A DNA stretch of 64,000 bases, taken from contig JALHLU010000006.1 of NCBI GenBank assembly GCA_022844345.1, forward strand, positions 186,001 to 250,000, read 5' to 3'. This document shows positions 1 to 64,000 of the stretch, piece after piece. Source of the stretch: Hyphomonadaceae bacterium. Its GTDB lineage: Bacteria; Pseudomonadota; Alphaproteobacteria; Caulobacterales; Hyphomonadaceae. The notes under the pieces are model-generated. The model saw nothing but the letters and a program-made list of their open reading frames with translations. It ran no database searches and was not told the DNA's origin. The translations under genes and the position numbers were made by a program. Numbering within the stretch: the stretch's first letter is position 1; every line of letters begins with the position of its first letter.

Positions 1-872
1 ACAATCGCCAGCCCAAGCCCCACGCCGCCATCGCGCCGCGCATCGGCCGTGTTCACCTGGCTGAACGCTTCGAATAGTTTCGCCTTCGCATGCTCGGGCA
101 CGCCAACGCCCGTATCGCGCACGACCAGTTCCAGCCCTTCTCCGTCTTGTCCCCTGCGGGCCTCGATCAGCACGCCGCCTTCGGACGTGAACTTGATCGC
201 ATTGCCGGCAAGATTGAACAGGATCTGGCGCAGCCGCGAGGCGTCGCCCACAAGACGGCCGGCAAGTTCCGGATCGACGATTGCCGCAATATCAAGACCC
301 GCCGCATGCGCGCGCGGCGCCAGCAATTCGGCGACATCCTGCACCAGGTCCGAGGGATCGAACGGCGTAGACTCCAGCGGAATATCTCCAGCCTCCATGC
401 GCGAGAAATCGAGCACGTTGTTGAGGAGGTCGAGCAACCGCGCGCCCGACTTGCGGATGGCGCGCGCATAATCGCGCTGCGATGGCGTAAGCTCTGACTC
501 TTCCAGCAGCGCCGCCATGCCGAGAATGCCATTCAGCGGCGTGCGTATCTCGTGGCTCACCGCCGCTGTGAAACGATGCGCCGCATCGGGCGCCTCGTTG
601 ACGTCCGCCGTCGCCAGCCTCAGCCCGCCAACCGGCGCCGACACGCGCCAGCGCCGCCCGGCCTTGTCCACGATCTGCGAGGCGATCGGCGCCGCCGGCA
701 GCTCGAAGGGCGCGCGCATGCCTTCGATGAAACCCGACAGCGGGCTTGCGCCTGCAATGCGCCCGCCGGGATCAACCACCAGCGCCATGCCCGGCCAGCC
801 GCGCGCAACTGCGGCCAACGCCGCCTGCGCGCTTTCGCCTGAAATTCCATCGTCGCGGAGTGTGTTGGGCAT
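1..872 (-). CDS. Sensor histidine kinase, C-terminus cut by window edge
   Basis: The readable part is 290 codons. It contains an H-box, VSHEIRTPLNG, with the phospho-accepting His at about residue 107, followed by a dimerisation helix pair, an N-box-like segment (NLAGNAIKF) and a G1 box (DTGVGVP). It is still open in the G2 box (GVGLGLAI) at base 1. This is a HisKA plus HATPase_c kinase. The N-terminal 100 residues look like a short PAS-like sensor and show no membrane segment, so a cytoplasmic kinase is likely. The ATG at 872 is the first in frame, but no clear ribosome site precedes it. Whether a receiver domain follows (hybrid kinase) cannot be seen. No partner regulator lies beside it in the window. 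Confidence 0.9.
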   Translation of the reverse strand, partial: MPNTLRDDGISGESAQAALAAVARGWPGMALVVDPGGRIAGASPLSGFIEGMRAPFELPAAPIASQIVDKAGRRWRVSAPVGGLRLATADVNEAPDAAHRFTAAVSHEIRTPLNGILGMAALLEESELTPSQRDYARAIRKSGARLLDLLNNVLDFSRMEAGDIPLESTPFDPSDLVQDVAELLAPRAHAAGLDIAAIVDPELAGRLVGDASRLRQILFNLAGNAIKFTSEGGVLIEARRGQDGEGLELVVRDTGVGVPEHAKAKLFEAFSQVNTADARRDGGVGLGLAI

Positions 873-920
873 CGCGCGAAAGTGGACGCCCGGGCTCACC
901 AAGCGATTAACGCGCCCCCG

Positions 921-947
921 AGACAGACCCCTACCTGTCCTCCCCCC
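921..947. repeat. Family A repeat, degenerate half copy
   Basis: The stretch starting AGACAGACCCCTACCTGTCC matches the left arm of the family A elements seen at 18.1, 38.8 and 45.3 kb with one change, but has no inverted partner. It lies in the short gap between the histidine kinase and the hydroxylase genes. Confidence 0.6.
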
Positions 948-955
948 GCGCCGAT

Positions 956-2164
956 CTATGGTCGCGTAGCCGCCATCAAAGTCGGCACATCGCCCAGCTC
1001 GCCACCCGCCTCACGGGCGAACAGCTTCCGCGCGCCGGGCACATTCCCCGCCGCCGCCATCGCCGCGCCCGCAGCAAGCCTGACCGGCAGCGGCGCCGTA
1101 AACGCCCGTGCAAAGCCTTCCATCGCGGCGGCGGTCGCTGCAACATCCGCCCGGCGCCACGTCGTATACGCCGCCAGCGCACTCGCCGCGCCGATATCAA
1201 GACCCACGCGCCCCGCTTCCGCGATCACATCGACCAGGGCGGCGACATCCTTGAGCCCCAGATTGAGCCCCTGCCCCGCAAGCGGGTGGATCACATGCGC
1301 AGCGTCTCCCGCCAGCGCCACACGATGCCCGTCGAACCGTTCGGCGACCCTCAGGCGAAGCGGAAACACATGCCGCGGCCCCGCGACACGCGCACCAGGC
1401 ACGAAGTCGCCCGCCGTCTTGGCCAGCTCGCGCTCGAACTCACCATCGTCCAGCCCCGCCAGCGCCCCGGCGATCTTGGCGCGTTCCGTCCAGATCAGGT
1501 TGGCGCGGTTTCCGGTCAGCGGCAGTACGGCCATCGGCCCGCGCGGCAGGAAGATCTGGCGCGCCACCCCATTGTGCGGCTTTGCCAGCGCCAGCGTCGT
1601 CGACAGCGCGGCCGCATCGTAATCATGGCCCTCGAAACGCAGCTTGGCCGCCTCGCGCACCTGCGAGCGGGCGCCATCGCACCCCACAACCAATCTCGCC
1701 GCAATGACATGCTCGCCCGCCACAAGCCTTGCCTCCAGCGGACTGAACGTCACCGCATCGATGCGCGCGCGCGACAACAGCCGGATGTTCGCGTCAAGGC
1801 TGGCCGCTGCATGCAGCGCGGCCGCCAGGGCCGATCCCTCGATCATGTAGCCAAGTGAGGGCTCGGCGCATTCTTCCGCGATAAACGAGATGCCGCCCAG
1901 CCGTCCCTCGGCTTCCACCTGCAACACCGGCTCGGCATGCGGCAGCAGCTGTTCCTCCAGCCCCAGCGCACGGAAAATGCGCCAGCAGCCATAAGCGATG
2001 AAATAGGCCCTGCTGTCGGTAGGCCCTTCTCCCGGCGGGGCCGCCGCATCCGCCAGCACGACATCAATCCCCCGCCGCGCTAGACCCAGCGCCAGGGTCA
2101 ACCCGACCGGCCCGCCACCCGCAATGGCGACGTCGCAGCGATGGGTGGCGGGCGGAAGTGTCAT
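956..2164 (-). CDS. UbiH/UbiF/VisC-family FAD-dependent hydroxylase
   Basis: This 402-residue flavoprotein monooxygenase has an N-terminal dinucleotide-binding motif (AGGGPVG, about residues 14-20) and the second FAD/ribityl motif GDAAHVIHPLAGQG near residue 285, both typical of the aromatic-ring hydroxylases of ubiquinone biosynthesis (UbiH, UbiF, UbiL, COQ6). Length is normal for the family. The substrate position (C1, C5 or C6 of the quinone ring) cannot be assigned from sequence alone, so no symbol is given. It is followed on the same strand, after a short gap, by the histidine kinase. An intrinsic terminator of the upstream transporter separates it from that gene. Confidence 0.85.
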   Translation of the reverse strand: MTLPPATHRCDVAIAGGGPVGLTLALGLARRGIDVVLADAAAPPGEGPTDSRAYFIAYGCWRIFRALGLEEQLLPHAEPVLQVEAEGRLGGISFIAEECAEPSLGYMIEGSALAAALHAAASLDANIRLLSRARIDAVTFSPLEARLVAGEHVIAARLVVGCDGARSQVREAAKLRFEGHDYDAAALSTTLALAKPHNGVARQIFLPRGPMAVLPLTGNRANLIWTERAKIAGALAGLDDGEFERELAKTAGDFVPGARVAGPRHVFPLRLRVAERFDGHRVALAGDAAHVIHPLAGQGLNLGLKDVAALVDVIAEAGRVGLDIGAASALAAYTTWRRADVAATAAAMEGFARAFTAPLPVRLAAGAAMAAAGNVPGARKLFAREAGGELGDVPTLMAATRP

Positions 2165-2206
2165 TCTCCAGACATAGCGCTCCCCCCCGAAAAACGGAAA
2201 TGTCCC

Positions 2207-2242
2207 AAAGAAAAAGGGGCGCGGCCGAATGACCGCGCCCCC
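2207..2242 (-). terminator. Intrinsic terminator of the ammonium transporter
   Basis: A nine-base GC-only stem (2216-2224 with 2233-2241, loop of eight) is followed on the minus strand by TTTTTCTTT. It lies about 70 bases past the transporter stop codon and just before the hydroxylase start. Confidence 0.85.
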
Positions 2243-2312
2243 ATCTTTTTCCGTCCCCTCCCACGGCGCCGCGCCGGCAGCGCCGGTGGCGGGAGGGGGG
2301 CGGCTCGCCAGC

Positions 2313-3896
2313 CTACGAGTGGTAGGCCGACTCGCCGTGTTCGTTCAGGTCGAGACCTTCTTCCTCGACCTCTTCTTTCACCCGGCCGCCGGTGACCAGC
2401 TTGACGATGAACCAGACAATCGCCGAGCCGACGCCGGACCAGAGGATGGTGACGCCAACCCCTTTGAGCTGCGCGATGGTTTGCGTGACGAAGTCCGAAT
2501 AGACCGCGACCCCGCCATTGGCGTAGTCGACGATGCCCGCGCCGCCGAGCGAGGGGGCAACGACGATGCCGGTGCCGATGGCGCCGACAATGCCGCCCAC
2601 GCCGTGGATGCCGAACACATCGAGGCTGTCGTCATAGCCAAGCATGTTCTTGAGACCCGAGCAGGCGAACAGGCAGATCGGTCCAACGATCAGGCCAAGC
2701 ACGATGGCGCCCATCGGACCGGCGAAGCCGGCGGCAGGCGTGATCGCGACAAGACCCGCAACCGCGCCGGAAGCCATGCCGAGCAAGCTCGGCTTCTTCT
2801 TGAACACGGCTTCGGCAAGGGCCCATGAGAGAGCGCCAGCAGCCGTTGCGACGAACGTGTTGATCAGCGCAAGACCGGCATAGGCGTTCGATTCCAGGTT
2901 CGAACCGGCGTTGAAGCCAACCCAGCCGACCCACAGAAGACCGGTGCCGATCAGCGTGAACGTCAGGTTGTGCGGACGGATCGGTTCGGACTTGTAGGAC
3001 TTGCGTTTGCCAAGGATCAGCGCGCCAACCAGGGCAGCGATACCCGAGTTGATGTGCACGACCGTGCCGCCGGCGAAGTCGAGCGCGCCGAAGGACCAGA
3101 TCAGGCCCGCGCCAGCAACGAGCGCTTCCGCGTTTGCCGGATCGGACGCCATGATCGGGCCGCCCCACCACCAGACCATGTGGGCCATCGGGTAGTAGAC
3201 AACGATCGGCCAGAGGACGGCGAACAGGACGACGCCCCAGAATTTCGCACGTTCAGCAACACCGCCGAGCACGAGAGCCGTGGTGATGCACGCGAAGGTC
3301 ATCTGGAAAGCGACGAAGACGATCTCGGGAATGGCGACGCCGACCGAGAAGGTCTCGACCAGGGTCGAGGTGTCGACCCCTGCAAGGCCAACCTTCGAGA
3401 AGCCGCCGACGAAGCTGTTGATGCCGCCACCGTCGGTGAAGGCCATCGAATAACCCCAGCCGACCCAGGCGATCATGCCGATCGCCGTGACGATCAGGAC
3501 CTGGGAGAGCAGCGAAATCATGTTCTTGGAGCGGACGAGACCGCCATAGAACAGGGCGAGGCCCGGAATGATCATCAGGAGAACGAGGACAGTCGAGACG
3601 AGCATCCAGGCGGTGTCGCCCTTGTCGACGGTCAGTTCGATCGCGGCCGCTTCTTCAGCCACGACTTCTTCCTCGACCACCGGTTCGGCGGGCGCGGCAT
3701 CCACGGGCGGCGCCGCAGCGTCAGCCGGCGGCGTGACAGGCGCCTCAACCGTAGGCGGCGCTTCCGGCGTAGGTTGCTGGGCTGAAACCGGGCTCAGCGT
3801 CGAAAGCATGAATGATGCTGCGATTGCAGCCAAACCGGCCTTTACGCCGGTCCCCCAAAGTGAAAGTCGATCCAATCGACTGGTTTTATTGAACAT
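2313..3896 (-). CDS. amt: Ammonium transporter, Amt family
   Basis: The 527-residue protein carries a signal peptide (hydrophobic stretch ending SPVSA-Q, about residues 16-38), then about 60 residues rich in Pro, Ala and Glu, then eleven hydrophobic segments of the Amt/Rh channel. Family signatures include GLALFYGGLVRSKN, DFAGGTVVHINSG and FGIHGVGGIVGAIGTG, the last two bringing the pore histidines. It conducts ammonium across the inner membrane. The ATG at 3896 is chosen because GGGGAGA lies five bases upstream and the signal peptide begins there; an in-frame upstream ATG (4052) would bury it. The long acidic, proline-rich N-terminal extension is unusual. Amt genes are often paired with a PII gene (glnK/glnB); none is adjacent here. 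Confidence 0.93.
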   Translation of the reverse strand: MFNKTSRLDRLSLWGTGVKAGLAAIAASFMLSTLSPVSAQQPTPEAPPTVEAPVTPPADAAAPPVDAAPAEPVVEEEVVAEEAAAIELTVDKGDTAWMLVSTVLVLLMIIPGLALFYGGLVRSKNMISLLSQVLIVTAIGMIAWVGWGYSMAFTDGGGINSFVGGFSKVGLAGVDTSTLVETFSVGVAIPEIVFVAFQMTFACITTALVLGGVAERAKFWGVVLFAVLWPIVVYYPMAHMVWWWGGPIMASDPANAEALVAGAGLIWSFGALDFAGGTVVHINSGIAALVGALILGKRKSYKSEPIRPHNLTFTLIGTGLLWVGWVGFNAGSNLESNAYAGLALINTFVATAAGALSWALAEAVFKKKPSLLGMASGAVAGLVAITPAAGFAGPMGAIVLGLIVGPICLFACSGLKNMLGYDDSLDVFGIHGVGGIVGAIGTGIVVAPSLGGAGIVDYANGGVAVYSDFVTQTIAQLKGVGVTILWSGVGSAIVWFIVKLVTGGRVKEEVEEEGLDLNEHGESAYHS

Positions 3897-4118
3897 TTGT
3901 CTCCCCTGAGGTTGACTCGCAACCGGCGCAAAAAATTGCACCCGCCCCTGACGTCTCCGCCACCGCAGATGCCCGGGAAGTAGGCGCAACGGCCCGCGCC
4001 ACCTACAAGCAATGCCCCATGCGGCCTTTCCGACTCCGCCCCGATTGCACAAATTTTAGGCGCCTGCCCAGCAACCCGCACCTGTTCAGGGCAAGCCCTG
4101 CCCCCCGCGCCGCCCGCC
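3897..4118. other. Intergenic region upstream of amt, no gene seen
   Basis: This gap would hold the amt promoter on the minus strand. I found no convincing sigma-54 or other promoter element by eye and no coding sequence of normal composition. The adjacent 4119-4237 segment is structured and is listed separately. Confidence 0.4.
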
Positions 4119-4207
4119 GTTCGGGGAGGACCTACCCGTCACGCAAACCCGGCTAGAGAAACCGGGTGAACGGCCGCAAGGCTGGATCATGGGGATAGGT
4201 CCCGGAC
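4119..4207 (+). ncRNA. Structured RNA-like element ahead of a terminator (candidate attenuator or small RNA)
   Basis: Read on the plus strand the segment can form a closing helix (GGACCTACCC at 4128-4137 with GGGATAGGTCC at 4192-4202, extended by GTTCG 4119-4123 with CGGAC 4203-4207). It encloses two hairpins: ACCCGG/CCGGGT (4147-4152 with 4162-4167) and a GCAA tetraloop hairpin (4171-4175 with 4180-4184). The 3' strand of the closing helix overlaps the 5' strand of the terminator at 4198-4230, so the two folds exclude each other, as in attenuators and transcriptional riboswitches. It matches no RNA family I know. It lies about 200 bases before ftsK. Confidence 0.35.
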
Positions 4208-4237
4208 GCGCGTGAGCTGCGTCCGGGACCCTTTTTT
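4198..4237 (+). terminator. Strong intrinsic terminator upstream of ftsK
   Basis: A perfect 12-base stem (4198-4209 with 4219-4230, nine-base loop) is followed by C and six T residues (4232-4237) on the plus strand. No annotated plus-strand gene ends here, so it must end a short transcript starting within the amt-ftsK gap. Confidence 0.8.
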
Positions 4238-4344
4238 GCCGGGCCCGCACAACCGCGTCCCTCCCCGCACACTCATGACACTCCAGCGACAGCCTTCGCC
4301 TCAATTATCAACGCCGCCGTAACGATTTTTTCCGCTGCGAGGGC

Positions 4345-4353
4345 TGTGGATAA
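4345..4353 (-). promoter_or_regulatory. Consensus DnaA box upstream of ftsK
   Basis: TGTGGATAA is the exact reverse complement of the TTATCCACA DnaA box, 83 bases before the chosen ftsK start. Possible cell-cycle control of ftsK by DnaA is inference. Confidence 0.5.
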
Positions 4354-4435
4354 GGCCCTCCGCTAGGGCCGCGTTAACGCCCGCAACCGCAGTGTCGGCC
4401 TGCTCCCTTTAGCCATGTTCCACAAGGACGACGGC

Positions 4436-7057
4436 ATGCCGAACACCCGTGCGCCGCATATTGAGGACGATGGCTATGAGGTGCGCGGCTCAGGCGGCCT
4501 CACCCGCTTCCTTGGCGGCCTCGCCGCATTTTCGGCCGGCGTCTTCATCTGCGGGGCGTGCTCGTCCTATTCCTCGACCGACGCCAGCTTCAACATGGCT
4601 GTCGCCCGCGTGCGCGATCCCGCCACGGGCCTCGTCAGCGAAGCCGTGCCTGGCAACATGTTCGGCCATGTCGGCTCCTACTTCGGCGACCTGATGATGC
4701 AGGGCTTTGGCTGGACCGCGATCCTGCTCGGCTTTGCGCTGATGGTCGGCGGCGTGCGCCGCGCCTTCGGCATCGGCCAGCGCGACCCGTCCGCCGGCAT
4801 CTGGGCTTTCGCGGCCATCCTGTTCGCGGCCTGCTGCCTCGCCGAATGGCCGACCCCGCGCGCGTGGGACATGTCGGCTGGCCTGGGCGGCGTTGTGGGC
4901 GAGGTGATGCTCGCGATCACCTCGACCCCGTTTGCAGCCCTCAAGATTCCCGAGCCGCATGTCTGGGCCTCGGCCATGGCGGGCCTGCTCGCCATCCTGT
5001 TCGCGGCGATGGCCATGGGCCTTGGCGCCTCCGACGCCACCTCGCTGTGGCGCTCGCTCACCCGCAAGCCGGAACGCGCGCCCGAGCCTCTCTATGCTTC
5101 CGAACGTCCCATCATCGCAGGCGTACCGGCGCTCGCCTCGCGCCCTGCCCCGGCCAGCGGACTGGCTGGCGGCGCCCTTATGGGCGGCGTCATGAAACTG
5201 CTTGGCCGCAAGCCGCAGGAAGTGATCGAGCCGATCGTCTACACCGAGGAAGACGGATTCGACGCAGGCGAACAGGGCTTCTTCAACGCTGTCGAGAACT
5301 CCGAGACGCAGAACCGCCAGCGTCCCATCGTTCCGCGCGTCCTCGAGAGCCGCCCGGTGCCGGATGCGCCTGCGCCCGCTACACCGGCGCCGCGTCCGAT
5401 CACGCGTCCCGCCGCCCAGCCCAATGCCGGCCAGACCAGCACCGCTCAGCACCAGCAGCCTGCGGGCCAGAACGCGCCTCCCGCCGCGCGCCCCTCGCAG
5501 TCGGCGCGCGTGCGCGACCCCAACACCGCCATCCCGCCAATCGAACTGCTCGACGTGCCGCCGCCGCGCCGTTCCGAAGTCGATGAATCGCGCCTGCTCG
5601 AAATGGCCGACCGCCTGGGCGAAGTGCTCACCGAGTTCGGCGTCAAGGGCCGCATCACCGAGGTTCGCCCCGGCCCCGTCGTTACGCTGTTCGAACTCGA
5701 GCCCGCCGCCGGCGTACGTTCCTCGAAGGTCATCGCGCTCGCTGAAGACATCGCACGCGCCATGTCCGCCACCTCCGCGCGCGTCGCCGTCATCCCGGGC
5801 CGCAACGCCATCGGCATCGAACTGCCCAACCCAAACCGCGAGACCGTCTATCTGCGCGACCTCTTGAACGCGAACGAGTTCTCGCGCTCGCGCGCCGCCC
5901 TCCCGCTTGCCCTGGGCGAGAGCATCGAAGGCCAACCGATGATCGGCGACCTTGGCAAGATGCCTCACCTGCTCATCGCGGGCACCACCGGCTCGGGCAA
6001 GTCCGTCGGCATCAACGCCATGATCCTCTCGCTCATGTTCAAGCTGCCGCCCGAGAAGTGCCGCTTCATCATGATCGACCCGAAAATGCTCGAACTGTCG
6101 ATCTATGAGGGCATCCCCCACCTACTCTCCCCCGTCGTCACCGATCCGCAGAAGGCCGTGCTGGCCCTCAAATGGGTCGTGCGCGAGATGGAAAGCCGCT
6201 ACGAGATCATGTCCAAGATGGGCGTGCGCAACCTCGCCGGCTTCAACCAGAAGGCCGAGGAAGCCGCCGCCCGCGGCGAGCACCTCACCCGCCAGGTGCA
6301 GACCGGCTGGAACAAGGAAACCGGCGAGGCGATCTGGGAAAACGAGGCTATGAAGCCCGAGCCCATGCCGCATATCGTCGTCATCATCGACGAAATGGCC
6401 GACCTCATGCTCGTCGCCGGCAAGGACATTGAAAGCGCCGTCCAGCGCATCGCCCAGATGGCGCGCGCCGCCGGCATCCACCTCATCACGGCCACGCAGC
6501 GCCCCTCGGTCGACGTCATCACCGGCACGATCAAGGCGAACTTCCCGACCCGCATCTCCTACATGGTCACGACCAAGATCGACTCGCGCACCATCCTGGG
6601 CGAACAGGGCGCCGAACAGCTGCTCGGCATGGGCGACCTTCTCTGGATGCAGTCCGGCGGCAAGATCAGCCGCGTCCACGGCCCGTTCGTGAAGGACGAG
6701 GAAGTCGAGCGCGTCGTCTCCTGGCTCAAGGACCAGGGCACGCCGCAATACGTCGAAGGCATCACCGACGAGATCGAGGAAGAAGCCTCCGTCGCCGACG
6801 CCGCCTTCGGCACCAGCTCGGGCGATCCCGAAGAGGACATGTACCGCGACGCCGTCGCCGCCGTGATCCGCGAGAAGCGCCCGACCACGTCCTACGTCCA
6901 GCGCGTCCTGCGCGTCGGCTACAACCGCGCCGCCTCGATGATCGAACGCATGGAGCGCGACGGCATCATCTCCGCCGCCGACCACGCCGGCAAACGCCAG
7001 ATCCTCGCCCGCGACAGCCGCAGCAGCTCCAGCTCAAGCGACGAAGAAGCGGCGTAA
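4436..7057 (+). CDS. ftsK: DNA translocase FtsK
   Basis: This 873-residue septal DNA pump resolves chromosome dimers and clears the terminus at division. The N-terminal 180 residues contain about four membrane segments. A Pro/Ala/Gln-rich linker (about residues 270-365) follows, then the motor: Walker A GTTGSGKS near residue 513 and Walker B VVIIDEMADL near 648. The C-terminal gamma winged helix (YVQRVLRVGYNRAASMIERM) reads KOPS sites. The ATG at 4436 is preceded by AAGGA with a seven-base spacer; an ATG at 4415 has no ribosome site but would add only seven residues. A DnaA box and a terminator lie upstream. The 3' end overlaps a convergent antitoxin gene by 24 bases. Confidence 0.97.
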   Translation: MPNTRAPHIEDDGYEVRGSGGLTRFLGGLAAFSAGVFICGACSSYSSTDASFNMAVARVRDPATGLVSEAVPGNMFGHVGSYFGDLMMQGFGWTAILLGFALMVGGVRRAFGIGQRDPSAGIWAFAAILFAACCLAEWPTPRAWDMSAGLGGVVGEVMLAITSTPFAALKIPEPHVWASAMAGLLAILFAAMAMGLGASDATSLWRSLTRKPERAPEPLYASERPIIAGVPALASRPAPASGLAGGALMGGVMKLLGRKPQEVIEPIVYTEEDGFDAGEQGFFNAVENSETQNRQRPIVPRVLESRPVPDAPAPATPAPRPITRPAAQPNAGQTSTAQHQQPAGQNAPPAARPSQSARVRDPNTAIPPIELLDVPPPRRSEVDESRLLEMADRLGEVLTEFGVKGRITEVRPGPVVTLFELEPAAGVRSSKVIALAEDIARAMSATSARVAVIPGRNAIGIELPNPNRETVYLRDLLNANEFSRSRAALPLALGESIEGQPMIGDLGKMPHLLIAGTTGSGKSVGINAMILSLMFKLPPEKCRFIMIDPKMLELSIYEGIPHLLSPVVTDPQKAVLALKWVVREMESRYEIMSKMGVRNLAGFNQKAEEAAARGEHLTRQVQTGWNKETGEAIWENEAMKPEPMPHIVVIIDEMADLMLVAGKDIESAVQRIAQMARAAGIHLITATQRPSVDVITGTIKANFPTRISYMVTTKIDSRTILGEQGAEQLLGMGDLLWMQSGGKISRVHGPFVKDEEVERVVSWLKDQGTPQYVEGITDEIEEEASVADAAFGTSSGDPEEDMYRDAVAAVIREKRPTTSYVQRVLRVGYNRAASMIERMERDGIISAADHAGKRQILARDSRSSSSSSDEEAA

Positions 7058-7276
7058 ACGCGCCGCGCGAAGGATTCTCAGCGGAGACCGCGACAGCTTG
7101 ACCAGTTTGCGAGCAGCAAGCCGCGCTCGCGTTTCGTCAAGACGGCGCCGTTCTGCAATCTGCCGGACTTCTCGAAGCAGATAATCTGACAGCGACATGC
7201 CAGTCTCTGCGGCAAGTGACTTCAGCCTGACTTGAAGCGTCTCTGGGACGTTTCGAATCTGGGTCGGCACGGGCAT
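7034..7276 (-). CDS. Orphan ribbon-helix-helix antitoxin (FitA/VapB type)
   Basis: This 80-residue protein begins with a ribbon-helix-helix DNA-binding motif (QIRNVPETLQVRLKSLAAETGMSL pattern) followed by DYLLREVRQIAE. It is a full-length paralogue of the antitoxin of the VapBC pair at 8.3-8.9 kb, sharing QIRN.P, GMSLSDYLL and the LDE.R.RLA tail. No toxin gene follows: its 3' end runs 24 bases into the convergent ftsK gene. The ATG at 7276 is preferred because it aligns with the start of the paralogue. A start at 7306 would cover the ACATGT operator sites. It probably represses its own promoter and may bind the paralogous operator too. Confidence 0.75.
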   Translation of the reverse strand: MPVPTQIRNVPETLQVRLKSLAAETGMSLSDYLLREVRQIAERRRLDETRARLAARKLVKLSRSPLRILRAARLRRFFVA

Positions 7277-7308
7277 GGGGAGAACATCTTCACATGTGCG
7301 ACACATGT
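7273..7308. promoter_or_regulatory. Operator with repeated ACATGT sites, antitoxin promoter 1
   Basis: ACATCT (7284), ACATGT (7292) and ACATGT (7303), with a degenerate GCATGG at 7273, are spaced 11, 8 and 11 bases. Exactly the same spacing is found upstream of the VapB gene at 8899-8934, which supports binding by related ribbon-helix-helix proteins. Confidence 0.6.
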
Positions 7309-7327
7309 CGATCAGTCCGCCCCGCCC

Positions 7328-7612
7328 CTACTCCTCGTCGGGCGCGGCGGCTGCGTCGGCTTCGGCCTTGCGCGAGGCGATGCGGCGGGCGCGGGAGGCG
7401 GCCATGTCTTTCTGGCGGGTCACTTTCTTCTCGGCGGCGGCCGCCAGCTTGTTCTTGCGCAGCTCGACAAGCGCGTCCGCGATCAGGGGAAGCAGGCGCT
7501 CGGCCTCTTCCTTCTGCTTGGCGGCCCCGGATTTCATGATGCGTTCGGCGTTGGCCTGGAGGTTCTCCAGTTCCTTTTCCGTCATCTCCGGAATCCGCGC
7601 TTCAAGGCTCAT
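7328..7612 (-). CDS. Small charged hypothetical protein
   Basis: This 94-residue protein is rich in Glu, Lys, Arg and Ala and is probably almost entirely helical (EKELENLQANAERIMKS, then a basic stretch KKVTRQKDMAASRARRIASRK and an acidic tail). It has no membrane segment or signal peptide. The ATG at 7612 has GGAGA seven bases upstream; the open frame extends further but without a ribosome site. I do not recognise a family. It lies between the orphan antitoxin, same strand and 16 bases apart from its operator, and the divergent cold-shock gene. Confidence 0.65.
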   Translation of the reverse strand: MSLEARIPEMTEKELENLQANAERIMKSGAAKQKEEAERLLPLIADALVELRKNKLAAAAEKKVTRQKDMAASRARRIASRKAEADAAAAPDEE

Positions 7613-7947
7613 CTGGGGGTCTCCTGCGGCGATGGCCTTGCGAGCCCGCCCATGGCGTCCCCGCCAGGACCTCTGTCCGGGCTCTGTAAAGAACGACACG
7701 CTCCGAATGCCTGTGCTGCAGCGCGATTTCAAGGGAAAACCGTCTTATTTGGAGCACAGCTGGCCTTCCCTTTTGCCTTTCGCTCCGAACTGCGCTATGT
7801 CCCCTCGCAATCGAGTTTCGGCCGACGACTTGGCCGCCGCCTGCCCACAAGGCTTCCGGCTACGCTGACGACATCCACCTACACTTGATGCTCAAGGGCG
7901 TTCCGTACACGTGCGGGCGCTGTCACGTACCACAAGGAAGACTTACT
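7613..7947. other. Divergent intergenic region before cspA
   Basis: This 335-base gap separates the small charged protein gene (minus) from cspA (plus) and should hold both promoters and the cspA leader. Long 5' leaders are common for cold-shock genes. I see no further coding sequence and no convincing hairpin. Confidence 0.4.
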
Positions 7948-8157
7948 ATGGCGACCGGAACTGTTAAGTGGTTCAACTCCACCAAGGGCTATGGCTTCAT
8001 CCAGCCGGATAACGGCGCGAAAGACGTGTTCGTTCACGTCAGCGCTGTTGAGGCTGCCGGCCTCCGCGGCCTCGTCGACGGACAGAAAGTGTCCTTCGAA
8101 GAGCAAGCCGACAAGCGCTCGGGCAAGATGTCTGCCGTGAACCTGAAAGTCAGCTAA
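7948..8157 (+). CDS. cspA: Cold-shock protein, CspA family
   Basis: This 69-residue single cold-shock domain protein carries both RNA-binding motifs: RNP1 as KGYGFIQPD and RNP2 as DVFVHVSA, after the usual start [14 protein letters not shown]. Such proteins melt RNA secondary structure at low temperature or in stationary phase. The ATG at 7948 follows AAGGAAG with a seven-base spacer; the open frame extends 21 codons upstream without a ribosome site. It is monocistronic: two hairpins follow, the second a strong terminator at 8257-8284. Confidence 0.93.
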
Positions 8158-8256
8158 CGCTGGCTCCGGGTCTCGCGGCCCGGGGGGTTTTACGACTTGA
8201 CCTGAAGCTGATCTTGAAGCGTGCGCGTGCAGCCGCGCCGCAGCGAGATACAAGGA

Positions 8257-8284
8257 AAGCCGGCCCCTCGGGGCCGGCTTTTTT
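8257..8284 (+). terminator. Intrinsic terminator downstream of cspA
   Basis: Ten-base stem (8257-8266 with 8271-8280) with a CTCG loop, running into six T residues at 8279-8284 on the plus strand. A weaker GC hairpin lies at 8165-8182 directly after the cspA stop. The vapC stop codon lies five bases beyond. Confidence 0.85.
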
Positions 8285-8288
8285 GTTG

Positions 8289-8675
8289 TCAGATGAGCTC
8301 GACCTCCGCCTTGTGCAGGTGTGAAACCAGTTTGGGATCGTGCGTCAACAATGGCGCATCAAGCCACTCGGCGAGGGCAACATAGACTGCGTCATATGAC
8401 GTGAAGTTCGCACGCAGCTCCCATCCGCGACGGACCAGCTCGCCGTGAGGATATCTCTGAACCGGCATTGCGAGCCAGTTCTGAAGCGCTTCGTTGCAGT
8501 AGCTCGCTGTATCGTCGTCCCTGGCGAGTCGCCGCAGGACGTGCGCGATTTCAACGTCTATCAGGTGAGGAGCGTGCAGGGTCTCGTTACGTTGGAATAT
8601 CCGCGCCTCCAGCCGCAACCCGGCTTCTGTTCGCAGGACCAGTTCGAGCGCGGCAGACGCATCAAGTACGATCAA
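8289..8675 (-). CDS. vapC: VapC-type PIN-domain ribonuclease toxin
   Basis: This 128-residue PIN domain starts MIVLDASAALELVL with the first catalytic Asp (D5). It has the central acidic segment DVEIAHVLRRL near residue 40 and the late pair NFTSYDAVYVALAEWL and LLTHDPKL, which supply the other metal-binding acids. PIN toxins of this family cleave tRNA or rRNA, but the target cannot be read from sequence. Its ATG overlaps the stop of the upstream antitoxin by four bases (ATGA), the standard coupled arrangement. No inactivating change is visible, so the pair is probably functional. Confidence 0.88.
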   Translation of the reverse strand: MIVLDASAALELVLRTEAGLRLEARIFQRNETLHAPHLIDVEIAHVLRRLARDDDTASYCNEALQNWLAMPVQRYPHGELVRRGWELRANFTSYDAVYVALAEWLDAPLLTHDPKLVSHLHKAEVELI

Positions 8676-8902
8676 CGGCCATCCCGCACCGCGCGTAGCG
8701 CCTTGGTCGGAGATTCAGGAAGCTTGATCGGCTTCACCTTGGCCAGCCTCTCGCGCATTTCGTCCAGCGTCGGAGCTTCCGCGGATTTCCTGATTTCCTG
8801 GAGCAGGTAATCTGACAGCGACATCCCCACGGCAGCAGCCCTCGCCTTCACCTTCCGATGAAGCGCGTCGGGCATATTCCTGATCTGAACCATCACGGAC
8901 AT
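8672..8902 (-). CDS. vapB: VapB/FitA-type ribbon-helix-helix antitoxin
   Basis: This 76-residue antitoxin has an N-terminal ribbon-helix-helix (VQIRNMPDALHRKVKARA, then GMSLSDYLLQEIRK) and a C-terminal tail (VKPIKLPESPTKALRA) expected to wrap the toxin. The ATG at 8902 is chosen because it aligns with the start of the orphan paralogue at 7276. A longer frame opens at 8932 but would read through the operator. Translation is coupled to vapC by a four-base overlap. A TTGACA sequence (minus strand, about 8936-8931) sits at the outer operator site and may be the -35 element. Confidence 0.85.
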   Translation of the reverse strand: MSVMVQIRNMPDALHRKVKARAAAVGMSLSDYLLQEIRKSAEAPTLDEMRERLAKVKPIKLPESPTKALRAVRDGR

Positions 8903-8934
8903 GTGCTCAACATGTTTACATGCGCAGCACATGT
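8899..8934. promoter_or_regulatory. VapBC operator with four ACATGT-type sites
   Basis: ACATGT at 8899, 8910 and 8929 and ACATGC at 8918, spaced 11, 8 and 11 bases. Each hexamer is a palindrome, as expected for ribbon-helix-helix dimers binding side by side. The same grid is present in front of the orphan antitoxin. Confidence 0.65.
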
Positions 8935-8947
8935 CAAGCAGGCGCTG

Positions 8948-9310
8948 CTACTCCCCCGGCAGACTGCACACCGTCACCTTGAAGCCGCCCCAGCAAAAGA
9001 ATGTCGTCTCGCCCGTTTTCGCGGTGTGGGACACGGCGATGATCCAGTCGTGCGATTCCGAGTGGCTGACTGCGGGCACGGTCTCACCGGCATCAAGCTT
9101 CAGCTTCGCGTATGCTCTGATCCCCTCCTCCACACCCGCGCGCATCTGCTCCAGTGGCGGCTTCAGCCAAACGCCCACAGCAAGGATCGCGGCGAAGATG
9201 ACAGCCAGCACGGTAAGGTAGCGCTTCAGGAATTTCGGCTTGCCCGCCCGCAGCGCCGCCCGCCGTGCGCGGAAGGCCGCATACTCGTCCGCCCCCGCCT
9301 CGTCCGTCAT
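8948..9310 (-). CDS. Small membrane-anchored protein, tandem paralogue 1
   Basis: This 120-residue protein has a basic N-terminal 30 residues, one membrane segment (YLTVLAVIFAAILAVGVWL) and a predicted periplasmic domain ending TTFFCWGGFKVTVCSLP. The CWG...C ending is shared with the next two genes, so all three are diverged copies of one family. The two cysteines could form a disulphide. The pattern loosely resembles DUF4359 proteins, but I am not certain of that. The ATG at 9310 is preferred over an upstream in-frame start. It lies seven bases after the preceding paralogue and probably ends the four-gene operon. Confidence 0.65.
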   Translation of the reverse strand: MTDEAGADEYAAFRARRAALRAGKPKFLKRYLTVLAVIFAAILAVGVWLKPPLEQMRAGVEEGIRAYAKLKLDAGETVPAVSHSESHDWIIAVSHTAKTGETTFFCWGGFKVTVCSLPGE

Positions 9311-9317
9311 GCCGCCC

Positions 9318-9611
9318 TCAACCGGTCGCCGCGTCCGCTGCTTCCGGCGCCGCCGGGCCCGTGCAGAGGAAGCGCGTATAGGCACCCCAGCACTGCAGCA
9401 CCGCGCCATCGCTCGACGTCATGGTCGAGAGCGTGACCACGTAAAAATCCTCGAACAGGTATTTGCCGGTCGCAGCATCAGGCGCGGCCACCGCGCCCTT
9501 TTCCATCAGCGCCACCGCCACCCCGCGATGCAGGCCCTGCGAGGGCCGCGTCATGTAAGCCGCGCCCACGGCGATCGCGAGAAGGAACACCAGCACAATC
9601 GTCGCGCGCAT
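9318..9611 (-). CDS. Small secreted or membrane-anchored protein, tandem paralogue 2
   Basis: This 97-residue protein has an N-terminal hydrophobic helix (MRATIVLVFLLAIAVGAAYM) and then a short soluble domain with FEDFYVVTLSTMTSSDG and QCWGAYTRFLCTGP. These match the FEDLVVATRYTIRSGDD and ECLGLFGQFLC segments of the following paralogue. GGAGTGAG precedes the ATG by a few bases. Function is unknown. The helix could be an uncleaved anchor or a signal peptide, since no clear cleavage site is present. Confidence 0.65.
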   Translation of the reverse strand: MRATIVLVFLLAIAVGAAYMTRPSQGLHRGVAVALMEKGAVAAPDAATGKYLFEDFYVVTLSTMTSSDGAVLQCWGAYTRFLCTGPAAPEAADAATG

Positions 9612-9664
9612 CGCTCACTCCGCACCTAAGTCGTGACGCCGCTCCGCCCGATTGTTCCAATACC

Positions 9665-9958
9665 CTATTTGGCCGCTGGCTGCGAGCACAGGAACTGTCC
9701 GAAGAGACCGAGGCATTCGACCGCCACATCGTCCCCGGAACGGATCGTATAGCGGGTTGCAACGACAAGATCCTCGAACTTGCGCTCGTCCTTGCCGACG
9801 CCCAGGACGTCGCCGATCAGGTCGCTGACATCGAACCCGCCGCGCCGCTCGGCCAGCACCTTCTCGGCATTGGCCCGCTGCGCGTTCTCGTCGGGCTTTG
9901 TCAGATACCCGGCAAACGCCAGCGCGCCGGCCAGCAGAAGAATGATTAGCGTCCTCAT
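9665..9958 (-). CDS. Small secreted or membrane-anchored protein, tandem paralogue 3
   Basis: This 97-residue protein has an N-terminal membrane helix (TLIILLLAGALAFAGYL) followed by TKPDENAQRANAEKVLAE, a helical segment, and the conserved ending KFEDLVVATRY and ECLGLFGQFLCSQP. Its ATG overlaps the stop of the upstream YjbR-family gene by four bases, so the two are translationally coupled and the three paralogues form an operon with it. Like its neighbours it resembles DUF4359 in outline only. Confidence 0.65.
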   Translation of the reverse strand: MRTLIILLLAGALAFAGYLTKPDENAQRANAEKVLAERRGGFDVSDLIGDVLGVGKDERKFEDLVVATRYTIRSGDDVAVECLGLFGQFLCSQPAAK

Positions 9959-10365
9959 CGTCGTGTCCTCGTCCCCGGATTCTGTCGCGTCTTTGTCGTG
10001 TTGAGGCTTTGCAGAACCTCGTCCCCTGACCCGGATTCCCAAGCCTTGAGCCACTTCTTGGGCGCATTATGGCGCCACTGTCTTTCCAGCATCAGCTTCA
10101 ATTCGGCAGGCTTAAACCGCTCCAGCCGCGCCAGCACTATCGGATAGTTGCGGTAATGGTCCGTGAAATGGAATGTCTCCGGGTCGGCATCGCACAGCAT
10201 GTCCCGCTCGTCTAACGGCACCTGGCCGATCACCACGGAATTGTCCTCGTCCCGCAGGCGCGTGAAGAACTTTCCGAACGCCTTCCAGGCGGGATGGCCA
10301 TAGGACGTTCCGTATTCCGTTTGCGGAAAGCTGCCTGCAATCGCGTGAAACTGTTTCGGCGTCAT
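9955..10365 (-). CDS. MmcQ/YjbR family protein
   Basis: This 136-residue protein matches the YjbR/CyaY-like fold family by its start (TPKQFHAIAGSFPQTEYGTSYGHPAWKAFGKFFTRL), the VVIGQVPLDERDML strand region and the ending KPAELKLMLERQWRHNAPKKW. Family members are small DNA-binding-like or uncharacterised proteins with no agreed function. It is the first gene of a minus-strand operon with the three small paralogues and overlaps paralogue 3 by four bases. It lies next to the start of the divergent lolA gene. Confidence 0.8.
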   Translation of the reverse strand: MTPKQFHAIAGSFPQTEYGTSYGHPAWKAFGKFFTRLRDEDNSVVIGQVPLDERDMLCDADPETFHFTDHYRNYPIVLARLERFKPAELKLMLERQWRHNAPKKWLKAWESGSGDEVLQSLNTTKTRQNPGTRTRR

Positions 10366-10413
10366 CGCGTTAGCTCACACCCCGCGCCCAGCGCACCTTA
10401 TAGGACTGAACCG

Positions 10414-11313
10414 ATGTTCATGAAAACAGGGCGAAAATTCCTTGGCCCGGTCTTGTTTTCGCCGGGCCTGAAGACGAGGTTGCTCCACATGAGCATCATA
10501 TCATCCCTTTTTCCGTTCCTCGTCTCGGTGTCTGCGCACGCGCTGGCCGCGCCAACTCCGGTGATCGCGAACCCCGTCCCGGTGACGCCGCCCGCCTCCA
10601 TCGCGGCGCCCGCGCCCGAACAGGCGCCCGCCACCCCGGTCGTCTTCGAGGCGCCCACGCCTGCGCCTGCCAGGTCGGTCCCCGTGGTCACGAAGCCGGC
10701 CGCCCCCAAACCCCCGGCCGTCAGCCCACCTGCTCGCGTTGAAGCCGTGAAGGTGCAGGCGCCCACGACCCTCGATCGCAACGCCATCATCGACCGCGTC
10801 GCCAAGGCGCTGACCGACACACGAACGGCTGAAGGCCGCTTCACCCAGGTCGACCCGCAGAACATGCCGTCCTCAGGCAAGTTCTACATCGACCGTCCGG
10901 GCAAGGTGCGCTTCGAATATACCTCGCCCGAGCCCATGCTGATCGTGTCCGACGGCACGACGGTCTCGATCGAGGAGCCCAAGCGCAACGCCTATGACGC
11001 CATCCCGCTGGCCTCGACGCCGCTGAACCTGTTCCTGCGCTCAAACATCGACCTCAAGCGCGACGGCAGCGTCACGGACGTCACCAGCTCGAACGGCTTC
11101 CATTTCGTCACGCTGGTCGACAAGTCCGGCGAGGCGGAAGGCAGGATGATCCTGCAGTTCCGTGCGAGCGACTTTGCCCTGCTCGGCTGGCGCCAGGTTG
11201 ACGGCACCGGCGCCGAGACCAAGGTCCAGCTGGTCGACATAAAGCAGAACGTCTCGCTGAAAGCCTCGCTGTTCGTCGTCCGCGACCCCAACGACGACGA
11301 CGACCGCAGGTAG
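10414..11313 (+). CDS. lolA: Outer-membrane lipoprotein carrier protein LolA family
   Basis: This 299-residue periplasmic chaperone family member escorts lipoproteins from LolCDE to the outer membrane. It has an N-terminal hydrophobic signal (ISSLFPFLVSVSAHALA), a Pro/Ala/Val-rich linker of about 90 residues not typical of E. coli LolA, and a C-terminal LolA domain (TRTAEGRFTQVDPQ, SGKFYIDRPGKVRFEYTSP, LLGWRQVDGTG). Two starts are possible: 10414 (AGGA eight bases upstream, basic n-region) and 10489 (GAGG nine bases upstream, but no basic residues before the hydrophobic core). I prefer 10414. The order ftsK - lolA - xthA - cenR resembles Caulobacter, with the accessory patch inserted after ftsK. 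Confidence 0.88.
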   Translation: MFMKTGRKFLGPVLFSPGLKTRLLHMSIISSLFPFLVSVSAHALAAPTPVIANPVPVTPPASIAAPAPEQAPATPVVFEAPTPAPARSVPVVTKPAAPKPPAVSPPARVEAVKVQAPTTLDRNAIIDRVAKALTDTRTAEGRFTQVDPQNMPSSGKFYIDRPGKVRFEYTSPEPMLIVSDGTTVSIEEPKRNAYDAIPLASTPLNLFLRSNIDLKRDGSVTDVTSSNGFHFVTLVDKSGEAEGRMILQFRASDFALLGWRQVDGTGAETKVQLVDIKQNVSLKASLFVVRDPNDDDDRR

Positions 11314-11346
11314 CGGTAACCGTTAGGTTGACGCTCCATTCCAACC

Positions 11347-11469
11347 CCGCTCGTCCTGACGAAAGTCAGGACCCAGGGCCGACGTAAAACCATGCCCCGG
11401 CTTGTAGTTTCAAGTCCGTGCGTGGGTGCGCCGACATTCCTGGATGCCGACTTTCGTCAGCATGAGCGG
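11347..11469. repeat. Family B inverted-repeat element B1
   Basis: Begins CCGCTCGTCCTGACGAAAGT and ends with the inverted equivalent (CTTTCGTCAG, then CATGAGCGG). Each end is itself a hairpin, CCTGAC-GAAA-GTCAGG on the left. About 60 bases of weakly conserved core, including a CTTGTAG..TTCAAG segment, lie between. It sits just after lolA. Confidence 0.8.
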
Positions 11470-11904
11470 ATCAGGGGCAAGCGCCCTGTTCGCCCGCTTT
11501 CGTTTCGGGGATGACCCCGAAACAACAACCAAATATTTACCAAGCTTGTCGTGACAAATCTTGCACTTCGTGGCTTAATTGCCACGTGGATCGAGTCCGC
11601 TCGTGTCCGAGCTTCCCCCCGCGGGCGCTTGTAGCGGATCGAATGCCGGAGCTATCCCCCCGGCCCATCGCGCCCCCGGGGCGCAGGGCGCGCCTGGCTG
11701 TCCCCGCGGCCGGGCGCGTCTCGTTTATTACGTCACAAAACGCCCGGAATTCCTTCCATTTCCGCAATTCGGAGTGAAAGGCGCAGGCCGGGCCTGCTTT
11801 TCCTTGATTGCGGCCGCGGCTCACCCGATGGTCGGGTCAGGACCACAGCCCCCCGAAACGCCGCCGCCTGAATCGCCTGCCGCCTTGCCCCCAGAAACTC
11901 GCCC
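11470..11904. other. Intergenic region before xthA, no gene seen
   Basis: It includes a relatively AT-rich stretch (11521-11590) with two perfect small palindromes, TTGTC-GT-GACAA (11546-11557) and CGTGGC-TTAATT-GCCACG (11569-11586), which could be regulator sites. Open frames here lack ribosome sites and normal composition. Confidence 0.4.
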
Positions 11905-12720
11905 ATGAACCGCCTCTCCCTGGCGACCTGGAACATCAATTCAGTTCGCCTCCGCATCGACCGTGTGATCGCCTTCCTGAGGCGCGAGAAGCCGGACGTG
12001 CTGTGCCTGCAGGAAATCAAATGCCTGGAGGACCAGTTCCCCCGCCGGGCGTTCGAGGCTGCCGGCTATAAGCACATCCACCTCTCGGGCCAGAAGGGGA
12101 TGCACGGCGTCGCCATCGTCTCGCGCCTGCCGGTCGAGGCGATCGAGACGCCGGGTTTCTGCCGCCATAATCATGCGCGCTGCGCGGCCGTGAACGTCGC
12201 CGGCTTCGAACTGCAGAACCTCTACGTCCCCGCAGGCGCCGACATTCCCGATCCCGAGGTCAACGAGAAATTCGCCCACAAGCTCGACTTCGTCGAGCGC
12301 ATGCGGGCCTTCTATCTCGCCCGCGCCCAGAAACGCACCGCCCTGCCCATGCTGGTCGCCGGCGACATCAACATTGCGCCCGAAGAGAACGATGTCTGGT
12401 CGCACCGCCAGCTGCTCAACGTGGTCAGCCACACGCCGGTCGAAACCGACGGCCTCAAGCGCGTGCTGCTGGAAGGCAAATTTACCGACATCGCCCGCGC
12501 CAAGCACAAGCCGGAAGAAAAACTCTACACCTGGTGGAGCTATCGCGCCGCCGACTGGAAACTCTCCAACCGCGGCCGCAGGCTTGATCACTGGTGGGCC
12601 GACAAACGCGCCACGCCCCTCGTCGACATCGGCAGCTACAAGATCCACCCCGAAGAACGCGGCGGCGAAAAACCCTCCGACCACGTGCCCGTCACCATCA
12701 CCGTGACGGCGGCGGTTTAG
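11905..12720 (+). CDS. xthA: Exodeoxyribonuclease III
   Basis: This 271-residue AP endonuclease and 3'-5' exonuclease acts in base-excision repair. All family motifs are present: LATWNINSVR at the N-terminus, LCLQEIK with the metal-binding Glu near residue 37, LQNLYVPAG, VAGDINIAPEENDVW with the catalytic Asp/Asn, RRLDHWWAD and the final PSDHVPV with the catalytic His. Length is normal. It starts at the first methionine fitting the family and is preceded by a long gap, so it is probably transcribed on its own. Confidence 0.96.
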   Translation: MNRLSLATWNINSVRLRIDRVIAFLRREKPDVLCLQEIKCLEDQFPRRAFEAAGYKHIHLSGQKGMHGVAIVSRLPVEAIETPGFCRHNHARCAAVNVAGFELQNLYVPAGADIPDPEVNEKFAHKLDFVERMRAFYLARAQKRTALPMLVAGDINIAPEENDVWSHRQLLNVVSHTPVETDGLKRVLLEGKFTDIARAKHKPEEKLYTWWSYRAADWKLSNRGRRLDHWWADKRATPLVDIGSYKIHPEERGGEKPSDHVPVTITVTAAV

Positions 12721-12822
12721 CCGCTTCCTCAAGCTTCAGAACACGTTGGACCAGACCCCCACGCCAATAGCCTCGCATCCACGGCGCGCTATATCCTCCC
12801 GCAACAGACGGAGCCCGCCACC

Positions 12823-13452
12823 ATGAAACACCTCGCCCCTCTCGCCGCCCTCGCCTTCGCGCTTGCCGCCTGCACGCCTGCAGCTGAAACGCCCATCGAA
12901 AGCCCGGCGCCTGCGGGGATCACAACACCTGCCCCCGCCGCCGAAGCAACGCCGCCGCCGGCAACTGACGCCAACGCCCTCACCTCCACCGGATGGGGCC
13001 CGCTGAAGATCGGCATGACGCTCGAAGAAGTCACTGCCGCCGCCGGCCCCGACTCCAACCCGGATGCGGTCGGCGGCGCCGAGCCCGAAATGTGCGACCA
13101 GTTCCGCCCCGCCAACGCGCCCGAGGGCATCCTCGTGATGATCGAGCGGGGCAAGCTCACGCGCATTTCGCTGATTGAACTGTCGCCCCTGAAAACCGCC
13201 AGGGGTCTCGGCATTGGCGACACGGCCGCCGCCGTGAAAGCCGCCTATGGCGCCGCAGCCGAGGCCGGCCCGCACAAATACCAGGACGCCCCGGCCGAAT
13301 ACATCACGGTGTGGGATGGCGGCCCGCGCGCCGAACCCTATGTGCAGGACGAAACCGCCCGCGGCCTCGTCTACGAGATCGACGGCACAGGCAAAGTCGG
13401 CGCAATCCACGCCGGCGGCCCCAGCATCCAGTATGTCGAGGGGTGTGCGTAA
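12823..13452 (+). CDS. Hypothetical lipoprotein
   Basis: This 209-residue protein has a lipoprotein signal: MKHLAPLAALAFALAAC, with the lipobox LAAC at 15-18 and the acylated Cys at 18. A Pro/Ala/Thr-rich tether of about 40 residues follows. The globular part contains two half-similar segments, WGPLKIGMTLEEVTAAAG and TARGLGIGDTAAAVKAAYG, a pattern seen in many uncharacterised secreted proteins. Two cysteines (PEMCDQF and the C-terminal EGCA) may be bridged. Thr at position +2 suggests outer-membrane sorting. Function is unknown. Confidence 0.75.
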   Translation: MKHLAPLAALAFALAACTPAAETPIESPAPAGITTPAPAAEATPPPATDANALTSTGWGPLKIGMTLEEVTAAAGPDSNPDAVGGAEPEMCDQFRPANAPEGILVMIERGKLTRISLIELSPLKTARGLGIGDTAAAVKAAYGAAAEAGPHKYQDAPAEYITVWDGGPRAEPYVQDETARGLVYEIDGTGKVGAIHAGGPSIQYVEGCA

Positions 13453-13481
13453 CTCTTCCCCCCGCTCGCGGGGGAAGAGTT
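13451..13481. terminator. Bidirectional hairpin between convergent genes
   Basis: Perfect 12-base inverted repeat (13451-13462 with 13470-13481) whose arms touch the stop codons of both flanking genes. It lacks a T-tract, so termination is plausible but unproven. Confidence 0.5.
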
Positions 13482-13900
13482 CACTTCTGCGCGTACGGAT
13501 AACACCGCGCCCGCGCCAGCTTCACGCCGAAATGGCGGCCCAGCGCCTCGATGGCGTCGGCATGCGCGGCATAGGGGTCTGCATTCTCCGCCCCCACCAC
13601 GATCACCGGAAACTCGCCCAGCGGCTTGCCCCCCGGCGGCAACATCGCGGTGGCCAGCCCCGTTCCATCGTCCGCACGCAGCGTCAGAAAGATCGGCATC
13701 GTGCGCGCAAGATGGTCCTTGAGGCCGATATCACGCTCAAGCCCCGGCCCCGGCACATAGGACGCCCGCGCACGCCTCTGTGCGCCCGTGAAATGACGCT
13801 CCACGGCATGCCGCATCAGCCGCGATTCCTCGGCGGCCTCAGCCTCGGTCTCAATACGGAACCAGGTGCGCCCCTTCGGCGCGTCGCACACATACTGCAT
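13481..13900 (-). CDS. Hypothetical protein
   Basis: This 139-residue soluble protein shows no signal peptide and no membrane segment. It starts MQYVCDAPKGRTWFRIETE and contains many Arg/Ala/Glu residues, a segment EESRLMRHAVERHFTGAQRRA that is probably helical, and IVVGAENADPYAAHADAIEALG near the end. I do not recognise a family. The ATG at 13900 is the first in frame and the reading frame has the third-position composition of a real gene. It is convergent with the lipoprotein gene and 118 bases downstream of the ATP-grasp gene on the same strand. Confidence 0.6.
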   Translation of the reverse strand: MQYVCDAPKGRTWFRIETEAEAAEESRLMRHAVERHFTGAQRRARASYVPGPGLERDIGLKDHLARTMPIFLTLRADDGTGLATAMLPPGGKPLGEFPVIVVGAENADPYAAHADAIEALGRHFGVKLARARCYPYAQK

Positions 13901-14018
13901 GTGGAAGTTCTCCCGGCCCCGAAGTTAGGCGCGGAGATTCGCCAGCGGAAGACCCCGGCTGCGGATGTGAAGTCGTCAAACAATCCCGATGCCGATAGAG
14001 ACCCCCACGCTCACAACT

Positions 14019-14909
14019 CTAGCCAAGTCTCCGCGCCAACGCCTTCCCCAGCATGGCGCCAATCTGCGGCCCGTCCTTGGGATAGAGATACGGCTCCAGC
14101 ACTTCGAGCTCCATCAGCATCAGCCCGCCATCATCCCCGCGCACCATGTCGACGCGCGCATAAAGCGGTTTGTCGCTGAGAACGTCGAGCACAGCCTGCG
14201 CCGCCGCGCGATCTTTCGGCGCCGGATCGATCGCCATCGACTGGCCGCCATAGGCTTCCTGGATGCGGTATTCCCCCGCCTTCGGGCGCTTCAGCACCAC
14301 ATGGCTGAACGCCCCATCAACGAACAGGAACGAGAACTCCCCCTCGGTCGCAATCGCCGGCACGAAAGGCTGGATCATACCCGGCCGGTCAAGCAGTTCG
14401 ACCTCAACCGCGCGGCTCATCTGCGGATCCGTGAAGCGCGTCTGGCCCCGCGCACCCCCGCCCACCTGCCGCTTCAGCACCACATCGCGCACGCCGAACG
14501 CTGCGCAAGCGTCGATCAGATCATGCATGTCCGGCCGGTCGGACCACCAGGTCGGGATGGTGCGCACGCCCTTGGCCTCGAACTCCTGCAGGTAGGTCTT
14601 GCGGATATTCCAGCGCACCGTCTTGGGGTCATTGAACACCGGCACGCCCAGCGCCGCGATCGCGTCGAGCGTCGCCAGAAATTCCTCGTGCCGGTCCTGG
14701 TAATCCCACGCGCAATTGACCAGCACGGCGCCAAAGCGCGTCCAATCCATCTCCGGATCGGCCCAGCGCACCGGCGTCAGGGTGAAACCCTCCGGCGCAA
14801 ACCCCGCCCGCAATATCTCCAGCTGCACGTCGAACAGATACGCGTCCGAGCGCCTGTCGATAGCCCCGGACACGAGGTTTCCAGCCGTCAGAAGGGCGAT
14901 TTCGCGCAT
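14019..14909 (-). CDS. ATP-grasp domain protein
   Basis: This 296-residue protein resembles the RimK-like/DcsG-like ATP-grasp enzymes, which join a carboxylate to an amine or thiol using ATP. Visible features are the nucleotide-binding segment VLKRQVGGGARGQTRF, IQPFVPAIATEGEFSFLFVDG (the grasp core with a Lys-Glu pair) and the metal-binding ending LYARVDMVR..LMLMELEVLEPYLY. The acceptor substrate cannot be deduced. It is divergent from the kinase gene at 15020, with 110 bases between them. Confidence 0.82.
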   Translation of the reverse strand: MREIALLTAGNLVSGAIDRRSDAYLFDVQLEILRAGFAPEGFTLTPVRWADPEMDWTRFGAVLVNCAWDYQDRHEEFLATLDAIAALGVPVFNDPKTVRWNIRKTYLQEFEAKGVRTIPTWWSDRPDMHDLIDACAAFGVRDVVLKRQVGGGARGQTRFTDPQMSRAVEVELLDRPGMIQPFVPAIATEGEFSFLFVDGAFSHVVLKRPKAGEYRIQEAYGGQSMAIDPAPKDRAAAQAVLDVLSDKPLYARVDMVRGDDGGLMLMELEVLEPYLYPKDGPQIGAMLGKALARRLG

Positions 14910-15019
14910 CGGGGCTTGCTTCCCATGGTCTCACTTGCGCCAACTGCGCCCCCGGTCTTTAAGTCCGCTCAGCCCGGCTTTCCACCAACGATTTAGCGCC
15001 GGACAGGGGAATTTATCTC

Positions 15020-16015
15020 ATGCCGGTGAAGTACGACGTCGTCGCCCTGGGCAACGCCATCATGGATGTGATCGCGCAGGTCGATGACGACTTCCTGATC
15101 CGCAACGACATCCCCAAGGCCCGCACCAACCTGATCGACGAGGCGCGCGCCGAACTCCTCTACAACGCCCTGCCCGCTGCGCGCCTCGAAACCTCGGGCG
15201 GTTCGGCCGGCAACACCATTGCGGGCCTGCGCAGCCTCGGCGGCCGCGGCGCCTTCATGGGCAAGGTCGCCGACGACACAATCGGCAAGGCCTATGTCGC
15301 CGACATGCAGACCATCGGCGTCGACTTCTTCGGCTCGCCCCTGATCAACGGCCCCACCACCGCCCGCTCGATGATCGCCGTCACGCCCGATGGCGAGCGC
15401 TCGATGAACACCTTCCTCGGCGCCTCCACCGAATTCGCCGCCAACGACGTCGATGTCCGCGCCGTCGCCGAAGGCGAATGGCTCTATCTCGAAGGCTACC
15501 TGTTCGACAAACCCGCCGCGAAAACCGCCTTCGTCCACGCCTCCGAAGTTGCGAAATCCTCGGGCCGCAAAGTCGCGATCACCATGTCCGATGTCTTCTG
15601 CGTTGATCGCCACCGCGACAGCTTCGTCCATCTCGTGCGCACGCACTGCGATCTCGTCTTCGCCAACGAAGCCGAACTCCTCGCCCTCTACCAGACCGAA
15701 GACTTCGACGAAGCCGTCACCCAGATCCGCGCCGACAGCCAGATCGCCGCCATCACGCGCTCGTCCAAGGGCTCGGTCATCGTCTCCGGCTCCGACACCT
15801 GGGTCGCCCCCGTCACCGCCGCCCCCGTGGTGGACGCCACCGGCGCCGGCGACCAGTACGCAGCCGGCGTCCTCTACGCCATCACCCACGGCCTCTCATT
15901 GCAGGACGCCGCCCGCCTCGGCAATCTCTGCGCCGGCGAAGTCATCAGCCACATCGGCCCACGCCCCGCCGTCAACATGCGCGAACTGGCGACGGCTGCC
16001 GGGTTCAAGCTCTAA
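15020..16015 (+). CDS. PfkB-family carbohydrate/adenosine kinase
   Basis: This 331-residue ribokinase-like protein has the two family signatures: the N-terminal GGSAGNTIAGLRSLGG and the C-terminal ATP-binding, anion-hole motif VVDATGAGDQYAAGVLYA with the catalytic Asp. Sequences of this type in alphaproteobacteria are usually called adenosine kinase, but substrate choice within the family is not secure from sequence, so I give no symbol. Length is normal. It is monocistronic: a family D repeat follows its stop codon. Confidence 0.88.
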   Translation: MPVKYDVVALGNAIMDVIAQVDDDFLIRNDIPKARTNLIDEARAELLYNALPAARLETSGGSAGNTIAGLRSLGGRGAFMGKVADDTIGKAYVADMQTIGVDFFGSPLINGPTTARSMIAVTPDGERSMNTFLGASTEFAANDVDVRAVAEGEWLYLEGYLFDKPAAKTAFVHASEVAKSSGRKVAITMSDVFCVDRHRDSFVHLVRTHCDLVFANEAELLALYQTEDFDEAVTQIRADSQIAAITRSSKGSVIVSGSDTWVAPVTAAPVVDATGAGDQYAAGVLYAITHGLSLQDAARLGNLCAGEVISHIGPRPAVNMRELATAAGFKL

Positions 16016-16027
16016 ACCCCAAGCGAG

Positions 16028-16136
16028 GTCATTCTCGGGTAAGGCCGAAGGCCGCATCCCGAGAACCTCGGTTCTCACCTCGATGGAATTCCATCGTTCA
16101 GCCAACCAGGATTCCCGGCACAAGGCCGAGAATGAC
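16028..16136. repeat. Family D inverted-repeat element D1
   Basis: Begins GTCATTCTCGGGT and ends CCGAGAATGAC. An inner CCGAGAACCTCGGTTCTC hairpin region lies inside. The second copy is at 53278-53382. Confidence 0.75.
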
Positions 16137-16156
16137 ACCGTTGGTGTGGCTGGCCC

Positions 16157-16212
16157 CTAAGCCTGCAGCCGATACCCGCCGCTTTCCGTCAGCAGCAGAC
16201 GCGCATTCGCGG
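16157..16212 (-). pseudogene. Duplicated 3' end of the cenR-like gene
   Basis: Read on the minus strand this encodes ANARLLLTESGGYRLQA and a stop, identical in protein to the C-terminus of the response regulator at 16793. Five of the codons, including the stop, differ synonymously and none changes an amino acid. The fragment has no start. The hypothetical gene at 16225-16785 lies between the two copies. Confidence 0.8.
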
Positions 16213-16224
16213 AAAGTGCCTTGG

Positions 16225-16785
16225 CTATTTCAGTTGGTAAGGCTCGCGTCTTTCCCAGCGTTCGTTCTCGCGGATCCAGTACGGCCCGGCGAGACCATAG
16301 GCTGCAACGACCCATACACCGTCACTGACTTCGCCAGTTTTGCGATGGACCGAGAACACCGATCCTGCGTCAAGAATGACAGGCTCGCCGCACGCGCCAC
16401 CGACATAAACGGTCCAGTAGGTATCGGGGTCGGCAATCGCGAAATTATCGTCGATCCGAATGTCGCGGGAGATGGTCGACCATCCTGACGCAACAAGCGC
16501 CTGATGGATCTGCTCATACACCCAAAGCCGTTCCGGCGGATCGTTGCTGTGATCTTCGCATGAGACTACGGGATCGCTTTCCAGGTAGTGCGCGTCCCCA
16601 CCCGCCGGCCCCGTTGCCAGCACATAAGCGAGCCCATCTGTCTGACCAGCGGTTTGTCCCGCCTCCAGTCGCGGCCATACCAGCATGAACAGCACCGGCG
16701 CAAACATCAGCGGCGCCACCATCAGCACGAGGTCGGCGAACCAGTAAGAGCGGTCCACAAATCCCTTGAACCGTCCCCCCGCCAT
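16225..16785 (-). CDS. Hypothetical protein with one membrane segment
   Basis: This 186-residue protein has an N-terminal hydrophobic segment (FADLVLMVAPLMFAPVLFMLVW, about residues 17-38) and a C-terminal extracytoplasmic domain with two cysteines (VVSCEDH, GGACGEP). It lacks a recognised domain. Its third-position GC content looks lower than that of the neighbours (codons such as GGA, CGA, GAT are frequent), suggesting acquisition. It lies between the real cenR 3' end and the duplicated copy of that end, with its start eight bases from the cenR stop, and so may have arrived with that duplication. Confidence 0.65.
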   Translation of the reverse strand: MAGGRFKGFVDRSYWFADLVLMVAPLMFAPVLFMLVWPRLEAGQTAGQTDGLAYVLATGPAGGDAHYLESDPVVSCEDHSNDPPERLWVYEQIHQALVASGWSTISRDIRIDDNFAIADPDTYWTVYVGGACGEPVILDAGSVFSVHRKTGEVSDGVWVVAAYGLAGPYWIRENERWERREPYQLK

Positions 16786-16792
16786 CTTCGCC

Positions 16793-17479
16793 TCAAGCCT
16801 GCAGCCGATACCCGCCGCTCTCCGTCAGCAGGAGCCGCGCATTGGCGGGATCCGGCTCGATCTTCTGGCGCAGGCGATAGATGTGCGTCTCCAGCGTGTG
16901 TGTGGTGACGTTGGCGTTGTAGCCCCACACTTCCGATAGCAACTCCTCGCGCCCGACGGGCTTGCCGCCCGCGCGATAGAGATACTTCAGGATGTTCGTC
17001 TCCTTCTCGGTGAGACGGATCTTCTTTTCCTTCTCGTCGATCAGCAGCTTCTGCGCCGGCCGGAATTCATACGGCCCCAGCCGGAAGGTCGCATCCTCGC
17101 TCTGTTCGAACGTCCGCAGGTGCGCCCTCACGCGCGCCAGCAGCACCGAGAACTTGAACGGCTTGGTGACGTAATCATTCGCCCCCGAATCCAGCCCGAG
17201 GATCGCATCCGCATCCGTTGTTTGCCCCGTCAGCATCACGATCGGCGCGGCGATGCCGTGCTTGCGCATCAGCCGGCAGGCATCCCGCCCGTCCATGTCC
17301 GGCAGCTCGACATCGAGGATGATCAGGTCGGCCCGAATCTCCTCGGCCTTCCTGATGCCCTCGCCCGCCGAAGCGGCATGCTCGATGCGAAACCCCTCAT
17401 GCAGCTCGAACTGTTCGGCCAGCGCACCGCGCAGGTCCTCGTCGTCGTCGACCAGCAGGATCGTCTTGGCGGCTGTCAT
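16793..17479 (-). CDS. cenR: OmpR/PhoB-family response regulator, CenR-like
   Basis: This 228-residue regulator has an N-terminal receiver (ILLVDDDEDLRG acidic pocket, LIILDVELPDMDG with the phospho-acceptor Asp, MLTGQ, NDYVTKPF with the conserved Lys) and a C-terminal winged helix (RLTEKETNILKYLYRAGGKPV, VTTHTLETHIYRLRQKIE). The sequence strongly resembles alphaproteobacterial CenR, which controls envelope integrity with the CenK kinase, but the symbol rests on recollection of family sequences. ATG 17479 is chosen because the receiver starts right after it and GGAG lies upstream. The L,D-transpeptidase gene is divergent, which fits an envelope role. The 3' end is duplicated at 16157-16212. 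Confidence 0.8.
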   Translation of the reverse strand: MTAAKTILLVDDDEDLRGALAEQFELHEGFRIEHAASAGEGIRKAEEIRADLIILDVELPDMDGRDACRLMRKHGIAAPIVMLTGQTTDADAILGLDSGANDYVTKPFKFSVLLARVRAHLRTFEQSEDATFRLGPYEFRPAQKLLIDEKEKKIRLTEKETNILKYLYRAGGKPVGREELLSEVWGYNANVTTHTLETHIYRLRQKIEPDPANARLLLTESGGYRLQA

Positions 17480-17592
17480 GTCGTCAGCGTCTCCGGTCCC
17501 GGCCCCGTTTTGGAGGCTCATCTTTGATGCGGGGCATACCAAGTCTAGGTAGTGTCGGCCAGCCGAGGAAGCCATCACGAACCGGACAGCAA

Positions 17593-18120
17593 ATGCCCCC
17601 ATCCCCAAACAAAGGTTCCCCCTTCAACGCGCAAAGCAGCGGAATTCTCCGCTGGCCGGGCGGGCAGGCCCGCTGCGCCCTGGGCCGCAGCGGCGTCATC
17701 CCGGCCGCCGCCAAGCGCGAGGGCGATGGCGCGACCCCTCTGGGTTTATGGCCACTGCGCCAGGTCTTCTGGCGCGCCGGCCGGCTGGAAAGGCCCGAAA
17801 CCGCCCTTCCCGTCGCCCCCCTGATCCCCGAAGCCGGCTGGTGCGACGAACCGCTGAGCCCGCTCTACAACTGCCCCGTCCTGCTGCCATTCGACGCCAG
17901 CCACGAGAAACTCTGGCGCGAGAACCATGTCTACGACCTGATCGTCGTGCTGGGCTACAACGACCGCCCCATCCTCCCCGGCAAAGGCAGCGCCATCTTC
18001 CTCCACCTCGCGCGAGAGGATTTCTCGCCAACCGAGGGCTGCGTCGCGTGCGCCCTGCCGGATCTGCTGGCGCTGCTGCGCGCGGCCAAGGTCGGCGATG
18101 TGCTGGAGATCATCGCCTAG
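17593..18120 (+). CDS. L,D-transpeptidase (YkuD) family protein
   Basis: This 175-residue protein contains a compact YkuD-like catalytic domain: AIFLHLAREDFSPTEGCVACALPDLLALL holds the conserved His and the SPTEGCVAC nucleophile Cys. GKGS and NDRPILPG segments lie just before. Such enzymes cross-link peptidoglycan or attach proteins to it. No signal peptide is visible with this start; starting at 17524 (TTG) would not add one either, so export is uncertain. It is divergent from cenR, sharing a gap of about 110 bases. Confidence 0.8.
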   Translation: MPPSPNKGSPFNAQSSGILRWPGGQARCALGRSGVIPAAAKREGDGATPLGLWPLRQVFWRAGRLERPETALPVAPLIPEAGWCDEPLSPLYNCPVLLPFDASHEKLWRENHVYDLIVVLGYNDRPILPGKGSAIFLHLAREDFSPTEGCVACALPDLLALLRAAKVGDVLEIIA

Positions 18121-18138
18121 ATCGCGCGCGCCGAACCA

Positions 18139-18261
18139 GACCCCCACCTGTCCGCCCCCTAAGAACGGGGCGGAACCATGTTGAGAGAACTTACCTCACT
18201 TTGAGGGGCGGTGTCGCATCAGGGTCCCGCCCCGTTCTTAGGGGGCGGACAGGTCGGGGTC
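18139..18261. repeat. Family A long inverted-repeat element A2
   Basis: Left arm 18139-18177 and right arm 18223-18261 are 39-base inverted repeats with about two mismatches (arm starts GACCCCCACCTGTCCGCC). The 45-base core contains CTTACCTCACTTTGAGG, conserved in A3. Confidence 0.9.
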
Positions 18262-18308
18262 GCTCTCCACGCACACCGCCGCCAGCGGGAGCGCCTGATG
18301 GTGTGCCT

Positions 18309-18322
18309 GTCGAACCACGAGG
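18309..18322. repeat. Family C outer-arm remnant
   Basis: GTCGAACCACGAGG matches the right outer arm of family C elements (23.5, 30.7 and 36.2 kb), without a partner nearby. Confidence 0.5.
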
Positions 18323-18393
18323 CGCGGCCCCCACCGCCACCCCTTCCCCAACGCCAAATCGACAACCCCGGCCCGCCCCGCTAACACCCGCCC

Positions 18394-19053
18394 ATGAACA
18401 CGCGCGCGCTCACCCTTTTCTTCGCCATCGCCGCCATCGTGGCGATGTCCCACCTCGCCAACGAGTGGGTGAAGATGGAAGACCCCGGCGGCCTCGTCTG
18501 GAAGGCGGCGGGCATCGTCCTGCTCGGCCTCTTCGCGCTGGCCAAACGCTCGTGGATCGCCGGCGCGGGGCTGCTCTTCTGCGCGCTGGGCGACGTGCTG
18601 CTCGAGATCGTCTTCGTCTACGGCATGGCCGCCTTCGCCATCGGCCACCTTTTCTACATCGCCGCCTTCGTCGAATGGGGCCGCGTGCTAGGCTTCAACA
18701 AGCGCGACGTCCCCGTCGCTGTCCTTGTGGTGCTTGTCTCGATCGGCCTGCTGGTCTGGCTCCTGCCCGGCATGGGCGACCTTACCGGCCCCGCCATCGC
18801 CTATCAGGTCATCATCACCGTCATGGTCTGCTCCGCCTTCGTGGTGAAAGCCCCCGTGCTGGCCCGCCTCGGCGCCGTGCTCTTCATGCTGTCCGACACG
18901 CTGATCGCCATCGGCAAGTTCACCGACATCGACCCGCCCATCGGCTCGGTCTGGATCACCTACGCCGCCGCCCAGATCCTCATCGCCTGGGGCATGAGCC
19001 ACATCGCTCCCTACCGGGCGCGCAAGAAGCGGCAGGCGGCTGCTGCTGAATAG
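18394..19053 (+). CDS. Lysoplasmalogenase / YhhN family membrane protein
   Basis: This 219-residue polytopic protein has about eight hydrophobic segments. The YhhN signature is visible as GAGLLFCALGDVLLEI, GMAAFAIGHLFYIAAF and the later MLSDTLIAIGKF. Family members include mammalian lysoplasmalogenase (TMEM86), which hydrolyses the vinyl-ether bond of lysoplasmalogens; the bacterial substrate is not established. The gene lies between the A2 repeat and the B2 repeat. Confidence 0.85.
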   Translation: MNTRALTLFFAIAAIVAMSHLANEWVKMEDPGGLVWKAAGIVLLGLFALAKRSWIAGAGLLFCALGDVLLEIVFVYGMAAFAIGHLFYIAAFVEWGRVLGFNKRDVPVAVLVVLVSIGLLVWLLPGMGDLTGPAIAYQVIITVMVCSAFVVKAPVLARLGAVLFMLSDTLIAIGKFTDIDPPIGSVWITYAAAQILIAWGMSHIAPYRARKKRQAAAAE

Positions 19054-19072
19054 CGCACCGGTCCACCTTGCT

Positions 19073-19195
19073 CCGCTCATCCTGACGAAAGTCAGGATCC
19101 AGGATCGGTGGAAGCGCCCTGAACAGACCTGAAGCTTCAAGCCGGAACAAGGTTCGCAGTCAGCCCTGGATCCTGACTTTCGTCAGGATGAGCGG
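19073..19195. repeat. Family B inverted-repeat element B2
   Basis: CCGCTCATCCTGACGAAAGT at the left and CTTTCGTCAGGATGAGCGG at the right, core with GAAGCTTCAA. It ends 33 bases before the GIY-YIG nuclease gene. Confidence 0.9.
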
Positions 19196-19228
19196 AGCGG
19201 TAAGCTGGCGGCGGTTTGGGGGACTTCC

Positions 19229-19534
19229 ATGGGCACACCGCGTCCATTCTGGACATACATCGTCGCCAGCGGAAAGAACGGCACGATCTACATCGGCCAC
19301 ACCGACAATCTGATCGAGCGGGTCTGGCAGCATCAGACAAAGGCGTTCAAAGGCTTCACCGCCAAGTACAACTGCAATCAGCTCGTATGGTGCGAAGCAT
19401 TCAACACGCGCGATGAAGCGTTCGCGCGCGAGCGTCAGCTCAAGCTCTGGCGGCGCGCATGGAAGATCGCACTGATCGAAAAGACCAATCCCGAGTGGCA
19501 GGATCTGTCGGTCGGCATGAACATGTGGGCTTGA
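19229..19534 (+). CDS. GIY-YIG nuclease family protein, flanked by family B repeats
   Basis: This 101-residue protein is a single GIY-YIG domain of the YhbQ/UPF0213 kind. TYIVASGKNGTIYIGHTDNL supplies the paired tyrosines, ERVWQHQ the catalytic Arg region, and DEAFARERQLKLWRRAWK the metal-binding Glu. The family cuts one DNA strand through the GIY-YIG fold, but roles of the single-domain members are mostly unknown. The ATG is preceded by GGGGGAC. Its most striking feature is context: B2 ends 33 bases upstream and B3 begins 15 bases downstream, so the gene plus two repeats looks like one cassette. Confidence 0.9.
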   Translation: MGTPRPFWTYIVASGKNGTIYIGHTDNLIERVWQHQTKAFKGFTAKYNCNQLVWCEAFNTRDEAFARERQLKLWRRAWKIALIEKTNPEWQDLSVGMNMWA

Positions 19535-19549
19535 AGGCGCAACCCTCTC

Positions 19550-19671
19550 CCGCTCGTCCTGACGAAAGTCAGGACCCAGGGCTGACGCTGAGGCTTGCCC
19601 AGACTTGCAGCTTCAAGACCGTTCAAGGCTCACCACGTTTCCTGGATCCTGACTGTCGTCAGGATGAGCGG
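19550..19671. repeat. Family B inverted-repeat element B3
   Basis: CCGCTCGTCCTGACGAAAGT at the left and GTCAGGATGAGCGG at the right. It starts 15 bases after the GIY-YIG stop codon. Confidence 0.9.
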
Positions 19672-19693
19672 AACAAGGTGAGCCGCTCTTGGC

Positions 19694-20368
19694 CTACCCC
19701 CGCGCCCCGAACAGCGCGGACCCCACCCGCACGCTCGTCGCGCCAAACATCACCGCCGTCTCGTAGTCCGCGCTCATCCCCATCGACAGCATCGCGACGC
19801 CATTGCGCTTCGCGATCTTCGCCAGCAGCGCAAAGTGCGGACCGGCAGGTTCATCCGCCGGCGGAATGCACATCAGCCCTTCGACCACAAACCTGAACTC
19901 GCCACGCACCTTGGCGATGAACGCATCGGCGTCCAGCGGCGCGACGCCCGCCTTCTGCTCTTCCTCGCCCGTATTGACCTGAACATACAGGCGCGGAACA
20001 CGGCCCGCCTTGGCGCACGCATCCGCCAGCGCCCCCGCCAGCTTCTCGCGGTCCAGCGTCTCGATCACATCGAACAGCTCAACCGCTTCCTTCGCCTTGT
20101 TCGACTGCAGGGGCCCGATCAGCCGCAACTCCAGATCCGGATAAGCCGCCCGCCGTCCAGCCCAGCGCGCTTCAGCCTCCTGCACACGGTTCTCGCCATA
20201 GACGCGCTGCCCGGCGGCCAGCATCGCCTCGATGCGCTCCTCCGGCTGCACCTTCGACACGGCGACCAGCTCTACCGATGCGGGATCCCGTCCCGCGCCC
20301 TTGGCGGCGGCCGCGATGCGCGCAAGAACATCAGCCCGCGCCGCCTGGATTTCCTGAAACACGTCCAT
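19694..20368 (-). CDS. yggS: YggS family pyridoxal-phosphate-binding protein (PLPBP)
   Basis: This 224-residue single-domain alanine-racemase-like barrel binds PLP on the Lys of [11 protein letters not shown] (K39). Further signatures are [41 protein letters not shown] and [12 protein letters not shown]. The protein buffers cellular vitamin B6 and has no enzymatic activity in tested homologues. The start codon overlaps that of the divergent thiE-like gene: both ATGs are read from one CATG. Confidence 0.93.
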
Positions 20369-21011
20369 GCCCCACTCTCTTTCAGAACTGGCTCAAGCCC
20401 AAGCCGCGATCCGCCGCAAGCTCCTTGCGGCCGCGCACCTTGCAAAGCCAGCCCGCGCGCGCAACGGGCAAGCGCTGCCCCGCGCCTTCCATCTCACCGA
20501 TCCGGCAAGAACACCCGATATCCTGCGCATTGCGCGCCGCCTGCCGCGCGGCTTCGGCGTCATCTGGCGGCATTTCGGCGCCGCTGACCGTCTCGCCACA
20601 GGCCGCGCCCTCGCCCGCATCTGCAGGCAGCGCGGCCTTGTGCTGCTGGTCTCCGCCGACCCCGCGCTCGCCGCCCGCATCGGAGCCGCCGGCGTCCACT
20701 GGCCCGAAGCCCGCCTTACCGGCGCCCGCTCCCGCCATCACATCGAAACCGCCTCCGCCCACAGCGCCGCCGCCATCGCGCGCGCCGCCCGCCTTGGCGT
20801 TGATGCGGTGATCGTCTCGGCCGTCTTCCCCAGCCAGAGCCCCAGCGCCGGCAAGCCGCTCGGCCCCGTGAAATTCCGACAGCTCGCCCGCGCCGCCCGC
20901 CTGCCCGTCTACGCCCTGGGCGGCCTCAACGCCCACAACGCGGCGCGCGCCATGTCCCACGCAGCCGGTTGGGCGGCGATCGACGGCGTGCTGGATGGGT
21001 GGGGTGGCTAA
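20367..21011 (+). CDS. Thiamine phosphate synthase-like protein (ThiE/TenI)
   Basis: This 214-residue TIM barrel of the ThiE/TenI family is recognised by GVHWPEARLTGAR, SAHSAAAIARAARLGVDAVIVSAVFPSQSP and LPVYALGGLNAHNAARAM, which correspond to the phosphate- and pyrophosphate-binding loops. The pathway role would be joining the pyrimidine and thiazole halves of thiamine, but TenI-like members have other activities, so no symbol is given. Its ATG overlaps the divergent yggS start (CATG) and no ribosome site is visible. The stop lies one base from the stop of the convergent downstream gene. Confidence 0.8.
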   Translation: MPHSLSELAQAQAAIRRKLLAAAHLAKPARARNGQALPRAFHLTDPARTPDILRIARRLPRGFGVIWRHFGAADRLATGRALARICRQRGLVLLVSADPALAARIGAAGVHWPEARLTGARSRHHIETASAHSAAAIARAARLGVDAVIVSAVFPSQSPSAGKPLGPVKFRQLARAARLPVYALGGLNAHNAARAMSHAAGWAAIDGVLDGWGG

Positions 21012-21012
21012 G

Positions 21013-21498
21013 TTAGAACGAGAAAGCCGACTCGATGCGCACGGAGGCTTCATTGCCTTCACGGGCGATCGCGGCCGGGTTCGACAGCGAGTCGGACAGC
21101 GAATCGCCCTTCACGGTCACGCCGCCGCCAAGGCGGAAGCGCGGGGTAACCTGATAGGTGACGCCCGCCGTGACTTCCTCGCGCGCGAACAGTTCGTTCG
21201 GCGAGCGGCTGGTCAGGTCGAGCGTGACGTCCCAGTTGCTGGCCGGTTTCCAGGTCAGAGCGACCGAGTCCTTCTGGATCGGACCAACCGGCAGCAGCGT
21301 GCGCTCGGATGCGTCCTTGGTCAGGCCAAGCCCGAAGGTGAAGCCAGGGGTCTGAGTGTTCGATTCGGCAGCCGGACGGGTTCCCTGCGCAAGCGGTTGC
21401 GCGGGTTGGGCCGGCTTCACCTGCGCAAAGGCAGGGGCGAAAGCCGGGGCCGCCGCCAGGCTGGCGGCGAGACAAAAGATTGATGCGGTGAATCGCAT
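21013..21498 (-). CDS. Small periplasmic protein, possibly NtrZ-like
   Basis: This 161-residue protein has a signal peptide (MRFTASIFCLAASLAAAPAFAPAFA-Q) and a mature part with alternating beta-strand character: FTFGLGLTKDASERTLLPVGPIQ, WDVTLDLTSRSPNELFAREE, VTYQVTPRFRLGGGVTV and the final aromatic SAFSF. It resembles what Caulobacterales annotations call NtrZ-family periplasmic regulators, but I cannot confirm this; a small beta-barrel fragment is the alternative. ATG 21498 has GAGG eight bases upstream and starts the signal peptide. It is 101 bases downstream of the porin gene on the same strand. Confidence 0.6.
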   Translation of the reverse strand: MRFTASIFCLAASLAAAPAFAPAFAQVKPAQPAQPLAQGTRPAAESNTQTPGFTFGLGLTKDASERTLLPVGPIQKDSVALTWKPASNWDVTLDLTSRSPNELFAREEVTAGVTYQVTPRFRLGGGVTVKGDSLSDSLSNPAAIAREGNEASVRIESAFSF

Positions 21499-21599
21499 GT
21501 CTTGCCCTCGTCTCTGCAGATAATACGCACGTCTCGTTGTACAAAAGTTAACAGGAATTAATTGGGGGGTCCTGAAGAGCATTTCCCGGAGAAGTGTCT

Positions 21600-22832
21600 C
21601 TAATTCCGCACACTTAGCTCGACCAGAAGCCCCTCATTGCGGGCGTTTCTATGTCCCAGGCCGGGCCCTGCCGGGATCGGTATGTCCGTTTCGGACACGG
21701 CCCAACCGACGCCAATGTTCAGGTTCGCGTTCAGGTCCCACGCAATGCCCGCCAGCCAGGATGAGCCTTCCGTAGCGGTAAGCTCATCCTCGGCCCAGCC
21801 CGCCTCGACGCCGGCGCGCCAACCCTCGGCCTGGTAGACCAGTCCCGCTTCCCAGGCCTGATAGTCGCCAGGCCCCGCCTCCCAGGCATTGTTGCTGGAG
21901 AGCCAGCGCACCCCGCCTGTCCACTCGGCGTGTTCCAGTTCCAGCCCGGCCCCCCACGCCTCATATCCGCCGAACGCGGCAAGCCCGGCGCCCGACTCCG
22001 CCGCCGAATAGGTGACCGCCGCACGTACGCGCAGATCCTGTTCGGCGAACTGCCGCGCAAACGAGACGGCGCCCTCCCACACATTCTCCAGCTCCGCGCC
22101 CACAAGACCCGGTCCATCCGCCCCGGGATCAAAGTCGGCCGTTCGCAGATTGGCCTCCGGCGTGAACGACGCCCCCAGCCGCAGACCCAGCCAGCGCGGG
22201 CTCATATAGCTCACCTTGGCCGACGACCCGGTGACGTCGTTGCGCGCCCTCACAACCGAAATCCCTGTCGGATCAAGCCCCGTGGACAGCACCGACACCC
22301 GCCGCAGCACGTTCGGCGGCCGCGCATCCAGCCGGCTCGCCACCCCCGCATCGGCTCCCAGCACGCCCTCGCCCCATGGCGTCAGCAGGCTCACCGCAGC
22401 CGCCTCCAGCGCCACGAAACCCTCTTCATCCAGCGCCGATCCGCCTGCCGCTATGCCCGTCGCTGGCGACACCGGCGACAAGCCGCCAATCCCCGGACAG
22501 GCCGGATTTGCAGCCGGACACCCGCCCAGCGCCCCGGCAAAGGCCGGCCGCGAGGGCGCATCGCGTTCATACCGCCCCGCCAGCCGCCACCCCAGCGTCA
22601 GCCCGTTGTCGAACGTATCCTCGCGCGTGACCGTAACCAGCGCCGACGCCATCAGCCCGTCCGCCGCCGGGGCCAGCGCATCGCCCTCATCCACCGCCGA
22701 GGTCACCAGCACGACGTCATACTTGACGTCCCAGTCGCCATCCTGGGCAAAAGCGGGGGCAGACAGGCCCATCGCGGCCACGCCCGCCCCGGACAGGGCG
22801 GCCGACATGACATACTTGCCGGTGGGGATCAT
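21600..22832 (-). CDS. Porin-family outer-membrane beta-barrel protein
   Basis: This 410-residue protein has a signal peptide ending APAFAQ (about residue 30). The mature chain of alternating amphipathic strands is rich in Gly, Ala, Trp and Glu, with repeated WEAG/W..G patterns such as YQAWEAGLVYQAEGWRAGVEAGW. The C-terminus (GLLVELSVRN) ends one residue after an aliphatic/aromatic alternation instead of the classic final Phe. It probably forms a diffusion pore; the solute is unknown. The ATG at 22832 follows GGAGGA by eight bases. Confidence 0.75.
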   Translation of the reverse strand: MIPTGKYVMSAALSGAGVAAMGLSAPAFAQDGDWDVKYDVVLVTSAVDEGDALAPAADGLMASALVTVTREDTFDNGLTLGWRLAGRYERDAPSRPAFAGALGGCPAANPACPGIGGLSPVSPATGIAAGGSALDEEGFVALEAAAVSLLTPWGEGVLGADAGVASRLDARPPNVLRRVSVLSTGLDPTGISVVRARNDVTGSSAKVSYMSPRWLGLRLGASFTPEANLRTADFDPGADGPGLVGAELENVWEGAVSFARQFAEQDLRVRAAVTYSAAESGAGLAAFGGYEAWGAGLELEHAEWTGGVRWLSSNNAWEAGPGDYQAWEAGLVYQAEGWRAGVEAGWAEDELTATEGSSWLAGIAWDLNANLNIGVGWAVSETDIPIPAGPGLGHRNARNEGLLVELSVRN

Positions 22833-23041
22833 GCCAGAATTCCTCCGCAATCGTCGTTCAGGTGAACGATGTAGCACCAACAGGTGCTAGGGGGAGGCTA
22901 ACGGTGCGCGGCCCTTGCGCGCCGTGGCGCCTCGAAGCTAAGGAAACGCTCCCCCCTGGCAGTCAGGCATGGGGAGCCAGGGCATGTGAGCCAGGCGGCC
23001 CTCGTCTGGCGCCAGGCGCTGCGTAACGGAGTGACGATCTA

Positions 23042-23497
23042 ATGGTGTTCCGCGTGGCCGCTGCCGCCCTCATCACAACCGCCGCCCTTTCGGCCGGCGC
23101 CTGCTCCATCTTCGGATCGAGCACGGCGAACACCGCCACCGCCTCCAGCGCCGACATGGGCTCGCGCGAAACCGGCGGCATCGGCGTCAACGCCTATCTC
23201 TGGCGCGCCTCGCTCGACACGCTGTCCTTCCTGCCGCTCGCCTCGGCCGACCCGTATGGCGGCGTGATCATCACCGACTGGTACGCCAACCCGGGCAAGA
23301 CGGACGAGCGCCTCAAGGCCACCGTCTACATCCTCGACACGCGCCTGCGCGCGGACGGCATCTCCGCCGCCGTCTTCCGCGAAACGCTGGTCAACGGCGT
23401 CTGGACCCCGGCGACAGTCGCCTCCGAGACCAACATCGCCCTCGAAGACGCCATCCTCGCCAAGGCCCGCGAACTCCGCCTCGGCGCGGTGGAATAG
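23042..23497 (+). CDS. DUF3576 family lipoprotein
   Basis: This 151-residue protein carries a lipoprotein signal with lipobox LSAGAC (Cys at about residue 21). The conserved DUF3576 core follows: GIGVNAYLWRASLDTLSFLPLASADPYGGVIITDWY and LKATVYILDTRLRADGISAAVFRE. Function is unknown. In alphaproteobacteria this gene is commonly found just before leuS, as here, and the following leuS-lptE-holA order supports a link with envelope biogenesis. A family C element separates it from leuS. Confidence 0.9.
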   Translation: MVFRVAAAALITTAALSAGACSIFGSSTANTATASSADMGSRETGGIGVNAYLWRASLDTLSFLPLASADPYGGVIITDWYANPGKTDERLKATVYILDTRLRADGISAAVFRETLVNGVWTPATVASETNIALEDAILAKARELRLGAVE

Positions 23498-23527
23498 GCG
23501 TTCTGGCGTCAGCCAGTCCCCCACCCG

Positions 23528-23670
23528 CCCTCGTGGTTCGACGGACGTTCGCCTGACTCTGTCAGGCGAACTGCTCACCATGAGGGCTCTAGCTGACGCT
23601 TGCTGAGGTCCCTCATGGTGAGCAGTCACGCCATGCCACGCATGGCGTGACGCCCGTCGAACCACGAGGG
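23528..23670. repeat. Family C cloverleaf repeat C1
   Basis: Outer 17-base arms (23528-23544 with 23654-23670) enclose three stems. Hairpin 1 is 23547-23557 with 23561-23571. The central stem is CTGCTCACCATGAGGG, 23571-23586, with 23610-23625. Hairpin 2 is 23625-23635 with 23641-23651. Outer and central arms match C2 and C3; hairpins 1 and 2 do not match in sequence but keep perfect pairing. Confidence 0.9.
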
Positions 23671-23745
23671 GCCGCGCTCACTGATCTTGACGACCCCCCA
23701 CCCCACAGTGGACAGCGGTTGGCGCTGAACACTCACGAGACAACG

Positions 23746-26361
23746 ATGGCCACCCGCTACAACCCGAAGGAAACAGAGCAACGCTGGCAGAAGCGTTGGG
23801 CGGATGCACAGGTCTTCCGCGCGAAGTCCGCGAAGGAAGCGGGCGATAGGCCCAAGGCCTACGTCCTCGAGATGTTTCCCTATCCCTCGGGCCGCCTGCA
23901 CATGGGCCATGTCCGCAACTATGCGATGGGCGACGTCGTCGCGCGCTATCGCATCGCCAATGGCTATAACGTCCTGCATCCCATGGGCTGGGACGCGTTC
24001 GGCCTGCCCGCCGAAAACGCCGCCATCGAGAGACAAGCGCAGCCGCGCAAATGGACGCTGGAAAACATCCAGGCGATGAAAGACCAGTTTGCGCCTCTCG
24101 GCCTGTCATTCGACTGGTCGAAGGAGGTCACCACCTGCGAGCCCGACTATTACGAACAGCAGCAGCGCATCTTCCTCGCCATGCTCGAAAATGATCTCGT
24201 CTATCGCCGCACCGCGAAAGTGAACTGGGATCCGGTCGAGAACACCGTGCTCGCCAACGAACAGGTCGTCGATGGCCGCGGCTGGCGCTCGGGCGCTGTT
24301 GTCGAACAGCGCGAGCTGGAGCAGTGGTTCTTCCGCATCACGAAATACAATGACGACTTGCTGGAAGCGCTGAACGGCCTCGACCGCTGGCCGGAAAAAG
24401 TCCGCACCATGCAGGCCAACTGGATCGGCAAGAGCCAGGGCGCGAAGATCTGGTGGGAGATCGCAAGCGTCCCTGAATCCCTGTCGCGCGAGAAGGATGC
24501 GCAAGGCCGCAACCACGCCACCGACCCGATCGAAGTCTACACCACGCGCCCGGACACCCTGTTCGGCGCCGCCTTCGTGGCCCTCGCGCCCGATCATCCG
24601 CTGACGAAGCAGATAGCCAAATCGCGCCCCGACGTCGCGAAGTTCATGGCCGACTGCGCCGCGCGCGGCACATCCGAAGCCGACATCGAGAAAGCCGAAA
24701 AGGTCGGCATCGATCTCGGCATCCGCGTGAAGCATCCGTTCGACCCGTCATGGGAGCTTCCCGTCTGGGCCGCCAACTTCGTGCTGTCGACTTACGGCAC
24801 AGGCGCGATCTTCGGCTCCCCCGCCGGCGACCAGCGCGACATCGAGTTCGCGGAAAAATACCAGCTGCCCTTCAAGCCCGTCGTCCTGCCGCCCGGCGCC
24901 GACCCCGCCACCTACACGGTGCGCGGCGAGGCCTATACGGGCGAAGGCACGATCTACAATTCGGAATTCCTCGATGGCCTCTCCACGAAGGACGCCATCA
25001 CCGCCGCCATCAAGGAACTGGTTAAACGCGGCGCCGGCGAAGCCACCACGCAATACCGCCTGCGCGACTGGGGCGTTTCGCGCCAGCGCTACTGGGGCTG
25101 CCCGATCCCGGTGATCAAGTGCGCCAAGTGCGGCACAGTCCCCGTGCGGGACAAGGACCTGCCGGTGCTCCTGCCTGACAACGCCGACTTCTCCGCGCCG
25201 GGCAATCCGCTCGTCCGCCATCCCACCTGGCGCCATGTCGATTGCCCGACCTGCGGCGGCGCGGCGACACGCGAAACCGACACGATGGACACCTTCGTCG
25301 ACTCGTCCTGGTACTTCGCCCGCTTCGCCGATCCGAAATCGAAGCAGCCAATCAACAAGGAAGAGGCCAGCTACTGGCTGCCCGTCGATCAATACATCGG
25401 CGGCGTCGAGCACGCGGTTCTCCACCTGCTCTATTCCCGCTTCTTCTCCCGCGCCCTGCGCGATTGCGGCCTGCTCGACCTGCCCAGCGGCGAACCCTTC
25501 GCCGGCCTGTTCACCCAAGGCATGGTCACTCACGAGACGTACAAGTCTGAAGCGGGCGCGTGGCTGCTTCCCGAAGAGATCGACAAGCGCGACGGCGGCC
25601 TCTTCGAGATCTCCACCGGCAAGCCCGTCACGCTGGGCGGCGTCGAGAAGATGTCGAAGTCGAAGAAGAACGTTGTCGATCCGATCCAGATCATCGCCGA
25701 CTACGGCGCCGACGTCGCCCGATGGTTCGTCCTCTCCGACTCGCCGCCCGAGCGCGACTTCGAATGGTCGGATGCCGGCGTGCGCGGCGCGTGGGGTTCG
25801 ATCCAGAAGCTCTGGGCCCTCGCCGAAGCCACGCCCGCCGCCGACGATGGCCCCGCCACGGAAGGCGAACCACTCGAACTCCGCCGCCTCGCCCACCGCA
25901 CGGTGCGCGACGTCACGCACGGCATCGAGAAGTTCCACTTCAATGTCGGCATCGCCCGCATGAACGAGCTGGCCAACGCCCTGCGCAAGGCCGAGAGTTC
26001 CACCGTCCCCGGCATGGCCACCGCCCGCCGCGAGGCGATGCGCCTGTTCGCCCAGATCGCCGCCCCCTTCGCCCCGCACATCGCGGAAGAGGCATGGGCC
26101 ATCATTGGCGGCTCGGGAATGGTTGTGACCGCGAAATGGCCAACGCCTGACCCCACCCTGCTGGTCTCCGACACGGTCACCCTGCCGGTCCAGATCAACG
26201 GCAAGAAGCGCGCGGAAATCACCGTTTCCGCCACCGCCGACCCCGCCACGGTCGAAGCCGCCGCCATGCAAGACGATAGCGTGAAACCCCACCTCGCCGG
26301 TCTCACCGTGCGAAAGGTGATTGTGGTCCCCGGCCGTATCGTCAATATCGTGGCGTCATGA
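23746..26361 (+). CDS. leuS: Leucyl-tRNA synthetase
   Basis: This 871-residue class I synthetase charges tRNA-Leu. It carries the HIGH signature in [15 protein letters not shown] (about residue 51), an editing (CP1) domain with [19 protein letters not shown], the zinc-type insert [31 protein letters not shown], and KMSKSKKN near residue 635. A C-terminal anticodon-binding domain completes it. Length is normal for the bacterial enzyme. The ATG at 23746 begins the conserved [15 protein letters not shown]; upstream in-frame codons run into the C1 repeat. Its stop overlaps an ATG (26358), but the next gene really starts about 200 bases on. Confidence 0.98.
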
Positions 26362-26415
26362 AGTCCGGCCAGTTCAGTTTCGTAGGGCTATCGCAAATGC
26401 AGCACAGCCCCATCC

Positions 26416-26537
26416 CCGCTCATCCTGACGAAAGTCAGGATCCAGGGCTGACCTCAGACCTTGTCCCGGCTTGCAGCTTCAATCCCACGCCTGCCGCCCA
26501 ACCGTTTCTGGGTCCTGACTTTCGTCAGGACGAGCGG
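26416..26537. repeat. Family B inverted-repeat element B4
   Basis: CCGCTCATCCTGACGAAAGT at the left and CTTTCGTCAGGACGAGCGG at the right. It lies between leuS and lptE and leaves one reading frame open through its whole length. Confidence 0.9.
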
Positions 26538-26555
26538 AGCAGGCGGCCGCGCAAA

Positions 26556-27125
26556 ATGCGCATGCTCGCCGCCGTCACAATCGGCCTCTCGCTTCTCCCC
26601 CTCGCCGCCTGCGGCTTCACGCCGGTCTATGGCGGACAGACGGGCGCGGCCTTCGCGAATTCCGGCCCGATCTCCATCAACGAGATCGTGGCCTTCAGCA
26701 GCAGGGGCGGTTCGTCCCCCGGCCGCACCGGCCACTTCCTGCGTCAGGAACTCGTCCGCACGGTCGGCCAGGGCGTGCCCGGCTTCACCGCCGGCAATCT
26801 CGACGTAAAGCTGGACCAGCAGATTCGCCGCCTCGCCTTCGCGCCCGACCAGGCCGCCTCGCGCTCCGACTATACCGGCGAGGCCGTGTGGACGCTCTAT
26901 GGCGCCGACGGCTCCATCCTCGGCACGGGCACGGTGCAGGAACGCGCCAGCTTCAACTTCGGCGACGCGGCCTATGGCGACCTCGCCGCCCAGACCGCCG
27001 CACAGGAACGCCTCGCCACGCTTCTCGCCCGCGCCATCCGCTCGCAGATGATCCTCGCCGGCGGCAAGGTCGTCGATCCGAAAACCGGCAAGCCGGTCGT
27101 CCCGGCGACGACTCCCACGCCGTGA
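26556..27125 (+). CDS. lptE: LPS-assembly lipoprotein LptE
   Basis: This 189-residue outer-membrane lipoprotein plugs the LptD barrel and helps insert lipopolysaccharide. The lipoprotein signal is MRMLAAVTIGLSLLPLAAC, followed by GFTPVYGG, the usual LptE mature start. HFLRQELVRTVG and the YTGEAVWTLYGADGS strand region fit the LptE/RlpB family. The open frame extends back to 26358, overlapping the leuS stop, but that would bury the signal sequence behind 66 residues encoded by repeat B4; the start at 26556 (or 26562) is therefore chosen. It is coupled to holA by a GTGA overlap. Confidence 0.9.
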   Translation: MRMLAAVTIGLSLLPLAACGFTPVYGGQTGAAFANSGPISINEIVAFSSRGGSSPGRTGHFLRQELVRTVGQGVPGFTAGNLDVKLDQQIRRLAFAPDQAASRSDYTGEAVWTLYGADGSILGTGTVQERASFNFGDAAYGDLAAQTAAQERLATLLARAIRSQMILAGGKVVDPKTGKPVVPATTPTP

Positions 27126-28135
27126 AGAAGTCAGGCGCCCAGGCGCTTGCCTTCTGCGACAAGCCGCCAGGCAAGCCCCGCATCGCGCTCATCTTCGGCG
27201 CCGACGCCGGCCTCGTCTCCACCGCCGCAGACAGTCTCGCCGCCAACTGGGTTCCGGGCATCGACCCGTTCAACCTCATCCGCCTCTCCGACGACGACAT
27301 CCGCCGCGACCCGCACATGCTGGCCGACGAACTCGTCGCGCGTTCGCTGCTGGGCGGCGACCGCCTGATCCGCGTGCGCGTGGAAAAAGAGGCGAGCACC
27401 AAACCCATCCTCGAAATCATCGCCGACATCGACAAGGGCCTGCTCAACCCCGAAGCCGCCTGGATCATCGAAGGCGGAGAACTCGGCAAGACCAACCGCC
27501 TGCGCGCCGGCATCGAAGCCGCCGAGAACGCCATCGCTCTCCAACTCTTCGCCGACGATGAAGGCGCCGTCGAAGAACTCGTCACCAAACGCCTAGCCGC
27601 CGCCGGCGTCGCCATAGAACCCGCAGCCCTCGCCGCCTTCGCCGCCGAACTCCCCGGCGACCGCCGCATGGCGATGTCCGAACTCGAAAAGCTCGAACTC
27701 TACGCCGTCGGCCTCGGCCGCGCCGTCAACGCGGATGATGTCCGCCGCCTCGCCTCCGCTGAACAGCCGCGCGGCGCAGACGACGCCGCCGACGCCGCCA
27801 TTCTCGGCGACACCGTACAGGCCACACTCTCGATCAACCGCTTCCTCGACGCCGGCGGCAGTCCTATCTCCGCCCTGCGCACGCTGCACTTCCGCATGCT
27901 GCGCGTCTCCGACGCCGTCTCCTCCAACGCCGGAACCGGCATGCGCCTGCGCCCGCCCGTCTTCGACCGCGACTGGCCCCCCTTCCAGCGCGCAATGCGC
28001 GACTGGTCCGCCCCCGCCATCCACCGCGCCTTCAAACGTCTCTACAACGCCGAGAAGACGTGCAAGCAAGCGGGCGCGCCGTCAGACGCAATCGTGCGCA
28101 ACCTGATACATCAGCTGGCGACGCGGACGTTGTGA
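27122..28135 (+). CDS. holA: DNA polymerase III subunit delta
   Basis: This 337-residue clamp-loader subunit opens the beta ring. It starts with GTG (27122), which overlaps the lptE stop as GTGA. Family features are KPRIALIFGADAGLVSTAADSLA, the LLGGDRLIRVRVEKE segment, AAWIIEGGELGKTNRLR, LPGDRRMAMSELEKLELYA and the C-terminal collar domain region (HRAFKRLYNAEKTCKQAGAP). Length is normal. leuS-lptE-holA is a conserved alphaproteobacterial order. It is convergent with parB, with the palindrome A6 in the gap. Confidence 0.93.
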   Translation: MKKSGAQALAFCDKPPGKPRIALIFGADAGLVSTAADSLAANWVPGIDPFNLIRLSDDDIRRDPHMLADELVARSLLGGDRLIRVRVEKEASTKPILEIIADIDKGLLNPEAAWIIEGGELGKTNRLRAGIEAAENAIALQLFADDEGAVEELVTKRLAAAGVAIEPAALAAFAAELPGDRRMAMSELEKLELYAVGLGRAVNADDVRRLASAEQPRGADDAADAAILGDTVQATLSINRFLDAGGSPISALRTLHFRMLRVSDAVSSNAGTGMRLRPPVFDRDWPPFQRAMRDWSAPAIHRAFKRLYNAEKTCKQAGAPSDAIVRNLIHQLATRTL

Positions 28136-28159
28136 GCGCGCATCGCGCACGCGGCGAGA

Positions 28160-28206
28160 GACCCCCACCTGTCCTCCCCCTTTCAGGGGGAGGACAGGTG
28201 GGGGTC
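28160..28206. repeat. Family A short perfect palindrome A6
   Basis: Perfect 22-base arms (28160-28181 with 28185-28206) around a TTC loop, identical to A7 at 34986-35032. Lying between the convergent holA and parB genes, it could also stop transcription, although no T-tract follows. Confidence 0.95.
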
Positions 28207-28301
28207 TGTCTCGGCAAGCAAACCCCGCGCGACGAAGCAAAAGCGAAAACAGCCCGCGCTCATCACGCGGGCCGCTTCAATCTCTCGCTTCAGCGCAAGC
28301 C

Positions 28302-29255
28302 CTAAAGCCCGCCCGAACCCTCGCCCCCCGGCGCAACGCGCGGCCGCGACAGCAACCTGCAAATCTCGTCCAGCTGTTCCAGTTGCGCATACTTGATGCG
28401 CACTTCGCCGCCCTTGCCGTTCACATGGCGGATATCGACGTCGAGGCCGAGTGCGCGCTGCAGGTCGATCTCCAGCGCCTTGGTGTCCACGTCCTTCTCG
28501 TCGGCCGCGATCTTGGAAGCCGTCTTGGCGCCCGGCTTGGCGTCTTTCGACAGCGCCTCCGTCTCGCGCACCGAAAGCCCCTTGGCGATCACCACCACCG
28601 CCAGTGCCGACGGATCAGCCGTCTTCAACAGCGCGCGCGCATGGCCCGCGCTCAGGCGGCCCTCACGCACATGCTCGCGTACATCCTCGGGCAGGGCCAG
28701 CAGGCGCATCGTGTTCGACACATGCTCGCGGCTCTTGCCGACCTGCGCCGCCACCGAATCCTGCGTGCGGCCAAACCGGTCGATCAGCGCCTTGTAGGCT
28801 TCCGCCTCTTCCACCGCATTGAGGTCAGACCGCTGCACGTTCTCGATGATCGCGATCTCGAGCGTCTCGCGATCGTCCATCTCGCGTACGACCGCCGGTA
28901 TGACCGCAAGACCCGCCCGGCGCGCCGCTCGCCAGCGGCGCTCGCCCGCGATGATCTCGAACATCTCCGGCTGGTTCGGATCGGGCCGCACCAGGATCGG
29001 CATGATCACGCCCTTGGCGCGGATCGAGTCGGCCAGCTCTTCCAGCTCGGCCTCGATAAAGGTGCGGCGCGGCTGCTTCGGATTGGGAACGATGCGGTCA
29101 ATTGCGATGTCGGACGTTGCGACAACGTCCGTGTCCGGATCATTGCTCATGCCCGTCGGAACCGGCGTATCGACCACGTTGCGCGCCCCGGTATAGTCGC
29201 CCAGCAGAGCGGAAAGCCCACGGCCGAGCTTGGCTTGTTTCAGGGGTTGAGTCAC
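28302..29255 (-). CDS. parB: Chromosome partitioning protein ParB
   Basis: This 317-residue CTP-dependent DNA clamp loads at parS sites and organises the origin region for segregation. It has an N-terminal arginine-rich box (IVPNPKQPRRTF), the CTP-binding motif IIAGERRWRAARRAGL, a helix-turn-helix (DSVAAQVGKSREHVSNTMRLLALP) that reads parS, and a C-terminal dimerisation domain. Its ATG overlaps the parA stop by four bases. Five parS sites lie 1.4-5 kb away at 30.6-34.3 kb. The gene is convergent with holA. Confidence 0.98.
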   Translation of the reverse strand: MTQPLKQAKLGRGLSALLGDYTGARNVVDTPVPTGMSNDPDTDVVATSDIAIDRIVPNPKQPRRTFIEAELEELADSIRAKGVIMPILVRPDPNQPEMFEIIAGERRWRAARRAGLAVIPAVVREMDDRETLEIAIIENVQRSDLNAVEEAEAYKALIDRFGRTQDSVAAQVGKSREHVSNTMRLLALPEDVREHVREGRLSAGHARALLKTADPSALAVVVIAKGLSVRETEALSKDAKPGAKTASKIAADEKDVDTKALEIDLQRALGLDVDIRHVNGKGGEVRIKYAQLEQLDEICRLLSRPRVAPGGEGSGGL

Positions 29256-30037
29256 GCCGCTGCCCTCTCGCGTTCACGTTGCATCAGTTCCTGGGCGAGC
29301 ATGATGTAGGCTTCGCTGCCAGAACACTTGTGGTCATAAAGTATGGCCGGTAGTCCGAAGGACGGGGCCTCGGACAGTCGTACGTTTCTGGGTATGACCG
29401 TCTGGTAAACCTTCTGTCCGAAGAAGGAGCGCACCTCGCCCGCCACCTGGTCGGAGAGGTTGTTCCTCTTGTCGAACATGGTCAGCACGACGCCCTGGAT
29501 TTCGAGGCCCGGGTTCAGCGCGCCGCGCACCAGGTCGACGGTGCGCAACAGCTGCGAGAGACCTTCGAGCGCGAGGAACTCGCACTGCAGGGGAACGAGA
29601 ACGGCGTTGGCCGCAACCATCGCATTGATCGTCACCGTCGACAGCGAGGGCGGGCAGTCGATCAGAACGGTGTCGTACATGCCGCCCGCCGCGCGATGGG
29701 CGTCGAACGCATCGCGCAAGCGGAAGTTCTTGCGCGGATCATCGTGCAGCAGCGTCTCGAGACCGGCGAGGTTTTCGTCCCCCGGCACGAGGTCGAGGTT
29801 GGGCACCCGCGTTGCGATGATGCCTTCGGCCAGCGTGCCTTCGCCGATGATCACATCGTAGGACGTCTTCCGCCGCGCGGCCAGTTCGACGCCAAGGCCG
29901 GTCGAGGCGTTGCCCTGCGCATCGCAATCCATGACGAGGACGCGCCGGCCAACCGCCGCAAGGGCGGTGCCGAGATTGATGGCGGTCGTGGTCTTGCCCA
30001 CTCCACCTTTCTGGTTGGCGACGGCAATAACGCGCAT
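29252..30037 (-). CDS. parA: Chromosome partitioning ATPase ParA
   Basis: This 261-residue Walker-type ATPase forms the DNA-bound gradient that pulls ParB-parS complexes poleward. The deviant Walker A motif KGGVGKTT (residues 10-17) with its signature Lys, the Walker B-like VLIDCPPSL and the switch region are present. No N-terminal helix-turn-helix extension is seen, so it is the chromosomal (Soj-like) type. It overlaps parB by four bases and rsmG by one base, so rsmG-parA-parB form one operon. Confidence 0.98.
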   Translation of the reverse strand: MRVIAVANQKGGVGKTTTAINLGTALAAVGRRVLVMDCDAQGNASTGLGVELAARRKTSYDVIIGEGTLAEGIIATRVPNLDLVPGDENLAGLETLLHDDPRKNFRLRDAFDAHRAAGGMYDTVLIDCPPSLSTVTINAMVAANAVLVPLQCEFLALEGLSQLLRTVDLVRGALNPGLEIQGVVLTMFDKRNNLSDQVAGEVRSFFGQKVYQTVIPRNVRLSEAPSFGLPAILYDHKCSGSEAYIMLAQELMQRERERAAA

Positions 30038-30690
30038 CAGGCCCTCCGGGGAACTATCGACGAAACTGTCAGAACACGTCCTTCCGGACTGGAGAGGCTC
30101 GGGCGGTCGGACATATCGAAGGTCCAGGCCTTGCGCGCCTCCGCCAATTCGGCGGCCGTGTCCCTACCTTTCATCAGCAGGGCCTTACCGGAAGGTTTAA
30201 GCCAGCCGTGCGCGTAACCCAGAAGTTTGGGCAAAGGGGCCAGGGCGCGGGCCGTCACCAGGTCGAATTTCTGCCGCGGCGCATCCTCCAGATTGACGTT
30301 CAGCACGCGCGCGGGAAGTCCCGCCGCAGCGATCGCAGCCATCAGAAACTCTGACTTGCGGGGACTTTTCTCCACCAGCGTCACCGAAGCGCCTGGTCGT
30401 TCCGCCAGCGCGCAGGCGATCACCAGCCCCGGAAATCCCGCCCCGGATCCGAGGTCGGCGACGCTCAGATCGTCAGAAGAAATTTGTTCGATGAGCTGCA
30501 GGGAATCGAGCACATGGCGCCGCCACAGATGGCGCCCCTCGCCCGGCCCGATCAGATTGATTCGCTCCCGCCACTGATCGAGCGCCGCCAGATACGAATG
30601 CACACGCGCCATTGTTTCACGTGAAACACCGGTAAGACGGATCGCATCCTCCGGCCCGAATCCATCTTCATCGCGAGCGGGGAAGGTCAT
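30037..30690 (-). CDS. rsmG: 16S rRNA (guanine-527-N7) methyltransferase RsmG
   Basis: This 217-residue SAM-dependent methyltransferase modifies G527 of 16S rRNA. It shows the SAM-binding motif VADLGSGAGFPGLVIA, NLIGPGEGRHLWRRHVLDSL before it, and VTARALAPLPKLL. Start codon ATG 30690 gives a normal length. Its early codons for GVSRET contain a perfect parS palindrome (30613-30628). The next gene upstream on this strand, mnmG, is 338 bases away, and that gap is filled by repeats C2 and B5. Confidence 0.96.
   Translation of the reverse strand: MTFPARDEDGFGPEDAIRLTGVSRETMARVHSYLAALDQWRERINLIGPGEGRHLWRRHVLDSLQLIEQISSDDLSVADLGSGAGFPGLVIACALAERPGASVTLVEKSPRKSEFLMAAIAAAGLPARVLNVNLEDAPRQKFDLVTARALAPLPKLLGYAHGWLKPSGKALLMKGRDTAAELAEARKAWTFDMSDRPSLSSPEGRVLTVSSIVPRRA
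30613..30628. promoter_or_regulatory. parS site 1
   Basis: TGTTTCACGTGAAACA, a perfect 16-base palindrome matching the ParB-binding consensus, inside rsmG. Confidence 0.95.
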
Positions 30691-30710
30691 CGTCCGAAAC
30701 TCCGGGAAGC

Positions 30711-30866
30711 ACGCCCTCGTGGTTCGACGGACGTGATGTTCGACTGGCGTCGATCATCACTGCTCACCATGAGGGCTAGCCAAAAGCCGCCTTCCAAGTA
30801 GCCCTCATGGTGAGCAGTGATGGAGTCCGGCAGGACACCATCACGCCCGTCGAACCACGAGGGCGT
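30711..30866. repeat. Family C cloverleaf repeat C2
   Basis: Outer arms carry CCTCGTGGTTCGACGG and its inverse. Hairpin 1 is 30733-30744 with 30749-30760 (one mismatch), the central stem 30760-30778 with 30799-30817 (19 bases), and hairpin 2 30817-30828 with 30833-30844 (one mismatch). Confidence 0.9.
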
Positions 30867-30889
30867 GCTCACAGCCGCCACCAGATCCT

Positions 30890-31010
30890 CGCTCGTCCTG
30901 ACGAAAGTCACGACCCAGGGCTGCCGTTGAACCTTGCCCCGCCTTGGAGCTTCAATCCCGCGCAAGTCTCGATACCGTTCCGGGATCCTGACTTTCGTCA
31001 GGATGAGCGG
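30890..31010. repeat. Family B inverted-repeat element B5
   Basis: CGCTCGTCCTGACGAAAGTC at the left, with one change inside (CACGACCC), and CTTTCGTCAGGATGAGCGG at the right. It lies directly beside C2 in the rsmG-mnmG gap. Confidence 0.85.
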
Positions 31011-31027
31011 TGCATGATAAGGCGCAC

Positions 31028-32920
31028 TCACCCCCGCGCCACCTTGTCAGACTTCTTCGCCACGCGCTTCAGATGTCCGAGCACCGCCGTGATTGCGCCG
31101 GGCGTCATGCCCTCGATGCGCGCCGCCTGGCCAAGCGTCGCCGGCCTCACGCTCGACAGTTTTTCCTTCGCCTCGTTCGACAGACCGCCGATGGCGCGAT
31201 AGTCGAGATCGGCGGGCAGGCGCATGTCCTCGTCGCGCCGGAAGGCGACGATGTCCGCTTCCTGCCGGTCGAGATAACCGGCGTACTGCGCCTCGATCTC
31301 CATCTGCTCGGCCACCTGCGGCGTCACATCGGAAAGCTCCGGCCACACCTCGCGCAGCTTCGAAAAGCCGACGCCTTCATAGGCCATGATCTCAAGCCCG
31401 TTGCGCCGCTTGCCATCGAGGTTGATCCTTATGTCGTGCGCCCGCGCCTCGTTCGGCGTGAGGCTCAGCACTTCCAGACGGGCGCGCGCCGTATCGATCG
31501 ATGAACGTTTCACGTGAAACGCTTCACGCCTTTTCGATCCCACGACGCCGGCTTTCACGCCCTCTTCCGTCAGCCGCTGGTCGGCATTGTCCGCGCGCAG
31601 CGTGAGCCGGTATTCGGCGCGCGAGGTGAACATCCGATAGGGCTCGGAAACACCCCGCGTGACCAGGTCGTCGATCATCACGCCGATATAGGCGCGGCTG
31701 CGGTCGAGGATGTACGGGTCGCTCCCGGCGGCAAACCGCGCTGCGTTGAGACCGGCCACCAACCCTTGTCCTGCAGCCTCTTCATAGCCTGTCGTGCCAT
31801 TGATCTGCCCCGCCAGATAAAGGCCGGGCAGGCGCTTCACACCCAGGTCCGGCGTCAGCTCGCGCGGGTCCACATAGTCGTATTCGATGGCGTAGCCGAA
31901 GCGCTGGATCTCGACGCGCTCGAGCCCGGCGATCTTGCGGATGAAGGCTTCCTGCACGTCCTCGGGAAGCGAGGTGGAGATGCCATTGGGATAGACGGTG
32001 TCGCCGTATTCCGATCCCGGCAGACCCTCGGGCTCGAGGAAGATCTGGTGTTTGTCGCGGTCGGCAAAGCGTTTCACCTTGTCCTCGATGGACGGGCAAT
32101 AGCGCGGGCCGCGACCTGCAATGGCGCCCGAATAGACCGCCGACTTGTGCAGGTTGTCGCCGATGACCGCGTGCACCTCGGCCGAGGTCCAGGTGATGCC
32201 GCACGCAATCTGCGGCACCGTGATGCGGTCATTGAGGAACGAGAACGGGATCGGGTCGGCATCCGCCGCCTGCATCTCGATGCCCGACCAGTCGATGCTC
32301 GAAGACTTCAGCCGCGCCGGCGTCCCGGTCTTGAGGCGGCCCATCCTGAGGCCCAGCCCATAGAGACGATCCGACAATCCAATCGCCGGCGCCTCGCCGA
32401 CGCGCCCCGCCGGAATGCGCTTTTCGCCGATGTGGATCAGGCCCTTCAGGAAGGTGCCCGTGGTGACGACAACGGCGCCTGCCCGCCACGACCTGCCCGA
32501 CTGGCCTATCACGCCGGCGACTTTTCCATCTTCGACGATGAGATCCTCGACGCCGTCCTCGATCAGGGTGAGGTTGGAATACTCACGCAGGATATCCTGC
32601 ACCGCCTCGCGATAGAGCTGGCGATCGGCCTGGGTCCGGGGTCCCCGGACGGCCGGACCCTTGGACCGGTTGAGCATCCGGAACTGGATGCCGCCCCGGT
32701 CGGCGGCGCGGCCCATGACGCCGTCGAGCGCATCGACTTCCCGGACCAGATGCCCCTTGCCCAGACCGCCAATGGCCGGGTTGCAGGACATCTCCCCGAT
32801 GGTCGAAAGCTTGTGGGTGACCAGGGCGGTGCGGGCCCCGAATCGGGCGGATGCTGCCGCAGCCTCGGCCCCGGCATGGCCGCCGCCAATGACAATGACG
32901 TCGAAGGATTCGCTATGCAT
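31028..32920 (-). CDS. mnmG: tRNA uridine-5-carboxymethylaminomethyl modification enzyme MnmG
   Basis: This 630-residue FAD-binding protein acts with MnmE to modify U34 of tRNAs reading NNA and NNG codons. It has the N-terminal FAD motif [14 protein letters not shown], the [24 protein letters not shown] block (conserved cysteine), [37 protein letters not shown] and a C-terminal helical domain. Length is normal. Codons for the FHVKR segment contain parS site 2. It is 29 bases from the mnmE-side intergenic parS 3, and mnmE lies 104 bases upstream on the same strand. Confidence 0.98.
31506..31521. promoter_or_regulatory. parS site 2
   Basis: CGTTTCACGTGAAACG, a 16-base palindrome with the parS core, inside mnmG. 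Confidence 0.9.
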
Positions 32921-32979
32921 GGCCGGCGGCTGCCTGTGGATGAGCCGGTCATGTAATGGACCGCGGGGCCCCCGTCGAG

Positions 32980-32995
32980 TGTTTCACGTGAAACG
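32980..32995. promoter_or_regulatory. parS site 3
   Basis: TGTTTCACGTGAAACG in the mnmG-mnmE gap, one base from the perfect palindrome. A TGTGGATGA sequence, one mismatch from a DnaA box, lies about 45 bases away in the same gap. Confidence 0.92.
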
Positions 32996-33024
32996 TCTGT
33001 AAGGACGTCCTCGTGGTTCCCAGC

Positions 33025-34395
33025 CTATTTCCCCACGCAGAACTGGGAGAAGATCACATCCAGCAGGTCTTCGGCGTCGATGGAACCCGTGATCCGGCCA
33101 AGAGCCCTTGCGGCCAGGCGGAGGTCCTCGGAGACCAGTTCCGCGCCGATGCCGATCCGGGCTCCCTCCAGGCCCCGTTCGACGGCGGCGAGGGCTTCTT
33201 CGACCAGTTCCCGGTGGCGGGCCCGGGTCACAAGGGGGGCTTCGTCGGTTTCCAGACGCTCGCGGACAAGCTGGGCCAGCCGCCTTTCCAACGGGTCCAG
33301 ACCCGCCCCGGTGTGGGCCGAAACGACGAAAACGTCCTCGTCCCCGGCCAGGGGGGGCGAATCGCCGTTCAGCAGGTCGGCCTTGTTGAGGACCCGGAGG
33401 TCGCCCTCCCGGAAGCTTGCCAATGTTTCATGTGAAACATCCGCCGCATCCGAGACCCAGATCCGCAGGTCGGCTTCTTCCGCACGCGTCAAGGCGCGGC
33501 GGACCCCTTCGGCTTCGATGGCGTCGGAGGCCTCGCGGAGGCCGGCGGTGTCCGCGATCCAGACGGGGTAGCCAGCCAGGACGAGGCGTACCTCCACAAC
33601 ATCCCGGGTGGTTCCCGCGATGGGGGATACAATGGCGGCCTCGCGGCGGGCCAGGTGGTTCATCAGGGAGGATTTGCCGGCATTGGGGGGGCCCAGGATG
33701 GCGATCCGGAACCCCTCGCGTACGGTCGCGAGTCTGCCTGCGTCTCCCAGCGCCGCTTCCAGATCAACGGCCAGGGCTTCAATTGGTTCCAGCGCCGCCA
33801 GATCAATTTCGCCGGGAATATCAGCCTCGTCGGGAAAATCGATGGAGGCCTCGAGCGCCGCCATGGCGGATATCAGGAGGCCCCGCCAGCCTTCGAAGAC
33901 CCGGGCGGCTTCGCCCTGGTAGAGACGCCCGGCCTGGCGCCTCTGTCCCTCGGTTTCGGCGTCGATCAGGTCCCCGATGGCCTCGGCCTGGGTCAGGTCG
34001 ATATTCCCCGAATCGAAAGCCCGGCGGGTGAATTCGCCCGGCTCGGCGATGCGGCAGAGGCGGGTCTTCAGGGCTGCGGCGATGACCGCCTCGATGACAG
34101 CGGGGCCGCCATGGATGTGGAGTTCGGCGACATCCTCGCCCGTGTAGGATTCGGGAGCCGGCATCCAGAGGATGAGGGCCTCGTCGAGAAAGCCCCCCTC
34201 GGCGTCGTGCAGGGTGCGGATCGTGGCGCGGCGGGGCTTGGGCAGGGGTGTTTCACGTGAAACATCGGACAGGTCGCAAAGTAGGGCCTTGAGTAGCGCC
34301 GCACTACCGGGGCCCGAGACGCGTATGACCGCGACCCCGGCGCGGCCAGAGCCCGAGGCCAATGCGATGATGGTGTCGAAAGAAACGCGCGGCAC
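33025..34395 (-). CDS. mnmE: tRNA modification GTPase MnmE
   Basis: This 456-residue GTPase is the partner of MnmG in wobble-uridine modification. It has an N-terminal folate-binding-like domain starting DTIIALASGSGRAGVAVIRVSG, a helical domain, the G domain (ILGPPNAGKSSLMN P-loop, GTTRDVV, DTAG, NKAD) and the C-terminal CVGK motif with its catalytic Cys. The GTG at 34395 is chosen because GGAG lies ten bases upstream and the conserved N-terminus begins four codons later; the frame stays open to 34581. Two parS sites lie in its codons. Confidence 0.96.
   Translation of the reverse strand: MPRVSFDTIIALASGSGRAGVAVIRVSGPGSAALLKALLCDLSDVSRETPLPKPRRATIRTLHDAEGGFLDEALILWMPAPESYTGEDVAELHIHGGPAVIEAVIAAALKTRLCRIAEPGEFTRRAFDSGNIDLTQAEAIGDLIDAETEGQRRQAGRLYQGEAARVFEGWRGLLISAMAALEASIDFPDEADIPGEIDLAALEPIEALAVDLEAALGDAGRLATVREGFRIAILGPPNAGKSSLMNHLARREAAIVSPIAGTTRDVVEVRLVLAGYPVWIADTAGLREASDAIEAEGVRRALTRAEEADLRIWVSDAADVSHETLASFREGDLRVLNKADLLNGDSPPLAGDEDVFVVSAHTGAGLDPLERRLAQLVRERLETDEAPLVTRARHRELVEEALAAVERGLEGARIGIGAELVSEDLRLAARALGRITGSIDAEDLLDVIFSQFCVGK
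33424..33439. promoter_or_regulatory. parS-like site 4
   Basis: TGTTTCATGTGAAACA, one mismatch in the central CACGTG, inside mnmE (codons for VSHET). Confidence 0.75.
34249..34264. promoter_or_regulatory. parS site 5
   Basis: TGTTTCACGTGAAACA, perfect, inside mnmE (codons for DVSRET). Confidence 0.95.
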
Positions 34396-34572
34396 GGCGA
34401 TGATTCTCCGGTCGTACCCGCGAGCATACCACCCGGGTTCGGTTTGTCCGGGTAGCCCCGGCCTCAACAATTCACCGTGCAGACAATCCAGAACGGGAAA
34501 ATGCCGGCAGGTCGGAACATTGAGGTCGTGGCCCAGCGCCGGATCGTTTGACATGGAATCGGTTTCGCTTGC

Positions 34573-34605
34573 TCCGCTCATCCTGACTGGCGTCAGGACG
34601 AGCGG
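34573..34605. repeat. Family B short form B6
   Basis: CCGCTCATCCTGAC-TGGC-GTCAGGACGAGCGG: the two ends of the family B element joined directly as one hairpin, without the core. The loop differs from the usual GAAA. Confidence 0.85.
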
Positions 34606-34665
34606 GACAGGATTGTGCTTTCAGTCAGGGCGATCCCGGTCTGGCCGGCGTGTGGTCGTGAAGCC

Positions 34666-34764
34666 CTACCGCTCCACGAAAGCCTCGAAGCCGCCGCAGA
34701 TCATCCGCTTGCCGTCGAACGGCATCTCGCCGTCCGCCGGCGGTTTAATGCGCGGGCCGGACAT
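34666..34764 (-). pseudogene. C-terminal remnant of a DUF1428 protein gene
   Basis: This 32-codon fragment encodes EMPFDGKRMICGGFEAFVER before its stop, matching the characteristic C-terminus of DUF1428 proteins (MPFDGKRM.(Y/W)GGF). The rest of the usual 115-120 residues is missing and the upstream sequence does not continue the family. Repeat B6 lies about 60 bases beyond its 3' end. Confidence 0.7.
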
Positions 34765-34985
34765 CAATCTGCGATTTTCCTCACCTCACCCCGCAGGCGC
34801 CGGCGCCCTCCTCCCCCGTTCGGCGGTGGGGGACGTTGCGGGTGTAGCTTCGGTAGGGCCGGGTAGGGCCGGTGCAATTTAACCCCTCACTAACGCTCTC
34901 GCGTGTTTGCGCAGCGCCTCCGGTTGGGGGAGGGCGGGGTATGACCGTATGCGGACGGTCATACCGTCAGCGCATGACGACAGAG
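34765..34985. other. Non-coding remainder of the mnmE - oxygenase gap
   Basis: It contains G/C tracts and one clear 11-base hairpin, GGTATGACCGT (34938-34948) with ACGGTCATACC (34955-34965), without a T-tract. No gene seen. The gap as a whole (34396-35060) also holds B6, the DUF1428 remnant and A7. Confidence 0.45.
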
Positions 34986-35032
34986 GACCCCCACCTGTCC
35001 TCCCCCTTTCAGGGGGAGGACAGGTGGGGGTC
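34986..35032. repeat. Family A short perfect palindrome A7
   Basis: Identical in sequence to A6 (28160-28206): 22-base arms around TTC. It lies 28 bases beyond the oxygenase stop codon. Confidence 0.95.
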
Positions 35033-35060
35033 TGTTTCAACGTTCGCGAGCGCCTGCGGA

Positions 35061-35675
35061 TCAGACCCGGTAGTTGAAGCTGACCGAGATGCGGGAGGTC
35101 GCGGCGCGGTTGACCGTGACTTCGTGGCGGAGCCAGCTTTCCCACATCAGGAGGTCGCCCGCCCTGGGCGCCATGTAGATGAAGCGGCGGTGTTCGTCGT
35201 CGGCGTCTTCGCGCGGGGCCGGGGCGGACATCATCATGGGGAGGCGCGGGTCCTCGAACTTCAGCGAGGAGGCGCCGTCGGGGACCTTCACATAATAGGT
35301 GCCGGAGAGGACGCAGTGCGGGTGGATGTGGCCGGTATGCGAGCCGCCGGGTTCGAGGACGTTCACCCAGATATTGTCGAGCTTCAGCCGCTTGCCGCGC
35401 AGGTCCATCTGCAGGGCGGCGGCGAAAGCTTCGGCGTGCGGCTTCAGGTTGCGCACGAGCTGGTCGAAGCAGGTGGCGCGCTGGGGCAGGTCGTCCAGCG
35501 ATGCGTAAGATGTGTAGCCCTGATAGCCGTTCTCCTTGCACCAGGCGCGGCCGGCACGGTCTTCCTTGGCGAGCATCTTCGTCGTGTCGAGCAGGTCAGC
35601 ATTGAGCTCCGCGCCGGTGAGGGCGGCGCGGTAGATCTCGGTGGTGAAGTGGCGGGAGAGGTTGGGCTGGGTCAT
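35061..35675 (-). CDS. 2-oxoglutarate/Fe(II) oxygenase family protein
   Basis: This 204-residue protein has the double-stranded beta-helix signature of the putative 2OG-Fe(II) oxygenase family known from marine alphaproteobacteria and cyanophages. GGSHTGHIHPHCVLSGTYYVKVP supplies the first metal His and acidic ligand region, APRAGDLLMWESWLRHEVTVN the distal His, and SRISVSFNYRV the 2OG-binding Arg. The substrate is unknown. Length is typical. It appears monocistronic, with a family E repeat upstream and A7 downstream. Confidence 0.85.
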   Translation of the reverse strand: MTQPNLSRHFTTEIYRAALTGAELNADLLDTTKMLAKEDRAGRAWCKENGYQGYTSYASLDDLPQRATCFDQLVRNLKPHAEAFAAALQMDLRGKRLKLDNIWVNVLEPGGSHTGHIHPHCVLSGTYYVKVPDGASSLKFEDPRLPMMMSAPAPREDADDEHRRFIYMAPRAGDLLMWESWLRHEVTVNRAATSRISVSFNYRV

Positions 35676-35743
35676 GGTGGGTTGGTAGGGCGGGATGGCG
35701 AGGATGGGAAGCTTTGTGCAATCTTCGCGGGCGCCCGATAGAT

Positions 35744-35849
35744 TGTCATCCCGGCCGAAGTGCGAAGCACGCAGAGCCGGGATCCACGGCGCCGGAGTCG
35801 TGATGGAGAAATGGGTCCCGGACAGCGCTATGCGCTTCCGGGATGACAG
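35744..35849. repeat. Family E inverted-repeat element
   Basis: Begins TGTCATCCCGG and ends CCGGGATGACA. It contains GGTCCCGGACAGCG, which resembles the terminator stem at 4198-4230. It lies between the oxygenase (minus) and the membrane-protein gene (plus). Confidence 0.7.
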
Positions 35850-35867
35850 CGGAGGGAATGGTCAAGG

Positions 35868-36245
35868 ATGACTCAAACTGCAGCCTACATCTTCGCCGCC
35901 GTCATCGTCGCGCTCGGCGTTTTCCAGATTGCGCTGGCGGCAGGGGCGCCGTTGGGGCGGTTTGCGTTTGGCGGGGCGCATGAGCGTTTGCCGGTGGGGT
36001 ACCGCATTGGCAGCCTTGTTTCGATCCTCATCTATGGCGTGTGTGCGGCGATCATTCTTGATCGCGCGGGACTGATCGATGTGGCTGGCGGCGATGTGAG
36101 CGGGATTGGCGCGTGGGTTGTGGCGGGTTTCCTGACGCTTGGCGTTCTGATGAACGCGATCTCACGCTCGAAGCCGGAACGTTTCACGATGACGCCGGTG
36201 GCGCTGGTGCTGGCGGGCTGCGCGTATGTTGTGGCGATGAGTTAG
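35868..36245 (+). CDS. Small membrane protein, four hydrophobic segments
   Basis: This 125-residue protein has four hydrophobic stretches: AAYIFAAVIVALGVFQIALA, IGSLVSILIYGVCAAIIL, GAWVVAGFLTLGVLMNAI and MTPVALVLAGCAYVVAM. Between the first two is GAPLGRFAFGGAHERLPVGYRIGS, a pattern seen in many uncharacterised small bacterial membrane proteins. The ATG follows a GGTCAAGG-type site. Function is unknown. A family C element starts two bases after its stop. Confidence 0.75.
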   Translation: MTQTAAYIFAAVIVALGVFQIALAAGAPLGRFAFGGAHERLPVGYRIGSLVSILIYGVCAAIILDRAGLIDVAGGDVSGIGAWVVAGFLTLGVLMNAISRSKPERFTMTPVALVLAGCAYVVAMS

Positions 36246-36247
36246 GC

Positions 36248-36396
36248 CCCTCGTGGTTCGACGGGCGTTGCGATGTGCGAGGCACATCGCAACTGCTCAC
36301 CATGAGGGTCCTCTCTCCAACATTGTGGCTGGAGCCCTCATGGTGAGCAGCAATATCATGCGCACGCATGATATTGCATCCGTCGAACCACGAGGG
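36248..36396. repeat. Family C cloverleaf repeat C3
   Basis: Outer arms CCCTCGTGGTTCGACGG and its inverse. Hairpin 1 is 36267-36278 with 36282-36293 (12 bases, perfect), the central stem CTGCTCACCATGAGGG 36293-36308 with 36335-36350, and hairpin 2 36350-36361 with 36366-36377 (12 bases, perfect). Confidence 0.9.
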
Positions 36397-36573
36397 CGGG
36401 CACCGCGCGCTCAACTCAAACGTTCACAGACACTTTCCAGCTTGCATCGGGCGGCGCGAAATATTCCCGCGAAAATTTTCAGCGCTCGCGCGTCGGGTGC
36501 GCCGCTGTTGATAACGTGGAAACCTCGGCGGCTGAATATTGCTCCGTGGGCGGAAGAAAGGAATGACGCGAGC

Positions 36574-36777
36574 ATGAACCTTCAACCGGCGTTCGAGGCG
36601 GCAGAACAGACGGAGAGGAAAAACCAGACAAGGAGAGGTTGGTCGATTGACGAATTGCGGGAGAGGCTGGGCGTGACGGCGCCGGCTGAACAGGATGAGC
36701 AGGACAAGCGGAAGACGCAGGAACCGGCAGGGCGGCCGAGGATCGTGAAGCGCGGCATGGAGCAGGCAGCGGCCTGA
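36574..36777 (+). CDS. Small hydrophilic hypothetical protein
   Basis: This 67-residue highly charged protein (FEAAEQTERKNQTRRGWSID, ELRERLGVTAP, KRGMEQAAA) has no signal or membrane segment. AGGA lies twelve bases before the ATG. The frame continues upstream into repeat C3 but that part reads as repeat. A good bidirectional terminator follows 27 bases after the stop, which supports a real short gene. No family recognised. Confidence 0.5.
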   Translation: MNLQPAFEAAEQTERKNQTRRGWSIDELRERLGVTAPAEQDEQDKRKTQEPAGRPRIVKRGMEQAAA

Positions 36778-36804
36778 CAGCGCGGCAGGAAGTGAAGATA
36801 AAAG

Positions 36805-36841
36805 AAAACCCCGCTCTCCGGTTTGGAGGGCGGGGTTTTTG
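36805..36841. terminator. Bidirectional terminator between the small gene and rho
   Basis: Stem AAAACCCCGC (36805-36814) with GCGGGGTTTT (36830-36839), T-run on the plus strand. On the minus strand the stem is followed by TTTTCTTTT. It can end both the 36574 gene and rho. Confidence 0.85.
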
Positions 36842-36870
36842 TTTGGGGGTCTCTCTCGAGGGCGGTGGTC

Positions 36871-38160
36871 CTAGTTGTTCATCGCAGAGAAGAATTCCGC
36901 GTTGGTCTTGGTCTGCTTGATCTTGTCGAGCAGGAACTCGATCGCATCCTGGGCACCCATCGGGTTGAGGATGCGGCGGAGGATGTAGATCTTCTGCAGC
37001 TCCTTCGGATCGGTGAGCAGTTCTTCCTTGCGCGTGCCGGACTTGAGGATGTCGATGGCGGGGAAGACGCGTTTGTCGGAGACCTTGCGATCAAGGATGA
37101 TCTCGGAGTTACCCGTGCCCTTAAATTCCTCGAAGATGACTTCGTCCATCCGCGAGCCGGTGTCGATCAGGGCGGTGGCGATGATGGTGAGCGAGCCGCC
37201 CTCTTCCAGGTTACGCGCGGCGCCGAAGAAGCGTTTCGGTTTCTGCAGGGCGTTGGCGTCGACGCCGCCGGTGAGGACTTTGCCGGAGGAGGGGACGACT
37301 GTGTTGTAGGCGCGGCCGAGGCGCGTGATCGAGTCGAGCAGGATGACGACGTCGCGGCCATGTTCGGCCAGACGCTTGGCCTTCTCGATGACCATTTCGG
37401 CGACGGCGACGTGGCGCGTTGCCGGTTCGTCGAAGGTGGAGGAGATGACCTCGCCTTTGACGGAGCGCTGCATGTCGGTGACTTCCTCGGGGCGTTCGTC
37501 GATGAGGAGAACGATCAGGTAGCACTCGGGATGATTTTCCGCGACCGACTGCGCGATGTTCTGCAGGAGGACCGTCTTGCCGGTTCTGGGCGGGGCAACG
37601 ATGAGCGCGCGCTGGCCCTTGCCGATGGGGGAGACGATGTCGATGACGCGGCCGGAGCGATCCTTCTTGGTCGGATCCCTGGGCTCCATGTGGAGGCGTT
37701 CATCGGGATAGAGCGGGGTAAGGTTGTCGAACGGGACCTTGTGGCGGGCGCGTTCGGGATCCTCGAAATTGACGGTGGAGACGCGCACGAGGGCGAAGTA
37801 GCGCTCGCCATCGCGGGGGCCGCGGATGGTGCCTTCGACGGTGTCGCCGGTGCGCAGGCCCATTTTGCGGATCATCTGCGGCTGGACGTAGATGTCGTCG
37901 GGGCCGGCCAGATAGTTGGACTGCGGGGAGCGGAGGAAGCCGAAGCCGTCGGGCAGGACCTCGACCACGCCGACGCCGATGATCTCGACCTCGCGCTCGG
38001 CCAGTTCCTTGAGAACCGCGAACATGAGCTCCTGCTTGGACAGCAGGGATGCGCCTTCGACCTCGAGCTCCTCGGCCATGGCCAGGAGTTCGGCGGGGGT
38101 TTTCTTCTTGAGATCGTTGAGAAGAACGCGCTCGTGCTCTTCGGTGACGTCATCGGTCAT
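36871..38160 (-). CDS. rho: Transcription termination factor Rho
   Basis: This 429-residue hexameric RNA translocase has an N-terminal Rho domain ([20 protein letters not shown]), the RNA-binding cold-shock-like segment ([24 protein letters not shown]), Walker A ([11 protein letters not shown]), Walker B ([15 protein letters not shown]) and the R-loop region. Length is normal without large insertions. It is separated from hemJ by 157 bases on the same strand, and ends at a bidirectional terminator. Confidence 0.98.
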
Positions 38161-38317
38161 GGGAAATCAGACTGTCTTAGGGTGGTTTGTCCTGGAGTCC
38201 CCGCGCGAAGGCGCAATGGGCTTTGGGACAATGAGGAAGGATGGGTCGCCGACCGGACGGCCGACGAGGGCGTTTAGACCGCCAAATGGCTGCACGGTCA
38301 AGGGGCGGGGAGGCCGG

Positions 38318-38767
38318 TCAGGCCGCCGTGAAGGGCTCCACCACCACCAGGATGACCGCAAAAATCGCGATAATGAAGGGGATTTCGTTGAGCATGCGGA
38401 GCTTGCGCGGCTCGATCGGACGCTGGCCGGCGGCGATCTTGCGGCCGAGGCCCAGGAGCCAGCCATGGAAGCCTGACAGAGCCACAACCAACAGAATTTT
38501 TCCCCAGAACCAGGGCTGTAGCTGCAGATAGTCCCAGCGGAGGTGGATCAGCAGGAGACCCAGCAGCCAGGTGAGGATCATGGTGGGGTTGAGGATGATG
38601 CGGCGGGTGGCGGCGGCGGCCTTGTCCATGGCGGCCTCGAAGCGCTGATCGCCTTCGGCCTCCAGCCGGTAAACCAGCAGGCGCGGGTAGATCAGCATGC
38701 CGGCCATCCAGGCGATGACGGCGATCAGGTGGATCGCACGGACCCAGTTGTAGTCGAGCCAGTCCAT
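38318..38767 (-). CDS. hemJ: Protoporphyrinogen oxidase HemJ
   Basis: This 149-residue membrane protein has four hydrophobic helices. VRAIHLIAVIAWMAGMLIYPRLLVY carries the conserved His near residue 13, and LGLLLIHLRWDYL..PWFWGKILLVVALSGFHGWL supplies the second His and the Lys. It oxidises protoporphyrinogen IX to protoporphyrin IX, the step before ferrochelatase; hemH and hemE are the next genes upstream, so the end of haem synthesis is clustered. It starts at 38767, right before repeat A3. Confidence 0.92.
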   Translation of the reverse strand: MDWLDYNWVRAIHLIAVIAWMAGMLIYPRLLVYRLEAEGDQRFEAAMDKAAAATRRIILNPTMILTWLLGLLLIHLRWDYLQLQPWFWGKILLVVALSGFHGWLLGLGRKIAAGQRPIEPRKLRMLNEIPFIIAIFAVILVVVEPFTAA

Positions 38768-38841
38768 CGAGGCGCCTCCCAGCGGGGGAGGTTTAGGACG
38801 GGTTGGGGGGCGGGGGAAGCAACATTCCCCTCGACGAAACA

Positions 38842-38961
38842 GACCCCCACCTGTCCGCCCCCTAAACGGGGCGGGACCATGTTGCGCGAGCTTACCTCAC
38901 TTCGAAGGCCGGTGATGGCTCCAGGGTTCCGCCCCGTTTAGGGGGCGGACAGGTGGGGGTC
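38842..38961. repeat. Family A long inverted-repeat element A3
   Basis: 37-base arms (38842-38878 with 38925-38961) that lack the GA of the TAAGAACGGGG seen in A2 and A4, in both arms. Core of 46 bases with CTTACCTCACTTCGAAGG. Confidence 0.9.
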
Positions 38962-39019
38962 CTTATCCGCGCGCGAGATTGTTGCTTCGTGACAACTGCC
39001 GGGCAGGAGCCCGGCGGTC

Positions 39020-40054
39020 CTACACCGCCACGGCCGGGCGGTGGTTCGGGCAGTCTTTCCAGCTGGCGGGGCAGATGCGGCCGCCGCAGCTGGAGCGAAT
39101 GGCGCCGGGGGTTTCGGCGAGGGCGGCTTCGACCTGGTCGGCGAGGGTGGCGATGAAGTCCTGGTCGACGCCGAGGGCGGGGGCGCGAAGATAGACTTTC
39201 GCGCCGTGTTCGTCGGCGAGTTCGCGGTATTCGACATCGAGTTCGACCAGCGTCTCGATGTGTTCGGAGACGAAGGCGATGGGGGAGAGGAGGATGGCCT
39301 TGCCGTCTTTCGCCGCCTTCTCGATGCAGGCGTCGGTTGCGGGGCCGATCCACTTGAGCGGGCCGACGCGCGACTGGTAGCAGATCTCGATTTCCCATTC
39401 GGCGGGGAGATGGGGGCGGAGTTTGGCGACCGAGAGTTCGACCTGCCACTGGTAGGGATCGCCGGCTTTCACGACGGTTTCGGGGAGGCCGTGAGCGGAG
39501 AGCAGGCAGCGGACATTGGGCGGACAGCCGGCGGCTTCCCAGGTTTCGATCAGCTTGCGCGCGTGGGCGGCGATGAACTTGTCCGTCTCGGGATAGCAGC
39601 AGACGGTGACGCCTTCGGGGCCGCGGGCTTCCTTCCACGATTTCAGCGAGGACGCCGTCGTGGTGGAGGAGAATTGCGGATAGAGCGGCAGGAGGATGAC
39701 GCGGTCTGCTCCCCAGGCTTTCACTTCACGCACGGCGTCAGCGGCGTAGGGCTTCCAGTATCGCATGGCGATGAAGCTCTTTGCGTCATAGCCGCGTCGC
39801 GCCAGTTCAGCGTCGAGGGCGTCCGCCTGTTTCTTCGTTTCGGGTTTGAGGGGAGAGCCGCCGCCCATGCGGGCGTAATTCGCGCGCGCGCTCGCGGCGC
39901 GGGTCGTCGAGATCAGGCGCGCGAGGAAGAAGCGGATCGGCGCGGGCGCGCGGATGATCGCCTTGTCGCTGAACAGGTTCTTGAGGAAGGGCTGGACGTC
40001 GTCGGGACCGTCCGGGCCGCCGAGGTTGAAGAGGACGATGGCGGTTTTGGTCAC
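39020..40054 (-). CDS. hemH: Ferrochelatase
   Basis: This 344-residue enzyme inserts iron into protoporphyrin IX. Family features are AIVLFNLGGPDGPDDVQPFLKNLF at the N-terminus, VILLPLYPQFSSTTTASSLK, CLLSAHGLPETVVKAGDPY with the catalytic His, YQSRVGPLKWIGPATD and SPIAFVSEHIETLVELDVEY with the conserved Glu. Two cysteines near the C-terminus (SSCGGRICPASW, then DCPNH) could bind an iron-sulfur cluster, as in other alphaproteobacterial ferrochelatases. It lies between repeats A3 and B7. Confidence 0.97.
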   Translation of the reverse strand: MTKTAIVLFNLGGPDGPDDVQPFLKNLFSDKAIIRAPAPIRFFLARLISTTRAASARANYARMGGGSPLKPETKKQADALDAELARRGYDAKSFIAMRYWKPYAADAVREVKAWGADRVILLPLYPQFSSTTTASSLKSWKEARGPEGVTVCCYPETDKFIAAHARKLIETWEAAGCPPNVRCLLSAHGLPETVVKAGDPYQWQVELSVAKLRPHLPAEWEIEICYQSRVGPLKWIGPATDACIEKAAKDGKAILLSPIAFVSEHIETLVELDVEYRELADEHGAKVYLRAPALGVDQDFIATLADQVEAALAETPGAIRSSCGGRICPASWKDCPNHRPAVAV

Positions 40055-40075
40055 TTGCTATTTCCGATGCAGATT

Positions 40076-40209
40076 CCGCTCGTCCTGACGAAAGTCAGGA
40101 CCCAGGAACGGTCCTTCCACGACAACTGGCTTTGGGCTCCAAGCGAAGCAACAAGCCGGAACAAGGCGCGCTGCCGGCCCTGGATCCGGACTTTCGTCAG
40201 GATGAGCGG
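40076..40209. repeat. Family B inverted-repeat element B7
   Basis: CCGCTCGTCCTGACGAAAGT at the left and CTTTCGTCAGGATGAGCGG at the right, core slightly longer than in other copies. It fills the hemH-hemE gap. Confidence 0.9.
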
Positions 40210-40223
40210 GGCAAGCATGGTGG

Positions 40224-41264
40224 TCATGAGCTGCGGATCGCCTTCAGCACCGCTTCCACATTCGCGATCGGCACTTCGGGCGTGACGCCGTGGCCGAGGT
40301 TGAAGATGTGGGGGCGGTCCTTGAGGGAGGTAATGATGTCGCGGACGCGATCTTCCAGGCCGGGGCCGCCGGCGACGAGGCGCATGGGGTCGAGATTGCC
40401 CTGCACGGGCATGCCTTTGGAGAGCATCTGGTTGATGCGCTTCAGGGGGATGGCTGTGTCGAGACCCACGGCGTTCACGCCTGTACGCTCCGCATAATCG
40501 AGAACCAGCATTCCGGCGCCGCGCGGGAAGCCGAGGATCGGCTGTTTGACCCCGAGCGCGCGCACACGTTGTACGAGCTTCGCCGTCGGTCCGATCACCC
40601 AGCGGTCGAATGCGTCTTCGGGCAGGCCTTCGGCCCAGCTTTCGAACAACATCAAGGCGTCGGCACCGGCGTCGGCCTGCATTTTGAGGTAGTGCGCGGA
40701 GGCTTCGACGAGGTGGTCGAGCATGCCGTCGAGTTCGGCGGGATGCTGGTAGCCGAATTTGCGGCTGTCAGCCTTGTCGGTGCCGCCACGGCCTTCGATG
40801 GCGTAGACGCCGACCGTCCAGGGCGATCCGCAGAAACCGATCAGCGTGGTCGAATTGTCGAGTTCGGCGCGGACACGTTCGACCGTTTCGCCGACCGGCG
40901 CGAGGTGCGCCAGGATTTTCTCCATCGAGACGTTGTCGAGATCGGACGCCTTAGTTGCGGGATCGACGCGCGGGCCTTCGCCTTCGAGGAAGCGGACGTT
41001 GCGGCCCATCGCATCGAGGATGAGCAGGATGTCTGCAAAGAGGATTGCGCCATCCATCTGGTAACGGCGGACGGGCTGTAGCGTAGCTTCTGCGGCGAGG
41101 GAAGGGGTGTAGCAGAAGTCGAGGAAGTCGCGCGCCTTGGCTCTGGTCTCGCGATATTCGGGCAGGTGTCGCCCTGCCTGACGCATCATCCAGACGGGAA
41201 TCGGATCGATTCGTTCGCCGTTCAGCACTCTAAGCAGTCTTCGGTCAGCCATGGGATCGTTCAA
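40224..41264 (-). CDS. hemE: Uroporphyrinogen decarboxylase
   Basis: This 346-residue enzyme removes four carboxyl groups from uroporphyrinogen III. Signatures are PIPVWMMRQAGRHLPEYRE at the N-terminus (the two Arg that bind substrate), GFCGSPWTVGVYAIEG, and the Asp in ILFADILL. Length is normal. hemE flanking the replication origin is a hallmark of Caulobacter and many other alphaproteobacteria, and here the 5' side of hemE faces the 394-base non-coding candidate origin. Confidence 0.97.
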   Translation of the reverse strand: MNDPMADRRLLRVLNGERIDPIPVWMMRQAGRHLPEYRETRAKARDFLDFCYTPSLAAEATLQPVRRYQMDGAILFADILLILDAMGRNVRFLEGEGPRVDPATKASDLDNVSMEKILAHLAPVGETVERVRAELDNSTTLIGFCGSPWTVGVYAIEGRGGTDKADSRKFGYQHPAELDGMLDHLVEASAHYLKMQADAGADALMLFESWAEGLPEDAFDRWVIGPTAKLVQRVRALGVKQPILGFPRGAGMLVLDYAERTGVNAVGLDTAIPLKRINQMLSKGMPVQGNLDPMRLVAGGPGLEDRVRDIITSLKDRPHIFNLGHGVTPEVPIANVEAVLKAIRSS

Positions 41265-41432
41265 GCGTCACCCGGATGCGGAGTAAGAGAGAAGAGTCTT
41301 ATTCTTGAATCTGAATCTAGAAGACTCTGATGGTGTATAGTCACTTGATAAGTGCGTGGATCGAATGATCCCCAGTTCCTCCACACAAGGAGTCACCGTG
41401 AATCACCTTACGTTCCGACTCCGCCCCGCGTC

Positions 41433-41448
41433 TTAACGTTTCATTTAC
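41433..41448. promoter_or_regulatory. CtrA-type box 1
   Basis: TTAA-N7-TTTAC, one mismatch from the TTAA-N7-TTAAC consensus. Confidence 0.6.
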
Positions 41449-41455
41449 CTCTTCG

Positions 41456-41471
41456 TTAACAAGCCATTAAC
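41456..41471. promoter_or_regulatory. CtrA-type box 2
   Basis: TTAA-CAAGCCA-TTAAC, an exact match to the CtrA consensus TTAA-N7-TTAAC. Confidence 0.85.
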
Positions 41472-41585
41472 GAGAGTCGAGTCCCAAGGACGTGACTCAT
41501 GGGCGCCGAATCGAAAAGTCTTTTCAACGCTCTCCACCTGTCGACAAGTGTGTGTGTGGTTGGTGCAGCGAATCCGCTCGTGCGC

Positions 41586-41594
41586 TTGTCCACA
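41586..41594 (+). promoter_or_regulatory. DnaA-type box in the candidate origin
   Basis: TTGTCCACA, one mismatch from TTATCCACA. Confidence 0.65.
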
Positions 41595-41658
41595 ATCCAC
41601 TCCCAGCGCTATTGGGGAATTGGTTCATAAGCCCGGGCCGGCATCTCAAAGCTGTGGA

Positions 41659-42498
41659 ATGACCTACGAGACGTATTTCAACGTTCACCTGGTCTCGGAT
41701 TCGACCGGCGAAACACTCAATGCGGTGATGCGCGCGGCGTGCGCCCAGTTCGACAATATCGCGCCGCTGGAACACAACTACTACCTGGTGCGCAGCCCCA
41801 AACAGCTCGACCGCGTGTTGCGCGAAATCGAGGCGGCGCCGGGCGTGGTGCTTTATACAGTCTCGGACGAGGAGCTGCGGGCGCGCCTGGAAGAGCGCTG
41901 CAAGGAACTCGGATCGCCCACGCTGGCGGTGATCGATCCGGCGGTGAACATGCTGTCGCGCTATCTGGGACTCGCCTCGGCGCACAAGGTCGCGGGACAG
42001 TACGCGCTGGATGCAGAATATTTCGCGCGCATGGAGACGATCAACTTCACGCTGCAGCATGACGACGGCCAGCACACAGAGGATCTGCGCGAGGCGGATG
42101 TGGTTCTGGTGGGCGTGTCGCGGACATCGAAGACGCCGACATGCGTTTATCTGGGCAATCGGGGGGTGAAGGCGGCGAACGTGCCGCTGGTGCCGGGCGT
42201 GGAAGTTCCCGAAATCCTGCTGGGGCCGCGTGCGCCGCTCGTCGTGGGGTTGAAGATTTCGCCTGACCGGCTGGTGCAGATAAGACGGCATCGCCTGTTG
42301 TCGCTCAACGAGAGCGCGGACACCTCTTATGCTGACGAGGAGACCGTGCGGCAGGAGATCATCGAGGCGAACCGGCTTTATGCGCGGATGAAATGGCCGA
42401 CGATCGATGTGAGCCGGCGTTCGGTGGAGGAGACGGCGGCGGCCATCCTCAACATCATCCAGGAACATGCCGAGCTGAACAATGAGAACGGCGCGTGA
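41659..42498 (+). CDS. ppsR: Pyruvate,water dikinase regulatory protein (DUF299, PSRP)
   Basis: This 279-residue bifunctional kinase/phosphorylase regulates PEP synthetase or pyruvate phosphate dikinase. It begins FNVHLVSDSTGETLNAVMRAA and contains the P-loop-like GVSRTSKTPTCVYLGNRGVKAANVPLVPG, both diagnostic. Starting at 41659 gives the standard N-terminus; codons upstream belong to the origin region. In Caulobacter the homologous gene flanks Cori. Its stop overlaps the maf GTG start (GTGA), beginning a five-gene run of coupled genes. Confidence 0.94.
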   Translation: MTYETYFNVHLVSDSTGETLNAVMRAACAQFDNIAPLEHNYYLVRSPKQLDRVLREIEAAPGVVLYTVSDEELRARLEERCKELGSPTLAVIDPAVNMLSRYLGLASAHKVAGQYALDAEYFARMETINFTLQHDDGQHTEDLREADVVLVGVSRTSKTPTCVYLGNRGVKAANVPLVPGVEVPEILLGPRAPLVVGLKISPDRLVQIRRHRLLSLNESADTSYADEETVRQEIIEANRLYARMKWPTIDVSRRSVEETAAAILNIIQEHAELNNENGA

Positions 42499-43103
42499 GC
42501 GGGCCCCCCGAAAGCAGGTTGATCCTGGCGTCGAAGAGCAAGGCGCGGGCGGCTGTGCTGAAGGCGGCCGGGCTTGAGTTCGTGCAGGTTGGTTCGGGCG
42601 TGGACGAGGATGCGCTGAAGGATGCGCTGCGGGCCGAGGGCGCGAGCGTGGCCAAACAGGCGGATTTACTGGCGGAAACCAAGGCGCTGAAGGTATCGAT
42701 CTCGCATCAGGGCATCGTGCTGGGGTGTGACCAGATGCTCGATCTTGATGGCGCCGGGCTGGATAAAGTCTCGACGCGGGAAGAGGCGGCGGAGGTGCTG
42801 CGCCGGTTGCGGGGGAAGACGCATATCCTGCAGGGCGCGATCGTCGCGTGCATCGAGGGCGCCCCGGTGTGGCGGCATCTGGCGCAGCCAAGATTGCGGA
42901 TGCGGAATTTTTCGGATGCGTTTCTCGAGCGCTATCTCGATCAGATTGGCGATGAAGCGTTCGAGAGTGTGGGCTGCTATCAGCTGGAAGGGCTGGGCTC
43001 GCAGCTGTTTGATCGCATCGATGGGGATTATTTCTCCATTCTGGGGATGCCGCTTCTGCCGCTGATGCAATGGCTGCGCGATCGCGGCGCGTTGCAGGCA
43101 TGA
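42495..43103 (+). CDS. maf: Maf-family nucleoside triphosphate pyrophosphatase
   Basis: This 202-residue protein begins LILASKSKARAAVLKAAGL, the Maf signature. It has a CDQML segment in place of the more usual (A/C)DT, and DEAFESVGCYQLEGLGSQLFDRIDGDYFSILGMPL at the C-terminal side. Maf proteins hydrolyse non-canonical or UTP/TTP nucleotides; the subfamily with the EGLG segment is less well defined. It starts with GTG overlapping the ppsR stop and overlaps aroE by four bases. Confidence 0.9.
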   Translation: MSGPPESRLILASKSKARAAVLKAAGLEFVQVGSGVDEDALKDALRAEGASVAKQADLLAETKALKVSISHQGIVLGCDQMLDLDGAGLDKVSTREEAAEVLRRLRGKTHILQGAIVACIEGAPVWRHLAQPRLRMRNFSDAFLERYLDQIGDEAFESVGCYQLEGLGSQLFDRIDGDYFSILGMPLLPLMQWLRDRGALQA

Positions 43104-43930
43104 CGAAGCTCTTCGCAGTCGTGGGCGATCCGGTGGCGCATTCGCTGTCGCCGCTGATCCACAATGAATGGATGGCGGCGGCGGGGCTGGATGCGCACTA
43201 TGCGCGGGTTCACCTCCAGTCGGACGATGCGGCGCAGGACCTGCGCGCGATGAGGGCGATCTATTCGGGGCTCAACATCACGCTGCCGCACAAGGTGGCG
43301 GCGCTGAGCGCGGCGGTTGAGGCGAGCGCCGAGGCGAAGGCGATTGGGGCGGCGAATACGCTGGTGGCGGGGGAGCGTGGCTGGATTGCGCACAACACGG
43401 ATGTCGATGGGTTCGAGGCGATGCTGCGGGCGGCGATCGGCGAGGTGAGGCCGGGCCTGCGCGTGTTGATGATCGGCGCGGGCGGGGCGGCGCGGGCGGC
43501 GGCGTTCAGTCTCAACCGGCTCGGCGCGAAGGTGAGCATCGCCAATCGGACGGTTGAGAATGCGCGCACGCTGGCGGATCAGCTGGCACCAGGCGCGCGG
43601 GTTGGCGGGATGGATGGGCTCAGCGCGCTTGCGGCTGAGGCGGATGTGGTCGTGAATACGGCGAGCCTCGGTCATGCCTTGGTGGGCCATGCGGGCGGCG
43701 GGATCGCGGGCTTGCCGGCCGGAGAGGGCAGGCCGCTGCTGGATATGTCTTACGGCAAGGCGGCGGAGGCGGTGTTGGGTCCGGCCGCGGCTGCGGGCTG
43801 GGCGACCCATGACGGACTGACCATGCTGGTGGCGCAGGCGGCGGCGGCGTTCGTGCTGTGGTTCGGGATTGCACCGGATCAGGCAAGTGCGTTGGCTGCA
43901 TGCCGCAGGGCAGTCGAGGCGCGCGGATGA
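43100..43930 (+). CDS. aroE: Shikimate dehydrogenase
   Basis: This 276-residue NADPH-dependent enzyme reduces 3-dehydroshikimate in aromatic amino acid synthesis. [20 protein letters not shown] (shikimate-binding Ser pair), [11 protein letters not shown] with the catalytic Lys, [11 protein letters not shown] with the catalytic Asp and [13 protein letters not shown] (NADP-binding loop) are all present. The start ATGA overlaps the maf stop; the end overlaps coaE in the same way. Confidence 0.95.
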
Positions 43931-44538
43931 TAAAACTGGGACTCACCGGCTCCATCGGGATGGGCAAGTCGACAACGGCGGCGATGTTCGCGCGGCGTGG
44001 GTTGCCGGTTTACGACGCGGATGCGGCTGTGCACGCCATCTATGCGCCGGGCGGGGTGGCGGTCGCGCCGCTCGAGAGCGCGTTTCCGGGCGTCACCGGC
44101 GCGGATGGCGGGATCGACCGGGCGAAGCTGCGCGAGGCGGTGGCCGGGGATGAGGCTGCGATGAAGCGGCTGGAGGCCATCGTGCATCCGCTGGTCGGCG
44201 CGATGCAGCGCGATTTCCTGGAGCGGTCGGCGGCGGACGGGGCCGATATCGTGGTGCTGGATATTCCGCTGCTGTTCGAGAATGGCGGCGACAGGCGGGT
44301 GGACGCGATTGTGGTGGTGAGCGCGCCGGAAGCTGTGCAGAGGGAGCGCGTGATGGCGCGCGGGCAGATGACCGAGGCGCAGTTCGCCGCGATACTGGCG
44401 CGGCAGACGCCCGATTCGGACAAGCGGAAGCGTGCCGATTTCATCATCAATACGGGGCTGGGGCTGGAGTATGCCCAGGCTCAGGTCGATGCGGTGATCA
44501 ATGCGCTGCGGGCGGGTGTGAGGGCGAAGGAGGCCTGA
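43927..44538 (+). CDS. coaE: Dephospho-CoA kinase
   Basis: This 203-residue P-loop kinase performs the last step of coenzyme A synthesis. [18 protein letters not shown] is the Walker A region, YDADAAVH the substrate-binding segment, and [23 protein letters not shown] the Walker B-like and lid-preceding segment. The lid [20 protein letters not shown] and the ADFIINTG motif follow. It is coupled to aroE by ATGA and ends four bases before dnaQ. Confidence 0.96.
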
Positions 44539-44541
44539 ACC

Positions 44542-45237
44542 ATGCGCGAGGTCGTGTTCGATACCGAGACCACCGGCCTCAATCCGCGCGAGGGCGACCG
44601 GATTGTCGAGGTCGGCTGCATCGAGCTGGTGAACTACCTGCCGACGGGGCGCGAATTCCAGATCTACATCAATCCCGGGCGGCCGGTGTCGGAAGCCACG
44701 GTGCGCATCACGGGCATCACCAACGAGACGCTGCGCGACAAGAAGCGGTTCGAGCATCCTGATGTCGTCGACCGGCTGATGGAGTTTCTCGGCGATGATC
44801 CGATTGTTGCGCACAATGCGGAGTTCGATCGCGGCTTTCTGAATTACGAGCTGGAGCTGCTGGGACGGCCGCAGCTGCCGAAGGAGCGGTTCATCGACAC
44901 GCTGGTGCTGGCGCGCGAGCACCGGCCGGGCTCGCCGGCCTCGCTTGATGCTGTGTGCAAGCGGTTCAACATTTCGATCGAGGGGCGGGTGCTGCACGGG
45001 GCGCTGCTGGACGCGCAGCTGTTGGCGATGGCGTATCTGGAGCTGCGGGGCGGGCGCGAGCGGAAGCTGGATTTCGCGGACGATTCCGCCGTCTCGAGGA
45101 TCGGGCAGGCGACCTACACGCCGCGCATGCAGCGGCCGAAGCCGCTTGGTCCGCTGGTGTCAGCGGAGGAACTGGCCGCGCATGCGGCTTTCGTGGCCGA
45201 GCTGGGGGATGCGGCGGTGTGGAAGAAGTTTGGGTGA
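44542..45237 (+). CDS. dnaQ: DNA polymerase III subunit epsilon
   Basis: This 231-residue proofreading exonuclease of the replicase has the DEDDh motifs: FDTETTGLNPREGDRI (Exo I), VAHNAEFDRGFLNYEL (Exo II) and HGALLDAQLLAMAYLEL (Exo III with His and Asp). Its C-terminal tail (SAEELAAHAAFVAEL) is the usual polymerase-binding segment. Last gene of the ppsR-maf-aroE-coaE-dnaQ run. In related genomes secB lies nearby in opposite orientation, as here, but a repeat/nuclease cassette now separates them. Confidence 0.96.
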   Translation: MREVVFDTETTGLNPREGDRIVEVGCIELVNYLPTGREFQIYINPGRPVSEATVRITGITNETLRDKKRFEHPDVVDRLMEFLGDDPIVAHNAEFDRGFLNYELELLGRPQLPKERFIDTLVLAREHRPGSPASLDAVCKRFNISIEGRVLHGALLDAQLLAMAYLELRGGRERKLDFADDSAVSRIGQATYTPRMQRPKPLGPLVSAEELAAHAAFVAELGDAAVWKKFG

Positions 45238-45265
45238 GTCTCGACGTTCAGTGAACGAGGAGACA

Positions 45266-45388
45266 GACCCCCACCTGTCCGCCCCCTAAGAACGGGGCGG
45301 GACCCTGTTGGGCGAGCTTACCCAATTTTGAAGGACGGTAGTCCAAGCAGGTTCCGCCCCGTTCTTAGGGGGCGGACAGGTGGGGGTC
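45266..45388. repeat. Family A long inverted-repeat element A4
   Basis: 39-base arms (45266-45304 with 45350-45388), core of 45 bases. The right end lies four bases from the DUF559 stop codon. Confidence 0.92.
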
Positions 45389-45392
45389 TGGT

Positions 45393-45791
45393 TCAGCGTG
45401 TCTTGGTGTGGGCGGAGGCTTCCTGAGCAAGCAGCCTCACCTGCACTTCGCCATGGATGGTCGAGATCACGCCGTCCCGGTTTTCGTCGATTTCCTGAAC
45501 GCTGAAGCGCAGAACGTCGAAACCGCGTTCACGCATGCGATTATCCCTGACCGCGTCGCGCGCGGCGTCGTGAGTGTGACCGTCGACTTCAATGACGAGT
45601 TTCAGGGGCACGCAGCAATAGTCGGCCAAGTAGCCGGCAATGGGATGCTGTTTGCGGAAGGGTGCGCCCATCTGGTTGGAGCGGAGGTGTGGCCAGAGGC
45701 GGCGTTCGGTTCTGGATGTCTTGCGGCGGAGTTCGCGGGCGAAAGCGGTTTGTTCGGGCGTGCGCGCGTTTGGCCAGTCTTCGTCTGACAT
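45393..45791 (-). CDS. DUF559-domain (Vsr-like) endonuclease, flanked by family A repeats
   Basis: This 132-residue protein is a single DUF559 domain of the PD-(D/E)XK/Vsr superfamily: RELRRKTSRTERRLWPHLRS at the N-terminus, then FRKQHPIAGYLADYCC with the catalytic Asp and LKLVIEVDGHTHD with the Glu, then RMRERGFDVLRFSVQEI. The family is presumed to nick or cut DNA; cellular roles are unknown. The ATG at 45791 has GGGGAG seven bases upstream; a TTG at 45806 is less likely. Complete repeat A4 lies four bases downstream and half repeat A5 84 bases upstream. The pair interrupts the dnaQ-secB neighbourhood. Confidence 0.9.
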   Translation of the reverse strand: MSDEDWPNARTPEQTAFARELRRKTSRTERRLWPHLRSNQMGAPFRKQHPIAGYLADYCCVPLKLVIEVDGHTHDAARDAVRDNRMRERGFDVLRFSVQEIDENRDGVISTIHGEVQVRLLAQEASAHTKTR

Positions 45792-45874
45792 GCTTGCGCT
45801 CCCCAACGTCCAACGGAAGCATCATGTGCGTGGGCGGGTTTGTGCGCAACATCGGCGTTGTCGTTGAGGAGACA

Positions 45875-45945
45875 GACCCCCACCTGTCCGCCCCCTAAGA
45901 ACGGGGCGGGACCCTGTTGGACCAACTTACCAATAAGTGACGGGT
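45875..45945. repeat. Family A half element A5
   Basis: Left arm (45875-45913) in the same orientation as A4-left, preceded in both by GAGGAGACA, followed by about 30 bases resembling the core (ACTTACC). The right arm is missing; the secB 3' end begins 20 bases further on. Confidence 0.88.
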
Positions 45946-45964
45946 TGCCCGCGGGCAGGACCGA

Positions 45965-46468
45965 TCAGCCCGCTGCCTTCGCCGCCGCTTCCGCTTCGGC
46001 GCGTTGGCGTTGCTGGCGGTAGAGGCCGACGAAGTCGATGGGGTCGATCATCAGGGGCGGGTGGCCGCCTTCGCGGGTGATGTCGGCGATGATGCGGCGC
46101 GCGAAGGGGAAGAGCAGGCGCGGGCACTCGATCAGCAGCATCGGCTCGGCGTCTTCGCGGCGGGCGTCCTGCAGCTGGACCACGCCGCCATAGACGAGCT
46201 CGACGATGAAGACGACCGTGTCCTGGCGCTTGGCGCGGGCCGACAGTTTCAGCTCGACGGAGAAGATGCCCTGTTCGGGCGGGCCGGGCTCCACGCGCAC
46301 ATCGATGCCAAGCTCGATCTCGGGCGCTGTGTTGGTCTGGCCCTGGGCGGCGAAAAGGCCCGGGTTCTCGAATGACAGGTCCTTAACGTACTGCGCCAGC
46401 ATGCGGATAAGCGGCGGCCCGGCGGTTTCCTGGGGCTGGGCCTGATCCGGGGCGGCGGTGTCAGTCAT
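45965..46468 (-). CDS. secB: Protein-export chaperone SecB
   Basis: This 167-residue tetrameric chaperone keeps preproteins unfolded for SecA. Signatures are IRMLAQYVKDLSFENPG, the central VELKLSARAKRQDTVVFIVELVYGGVVQL, and LLIECPRLLFPFARRIIADITREGGHPPLMIDPIDFVGLY. Acidic and Ala/Pro-rich extensions at both ends are usual in alphaproteobacteria. It is divergent from timA, as in related genomes. Confidence 0.96.
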   Translation of the reverse strand: MTDTAAPDQAQPQETAGPPLIRMLAQYVKDLSFENPGLFAAQGQTNTAPEIELGIDVRVEPGPPEQGIFSVELKLSARAKRQDTVVFIVELVYGGVVQLQDARREDAEPMLLIECPRLLFPFARRIIADITREGGHPPLMIDPIDFVGLYRQQRQRAEAEAAAKAAG

Positions 46469-46638
46469 GGGAAATTCCGGTCCAAAATTGGCAACTTAGT
46501 GAGGCAGGGCCGCTATCACGTTAGTGTGGCGGTGCGCAACGTTAGCAAGAACGGGCTGACTCGCGGACTTTTGTGTCTATATTGAACAATGCGGAGCTAG
46601 GCCTGTGCCTCGTTTTGCAAACTTCCTGAAGGTCGCCT

Positions 46639-47256
46639 GTGAGCCTTGGCATTGATCTGATTATCCTTGCTGCGATCGCGGTTTTCGTGATTTCGCGGCT
46701 TTATTCAGTGCTCGGGCAGAAGACCGGCACGGAGCAGCGCCCGCCTGCGCGCCGCTATAGCGAGGCGCCGGCGCGGGTTCCCGAGGCCGACGAAACCGGC
46801 GAGGCGGAAGGGCGCGCGAAGTTGCGCCCGGCGTTTACCGGCCCGGCGGCGGCCGGCATGGAAGCCATCGCTGCGCAGGATGGCAATTTTTCGCCCGAGG
46901 ATTTCACCCGCGGGGCGCGTAAGGCCTATGAGATGACGGTGGCCGCTTTTGCCGATGGCGACCGCGAAACGCTGCGCCAGCTGGTCGATGACGACGTCTA
47001 TGACGTCTACAGCGAGGCGATCACCGAGCGCGAGAAGACCGGCGCGGAGCCGATGCGGCTTGCGCGCCTGCGTCAGGCCCGGATTGTCGAGGCTTCGGTG
47101 GACGCCGGGAATGTGGCGCGCGTGCTGGTGTCGTTCGAGAGCGAGCTTTCGGATGGCGACAATCTTCGCTCGGCGAAGGAGATCTGGACGTTCAAGCGCG
47201 CGCTGACGAGCCAGGATCCTAACTGGTTGCTGGACGAGGTTTCGGCCGCGACCTGA
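46639..47256 (+). CDS. timA: Tim44/TimA family protein
   Basis: This 205-residue protein has an N-terminal membrane helix (IDLIILAAIAVFVISRLYSVLGQ), a charged Pro/Ala/Glu linker and a C-terminal Tim44-like domain (FTRGARKAYEMTVAAFADGDRETLRQLV, then SEAITEREKTG and FKRALTSQDPNWLLDEVSAA). Alphaproteobacterial TimA is the presumed ancestor of mitochondrial Tim44, but its bacterial role is not settled. It starts with GTG. The smr gene follows after 34 bases; an mltA gene often found between them elsewhere is absent. Confidence 0.88.
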   Translation: MSLGIDLIILAAIAVFVISRLYSVLGQKTGTEQRPPARRYSEAPARVPEADETGEAEGRAKLRPAFTGPAAAGMEAIAAQDGNFSPEDFTRGARKAYEMTVAAFADGDRETLRQLVDDDVYDVYSEAITEREKTGAEPMRLARLRQARIVEASVDAGNVARVLVSFESELSDGDNLRSAKEIWTFKRALTSQDPNWLLDEVSAAT

Positions 47257-47290
47257 CCTGCCCTGGTCACAGTAAGGCTGGCTGTGGCTG

Positions 47291-47797
47291 ATGACGCGCA
47301 AGCTATCCCCCGAAGAACGCAGGCTGTGGTCGCGGGTGGCGCGGACGGTCAAGGCGGCGCCGGGCAAATCCATCGAGATCGATCACGAAGAGGCTGAGCC
47401 CGAAGTGGGGCCGCGTGGTGCAGCGGCTGTCTTGTCCGCAACCGAAACGAAGCCGAAAGCCCCGAAGCGGCCAACGGCGCCGGATGATCTTTCCGGTCAG
47501 CGACGCGTGCGGCGCGGCCAGCACGAGATCGACGCGCGGCTGGACCTGCACGGGCACACGCAGGACACGGCCCATCGCGAGCTGGTGGAATTTCTGCTGC
47601 GGCAGGCCGGGCAGGGCGCGCGCTGCGTTCTGGTGATCACCGGCAAGGGGCGGATGGGCGCCGGGATATTGCGCTCGCGCCTGTTCGACTGGATCGCGGA
47701 CCCGCAGCTGCGCCCATTCATCGCGGGCTATGCGGAGGCGCACCCCCGGCATGGCGGGGCGGGGGCGACTTATGTGTTCCTGCGGGCGGTGAGGTAG
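47291..47797 (+). CDS. Smr-domain protein
   Basis: This 168-residue protein has a disordered charged N-terminal half and a C-terminal Smr domain: IDARLDLHGHTQDTAHRELVEFLLRQAG with the LDLHG motif, RCVLVITGKGR (the TGxG motif) and the ending HGGAGATYVFLR. Stand-alone Smr proteins of this type nick DNA or RNA in vitro; the bacterial role is unclear. It is co-directional with timA and probably co-transcribed, and convergent with the TPR gene nine bases away. Confidence 0.9.
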   Translation: MTRKLSPEERRLWSRVARTVKAAPGKSIEIDHEEAEPEVGPRGAAAVLSATETKPKAPKRPTAPDDLSGQRRVRRGQHEIDARLDLHGHTQDTAHRELVEFLLRQAGQGARCVLVITGKGRMGAGILRSRLFDWIADPQLRPFIAGYAEAHPRHGGAGATYVFLRAVR

Positions 47798-47806
47798 GCC
47801 TCGCGC

Positions 47807-49492
47807 CTAGGTCGGCGGGCCGCTCACGCGCGAGGACTTCAGCTCGATATCCGCGAACTGCCACATCGGGGTGAAGTGGGCGCGGTGCATGGCGGCTTCG
47901 TCGGTCTTGCCCTGGGCTTCGAGCGCCAGGATCAGGCCGTAAGTCGACCAGCCATTGTGCGGGTATTGCTGCAGGTCCTTTTCATAGACAGCCTGCGCTT
48001 CCTTCGCCTTGCCAGCGGCGAGGAGGGCGGCGCCCAGGGTCTGGCGGGTCGGGTAATACCAGAAGGGCGGCTCGGTGTAGGGCAGGAGGTCCTGGCCTGC
48101 GACCGCCGCCTCGAAGCTCGCGATGGCTACCGTGTTATTGTCGGCGGCAAGCGCGATCTCGCCCCGCAGCAGATCATCGGCAATCTGCAGCAGCGCGCTG
48201 GCGGGATAGTCGTTGCCATCCAGGACCATGACTTTCGGATTGGCCTTGAGCCCGACGAGTTGCGCGTGTTCGGCGCGGGCGCCGGCGACGTCGCCGGTGT
48301 TGGCGAGCGCCATGCCGCGCGCATAGCGCCAGATGGCGTTGGAGAAGCCGAGGTCTTCGCGCGGCTGTGGCTCGGCCATGATCTCGGCCCAGCGGCCGAA
48401 CTGGACGAGCGATTGCAGCGGCACCGTCTTGAAGAATTCGATGGTGGGGAACTGCTCGATCTGTTCGAGGCTGACATTGTCGGCGAGTTTGCGGGCGGCG
48501 TCTATGGCGACCTTGCTCTGGCCCTGCATGGAGGCGGCGGACCATAGGAAGTGGATATTGTGGGGATAGTACATCGCCGGATAGAAGCCCTGCGCGTTGC
48601 ACTGGGCGATGTAGTCCTCGTCGATCTTCGCGGCGAGGATGTTGGCCTCTGCGGCGTCGTTGTAGCGGCCGACGCGCCAGTAGATGTGGGCGGGCATGTG
48701 CACGAGGTGGCCCGAGCCGGGGACAAGGGCGAGCAGCGTGTCTGACGCCTTCTCCGCCTTCTGCGGGGAGGAAGAGGCCTCCATCGCGTGGATGTAGAGA
48801 TGCAGCGCGAGCGGATGCTGCGGGCTGCGGGCGATGGTCTCTTCGAGCTTTGCGATGACGGGAACGATTTCGGGGCGCGGCGTTTCACTGTCGGACCAGT
48901 AATTCCACGGCATGGTGTTCATCCATGCCTCGCCATAGATGGCGGCGATGTCGTCATCGCCTGGATATTTCCGGGTCAGCGCGCCGAGGGCTTCGGCATA
49001 GGCGCGGTCTAAGGCGTCGCGATCATCGACCGGGGTGGGGGAGTAGCGCTTGCCGAGCGCGTCGATCAGGTCGCGCTCGACTTCAGGTTTGTCCGCGGAG
49101 ACGGCCTTTGCTTTTTCGAGAGCGGCCCAGGCGGCGGTCTGTTCGGCGGGCGACATGATCGCCTTGCCCTTGGCGGTGACGTTGATGTTGGGGCCGGTGA
49201 CCAGCGCCTCGCCCCAGAAGCACATGGCGCAATCGGGATCGAGTTTCTGCGCGGCGCGGAAGGAGCGGATCGCCTCGGCATGGTTGAAGCCAAAGCCAAG
49301 CACCATGCCCTGGTTGAAATAGCGCTGGGCGACCTTGTCGCTGGTGGCGATGGCGCGGCTGTATTCGCCCATGCCCTTGAAGAGAGGTGCGCCGGCGCGG
49401 GCGACGATTTCGGCGTCGGTTTCGGGCTTTGGCGCGCAGGCGGCGATGATCAGCGGAATGAAAGTAGCGGCGGCGAGACGGAGCATACGCAT
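47807..49492 (-). CDS. TPR-repeat lipoprotein
   Basis: This 561-residue secreted lipoprotein begins MRMLRLAAATFIPLIIAAC with lipobox IAAC (Cys at 19). TPR-like helical repeats occur throughout, beginning with QRYFNQGMVLGFGFNHAEAIRSFRAAQKLDPDCAMCFWGEAL and ending with GKAKEAQAVYEKDLQQYPHNGWSTYGL. His-rich segments such as HLVHMPAHIYWRVGRY and YYPHNIHFLW are characteristic of a widespread but uncharacterised TPR family that often carries metal-like His/Trp motifs. Function is unknown. Convergent with the smr gene. Confidence 0.82.
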   Translation of the reverse strand: MRMLRLAAATFIPLIIAACAPKPETDAEIVARAGAPLFKGMGEYSRAIATSDKVAQRYFNQGMVLGFGFNHAEAIRSFRAAQKLDPDCAMCFWGEALVTGPNINVTAKGKAIMSPAEQTAAWAALEKAKAVSADKPEVERDLIDALGKRYSPTPVDDRDALDRAYAEALGALTRKYPGDDDIAAIYGEAWMNTMPWNYWSDSETPRPEIVPVIAKLEETIARSPQHPLALHLYIHAMEASSSPQKAEKASDTLLALVPGSGHLVHMPAHIYWRVGRYNDAAEANILAAKIDEDYIAQCNAQGFYPAMYYPHNIHFLWSAASMQGQSKVAIDAARKLADNVSLEQIEQFPTIEFFKTVPLQSLVQFGRWAEIMAEPQPREDLGFSNAIWRYARGMALANTGDVAGARAEHAQLVGLKANPKVMVLDGNDYPASALLQIADDLLRGEIALAADNNTVAIASFEAAVAGQDLLPYTEPPFWYYPTRQTLGAALLAAGKAKEAQAVYEKDLQQYPHNGWSTYGLILALEAQGKTDEAAMHRAHFTPMWQFADIELKSSRVSGPPT

Positions 49493-49584
49493 GCTGACCC
49501 CCAGCGATGTACTGGCGATCTCCTAACACACATTGGGCGCGGGCAACAGGTGAAGACCGGTAGCTTGAACGCGCCGACCCGACC

Positions 49585-49706
49585 CCGTTCGTCCTGACGC
49601 AAGTCAGGACCCATGGCCGACTGCGAGCCTTGTCCTGGCTTGGGGCTTCAAGGCTGTTCGTGTTGCGCGAGCGTTCCTGGATCCTGACTTGCGTCAGGAT
49701 GAGCGG
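49585..49706. repeat. Family B inverted-repeat element B8
   Basis: CCGTTCGTCCTGACGCAAGT at the left, ACTTGCGTCAGGATGAGCGG at the right. Both ends have the loop GCAA in place of GAAA, so the two ends changed together. Confidence 0.9.
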
Positions 49707-49731
49707 AACAGGGTGCGCCAGCGTGCCTTGG

Positions 49732-50226
49732 TTATACGATGTCGAACCGCTTCCGGATGCGATCAACCGGCGTGCCGTTCTTCAGCGGAACGGCGCGCAG
49801 TGCCGCGTAATCGCCGAAGCCAAGTCGCGAATAGAAGGCGAGGCCGCCTGTGTTGTCGGCGCGGATGGTGGCGTCGATGGTGGTGATGCCGGCTTCGCGG
49901 GCTGCTCGCAGTGTTTGCGCGAAGAGCGCCGAGCCGGCGCCGCGCTGGGTGAGGCCGATGCGGGTGAAGGTGGCGATGCTTGCCCAGTTGTCCGGAAGCG
50001 GGTCGTCGGCGAATGCGCGCGTCAGGGATTGGAAGCCGGCGATGACGCCATCCTCTTCAGCCACGAAACAGGAGACGAGCTGGGGCAGGGATATGAATTC
50101 GGCGTCCAGCGCAGCGGGGTCGAACGGGTCTTCGTAGGCTGTCGTGCCGCCGGGCGTGATGATTGCGTTGATCAGGTCCGCCATCGCGGGCGCATCCGTG
50201 CGCGTGGCGGGGCGGACTTCAAGCAT
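49732..50226 (-). CDS. GNAT-family N-acetyltransferase
   Basis: This 164-residue protein has a GNAT fold: LEVRPATRTDAPAMADLINAI at the N-terminus, then IATFTRIGLTQRGAGSALFAQTLRAAREAGITTIDATIRADNTGGLAFYSRLGFGDYA, where R.G.G.L is the acetyl-CoA pyrophosphate-binding loop. The acceptor is unknown. Its ATG overlaps the stop of the upstream AhpD-like gene by one base (TGATG), so the two are coupled, at the end of the hisF-hisE run. Confidence 0.88.
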   Translation of the reverse strand: MLEVRPATRTDAPAMADLINAIITPGGTTAYEDPFDPAALDAEFISLPQLVSCFVAEEDGVIAGFQSLTRAFADDPLPDNWASIATFTRIGLTQRGAGSALFAQTLRAAREAGITTIDATIRADNTGGLAFYSRLGFGDYAALRAVPLKNGTPVDRIRKRFDIV

Positions 50227-50591
50227 CAGGCCTCTACGGGTTTGGCGGCGGCGGCCGCGAATTCGTCGTAGGCGCGGAGGGCGTCGGCGGCGATGGTGAT
50301 GCCAGGGCCGCCGCCCATCTGGATGGCGACGCCAAGCGCTTCGGCGACTTCCTGGCGGGTTGCGCCCTGACGCACGCTATTGCGGGCGTGGTAGGCGACG
50401 CAGCCGTCGCACTTGGTGGAGACGGAGATAGCGAGGGCGATCAGTTCCTTGGTCTTCCCGTCAAGCGCGCCGGGCGTCTGGGCTGTCTTCGACAGGTTGC
50501 CGAAGGCCTTGGTCACGTCGGGGATGAGCTGGCGCAGCTGGGCGGCATAGGCGTCGACTTCGGCAATGCGATCAGTGAATTCGCCGGGCAT
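50226..50591 (-). CDS. Carboxymuconolactone decarboxylase / AhpD-like protein
   Basis: This 121-residue all-helical protein of the CMD family has the redox-type motif STKCDGCVAYHARNSVRQGAT: CxxC with a nearby His, as in AhpD-like peroxidase reductants. ALDGKTKELIALAISV precedes it. The ATG at 50591 is preceded by GGAG; an in-frame ATG at 50660 would run into hisE. It probably works in peroxide or disulphide chemistry, but its partner is not evident. Between hisE and the acetyltransferase gene on the same strand. Confidence 0.85.
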   Translation of the reverse strand: MPGEFTDRIAEVDAYAAQLRQLIPDVTKAFGNLSKTAQTPGALDGKTKELIALAISVSTKCDGCVAYHARNSVRQGATRQEVAEALGVAIQMGGGPGITIAADALRAYDEFAAAAAKPVEA

Positions 50592-50656
50592 GATGCAACT
50601 CCGTTTATTGGCTGGACGGTGGTTGCGCGGAGGCGGCGGCGCAACCTTGATGGCGA

Positions 50657-51018
50657 TCAACTCCCGCGCGAGGCCTTTTCCGCGATGCCGGACTTGCCCT
50701 GGCGGGCTTCCAGCACTTTCGCGACCTGGTCGAGCGCAACGCCGCGCGAGCGCAGGGCGACGAGCAGGTGGTAAAGAACGTCGGCGGCTTCCTTAGCGAC
50801 GTCGTCGTCGGACTGCGAGGCGATGGCGATGGCGGCTTCGACGCCCTCTTCGCCCAGCTTCTTCGCGGCGAGGGCGGGGCCGCCGGCGAGGAGTTTCGCG
50901 GTCCACGATGTGGCGGGATCATCGCCGACGCGGGCGTCGATGGTCTTGGCGAGGTCAGCGAGGACTTCGCCGAGGAAGGCCGAGGAGCCGAGCGGGTCGT
51001 GTGTGGCGTCGGAGGTCA

Positions 51019-51019
<1 letters not shown>
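50657..51019 (-). CDS. hisE: Phosphoribosyl-ATP diphosphatase
   Basis: This 120-residue all-alpha NTP pyrophosphatase performs the second step of histidine synthesis. AGGPALAAKKLGEEGVEAAIAIASQSDDDVAKEAADVLYHLLVAL carries the EExxE and ExxD metal-binding motifs of the HisE/MazG fold. Its start overlaps the hisF stop by one base (TGATG). The C-terminal RQGKSGIAEKASRG is typical. It is not fused to hisI, as is usual in alphaproteobacteria. Confidence 0.95.
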
Positions 51020-51786
<767 letters not shown>

Positions 51787-51837
51787 GGGGAGTGATTGCG
51801 CGGGGAGGGGCGGATGGCAAGGGTTGGTCCTCCGAGA

Positions 51838-51959
51838 CCGCTCATCCTGACGAAAGTCAGGATCCAGGGCTGCCGGCAAGTCCTGGCAAGGCTTGAAGCT
51901 TCAAGCCCGTTCAAGACGCCTGACCGTTCCTGGGTCCTGACTTTCGTCAGGACGAGCGG
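51838..51959. repeat. Family B inverted-repeat element B9
   Basis: CCGCTCATCCTGACGAAAGT at the left, ACTTTCGTCAGGACGAGCGG at the right, core with GCTTGAAGCTTCAAG. It lies in the leader of hisF, 52 bases before its start. Confidence 0.92.
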
Positions 51960-51994
51960 TGGCGTGGTTCTGTGCGCGCCAAATATCCCGCACA

Positions 51995-52159
51995 TCACCC
52001 GTCGTCCGCGCCGATGTCGCGGCGGAGGTGTTCGGGCAAGCGCGTGCGGAGGCTGCGCGCGGCGAGGCGCCGGTCGTGTTGTGGGTCTTGTTCGGGTGGA
52101 GCTGGTTTACGCCAGCGCAACCGGTTGGCGCAGCGCGCCAGCCAGCGGATGATGTCCAT
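51995..52159 (-). CDS. Small basic protein, DUF1127-like
   Basis: This 54-residue arginine-rich protein starts MDIIRWLARCANRLRWR and ends LRTRLPEHLRRDIGADDG. The ending resembles the L.D..LRDIG helix of DUF1127 (YjiS-like) small proteins, which bind RNA or phosphate regulators in some species. AGGAT lies just before the ATG. It was found by reading the minus strand between the nuclease-like gene and hisF; its start lies inside the short reading frame at 52107-52214. Confidence 0.5.
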   Translation of the reverse strand: MDIIRWLARCANRLRWRKPAPPEQDPQHDRRLAARSLRTRLPEHLRRDIGADDG

Positions 52160-52214
52160 GTGATCCTGAAGCTGTGTGATTGAGACGGGCAGTCGCGCAA
52201 TGAGCGTGATGCAT
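52107..52214 (-). CDS. Histidine-rich 35-codon reading frame (possible leader peptide)
   Basis: Starts MHHAHCATARLNHTASGSHG and has seven His in its first 22 codons. A very strong ribosome site, GAGGAG, lies six bases before the ATG. It lies upstream of hisF-hisE on the same strand and overlaps the start of the small basic protein gene. It may be a his leader peptide or simply a translated lead-in to that gene. No terminator with a T-tract was found between it and hisF, so attenuation is not demonstrated. Confidence 0.3.
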   Translation of the reverse strand: MHHAHCATARLNHTASGSHGHHPLAGALRQPVALA

Positions 52215-52287
52215 GGGCGTCTCCTCTTCAGGCTTCAGGCCGCGCGCTGGATTGCGCGGGACGGAATGACGGGGTTGTAGCGGAAGT

Positions 52288-53247
52288 TCAGTTTTCCGGC
52301 AACGCGCCAGAAGGAAGGGCGAACGTGGCGAACAGCGGAAGATGGTCAGAGCCGATGTCCGGGCCGGTGCGGTAGCCGGTGAGGATGAGGCCGCCGAACT
52401 TGATGTGGTCGATGGGCAGGCCAAGCGGGCCAAGCATCGCGGGGAATGTGCCCTCGAAGCGCGGATCGCCGGCGCGCATGCCGGGGACGGATGCGTAGGC
52501 GCGGCCCCAGGGCGTGGAGTTGAAATCGCCGGCGATGATGAAGGGGCGGGCCGTGTCGATGCTGGCGCCGGCGGCGGCGAGTTGCTGGTCGCGGTCGTGC
52601 ATCAGGCCGGAATGGCCGGGCGAGGGCGGATGGACGGTGACGATCTGCACGCCATTGAGTGTGCCGCTGATGATCACGCCGTGGCTGCCGTCGAACATCT
52701 GGGTTGGGCCGACGCGGATGTCGCGCGCGGCGAGCATGGAGCGGCGGATCAGGGGCCAGCCATTGGCGCGCTCGCTGGGGAGGATGTGCGTGGGCAGGGC
52801 GGAGAAGAGGCGCGCCATGTCTTCCGGTTTGAGTTCATCGGGGACTTCATAGGCGGCGATGATGTCTGCGTTGTAGTCGCGGGCAAGGTTGGCCAGCTTT
52901 TCAAGCGCGGGCATCGACCGGTGCACGTTGGCGCTGACGATGCGAATGAGGCGTGCGTCTTTTGGCGCGGGTTGCGGGACGGCGTGGCCGCCGACGCCGA
53001 TAATGAGGGCGAGGTTGATGGCGCCGGCGGCGAGCGCGAGGACGCCAGCGCCGTGCATGCGGTGCCAGATCGCGATGGCGCCGATGATGATGCCGGCAAG
53101 GGCGAGGTGGCGCGGCCAATGGGACAGTAAGTCGAATACCCAGCCGGGACGGCCGCCGAGATCGAGCCGGTCGGCGAAGGCGAGGGCGGTCATGCCGGCG
53201 ATGAGGCCGGCGAGCGTCCAGAGGATGAGGCGGATGGGGTGGGGCAC
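52288..53247 (-). CDS. Membrane-anchored endonuclease/exonuclease/phosphatase family protein
   Basis: This 319-residue protein has three N-terminal hydrophobic segments (about residues 5-25, 45-65, 70-90) and a C-terminal EEP domain: RIVSANVHRS (metal-binding Asn), IIAAYEVPDEL (Glu), GVQIVTVHPPSPG, FIIAGDFNSTPWG (the catalytic GDFN) and PDIGSDHLPLFATF (final SDH). The active site would face the periplasm. Substrates of this type range from nucleic acids to phospholipids and sugar phosphates. It sits in the middle of the his operon region. Confidence 0.87.
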   Translation of the reverse strand: MPHPIRLILWTLAGLIAGMTALAFADRLDLGGRPGWVFDLLSHWPRHLALAGIIIGAIAIWHRMHGAGVLALAAGAINLALIIGVGGHAVPQPAPKDARLIRIVSANVHRSMPALEKLANLARDYNADIIAAYEVPDELKPEDMARLFSALPTHILPSERANGWPLIRRSMLAARDIRVGPTQMFDGSHGVIISGTLNGVQIVTVHPPSPGHSGLMHDRDQQLAAAGASIDTARPFIIAGDFNSTPWGRAYASVPGMRAGDPRFEGTFPAMLGPLGLPIDHIKFGGLILTGYRTGPDIGSDHLPLFATFALPSGALPEN

Positions 53248-53277
53248 GGGTGGACGCTATATCAGACAGGTGAAGCG

Positions 53278-53382
53278 GTCATTCTCGGGCTTGTCCCGAG
53301 AATCCTGGTTGGCTCTGGTGCGGGATAGTTAGAGTTTCCGCGCGGATGGAACCGAGATTCTCGGGACAAGCCCGAGAATGAC
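53278..53382. repeat. Family D inverted-repeat element D2
   Basis: GTCATTCTCGGGCTTGTCCC at the left and its inverse at the right (27-base near-perfect arms, 53278-53304 with 53356-53382). It lies just after the hisA stop codon. Confidence 0.9.
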
Positions 53383-53398
53383 ACCGCGCAAGGTGCTG

Positions 53399-54124
53399 TT
53401 AGTCGCGAGCCGCCAGCAGCGCCTCGGTCGGGTCGATGTCGCCGTCGTAGAGGGCGCGGCCGAGGATGGCGCCAGCGATGGGTGCGCCCGGGCGGTTCTT
53501 GAGCGCGACGATGTCGTCGACGTTCTTGAGGCCGCCAGAGGCGATGATCGGGATGGAGACGGCGTCGGCCAGTTGGCCGGTGAGGGCGACGTTGACGCCG
53601 GACTTGAGGCCATCGCGGGAAATGTCGGTGACGATGATGGCGGCGACACCGCAGCCTTCGAAGGCCCTGGCGAGATCGACGGCGTCCATGTCGGTGGTTT
53701 CGGCCCAGCCATGCACGGCGACCTTGCCATCGCGCGCATCGATGCCGACGGCTACATGGCCGGGGAAGGCGCGGGCGGCTTCCTTCACGAAGGCGGGATT
53801 GCGCACCGCGGCGGTGCCGAGGATCACGCGCGAGACGCCGGCGTCGAGCCAGCGTTCGACGCCCTCCATGTCGCGGATGCCGCCGCCGAGCTGCACCGGC
53901 GCGTGCATCACGTCGAGGATGGAGGACACGGCGTTATGGTTGACCGAGTGGCCCTCGAAGGCGCCGTTGAGATCGACAACGTGCAGCGCCTCGAACCCCA
54001 TGGCGGCAAAGCGCAGGGCCTGGTCGGCGGGATCATCGTTGAAAGAGGTGGCGGTCGTCATCTCGCCGCGCAGCAGACGGACACACACGCCGTCCTTGAG
54101 GTCGATGGCAGGGTAGAGGTTCAT
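53399..54124 (-). CDS. hisA: Phosphoribosylformimino-5-aminoimidazole carboxamide ribotide isomerase
   Basis: This 241-residue barrel performs the Amadori step of histidine synthesis. [20 protein letters not shown] carries the first catalytic Asp (about residue 8), [17 protein letters not shown] and [11 protein letters not shown] the phosphate-binding loops, [16 protein letters not shown] the second Asp, and [13 protein letters not shown] the C-terminal phosphate loop. ATG 54124 is the family start. Downstream of hisH with a 149-base gap. Confidence 0.97.
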
Positions 54125-54273
54125 TGTGTTTATCGTCTTCTGGGTCGTTTTCTGGCGCCGCCTGCGGGCGCTCCGGGAGGGCCGCCCTTGGACGCGCACA
54201 CGCTACGCCTGTCAACGGAAATGGCCATCCGAAAAGTAGCCGCCAAATCCACGTTTGACCTGAGGGTATGCCC

Positions 54274-54918
54274 TCAGGGTTTCCAGCGCAGAAAGTTCGC
54301 CAGCAGCAACTGTCCGGCCTTCTGGCTCTTCTCGGGGTGGAATTGCGCGCCGAACAGGTTGTCGCGCGCGACAGCGGCGACGAACTTGCCGCCATAGTCG
54401 CAGCGGGCCGCAACATGATCGCGCTTCTCGGCCTTGAGCGCGTAGGAGTGCACGAAATAGACGTGCGGCTCAGGCGGCATGCCGTGAAACAGCGGGTGGT
54501 CGCGCATGTCGGTGAGCGTGTTCCAGCCCATGTGCGGAACGGGGAGATTGGGGTCTGATGGCGTGATGCGCTCGACCGCGCCGGGGATCCAGCCGAGGCC
54601 GCGCGTTTCGACATCCTCGCGGCCGACATCGGCCATCAGCTGCATGCCGACGCAGATGCCGAGGAAGGGGCGCTTCGAGCGGAAGACGGTTTCAGTCAGA
54701 GCTTCGGTGACGCCCTGGCGCTGGCCAAGGCCCGCGGCGCAGTCGGCATAGTGGCCGACGCCGGGCAGGACGATGCGGTCTGCATGGCGGATGCGGTCGG
54801 GATCGTCGGTCAGCAGGACTTCGAGGCGGATTTCATGCTGGTTCGCCGCCGCTTCAAGCGCGCGCTGGACGGAACGGACATTGCCCGATCCATAGTCGAT
54901 GATGGCGAGGCGGGTCAT
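54274..54918 (-). CDS. hisH: Imidazole glycerol phosphate synthase, glutaminase subunit
   Basis: This 214-residue class I glutamine amidotransferase supplies ammonia to HisF. IIDYGSGNVRSVQRALEAA at the N-terminus, RPFLGICVGMQLMAD with the nucleophile Cys, and QFHPEKSQKAGQLLLANFLRW with the catalytic His and Glu are all intact. It lies 31 bases downstream of the DUF1330 gene. Confidence 0.97.
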   Translation of the reverse strand: MTRLAIIDYGSGNVRSVQRALEAAANQHEIRLEVLLTDDPDRIRHADRIVLPGVGHYADCAAGLGQRQGVTEALTETVFRSKRPFLGICVGMQLMADVGREDVETRGLGWIPGAVERITPSDPNLPVPHMGWNTLTDMRDHPLFHGMPPEPHVYFVHSYALKAEKRDHVAARCDYGGKFVAAVARDNLFGAQFHPEKSQKAGQLLLANFLRWKP

Positions 54919-54949
54919 GGGGATGATCTAGTGCGTCCGCCCCGAACTG

Positions 54950-55237
54950 TCAGGCGCCTTCGACAAAGATAACCTTCACACGTGACGTTCGTTGGCGAAG
55001 GGCGAGGAGGGGGGCGTATTCCGGCGAAGCGTACCAGATCTTTAGCGCCGCCATGTCGGGGAATTCCAGAACCACCTGACGGTGCAGCGGACCGTCGCCC
55101 TCGATCAACTCGGCAGCGCCGGCGCGGACGACATAACGTCCGCCATATTGGGCGATCACGGCAGGAACCTGCCGCGCATATTCCGCGAAGCCGGGACGAT
55201 CGATGATATCGAGGCTGCCGATGAGATAGGCGGCCAT
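54950..55237 (-). CDS. DUF1330 family protein
   Basis: This 95-residue dimeric alpha/beta-barrel-like protein has the DUF1330 pattern AYLIGSLDIIDRPGFAEYARQVPAVIAQYGGRYVVRAG...ELIEGD, LEFPDMAALKIWYASPEYAPLLALRQ. Function is unknown; members resemble small monooxygenase or isomerase folds. ATG 55237 starts the conserved region. It lies between hisB (16 bases) and hisH on the same strand, so it is co-transcribed with the his genes. Confidence 0.9.
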   Translation of the reverse strand: MAAYLIGSLDIIDRPGFAEYARQVPAVIAQYGGRYVVRAGAAELIEGDGPLHRQVVLEFPDMAALKIWYASPEYAPLLALRQRTSRVKVIFVEGA

Positions 55238-55253
55238 ATCGAGCCCTTGTGTG

Positions 55254-55853
55254 TCAGAGGCTGCCCTTGGTGCTGGCGACTTGCCCCTTGAGGCGGTCGT
55301 CGCGGACGGCCGCCATGCGCAGGGCGCGGGCCAGCGACTTGAAGCTGGCTTCGGCGATGTGGTGGGAGTTCTCGCCATAGAGCAGTTCGAGATGGAGGCA
55401 GACGCCGGCGTTCATGGCGAAGGCCTGGAAGAATTCCTTGAACAGCTCGGTGTCGACCGTGCCGACCTTGTCGCGCGTGAAGGCGACTTTCCAGATCAGG
55501 TAGGGCCGGTTGCAGAGGTCGACCGAGGCGCGGGCCAGGGTTTCGTCCATCGGGACATAGGCGTGGCCGAAGCGGACGACGCTCGAATATCCGCCTACGG
55601 CGTCCTTGAAGGCCTGACCCAGAACGATGCCCACATCTTCCATGGTGTGGTGCTGGTCGATGTGAAGGTCGCCCTTCGCTTCGACGTTAATATCCATGGC
55701 GGAGTGCTTGGCGAAGCTCTCCAGCATGTGGTCGAAGAAGCCGATACCGGTGGAAATCACTGATTTTCCAGAGCCATCGACATCGACGGACACCTTGATG
55801 GAGGTCTCCTTCGTCTGACGGACGATCTCTGCCTTGCGCGCTGTTTCCGCCAT
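55254..55853 (-). CDS. hisB: Imidazoleglycerol-phosphate dehydratase
   Basis: This 199-residue monofunctional dehydratase performs the sixth step of histidine synthesis. Metal-binding repeats are visible as [34 protein letters not shown] and, in the second half, [28 protein letters not shown]. It is the first gene of the his operon here and divergent from the EAL-domain gene; the 128-base gap between them should hold both promoters. Confidence 0.97.
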
Positions 55854-55981
55854 TTGCGGCCCTCCGCATTAACCCTGCGTTCGCTAACGAAACCTAGCTT
55901 AGGCCGCGAACGGTCGAGGAATCCTGAATGCTGGCACGCATTTAGGGGTTGGCCGCCTGGAACGCCACCGGATTCGCGCTG

Positions 55982-58069
55982 ATGACCGCAGGTACAGCCA
56001 AGGACAGCGCAGACAGGGCCGCCAAGCCCGTGGCCCCGAAGCGCCGCGCCAAGCGCATGGGCCTGTCGGGCAGGGTGGCGATGATCGCGGTCGCCGCCGC
56101 CTTCTTCGCCGCGCTGGCGCAATGGGTGGTGACGCCCATCATGGCGCAGGGCGAGATACGGTATCAGCGCCAGACCGCGGTGTTCGCCGGCGCCAACCTG
56201 CTGGCTGACGTTGCCCGCATCCACGTCGAGGCCGGGCACTGGGATGAGATCGGCAAGCTGGTCGACGCGCTGTCGGTCGGGATGCCGGACGGGCAGTCGG
56301 CGGTTTTCGACAAGGACTGGAAGCTGATCGCAAAGGATGGCGCGGTCGAGCGCCTGCCGCCGCAGAGACAGATGGCTGCGCTGGCGGCCGATGCGTCCGC
56401 CGTGATGGTGGAGGGCGAGCGCTACTATGCGGCGCGGCCGATCGTGTCGAACGGCGTGCTCTACGGTTATGCGGTGTATTCCTTCGAGCCCCGCGCCTTC
56501 CTGGATATCTGGCTGTGGGTGGTGGCGCTGAACGCCATCGTGCTGTCGCTGGTTCTGCTGGCGATTGCGCCACTGATCTACAGGCTGGCGCGCCATGCGC
56601 TGAAGCCGGTCACTGATCTCGAGAAGCGCATCCGCATGCGCGACCCGAAGGACAAGTCGAAGCTGGCGGATTCATCCGATGACAAGCTGCTGAAGCCGCT
56701 GTTGACGGCAATCGACGGCGTGCATGATCGCTCCGAGGCGGCGATGCGGCGGGCGCTGACCATGGCCTACACCGACCCGGTGACGCGCCTGCCGAACCGG
56801 CTGCGTTTCATGTCGAAGCTGGACGGGACGGTGGCTGGGGGCGGCGTTGTCTTCCTGGTGATCTGCGATCTCGACCGGTTCAGGCAGGTCAACGTCACCT
56901 ACGGCCCGCGGGTTGCGGACCTTGCGCTGGCGACGACGGCGGAGCGCCTGCGCGCGGCGGCGTCGCAGACCCTGACGCTGCCCTTCTTCTTCGGACGGAT
57001 CGGCGCCGACCAGTTCGGGGTGATCCTTCCTGGGGCAGGGCGCGAGGCTGTGGACAGCGTGATCGCGGCGATGGAGGCCGCTGTTTCCGGCGTGATGGTG
57101 ATCGACGAGCAGGCGCTGCGCGTCACCGCGCGGTTTGGCGCTGCGGCCTCGCCCGAGGATGCAGCAAATGGCGGAGACCTGTTGAAGCAGGCGGAAGTCG
57201 CGCTGAAGGAAGCCAAGCGGCAGACGGGGACCAAGCATGCCTTCTTCGACCGCAAGCTGCTCGACAAGGCGCGCGCGCAATCGCGTCTGGAAGAGGAAGT
57301 GCGCGAGGGCCTGGAGCGCGGCGAGTTCGTGGCGGTCTATCAGCCCAAGGTGAAGCTGGAGACCGGCGAACTGGTGGGCGCGGAGGCGCTGGCGCGCTGG
57401 CGCAGGCCGGATGGCATGGCGGTGTCGCCGGGCGTGTTCATCCCGATTGCCGAAGAGCTCGGGCTGATCGCCAAGCTGGGCAAGCAGGTGATGCAGGACG
57501 CCTGCCTGGCGGCGGCGGGATGGAACAGGAGGGGCATCGTCTCTTCGGTGGCGGTCAACGTGTCGCCGCACCAGTTCGACGATCCGGACTTCGTGAATTC
57601 GGTCTACCGGGCGCTGGATGAAAGCGGGCTGCCGCCGAACCTGCTGGAGCTGGAGATCACGGAAAGCGCCGCTGTGGCCGATCCCGATCGCGTGGCGCGC
57701 ACGATGTGGCCGCTGCGCAATCGCGGCGTCAGGCTGGCCATCGACGATTTCGGGACGGGGCATTCGAACTTCGCGGCGATCACGCGCCTGCCGTTCGACG
57801 TGTTCAAGATCGACCAGCAATTCGTGCGCGCGCTGTCCACCGACCCGCACGCGCCAGCGATCGTGGAAATGATCCTGGCGATGGCTGAAGCGCTGGGCCA
57901 GGAGACTGTGGCCGAGGGCGTGGAAACGAAAGAGCAGGCCGACTTCCTGCTGCGCCGCGCCTGCACGATCGGGCAGGGCTATTACTACTCCCCGCCGCTG
58001 CCGGCGGCCGAGTTCGACGCGTTCGTGCGGAGCTATCGCCCGCGGCCTGCGGACCGGTTTGCGGCTTGA
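55982..58069 (+). CDS. GGDEF/EAL protein, probable c-di-GMP phosphodiesterase
   Basis: This 695-residue protein has a membrane helix (AMIAVAAAFFAALAQWVVTPIM), a periplasmic sensor of about 150 residues, a second helix pair (WLWVVALNAIVLSLVLLAIAPLIYRL), a HAMP-like linker, a GGDEF domain and a C-terminal EAL domain. The GGDEF signature is degenerate (RIGADQFG), so cyclase activity is unlikely. The EAL domain looks active: GAEALARW, NVSPHQF, ELEITES, AIDDFGTGHS, FKIDQQFV and TVAEGVET are all kept. It would lower c-di-GMP, favouring motility. The ATG at 55982 is chosen; a TTG at 55949 is possible. Confidence 0.9.
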   Translation: MTAGTAKDSADRAAKPVAPKRRAKRMGLSGRVAMIAVAAAFFAALAQWVVTPIMAQGEIRYQRQTAVFAGANLLADVARIHVEAGHWDEIGKLVDALSVGMPDGQSAVFDKDWKLIAKDGAVERLPPQRQMAALAADASAVMVEGERYYAARPIVSNGVLYGYAVYSFEPRAFLDIWLWVVALNAIVLSLVLLAIAPLIYRLARHALKPVTDLEKRIRMRDPKDKSKLADSSDDKLLKPLLTAIDGVHDRSEAAMRRALTMAYTDPVTRLPNRLRFMSKLDGTVAGGGVVFLVICDLDRFRQVNVTYGPRVADLALATTAERLRAAASQTLTLPFFFGRIGADQFGVILPGAGREAVDSVIAAMEAAVSGVMVIDEQALRVTARFGAAASPEDAANGGDLLKQAEVALKEAKRQTGTKHAFFDRKLLDKARAQSRLEEEVREGLERGEFVAVYQPKVKLETGELVGAEALARWRRPDGMAVSPGVFIPIAEELGLIAKLGKQVMQDACLAAAGWNRRGIVSSVAVNVSPHQFDDPDFVNSVYRALDESGLPPNLLELEITESAAVADPDRVARTMWPLRNRGVRLAIDDFGTGHSNFAAITRLPFDVFKIDQQFVRALSTDPHAPAIVEMILAMAEALGQETVAEGVETKEQADFLLRRACTIGQGYYYSPPLPAAEFDAFVRSYRPRPADRFAA

Positions 58070-58075
58070 GCTTGG

Positions 58076-60100
58076 CTACTGCGGCGGGGCATCATCGATC
58101 GTCTTCACGATGACCGACGAGATGTCGACGCCGAGTCCCCTTCCTGTCGGATCTGACCAGATCCCGATGAAGTCGAACGATGCGGGCGGCGCCAGTGGCA
58201 CCACGTAGTCAAACGAGACCGTTGCAAAATCCTGGGTCAGCGAAAGCTCTTGCCAGCCACTCGATTCCGGGGCGCCGGAGCGCGAATACATCATGCGCAG
58301 CTTCGATGAGCCACGCTCCGGCGAGGCGCGCGCAGTGACTTCGACCTTGACACGCCGGCCGGAGAACTGCCGTGCTGTCGCGGCATCCATGCGAAGCAGC
58401 ACGCCGTCGCCATCGCCAGAAGCCGCGCGGTTGGCATTCGACGAGCGGGCCTCATAGGCGGCCCCATCCGGGAGGATCCGGCCGCTGTCGCCCTTGTTGG
58501 GGACGATCAGGAAGGTGTTGAGTTGGCTCGGCCCGGCGAGGACGACCTGCCCCGGACCGGTTTCAGCAGCGGCCGCCGCCATGGGGCGCGATCGCACAGC
58601 GACCGGTGCCAGCTCAGCAGGCGCGGGCGCGGCTTTCAGACTGACAATCCTGAAGTCGCCTGGAATCGAAACAGGGTCGATCCTGATATCCTTGCCGGCA
58701 GAGCTGGCGGGAAGGACAAGCTGGACGCGCTGCAGACCTGCGCCGACCTCGCGGCGCACCGAGCGTTGTTCAATGAAGCCGTCGGCCGGATCGCTTGCCT
58801 GAAAAAAGATCTGCAACACGTCGGGCGTGGCCAGCTCGAGTTCGATTTGCAGGCAAGTCGCGGCGTTTGAGAACGTGGGCGCCGTGAGCTGTATCTTGGG
58901 GTCGCTCGAGGTCGATCTGGCGGCGCCGGCGGCTCCGATCGAGAGGGCGTCAAGCGTCACTTTAGTGCTGGCCAAGAGATCAACCGCCTTATCCCACTGG
59001 CACTGATCAGCTGCTCCATCGGCGCCATCCATGATCCAGCGGCCAACGGGACTCAGCCAGCCGAGGTCTGCATCCGATCGCACCCGCTGCAGCAGGAAGC
59101 GTTCGACGGAACTCACGACTAACTGCTCTGACCCCGCAACTGCGCTGGAAGTCTGGCTGCGGTCATTTTCGATATGCAGCATCTGTGCGTTGTTCAGCAT
59201 GCCGAGGAGGCTGTCGCGGATCTCGGCGTAGAAGGAGTCGTGCAGGATGAGCGTGCTCGCGCCGTCGAGGCGGTTGGCTGCGACGGCCGATTTCGCCGGT
59301 TCGCTCGACATGTCAGGGAAGGGCACAATCTCGTTCGGCGAAAGGAGGAGCATGCGGCGCAGGTCGGTGGAGCGCGGCCGCGATTGCGTTGCCGGCTGGA
59401 AGTCCTGCGGGAAGCCGGGGCGACCGAGGCTTCGCATCAGGTCTCCGGCCGCCAGAAAGCCTGTGACGGGCAGCCAGTGGGTGTCGGTCCGGAAAAAGGC
59501 GTCGCCGGATTCGCCTCGCGCGCGCACGAGCGGCGTGTGGTGGAGGATGCTCGGCAGGTTGGCTTCGGCGAGCCGCGCCTCAAGCAAGTCGGCCGTCTCA
59601 AAGTAGCAATCCAGCAGCAGTTGCGCGCGGCCTTGTAAAGCGTTGCGCTCCACACTGGCCTTGTTGGGCGCAATTGCCAGCACGAAGGGGAGGCCGTTCG
59701 CGGCGGCAATCTCGCCCAACAGCACGACAGCTTCAACATCCTTGCGGTTGTCAGCAAGCCGTTCGCACGTCCAGGCCTCGATTTCCGGCTTGTAGAACAG
59801 CCAGCCCGGCGCTCCGGAGACGACTTGTTCCGCGTCGGCAAAGCCGAGGCCTTCGAACTCCAACGCATTCTTGGTGCTGATCGCCATGCGCCGCAGGTCG
59901 GAGCGTTCAAAAATGGCGTCGGAAAGCTGATCCCGGGCCTCGCCTTCCGGCGCGATCACGGCCCCCAGGCCGGGGATTTCGGTCTGTGCGCGCTGCTCAT
60001 AGGGCGGGGCGGCGCCAAAGGCGAACATCCAGCCGACCGGCGCAGCGGTGAAGGCCGCGAAGAGGGCGAGCTGAATGAACTTGAGGATGTTGGCTGCCAT
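58076..60100 (-). CDS. AlgJ/AlgX-like O-acetyltransferase (SGNH-like domain)
   Basis: This 674-residue protein has an N-terminal membrane anchor (FIQLALFAAFTAAPVGWMFAF) and an SGNH-like catalytic domain of the alginate acetylation type: PGWLFYKPEIEAW, FVLAIAPNKASVERNAL, GDAFFRTDTHWLPVTGF (the DTHW Asp-His pair) and LILHDSFYAEIRDSLLGM (the nucleophile Ser). About 250 additional C-terminal residues of beta-sandwich character may bind polysaccharide. It acts in the periplasm with the MBOAT protein encoded four bases upstream. Which polymer is acetylated is unknown; no glycosyltransferase genes lie nearby. Confidence 0.85.
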   Translation of the reverse strand: MAANILKFIQLALFAAFTAAPVGWMFAFGAAPPYEQRAQTEIPGLGAVIAPEGEARDQLSDAIFERSDLRRMAISTKNALEFEGLGFADAEQVVSGAPGWLFYKPEIEAWTCERLADNRKDVEAVVLLGEIAAANGLPFVLAIAPNKASVERNALQGRAQLLLDCYFETADLLEARLAEANLPSILHHTPLVRARGESGDAFFRTDTHWLPVTGFLAAGDLMRSLGRPGFPQDFQPATQSRPRSTDLRRMLLLSPNEIVPFPDMSSEPAKSAVAANRLDGASTLILHDSFYAEIRDSLLGMLNNAQMLHIENDRSQTSSAVAGSEQLVVSSVERFLLQRVRSDADLGWLSPVGRWIMDGADGAADQCQWDKAVDLLASTKVTLDALSIGAAGAARSTSSDPKIQLTAPTFSNAATCLQIELELATPDVLQIFFQASDPADGFIEQRSVRREVGAGLQRVQLVLPASSAGKDIRIDPVSIPGDFRIVSLKAAPAPAELAPVAVRSRPMAAAAAETGPGQVVLAGPSQLNTFLIVPNKGDSGRILPDGAAYEARSSNANRAASGDGDGVLLRMDAATARQFSGRRVKVEVTARASPERGSSKLRMMYSRSGAPESSGWQELSLTQDFATVSFDYVVPLAPPASFDFIGIWSDPTGRGLGVDISSVIVKTIDDAPPQ

Positions 60101-60104
60101 CGCG

Positions 60105-61517
60105 TCAGAACCTGAAATAGAGGAACGGACTGAAGTCGCTGGACAGCGCCAGCATGCCTGCGATCAGCAGGCAGGCGGCGATATATCCGGTCTTTGCAAG
60201 TTCGCGCAGCCAGCCGCCACTCGTGCTGGCAAGGACGCCGATCGTTGGTCCGCGCGGGGCGAAGAAGATCAGGCTTCCAAGCAACATCACCATCACGGTC
60301 CACGGCGTCATGACCTGCTCCACGGAAAGCGGCATTGCCGCTACCCCGAGGCGCGTGAGATCGAACATGGCGAGAATGTACTGGCCAGCGTGCGTCATGG
60401 AGCTTGCACGGAACAGCACCCAGCCAACGATCACGATGGGCAGGACGTAGATAAAGCGCGGAATCCAGTTGGTGATCGTGTTGGCCTTGCCCTTCAGCAC
60501 GAGCCGTTCAAGCACAAGAAAGCCGCCGTGATAGAGGCCCCATAGGATGAAGGTCCACGCCGCGCCGTGCCAGAGGCCGGTGACGAAGAACACGATCAGA
60601 AGGTTGCGATAGGTCTTCATTGCGCCGCCGCGGTTTCCGCCGAGCGGGATGTAGAGATAGTCACGGAACCAGGTGGACAGCGAAATGTGCCAGCGTCGCC
60701 AGAACTCGGTGACGGTCGAACTTGAATATGGGTGCTGGAAGTTTTCCATGAGGCGGATGCCGCACATCATGGCGATGCCGATGGCCATGTCGGAATAGGC
60801 CGAGAAGTCGAAATATATCTGCAGCGAATAGGCGATGGCGCCGAGCCAAGCTGTGGCCGGGTTAAGATCGCCAGCTGGAAGTGCAAAGCACGCATCAGCG
60901 ACAAGCCCGGCCGTGTCGGCGACCAGCAGCTTCTTGAGCAGGCCGTGGCCGAAACGCGCCGCGCCGGCTGCTGCTGAATCAAGCGAGGGTTTTGGCTTGT
61001 GGAAGTCCTGGATCACGTCCCTGAAACGTACGATCGGTCCGGCGATAAGGTGAGGATAGAAGGACTGCCAAGCGCCGAAAACCATGAGGCGCTTTTCGGC
61101 TGGCGTGTCCTTGCGCCAGACGTCCATCAGGTAGGAGATCGACTCGAAGGTGAAGAACGAGATGCCGGCCGGCAGGATGATGTACTGGAAATGCTTCGAC
61201 GTATCGAGACTTGCCAGCTGGTCGAGGATGCCGGCGCCGAACAGCGCATACTTGAAGAAGGCCAGCACGGCGACGTTGATCAGGATCCCGAAGATCAGGA
61301 TCCAGCGTTTGCGGTTGCGCTCGAGCCAGAGGCCGACATACCAGTTGAACAGGATGGAGCCGACCAGGATGAAAACGGCCCAGCCGACATCCCAGTAGTA
61401 GAATACCAGGCTGAACAGCAGAATGGAGATGCTGTGGCCCCATCCCCGCGTGAGCAGGATCGCGACGAGGGACAGCGGCATGAACAGGAAGAGAAAGAAC
61501 GGCTCAGTGAATACCAC
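60105..61517 (-). CDS. MBOAT-family O-acyltransferase, AlgI-like
   Basis: This 470-residue polytopic membrane protein has about ten hydrophobic segments. MBOAT signatures are YIILPAGISFFTFESISYLMDVWR, HLIAGPIVRFRDV, FWRRWHISLSTWFRDYLYIPLGGNR and FFVTGLWHGAAWTFILWG with the invariant His. It moves acetyl groups across the membrane to the AlgJ-like partner. The GTG at 61517 is chosen because homologues start (M)VF..P.FLFLF and a GGGG-rich site precedes it; an ATG at 61556 would add thirteen basic residues. It forms a two-gene operon with the AlgJ-like gene. Confidence 0.92.
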   Translation of the reverse strand: MVFTEPFFLFLFMPLSLVAILLTRGWGHSISILLFSLVFYYWDVGWAVFILVGSILFNWYVGLWLERNRKRWILIFGILINVAVLAFFKYALFGAGILDQLASLDTSKHFQYIILPAGISFFTFESISYLMDVWRKDTPAEKRLMVFGAWQSFYPHLIAGPIVRFRDVIQDFHKPKPSLDSAAAGAARFGHGLLKKLLVADTAGLVADACFALPAGDLNPATAWLGAIAYSLQIYFDFSAYSDMAIGIAMMCGIRLMENFQHPYSSSTVTEFWRRWHISLSTWFRDYLYIPLGGNRGGAMKTYRNLLIVFFVTGLWHGAAWTFILWGLYHGGFLVLERLVLKGKANTITNWIPRFIYVLPIVIVGWVLFRASSMTHAGQYILAMFDLTRLGVAAMPLSVEQVMTPWTVMVMLLGSLIFFAPRGPTIGVLASTSGGWLRELAKTGYIAACLLIAGMLALSSDFSPFLYFRF

Positions 61518-61607
61518 GCCCCGACCCCGCCAACCGCTACACGCGCGCGTTTTCATGGCGCGCTCTGTTGCTTAACATTGACGCTCGACAGTCGGCAAAG
61601 CTGCAAC

Positions 61608-61656
61608 TTATCGTTTCTCGATAAATTTGCTTGTCGGAAGTTCTCGCACGACATAG
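61608..61656 (+). promoter_or_regulatory. hslV upstream region with palindrome and possible heat-shock promoter
   Basis: TTATCG-TTTCT-CGATAA (61608-61624) is a perfect six-base inverted repeat. CTTG at 61630-61633 and ACATAG at 61651-61656 are placed roughly like a sigma-32-type promoter. Heat-shock control of hslVU is known in other bacteria; the assignment here is tentative. Confidence 0.3.
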
Positions 61657-61683
61657 ACTGCTCAATGGTCAGGAAGAGCAGGC

Positions 61684-62232
61684 ATGTCGTCGGAACCCAC
61701 TTGGCATTCAACCACCATTCTCGCCGTGAAGAAGGGGCGCAAGCTCGTCGTCATGGGGGATGGGCAGGTGTCGATGGGGCAGACGATCATGAAGGGCAAT
61801 GCCCGCAAGGTCCGGCGGCTCGGCGAGAAGGGTGAGATTCTCGCAGGCTTCGCTGGCGCCACGGCGGACGCCTTCACGCTGTTCGAAAGACTTGATCAGA
61901 AGCTCGAACGATTCCCCGGCAATCTTCAGCGCGCCGCCGTGGAACTCGCCAAGGACTGGCGCACTGACAAATACCTCCGCAACCTCGAAGCGCTCATCAT
62001 CGTGGGCGATGCGACGTCTCTTCTCGTGATCACGGGCAGGGGCGACGTGCTGGAACCGGAGCATCCTATCGCGGCCATTGGTTCAGGGGGCAACTACGCG
62101 CTGTCCGCCGCACGAGCGCTGTATGAGTACGAAGACGACGCCGAAAAGATCGCACGCAAAGCGATGACGATCGCGGCCGAAGTCTGCGTCTACACAAACA
62201 GCAACTTCGTGTTGGAGACACTGGATGTTTGA
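61684..62232 (+). CDS. hslV: ATP-dependent protease subunit HslV
   Basis: This 182-residue proteasome-like peptidase assembles with the HslU unfoldase. The catalytic Thr follows the short propeptide in [36 protein letters not shown] and [21 protein letters not shown] are diagnostic. The ATG is preceded by AGGAAG. Its 3' end overlaps the following membrane-protein gene by eight bases, and hslU comes only after that gene, whereas hslV and hslU are usually adjacent. Confidence 0.97.
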
Positions 62233-63391
62233 CCGCACTGACATACGCGCCGCCGTTGAGGCCGGCGCGATAAGCGACGAGGGCGCCAAGCGCTTCGAAG
62301 CTTTCCTCAAGGCCCGCAACGATCCCGAGCGCATGCTCGATCCGGAGAATTTGCGGTTCCTTTCGAATTTCAACGACGTGTTCCTGACTATCGGCATTGT
62401 CGTGCTGATGGGCGGCCTCGGCTTCCTGTCGGCGATCACCATGATCGACCTGATGGGCCTTCCGCGCATGGCCGATCCGCAATCCATCGGGGAGGCCAGC
62501 GCGCTTGCGGGGGCCATCAAGATGGTGGTGACGCTGGCGCCGCTGCCGCTTCTGGTGGGCGCGTGGCTGCTGGCGGAATATTTCTGCGGCAAGCGGCGTC
62601 TGTTGCTGCCGTCGATGGCGCTGAGCTTCTTCATCGTGTGGGCGGCTTCGGTTTCGGCGGCTGGGCTGTCGAGCCTCTTCATCTCGGACCAGGCGATGAT
62701 TGCCGGCGTCGAGTCCGGTGAGGTCGGCCTCGGGCAGGTTCTGTTTGGGCTCGGATATGCGGGCTTTGCGGCGGCGAGCCTGGCGGCGGCCGCGATCTTC
62801 TGGCGCTTCCGCCTGCCGTTCTCGTTGTTCCTGCTGGCTGGCTCGATCGCCGGACTGTTCTACACGGCCGTGGTGCAGGCGGCCGGCATTGGCGGCATCA
62901 CGCTGATGCTGGGCGGTGCGGTGACGCTGGCGGTTGGCGTGGCGACGCTGGGTGCGGCCATTGGCTTCGACATGAAGGACCCGACGCGCTCGACCCGCAA
63001 TTCCGACCATGCCTTCTGGCTGCACATGGCGGCGGCGCCCCAGATCATTTTCGGGGTGCGGGCGCTGGTGCTGGGCTCGGGGTTCGACGAGGCCTCGTCG
63101 GCCTACGCAACCGTGATGCTGATCGTGCTGGTGTTGTTCGGCCTGATCTCGCTGGCGATCAATCGCCGGGCGCTGATCGTCTCCGGGCTCGTGACGTTTA
63201 CCGCCGCCCTCTGGGTGCTGGTCAACAATTCGGGCTGGAGCGGGCTCAACTCGCTGATGCTGACGGCGCTGATCGTGGGCGGGTCAATCGTCCTGCTGGG
63301 CGGCGGCTGGCGCACGGTTCGCCGGACTGTGCTGAAAGTGGTCCCGCAGGAGGGAACGCTGGGGCGGATCTTCCCGCCGGAGCCTGCATAG
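62225..63391 (+). CDS. Polytopic membrane protein of unknown function inside hslVU
   Basis: This 388-residue protein has a soluble N-terminal 50 residues ([27 protein letters not shown], suggestive of the DUF2157-type cytoplasmic start) and about ten hydrophobic segments, ending with a short basic tail ([19 protein letters not shown]). No transporter motif is recognised. The ATG lies eight bases inside hslV, so translation is coupled to a heat-shock protease gene. A long hairpin separates it from hslU. Confidence 0.8.
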
Positions 63392-63416
63392 GGCGAAACG
63401 ACTTGATGACTTGAGC

Positions 63417-63461
63417 AGGCATGAGCTAGCGAAGCGGCCACAGGCTTCCTAGTTCATGCCT
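63417..63461. promoter_or_regulatory. Long hairpin between the membrane-protein gene and hslU
   Basis: AGGCATGAGCTAG (63417-63429) pairs with CTAGTTCATGCCT (63449-63461) with one G-T pair, extended inward by GAAGC (63431-63435) with GCTTC (63444-63448). No T-tract follows, so it is more likely a processing or attenuation hairpin than a full terminator. Confidence 0.55.
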
Positions 63462-63481
63462 GAACTGTTTCCAGGGTTTGC

Positions 63482-64000
63482 ATGTCCGAATTCACGCCGC
63501 GCGAGATCGTTTCAGAACTGGACCGCTACATTGTGGGCCAGCCCGAGGCCAAGCGGGCGGTTGCGCTGGCGCTGCGCAACCGGTGGCGCCGCAAGCAGCT
63601 GGCCGAAGGCTTGCGCGAGGAAGTGACGCCGAAGAACATCCTGATGATCGGGCCCACGGGCGTGGGCAAGACGGAGATCTCGCGGCGGCTGGCGAAGCTG
63701 GCCAAGGCGCCGTTCCTGAAGGTGGAGGCGACCAAGTTCACCGAGGTGGGCTATGTCGGCCGCGATGTCGAGCAGATCATCCGCGATCTTGTGGAAGTGG
63801 CGATCAGCATGGTGCGCGAGCGGCGCCGCAAGGAAGTTCTGACCAAGGCGGAGGCCAAGGCCGAGGATCGGGTGCTCGATGCGCTTGTTGGCGCAACCGC
63901 GCAGCCGTCGACGCGCGAGAGTTTTCGCGCGAAGCTTCGGGGCGGGCTGCTCGACGACAAGGAAATCGAGATCGATGTGACGGACACCGCCAATCCCATG
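63482..64000 (+). CDS. hslU: ATP-dependent protease ATPase subunit HslU, 3' end beyond window
   Basis: The first 173 codons of the AAA+ unfoldase of HslVU are present: [21 protein letters not shown] at the N-terminus, Walker [15 protein letters not shown] near residue 60, [22 protein letters not shown] (pore-loop region with GYVG), then the start of the I domain. The remainder lies past base 64000. The start ATG follows the family N-terminus. It is separated from hslV by a membrane-protein gene. Confidence 0.97.

Follow-up and report, generated by a model that had tools for sequence, protein, structure and literature searches.

A small GIY-YIG nuclease gene and its flanking REP-like hairpins: a candidate nuclease–repeat cassette in a Hyphomonadaceae genome

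The pairing of a GIY-YIG nuclease with genomic repeats has probably been published before for Neisseria, where the Ssn enzymes are the reported case. These proteins are said to be site-specific single-strand nucleases with a role in transformation. A literature search covering titles and the openings of abstracts found no work joining GIY-YIG proteins with REPs. On the side of the repeats, the described counterpart is the CGTC-1 class, which is abundant in Alphaproteobacteria and consists of an 8-bp stem usually starting with AT, a 4-nt loop and a CCA tail (Di Nocera 2013, PMC3733652). The survey allows CGTC, TGTC or CCTC as the tag, describes mostly HH dimers and assigns the Neisseria dRS3 repeats to this class. 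It reports no associated transposase gene, and CGTC-1 REPs are presented as apparently having no dedicated transposase (PMC3733652).

The window analyzed here is a stretch of 64,000 nucleotides from a Hyphomonadaceae bacterium. On its forward strand, at 19229–19534, it carries a gene for a GIY-YIG nuclease of 101 amino acids (Pfam GIY-YIG, E=2.6e-15), which stands between two palindromic repeats of a family named B. Element 1 (19073–19196, reverse strand) has inverted hairpin arms at 19073–19103 and 19165–19195 around an asymmetric centre, while element 2 (19550–19672, forward strand) is inverted relative to it. About 32 bases separate the reading frame from element 1 and about 15 from element 2. 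The inverted B elements make the terminal inverted repeats of the cassette, 132 bp each at 19064–19195 and 19549–19680, which are about 80% identical. The inserted stretch fills a 640-bp gap (19054–19693) between convergent genes, whose stop codons lie at 19051–19053 and 19694–19696.

Elsewhere in the window, B occurs without the gene, as six more complete elements and one single arm. The complete elements are located at 11347–11469, 26416–26537, 30889–31010, 49585–49706 and 51838–51959 on the forward strand and, with a longer centre, at 40076–40209 on the reverse strand; the single arm, at 34581, occupies 34574–34605 on the reverse strand. Both points of the preliminary description, complete copies on either side of the nuclease gene and solitary copies elsewhere, therefore stand. 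A gene-bearing form thus has terminal inverted repeats in common with a gene-free form, as in pairs of an insertion sequence and a MITE.

Each B element is an inverted dimer, with two arms about 90 bases apart, tails inward and tags outward. The arms are hairpins whose stem has 8 bp and whose loop has 4 nt and is mostly GNNA; among 48 arms from 24 complete elements the tag is GCTC in 46, GTTC in one and CCTC in one, with a CCA tail in 43. Because of the GCTC tag, B falls outside the CGTC REPs, strictly defined. The first stem pair is A-T in 25 arms and G-C in 23, the second is T-A in all 48, and the third is C-G in 42 and G-C in the other six; the elements were picked by their core, which biases every stem position except position 1. 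The split between A-T and G-C at that position indicates that the stem is constrained. The predicted fold of element 1 as single-stranded DNA has an energy of −51.7 kcal/mol, compared with a mean of −18.8 for 200 shuffles. The 18-base arm core matches the window 17 times (at most 3 mismatches) and 100 shuffles not once; in the whole genome of 4.19 Mb, it has 60 matches at 35 sites (at most 2 mismatches), against none for a reversed control.

Purifying selection acts on the nuclease gene, which shows a dN/dS of 0.06 in comparison with the homologue in the genome G096, with synonymous sites near saturation. The AlphaFold2 model of the protein has a mean pLDDT of 93.5, and a fold search places GIY-YIG relatives on top, with the UPF0213 protein 1zg2 as the best PDB match, followed by Slx1. 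The genome holds three Pfam GIY-YIG matches, and B lies on both sides, by position, only at the window gene. A second small GIY-YIG gene (L001, 1340–1735) has a long upstream inverted repeat apparently unrelated to B and lies near what looks by eye like a tRNA gene.

Another small nuclease in the window was described at the outset as the core of a parallel cassette. The arrangement is indeed present, with a DUF559 gene at 45444–45752 between copies of the A repeat at 45264–45388 and 45873–45997. Moreover, each of the three DUF559 matches in the genome has a repeat common to both flanks, of different kinds, which fits the suggested parallel between two unrelated small nucleases, each with its own repeat. 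In L160 and L161, which hold the other two DUF559 matches, both flanks carry hairpins of another kind.

Comparison with relatives suggests that the cassette is a mobile unit. In six genus relatives (L134–L139), the two convergent genes nearly touch, with little or no spacer at the cassette site, and in two others (L141, L142) another short spacer is found. In G096, the site is empty and the closest nuclease (82% identity) lies at another locus; homology between the two cassettes starts at 19131, inside the left B element, and stops at 19671, where the right arm ends. Since the site is empty in relatives, the G096 cassette lies elsewhere and the homology spans B to B, the gene and its B repeats behave as a single insertion. 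The empty-site comparison proposed earlier thus came out in favour of the cassette, nearly absent from six genus relatives and with a related one elsewhere in G096. In the genome G092 (L140), a different repeat lies here together with a gene that looks by eye like a flavin monooxygenase, so that the site accepts unrelated insertions.

B also inserts without the gene. For instance, the element at 26416 is missing in all eight relatives looked at, and the one at 11347–11469 is absent from the aligned G092 site. Between the window genome and G092, which have roughly 70–91% DNA identity in aligned pieces, at least two B elements are confined to the former and at least two to the latter. Target duplication, sought at six sites in these two genomes with strongly diverged junctions, yielded one possible 5-base repeat at one site, which is unconvincing. 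At one pair of matching sites (C6:177689 in the window's own genome and C23:429569 in G092), B is present in both with the centre apparently reversed, by independent insertion or by inversion.

The number of repeats and the presence of a cognate nuclease are loosely coupled, because their counts do not match in three relatives. G092 has 29 B arms and a single homologue, 49% identical, which stands beside a different hairpin. B-like core matches number 18 in G091, whose homologues, among the matches listed, reach at most 45% identity. G096 has the 82%-identical nuclease yet 12 core matches, in a count whose pattern misses loops ending in C, such as those at G096's own gene.

The association of such nucleases with hairpins extends far beyond this genome. 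It was followed in named genomes at the best 80 of 215 relatives, representing 80 distinct proteins, with many metagenome bins among the sources. By record titles, these loci belong to Alpha-, Beta-, Gamma- and Deltaproteobacteria, Nitrospirae/Thermodesulfovibrionia and Chloroflexota. With a hairpin defined by a stem of at least 7, a loop of 4 and a distance of at most 300 bp from the gene, a hairpin accompanies 79 of the 80 GIY-YIG genes on at least one side and 51 of them on both, compared with 154 and 9, respectively, of 736 control ORFs from the same loci, a contrast that partly reflects intergenic space because the control flanks hold more coding DNA. Hairpin density amounts to 4.24 per kb at the GIY-YIG genes versus 0.26 in the control, and some of the hairpins counted, such as the one at L125, are not REP-like. 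Chance bracketing of GIY-YIG genes was rejected on these frequencies. Additionally, 29 relatives, eight of them at the same places as named loci, have 74 hairpins in 14.1 kb near the gene versus 10 in 64.4 kb far from it. The 165 distinct hairpins, oriented by their loops, carry the tags CGTC (74), GCTC (46) and TGTC (8), and 151 have the CCA tail.

Similar arrangements are found in further collections. Under a looser rule (loops of 3–7), and in a count that has no background rate, 48 of 60 further matches have a hairpin near the gene and 28 have one on both sides, several with five-base loops; five of the 60 are near copies (at least 90% identical) of loci already used. In a plasmid collection, 35 records contain a match, and eight of the nine examined have CGTC hairpins within 350 bases, a count made without a control. 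A chromosome-sized record of Neisseria gonorrhoeae holds a homologue 49% identical to the window protein, which we take to be Ssn and which has CGTC-tagged hairpins on its flanks. CGTC hairpins within the same distance also accompany homologues in Azospirillum, Sinorhizobium, Neorhizobium, Rhizobium, Shinella, Aeromonas and Photobacterium, the four rhizobia having five-base loops. The rhizobial homologues with R73 (L225, L229, L230, L231) pair with CGTC hairpins of a 9-bp stem and a five-base loop, perhaps a second class of nuclease and hairpin. A Planktothrix plasmid homologue (L228) has no CGTC hairpins within 350 bases; it sits between an MmeI-type enzyme and DISARM DrmA. Taken as a whole, these genome comparisons strongly support a general pairing of nuclease and palindrome that recurs in distant bacteria.

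The pairing also has a specific form, in which residues of the protein vary with bases of the hairpin. Each protein column was compared with features of the nearest hairpin, starting from 110 loci (the 80 named and 30 further matches). Fifteen were left out because of a stop in the frame or because no hairpin combined a loop ending in A or G with a CC-containing tail; these include L088, L095, L106 and L107, where the nearest loop ends in some other base. Eight of the remaining 95 were the same place twice, which left 87 distinct loci, 64 of them with a clear tag, and hardly changed the proportions. The last loop base is A in 39 of 40 loci with E or D at residue 81 and G in 32 of 33 with R, K or N there. 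Stem position 6 is G in all 54 loci with E or D at residue 73 and a base other than G in 27 of 29 with A or K. Among the 64 loci with a clear tag, K at residue 69 goes with CGTC in 34 of 34 and R with GCTC in 28 of 30.

The links were also weighed against common descent. After average-product correction, residue 81 and the last loop base rank first of 909 pairs. The tree shows at least 17 changes of the last loop base and at least 13 at stem position 6; the tag changes only three times, and its link with residue 69 is therefore not independent of descent. In supported independent pairs, residue 81 shifts along with the hairpin base in about 3.6 of 4 and residue 73 in about 3.8 of 4, never the opposite way, with a median p of 0.125, in tests that cannot reach p 0.05 because the pairs are so few. 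In the AlphaFold2 model, residues 65, 69 and 73 lie one turn apart in the helix 61–73, and residue 81 lies in the next helix. The window protein has R69, which fits its GCTC tag. Its L73 is unusual, as is the T at stem position 5 that accompanies it, and its A81 is uninformative.

The rules were fixed before 60 unused loci were fetched. With the original hairpin filter, 19 of these were usable, and the rules held in 14 of 17 for residue 81, 13 of 14 for residue 73 and 2 of 2 for residue 69. With a relaxed filter, chosen after the strict results had been seen, the 22 usable loci gave 20 of 22, 20 of 21 and 7 of 7. The loci with no qualifying hairpin numbered 36 under the strict filter and 33 under the relaxed one, and five under each were at least 90% identical to training rows. 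The unused loci may not all be independent, since L164 and L165, like L217 and L218, resemble each other in residues and hairpin, and some nearest hairpins are not REP-like (L167 and L169 in the strict set, L163 in the relaxed set). Four plasmid-collection loci with four-base loops likewise combine K69 with CGTC and K73 with C at stem position 6, each in 4 of 4; at their nearest hairpins, R or N at residue 81 goes with a loop G in 3 of 3, and the fourth, from Neisseria, has Q81, which is outside the rule. Because the rules mostly held in unused loci, the GIY-YIG nuclease very probably reads its flanking hairpin.

The explanation that we favour, with moderate confidence, is that of a nuclease–REP cassette, in which the GIY-YIG protein recognises the B-arm hairpin as its own site and probably nicks beside it, B–gene–B and solitary B being the nuclease-bearing and nuclease-free forms of one family. 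In single-stranded DNA, a B arm would form a hairpin with a GCTC tag, an 8-bp stem, a mostly GNNA loop and a CCA tail. The protein would recognise this hairpin by direct contact. During replication or DNA uptake, such nicking could lead host repair to copy the repeats, and in this way the nuclease would spread them. From homology with the Neisseria enzyme, we infer that the single-stranded hairpin is what would be cut.

The same arrangement could arise in another, unlikely way, if the nuclease were a homing-type parasite that cuts existing REP dimers and has its gene copied in by gene conversion, with something else spreading the repeats. In 28 of the 80 loci, the gene sits as a spacer between its nearest hairpins, which are oriented towards each other as in a REP dimer; this speaks for homing, and the solitary repeats that persist in G092 and G091 without a close nuclease are also in line with it. 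However, the six relatives whose convergent genes adjoin have no B dimer at the window site that could have served as a target. Homing also needs an alternative spreader, and a profile search of the genome for a Y1/RAYT transposase (PF01797) gave no matches at E≤0.001. A RAYT origin of B was rejected on the same search.

Control of the uptake of DNA, or of foreign DNA, is an equally doubtful reading, according to which the nuclease cuts incoming single strands that contain its site, and the flanking repeats are kept for that purpose or for control of the gene by itself. The CGTC-tagged repeats flanking the Neisseria homologue and the purifying selection on the nuclease gene are consistent with it, as is the role in transformation with which Ssn is credited. 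Taken alone, however, uptake control leaves unexplained the insertion of solitary B and of the cassette, as well as the fact that the nearest homologue, in G096, has another hairpin next to it.

Whether the nuclease also spreads the repeats was approached through their distribution. Besides the bracket, 10 of 33 B sites lie within 60 kb of the gene, versus 0.95 expected; other repeats crowd there too, namely A (7 of 27) and the CGTCGAACCACGAGG repeat (4 of 28). Gene-centred dispersal of B was dropped, as its crowding is not significantly above that of the A and CGTCGAACCACGAGG repeats (Fisher p 0.31). All three palindromic families are crowded on C6 of the window's own genome, at about 159–264 kb. 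This crowding would suit a passive neighbourhood, a repeat-rich region flanking small genes by chance, but such an account is very improbable in view of the 51 of 80 GIY-YIG genes bracketed against 9 of 736 controls and of the residue–base covariation.

Across 105 genomes of the family, the 69 with a homologue have a mean hairpin count of 4.1 and the 36 without one 0.72 (p 0.05, uncorrected for descent). When genera g3 and g8 were excluded afterwards, for their 9-bp stems that the hairpin pattern misses, the means became 6.6 and 0.89 (p 0.004, uncorrected for descent). The correlation of hairpin count with gene number in the 105 genomes is weak (rho 0.16, p 0.10, likewise uncorrected). The preliminary description had proposed that palindromes are spread by the nucleases paired with them and had called for B to be counted genome-wide and mapped to GIY-YIG genes. 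The pairing turned out to be general, and the mapping of the 35 B sites gave a bracket at one of the three GIY-YIG matches; the part on spreading fared less well, as the crowding of B there is not special to B, and G092 and G091 have B-like elements without a close nuclease.

More tentatively, the dedicated enzymes that CGTC-class REPs seem to lack may, across bacteria, be small GIY-YIG nucleases, each specific for its own hairpin. Recognition would follow a simple code in which residue 69 corresponds to the tag, residue 73 to stem position 6 and residue 81 to the last loop base, formed by one helix face together with residue 81, and nuclease and hairpin would co-diversify as a transposase-free mobile pair. 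A residue–base code that predicts hairpins in unused loci makes recognition testable in vitro and offers small, predictable readers of hairpins.

Compared with known systems, the window protein has the same fold as the UPF0213/Slx1-like GIY-YIG proteins, and we know of no pairing of the solved members with genomic repeats. The cassette resembles RAYT/REPIN systems in its single gene flanked by palindromes and in the copies dispersed in the genome. It differs in the enzyme, which is a Y1 (HUH) transposase there and a GIY-YIG protein here, in a genome with no Y1 match; this suggests that REP-like repeats can live with non-transposase nucleases. Ssn is connected to it through the 49%-identical Neisseria homologue, which adjoins CGTC-tagged repeat sites. 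With the CGTC-1 REPs of the 2013 survey, the hairpins of the relatives and the B arms share the 8-bp stem, the 4-nt loop, the CCA tail and the frequent occurrence as dimers, whereas the B arms differ in their GCTC tag (46 of 48), in tags that point outward and in the GIY-YIG gene beside such repeats. A widespread class apparently without a transposase in that description now has a candidate cognate nuclease beside it, and this may be the answer to the question of what drives these long-orphaned bacterial repeats.
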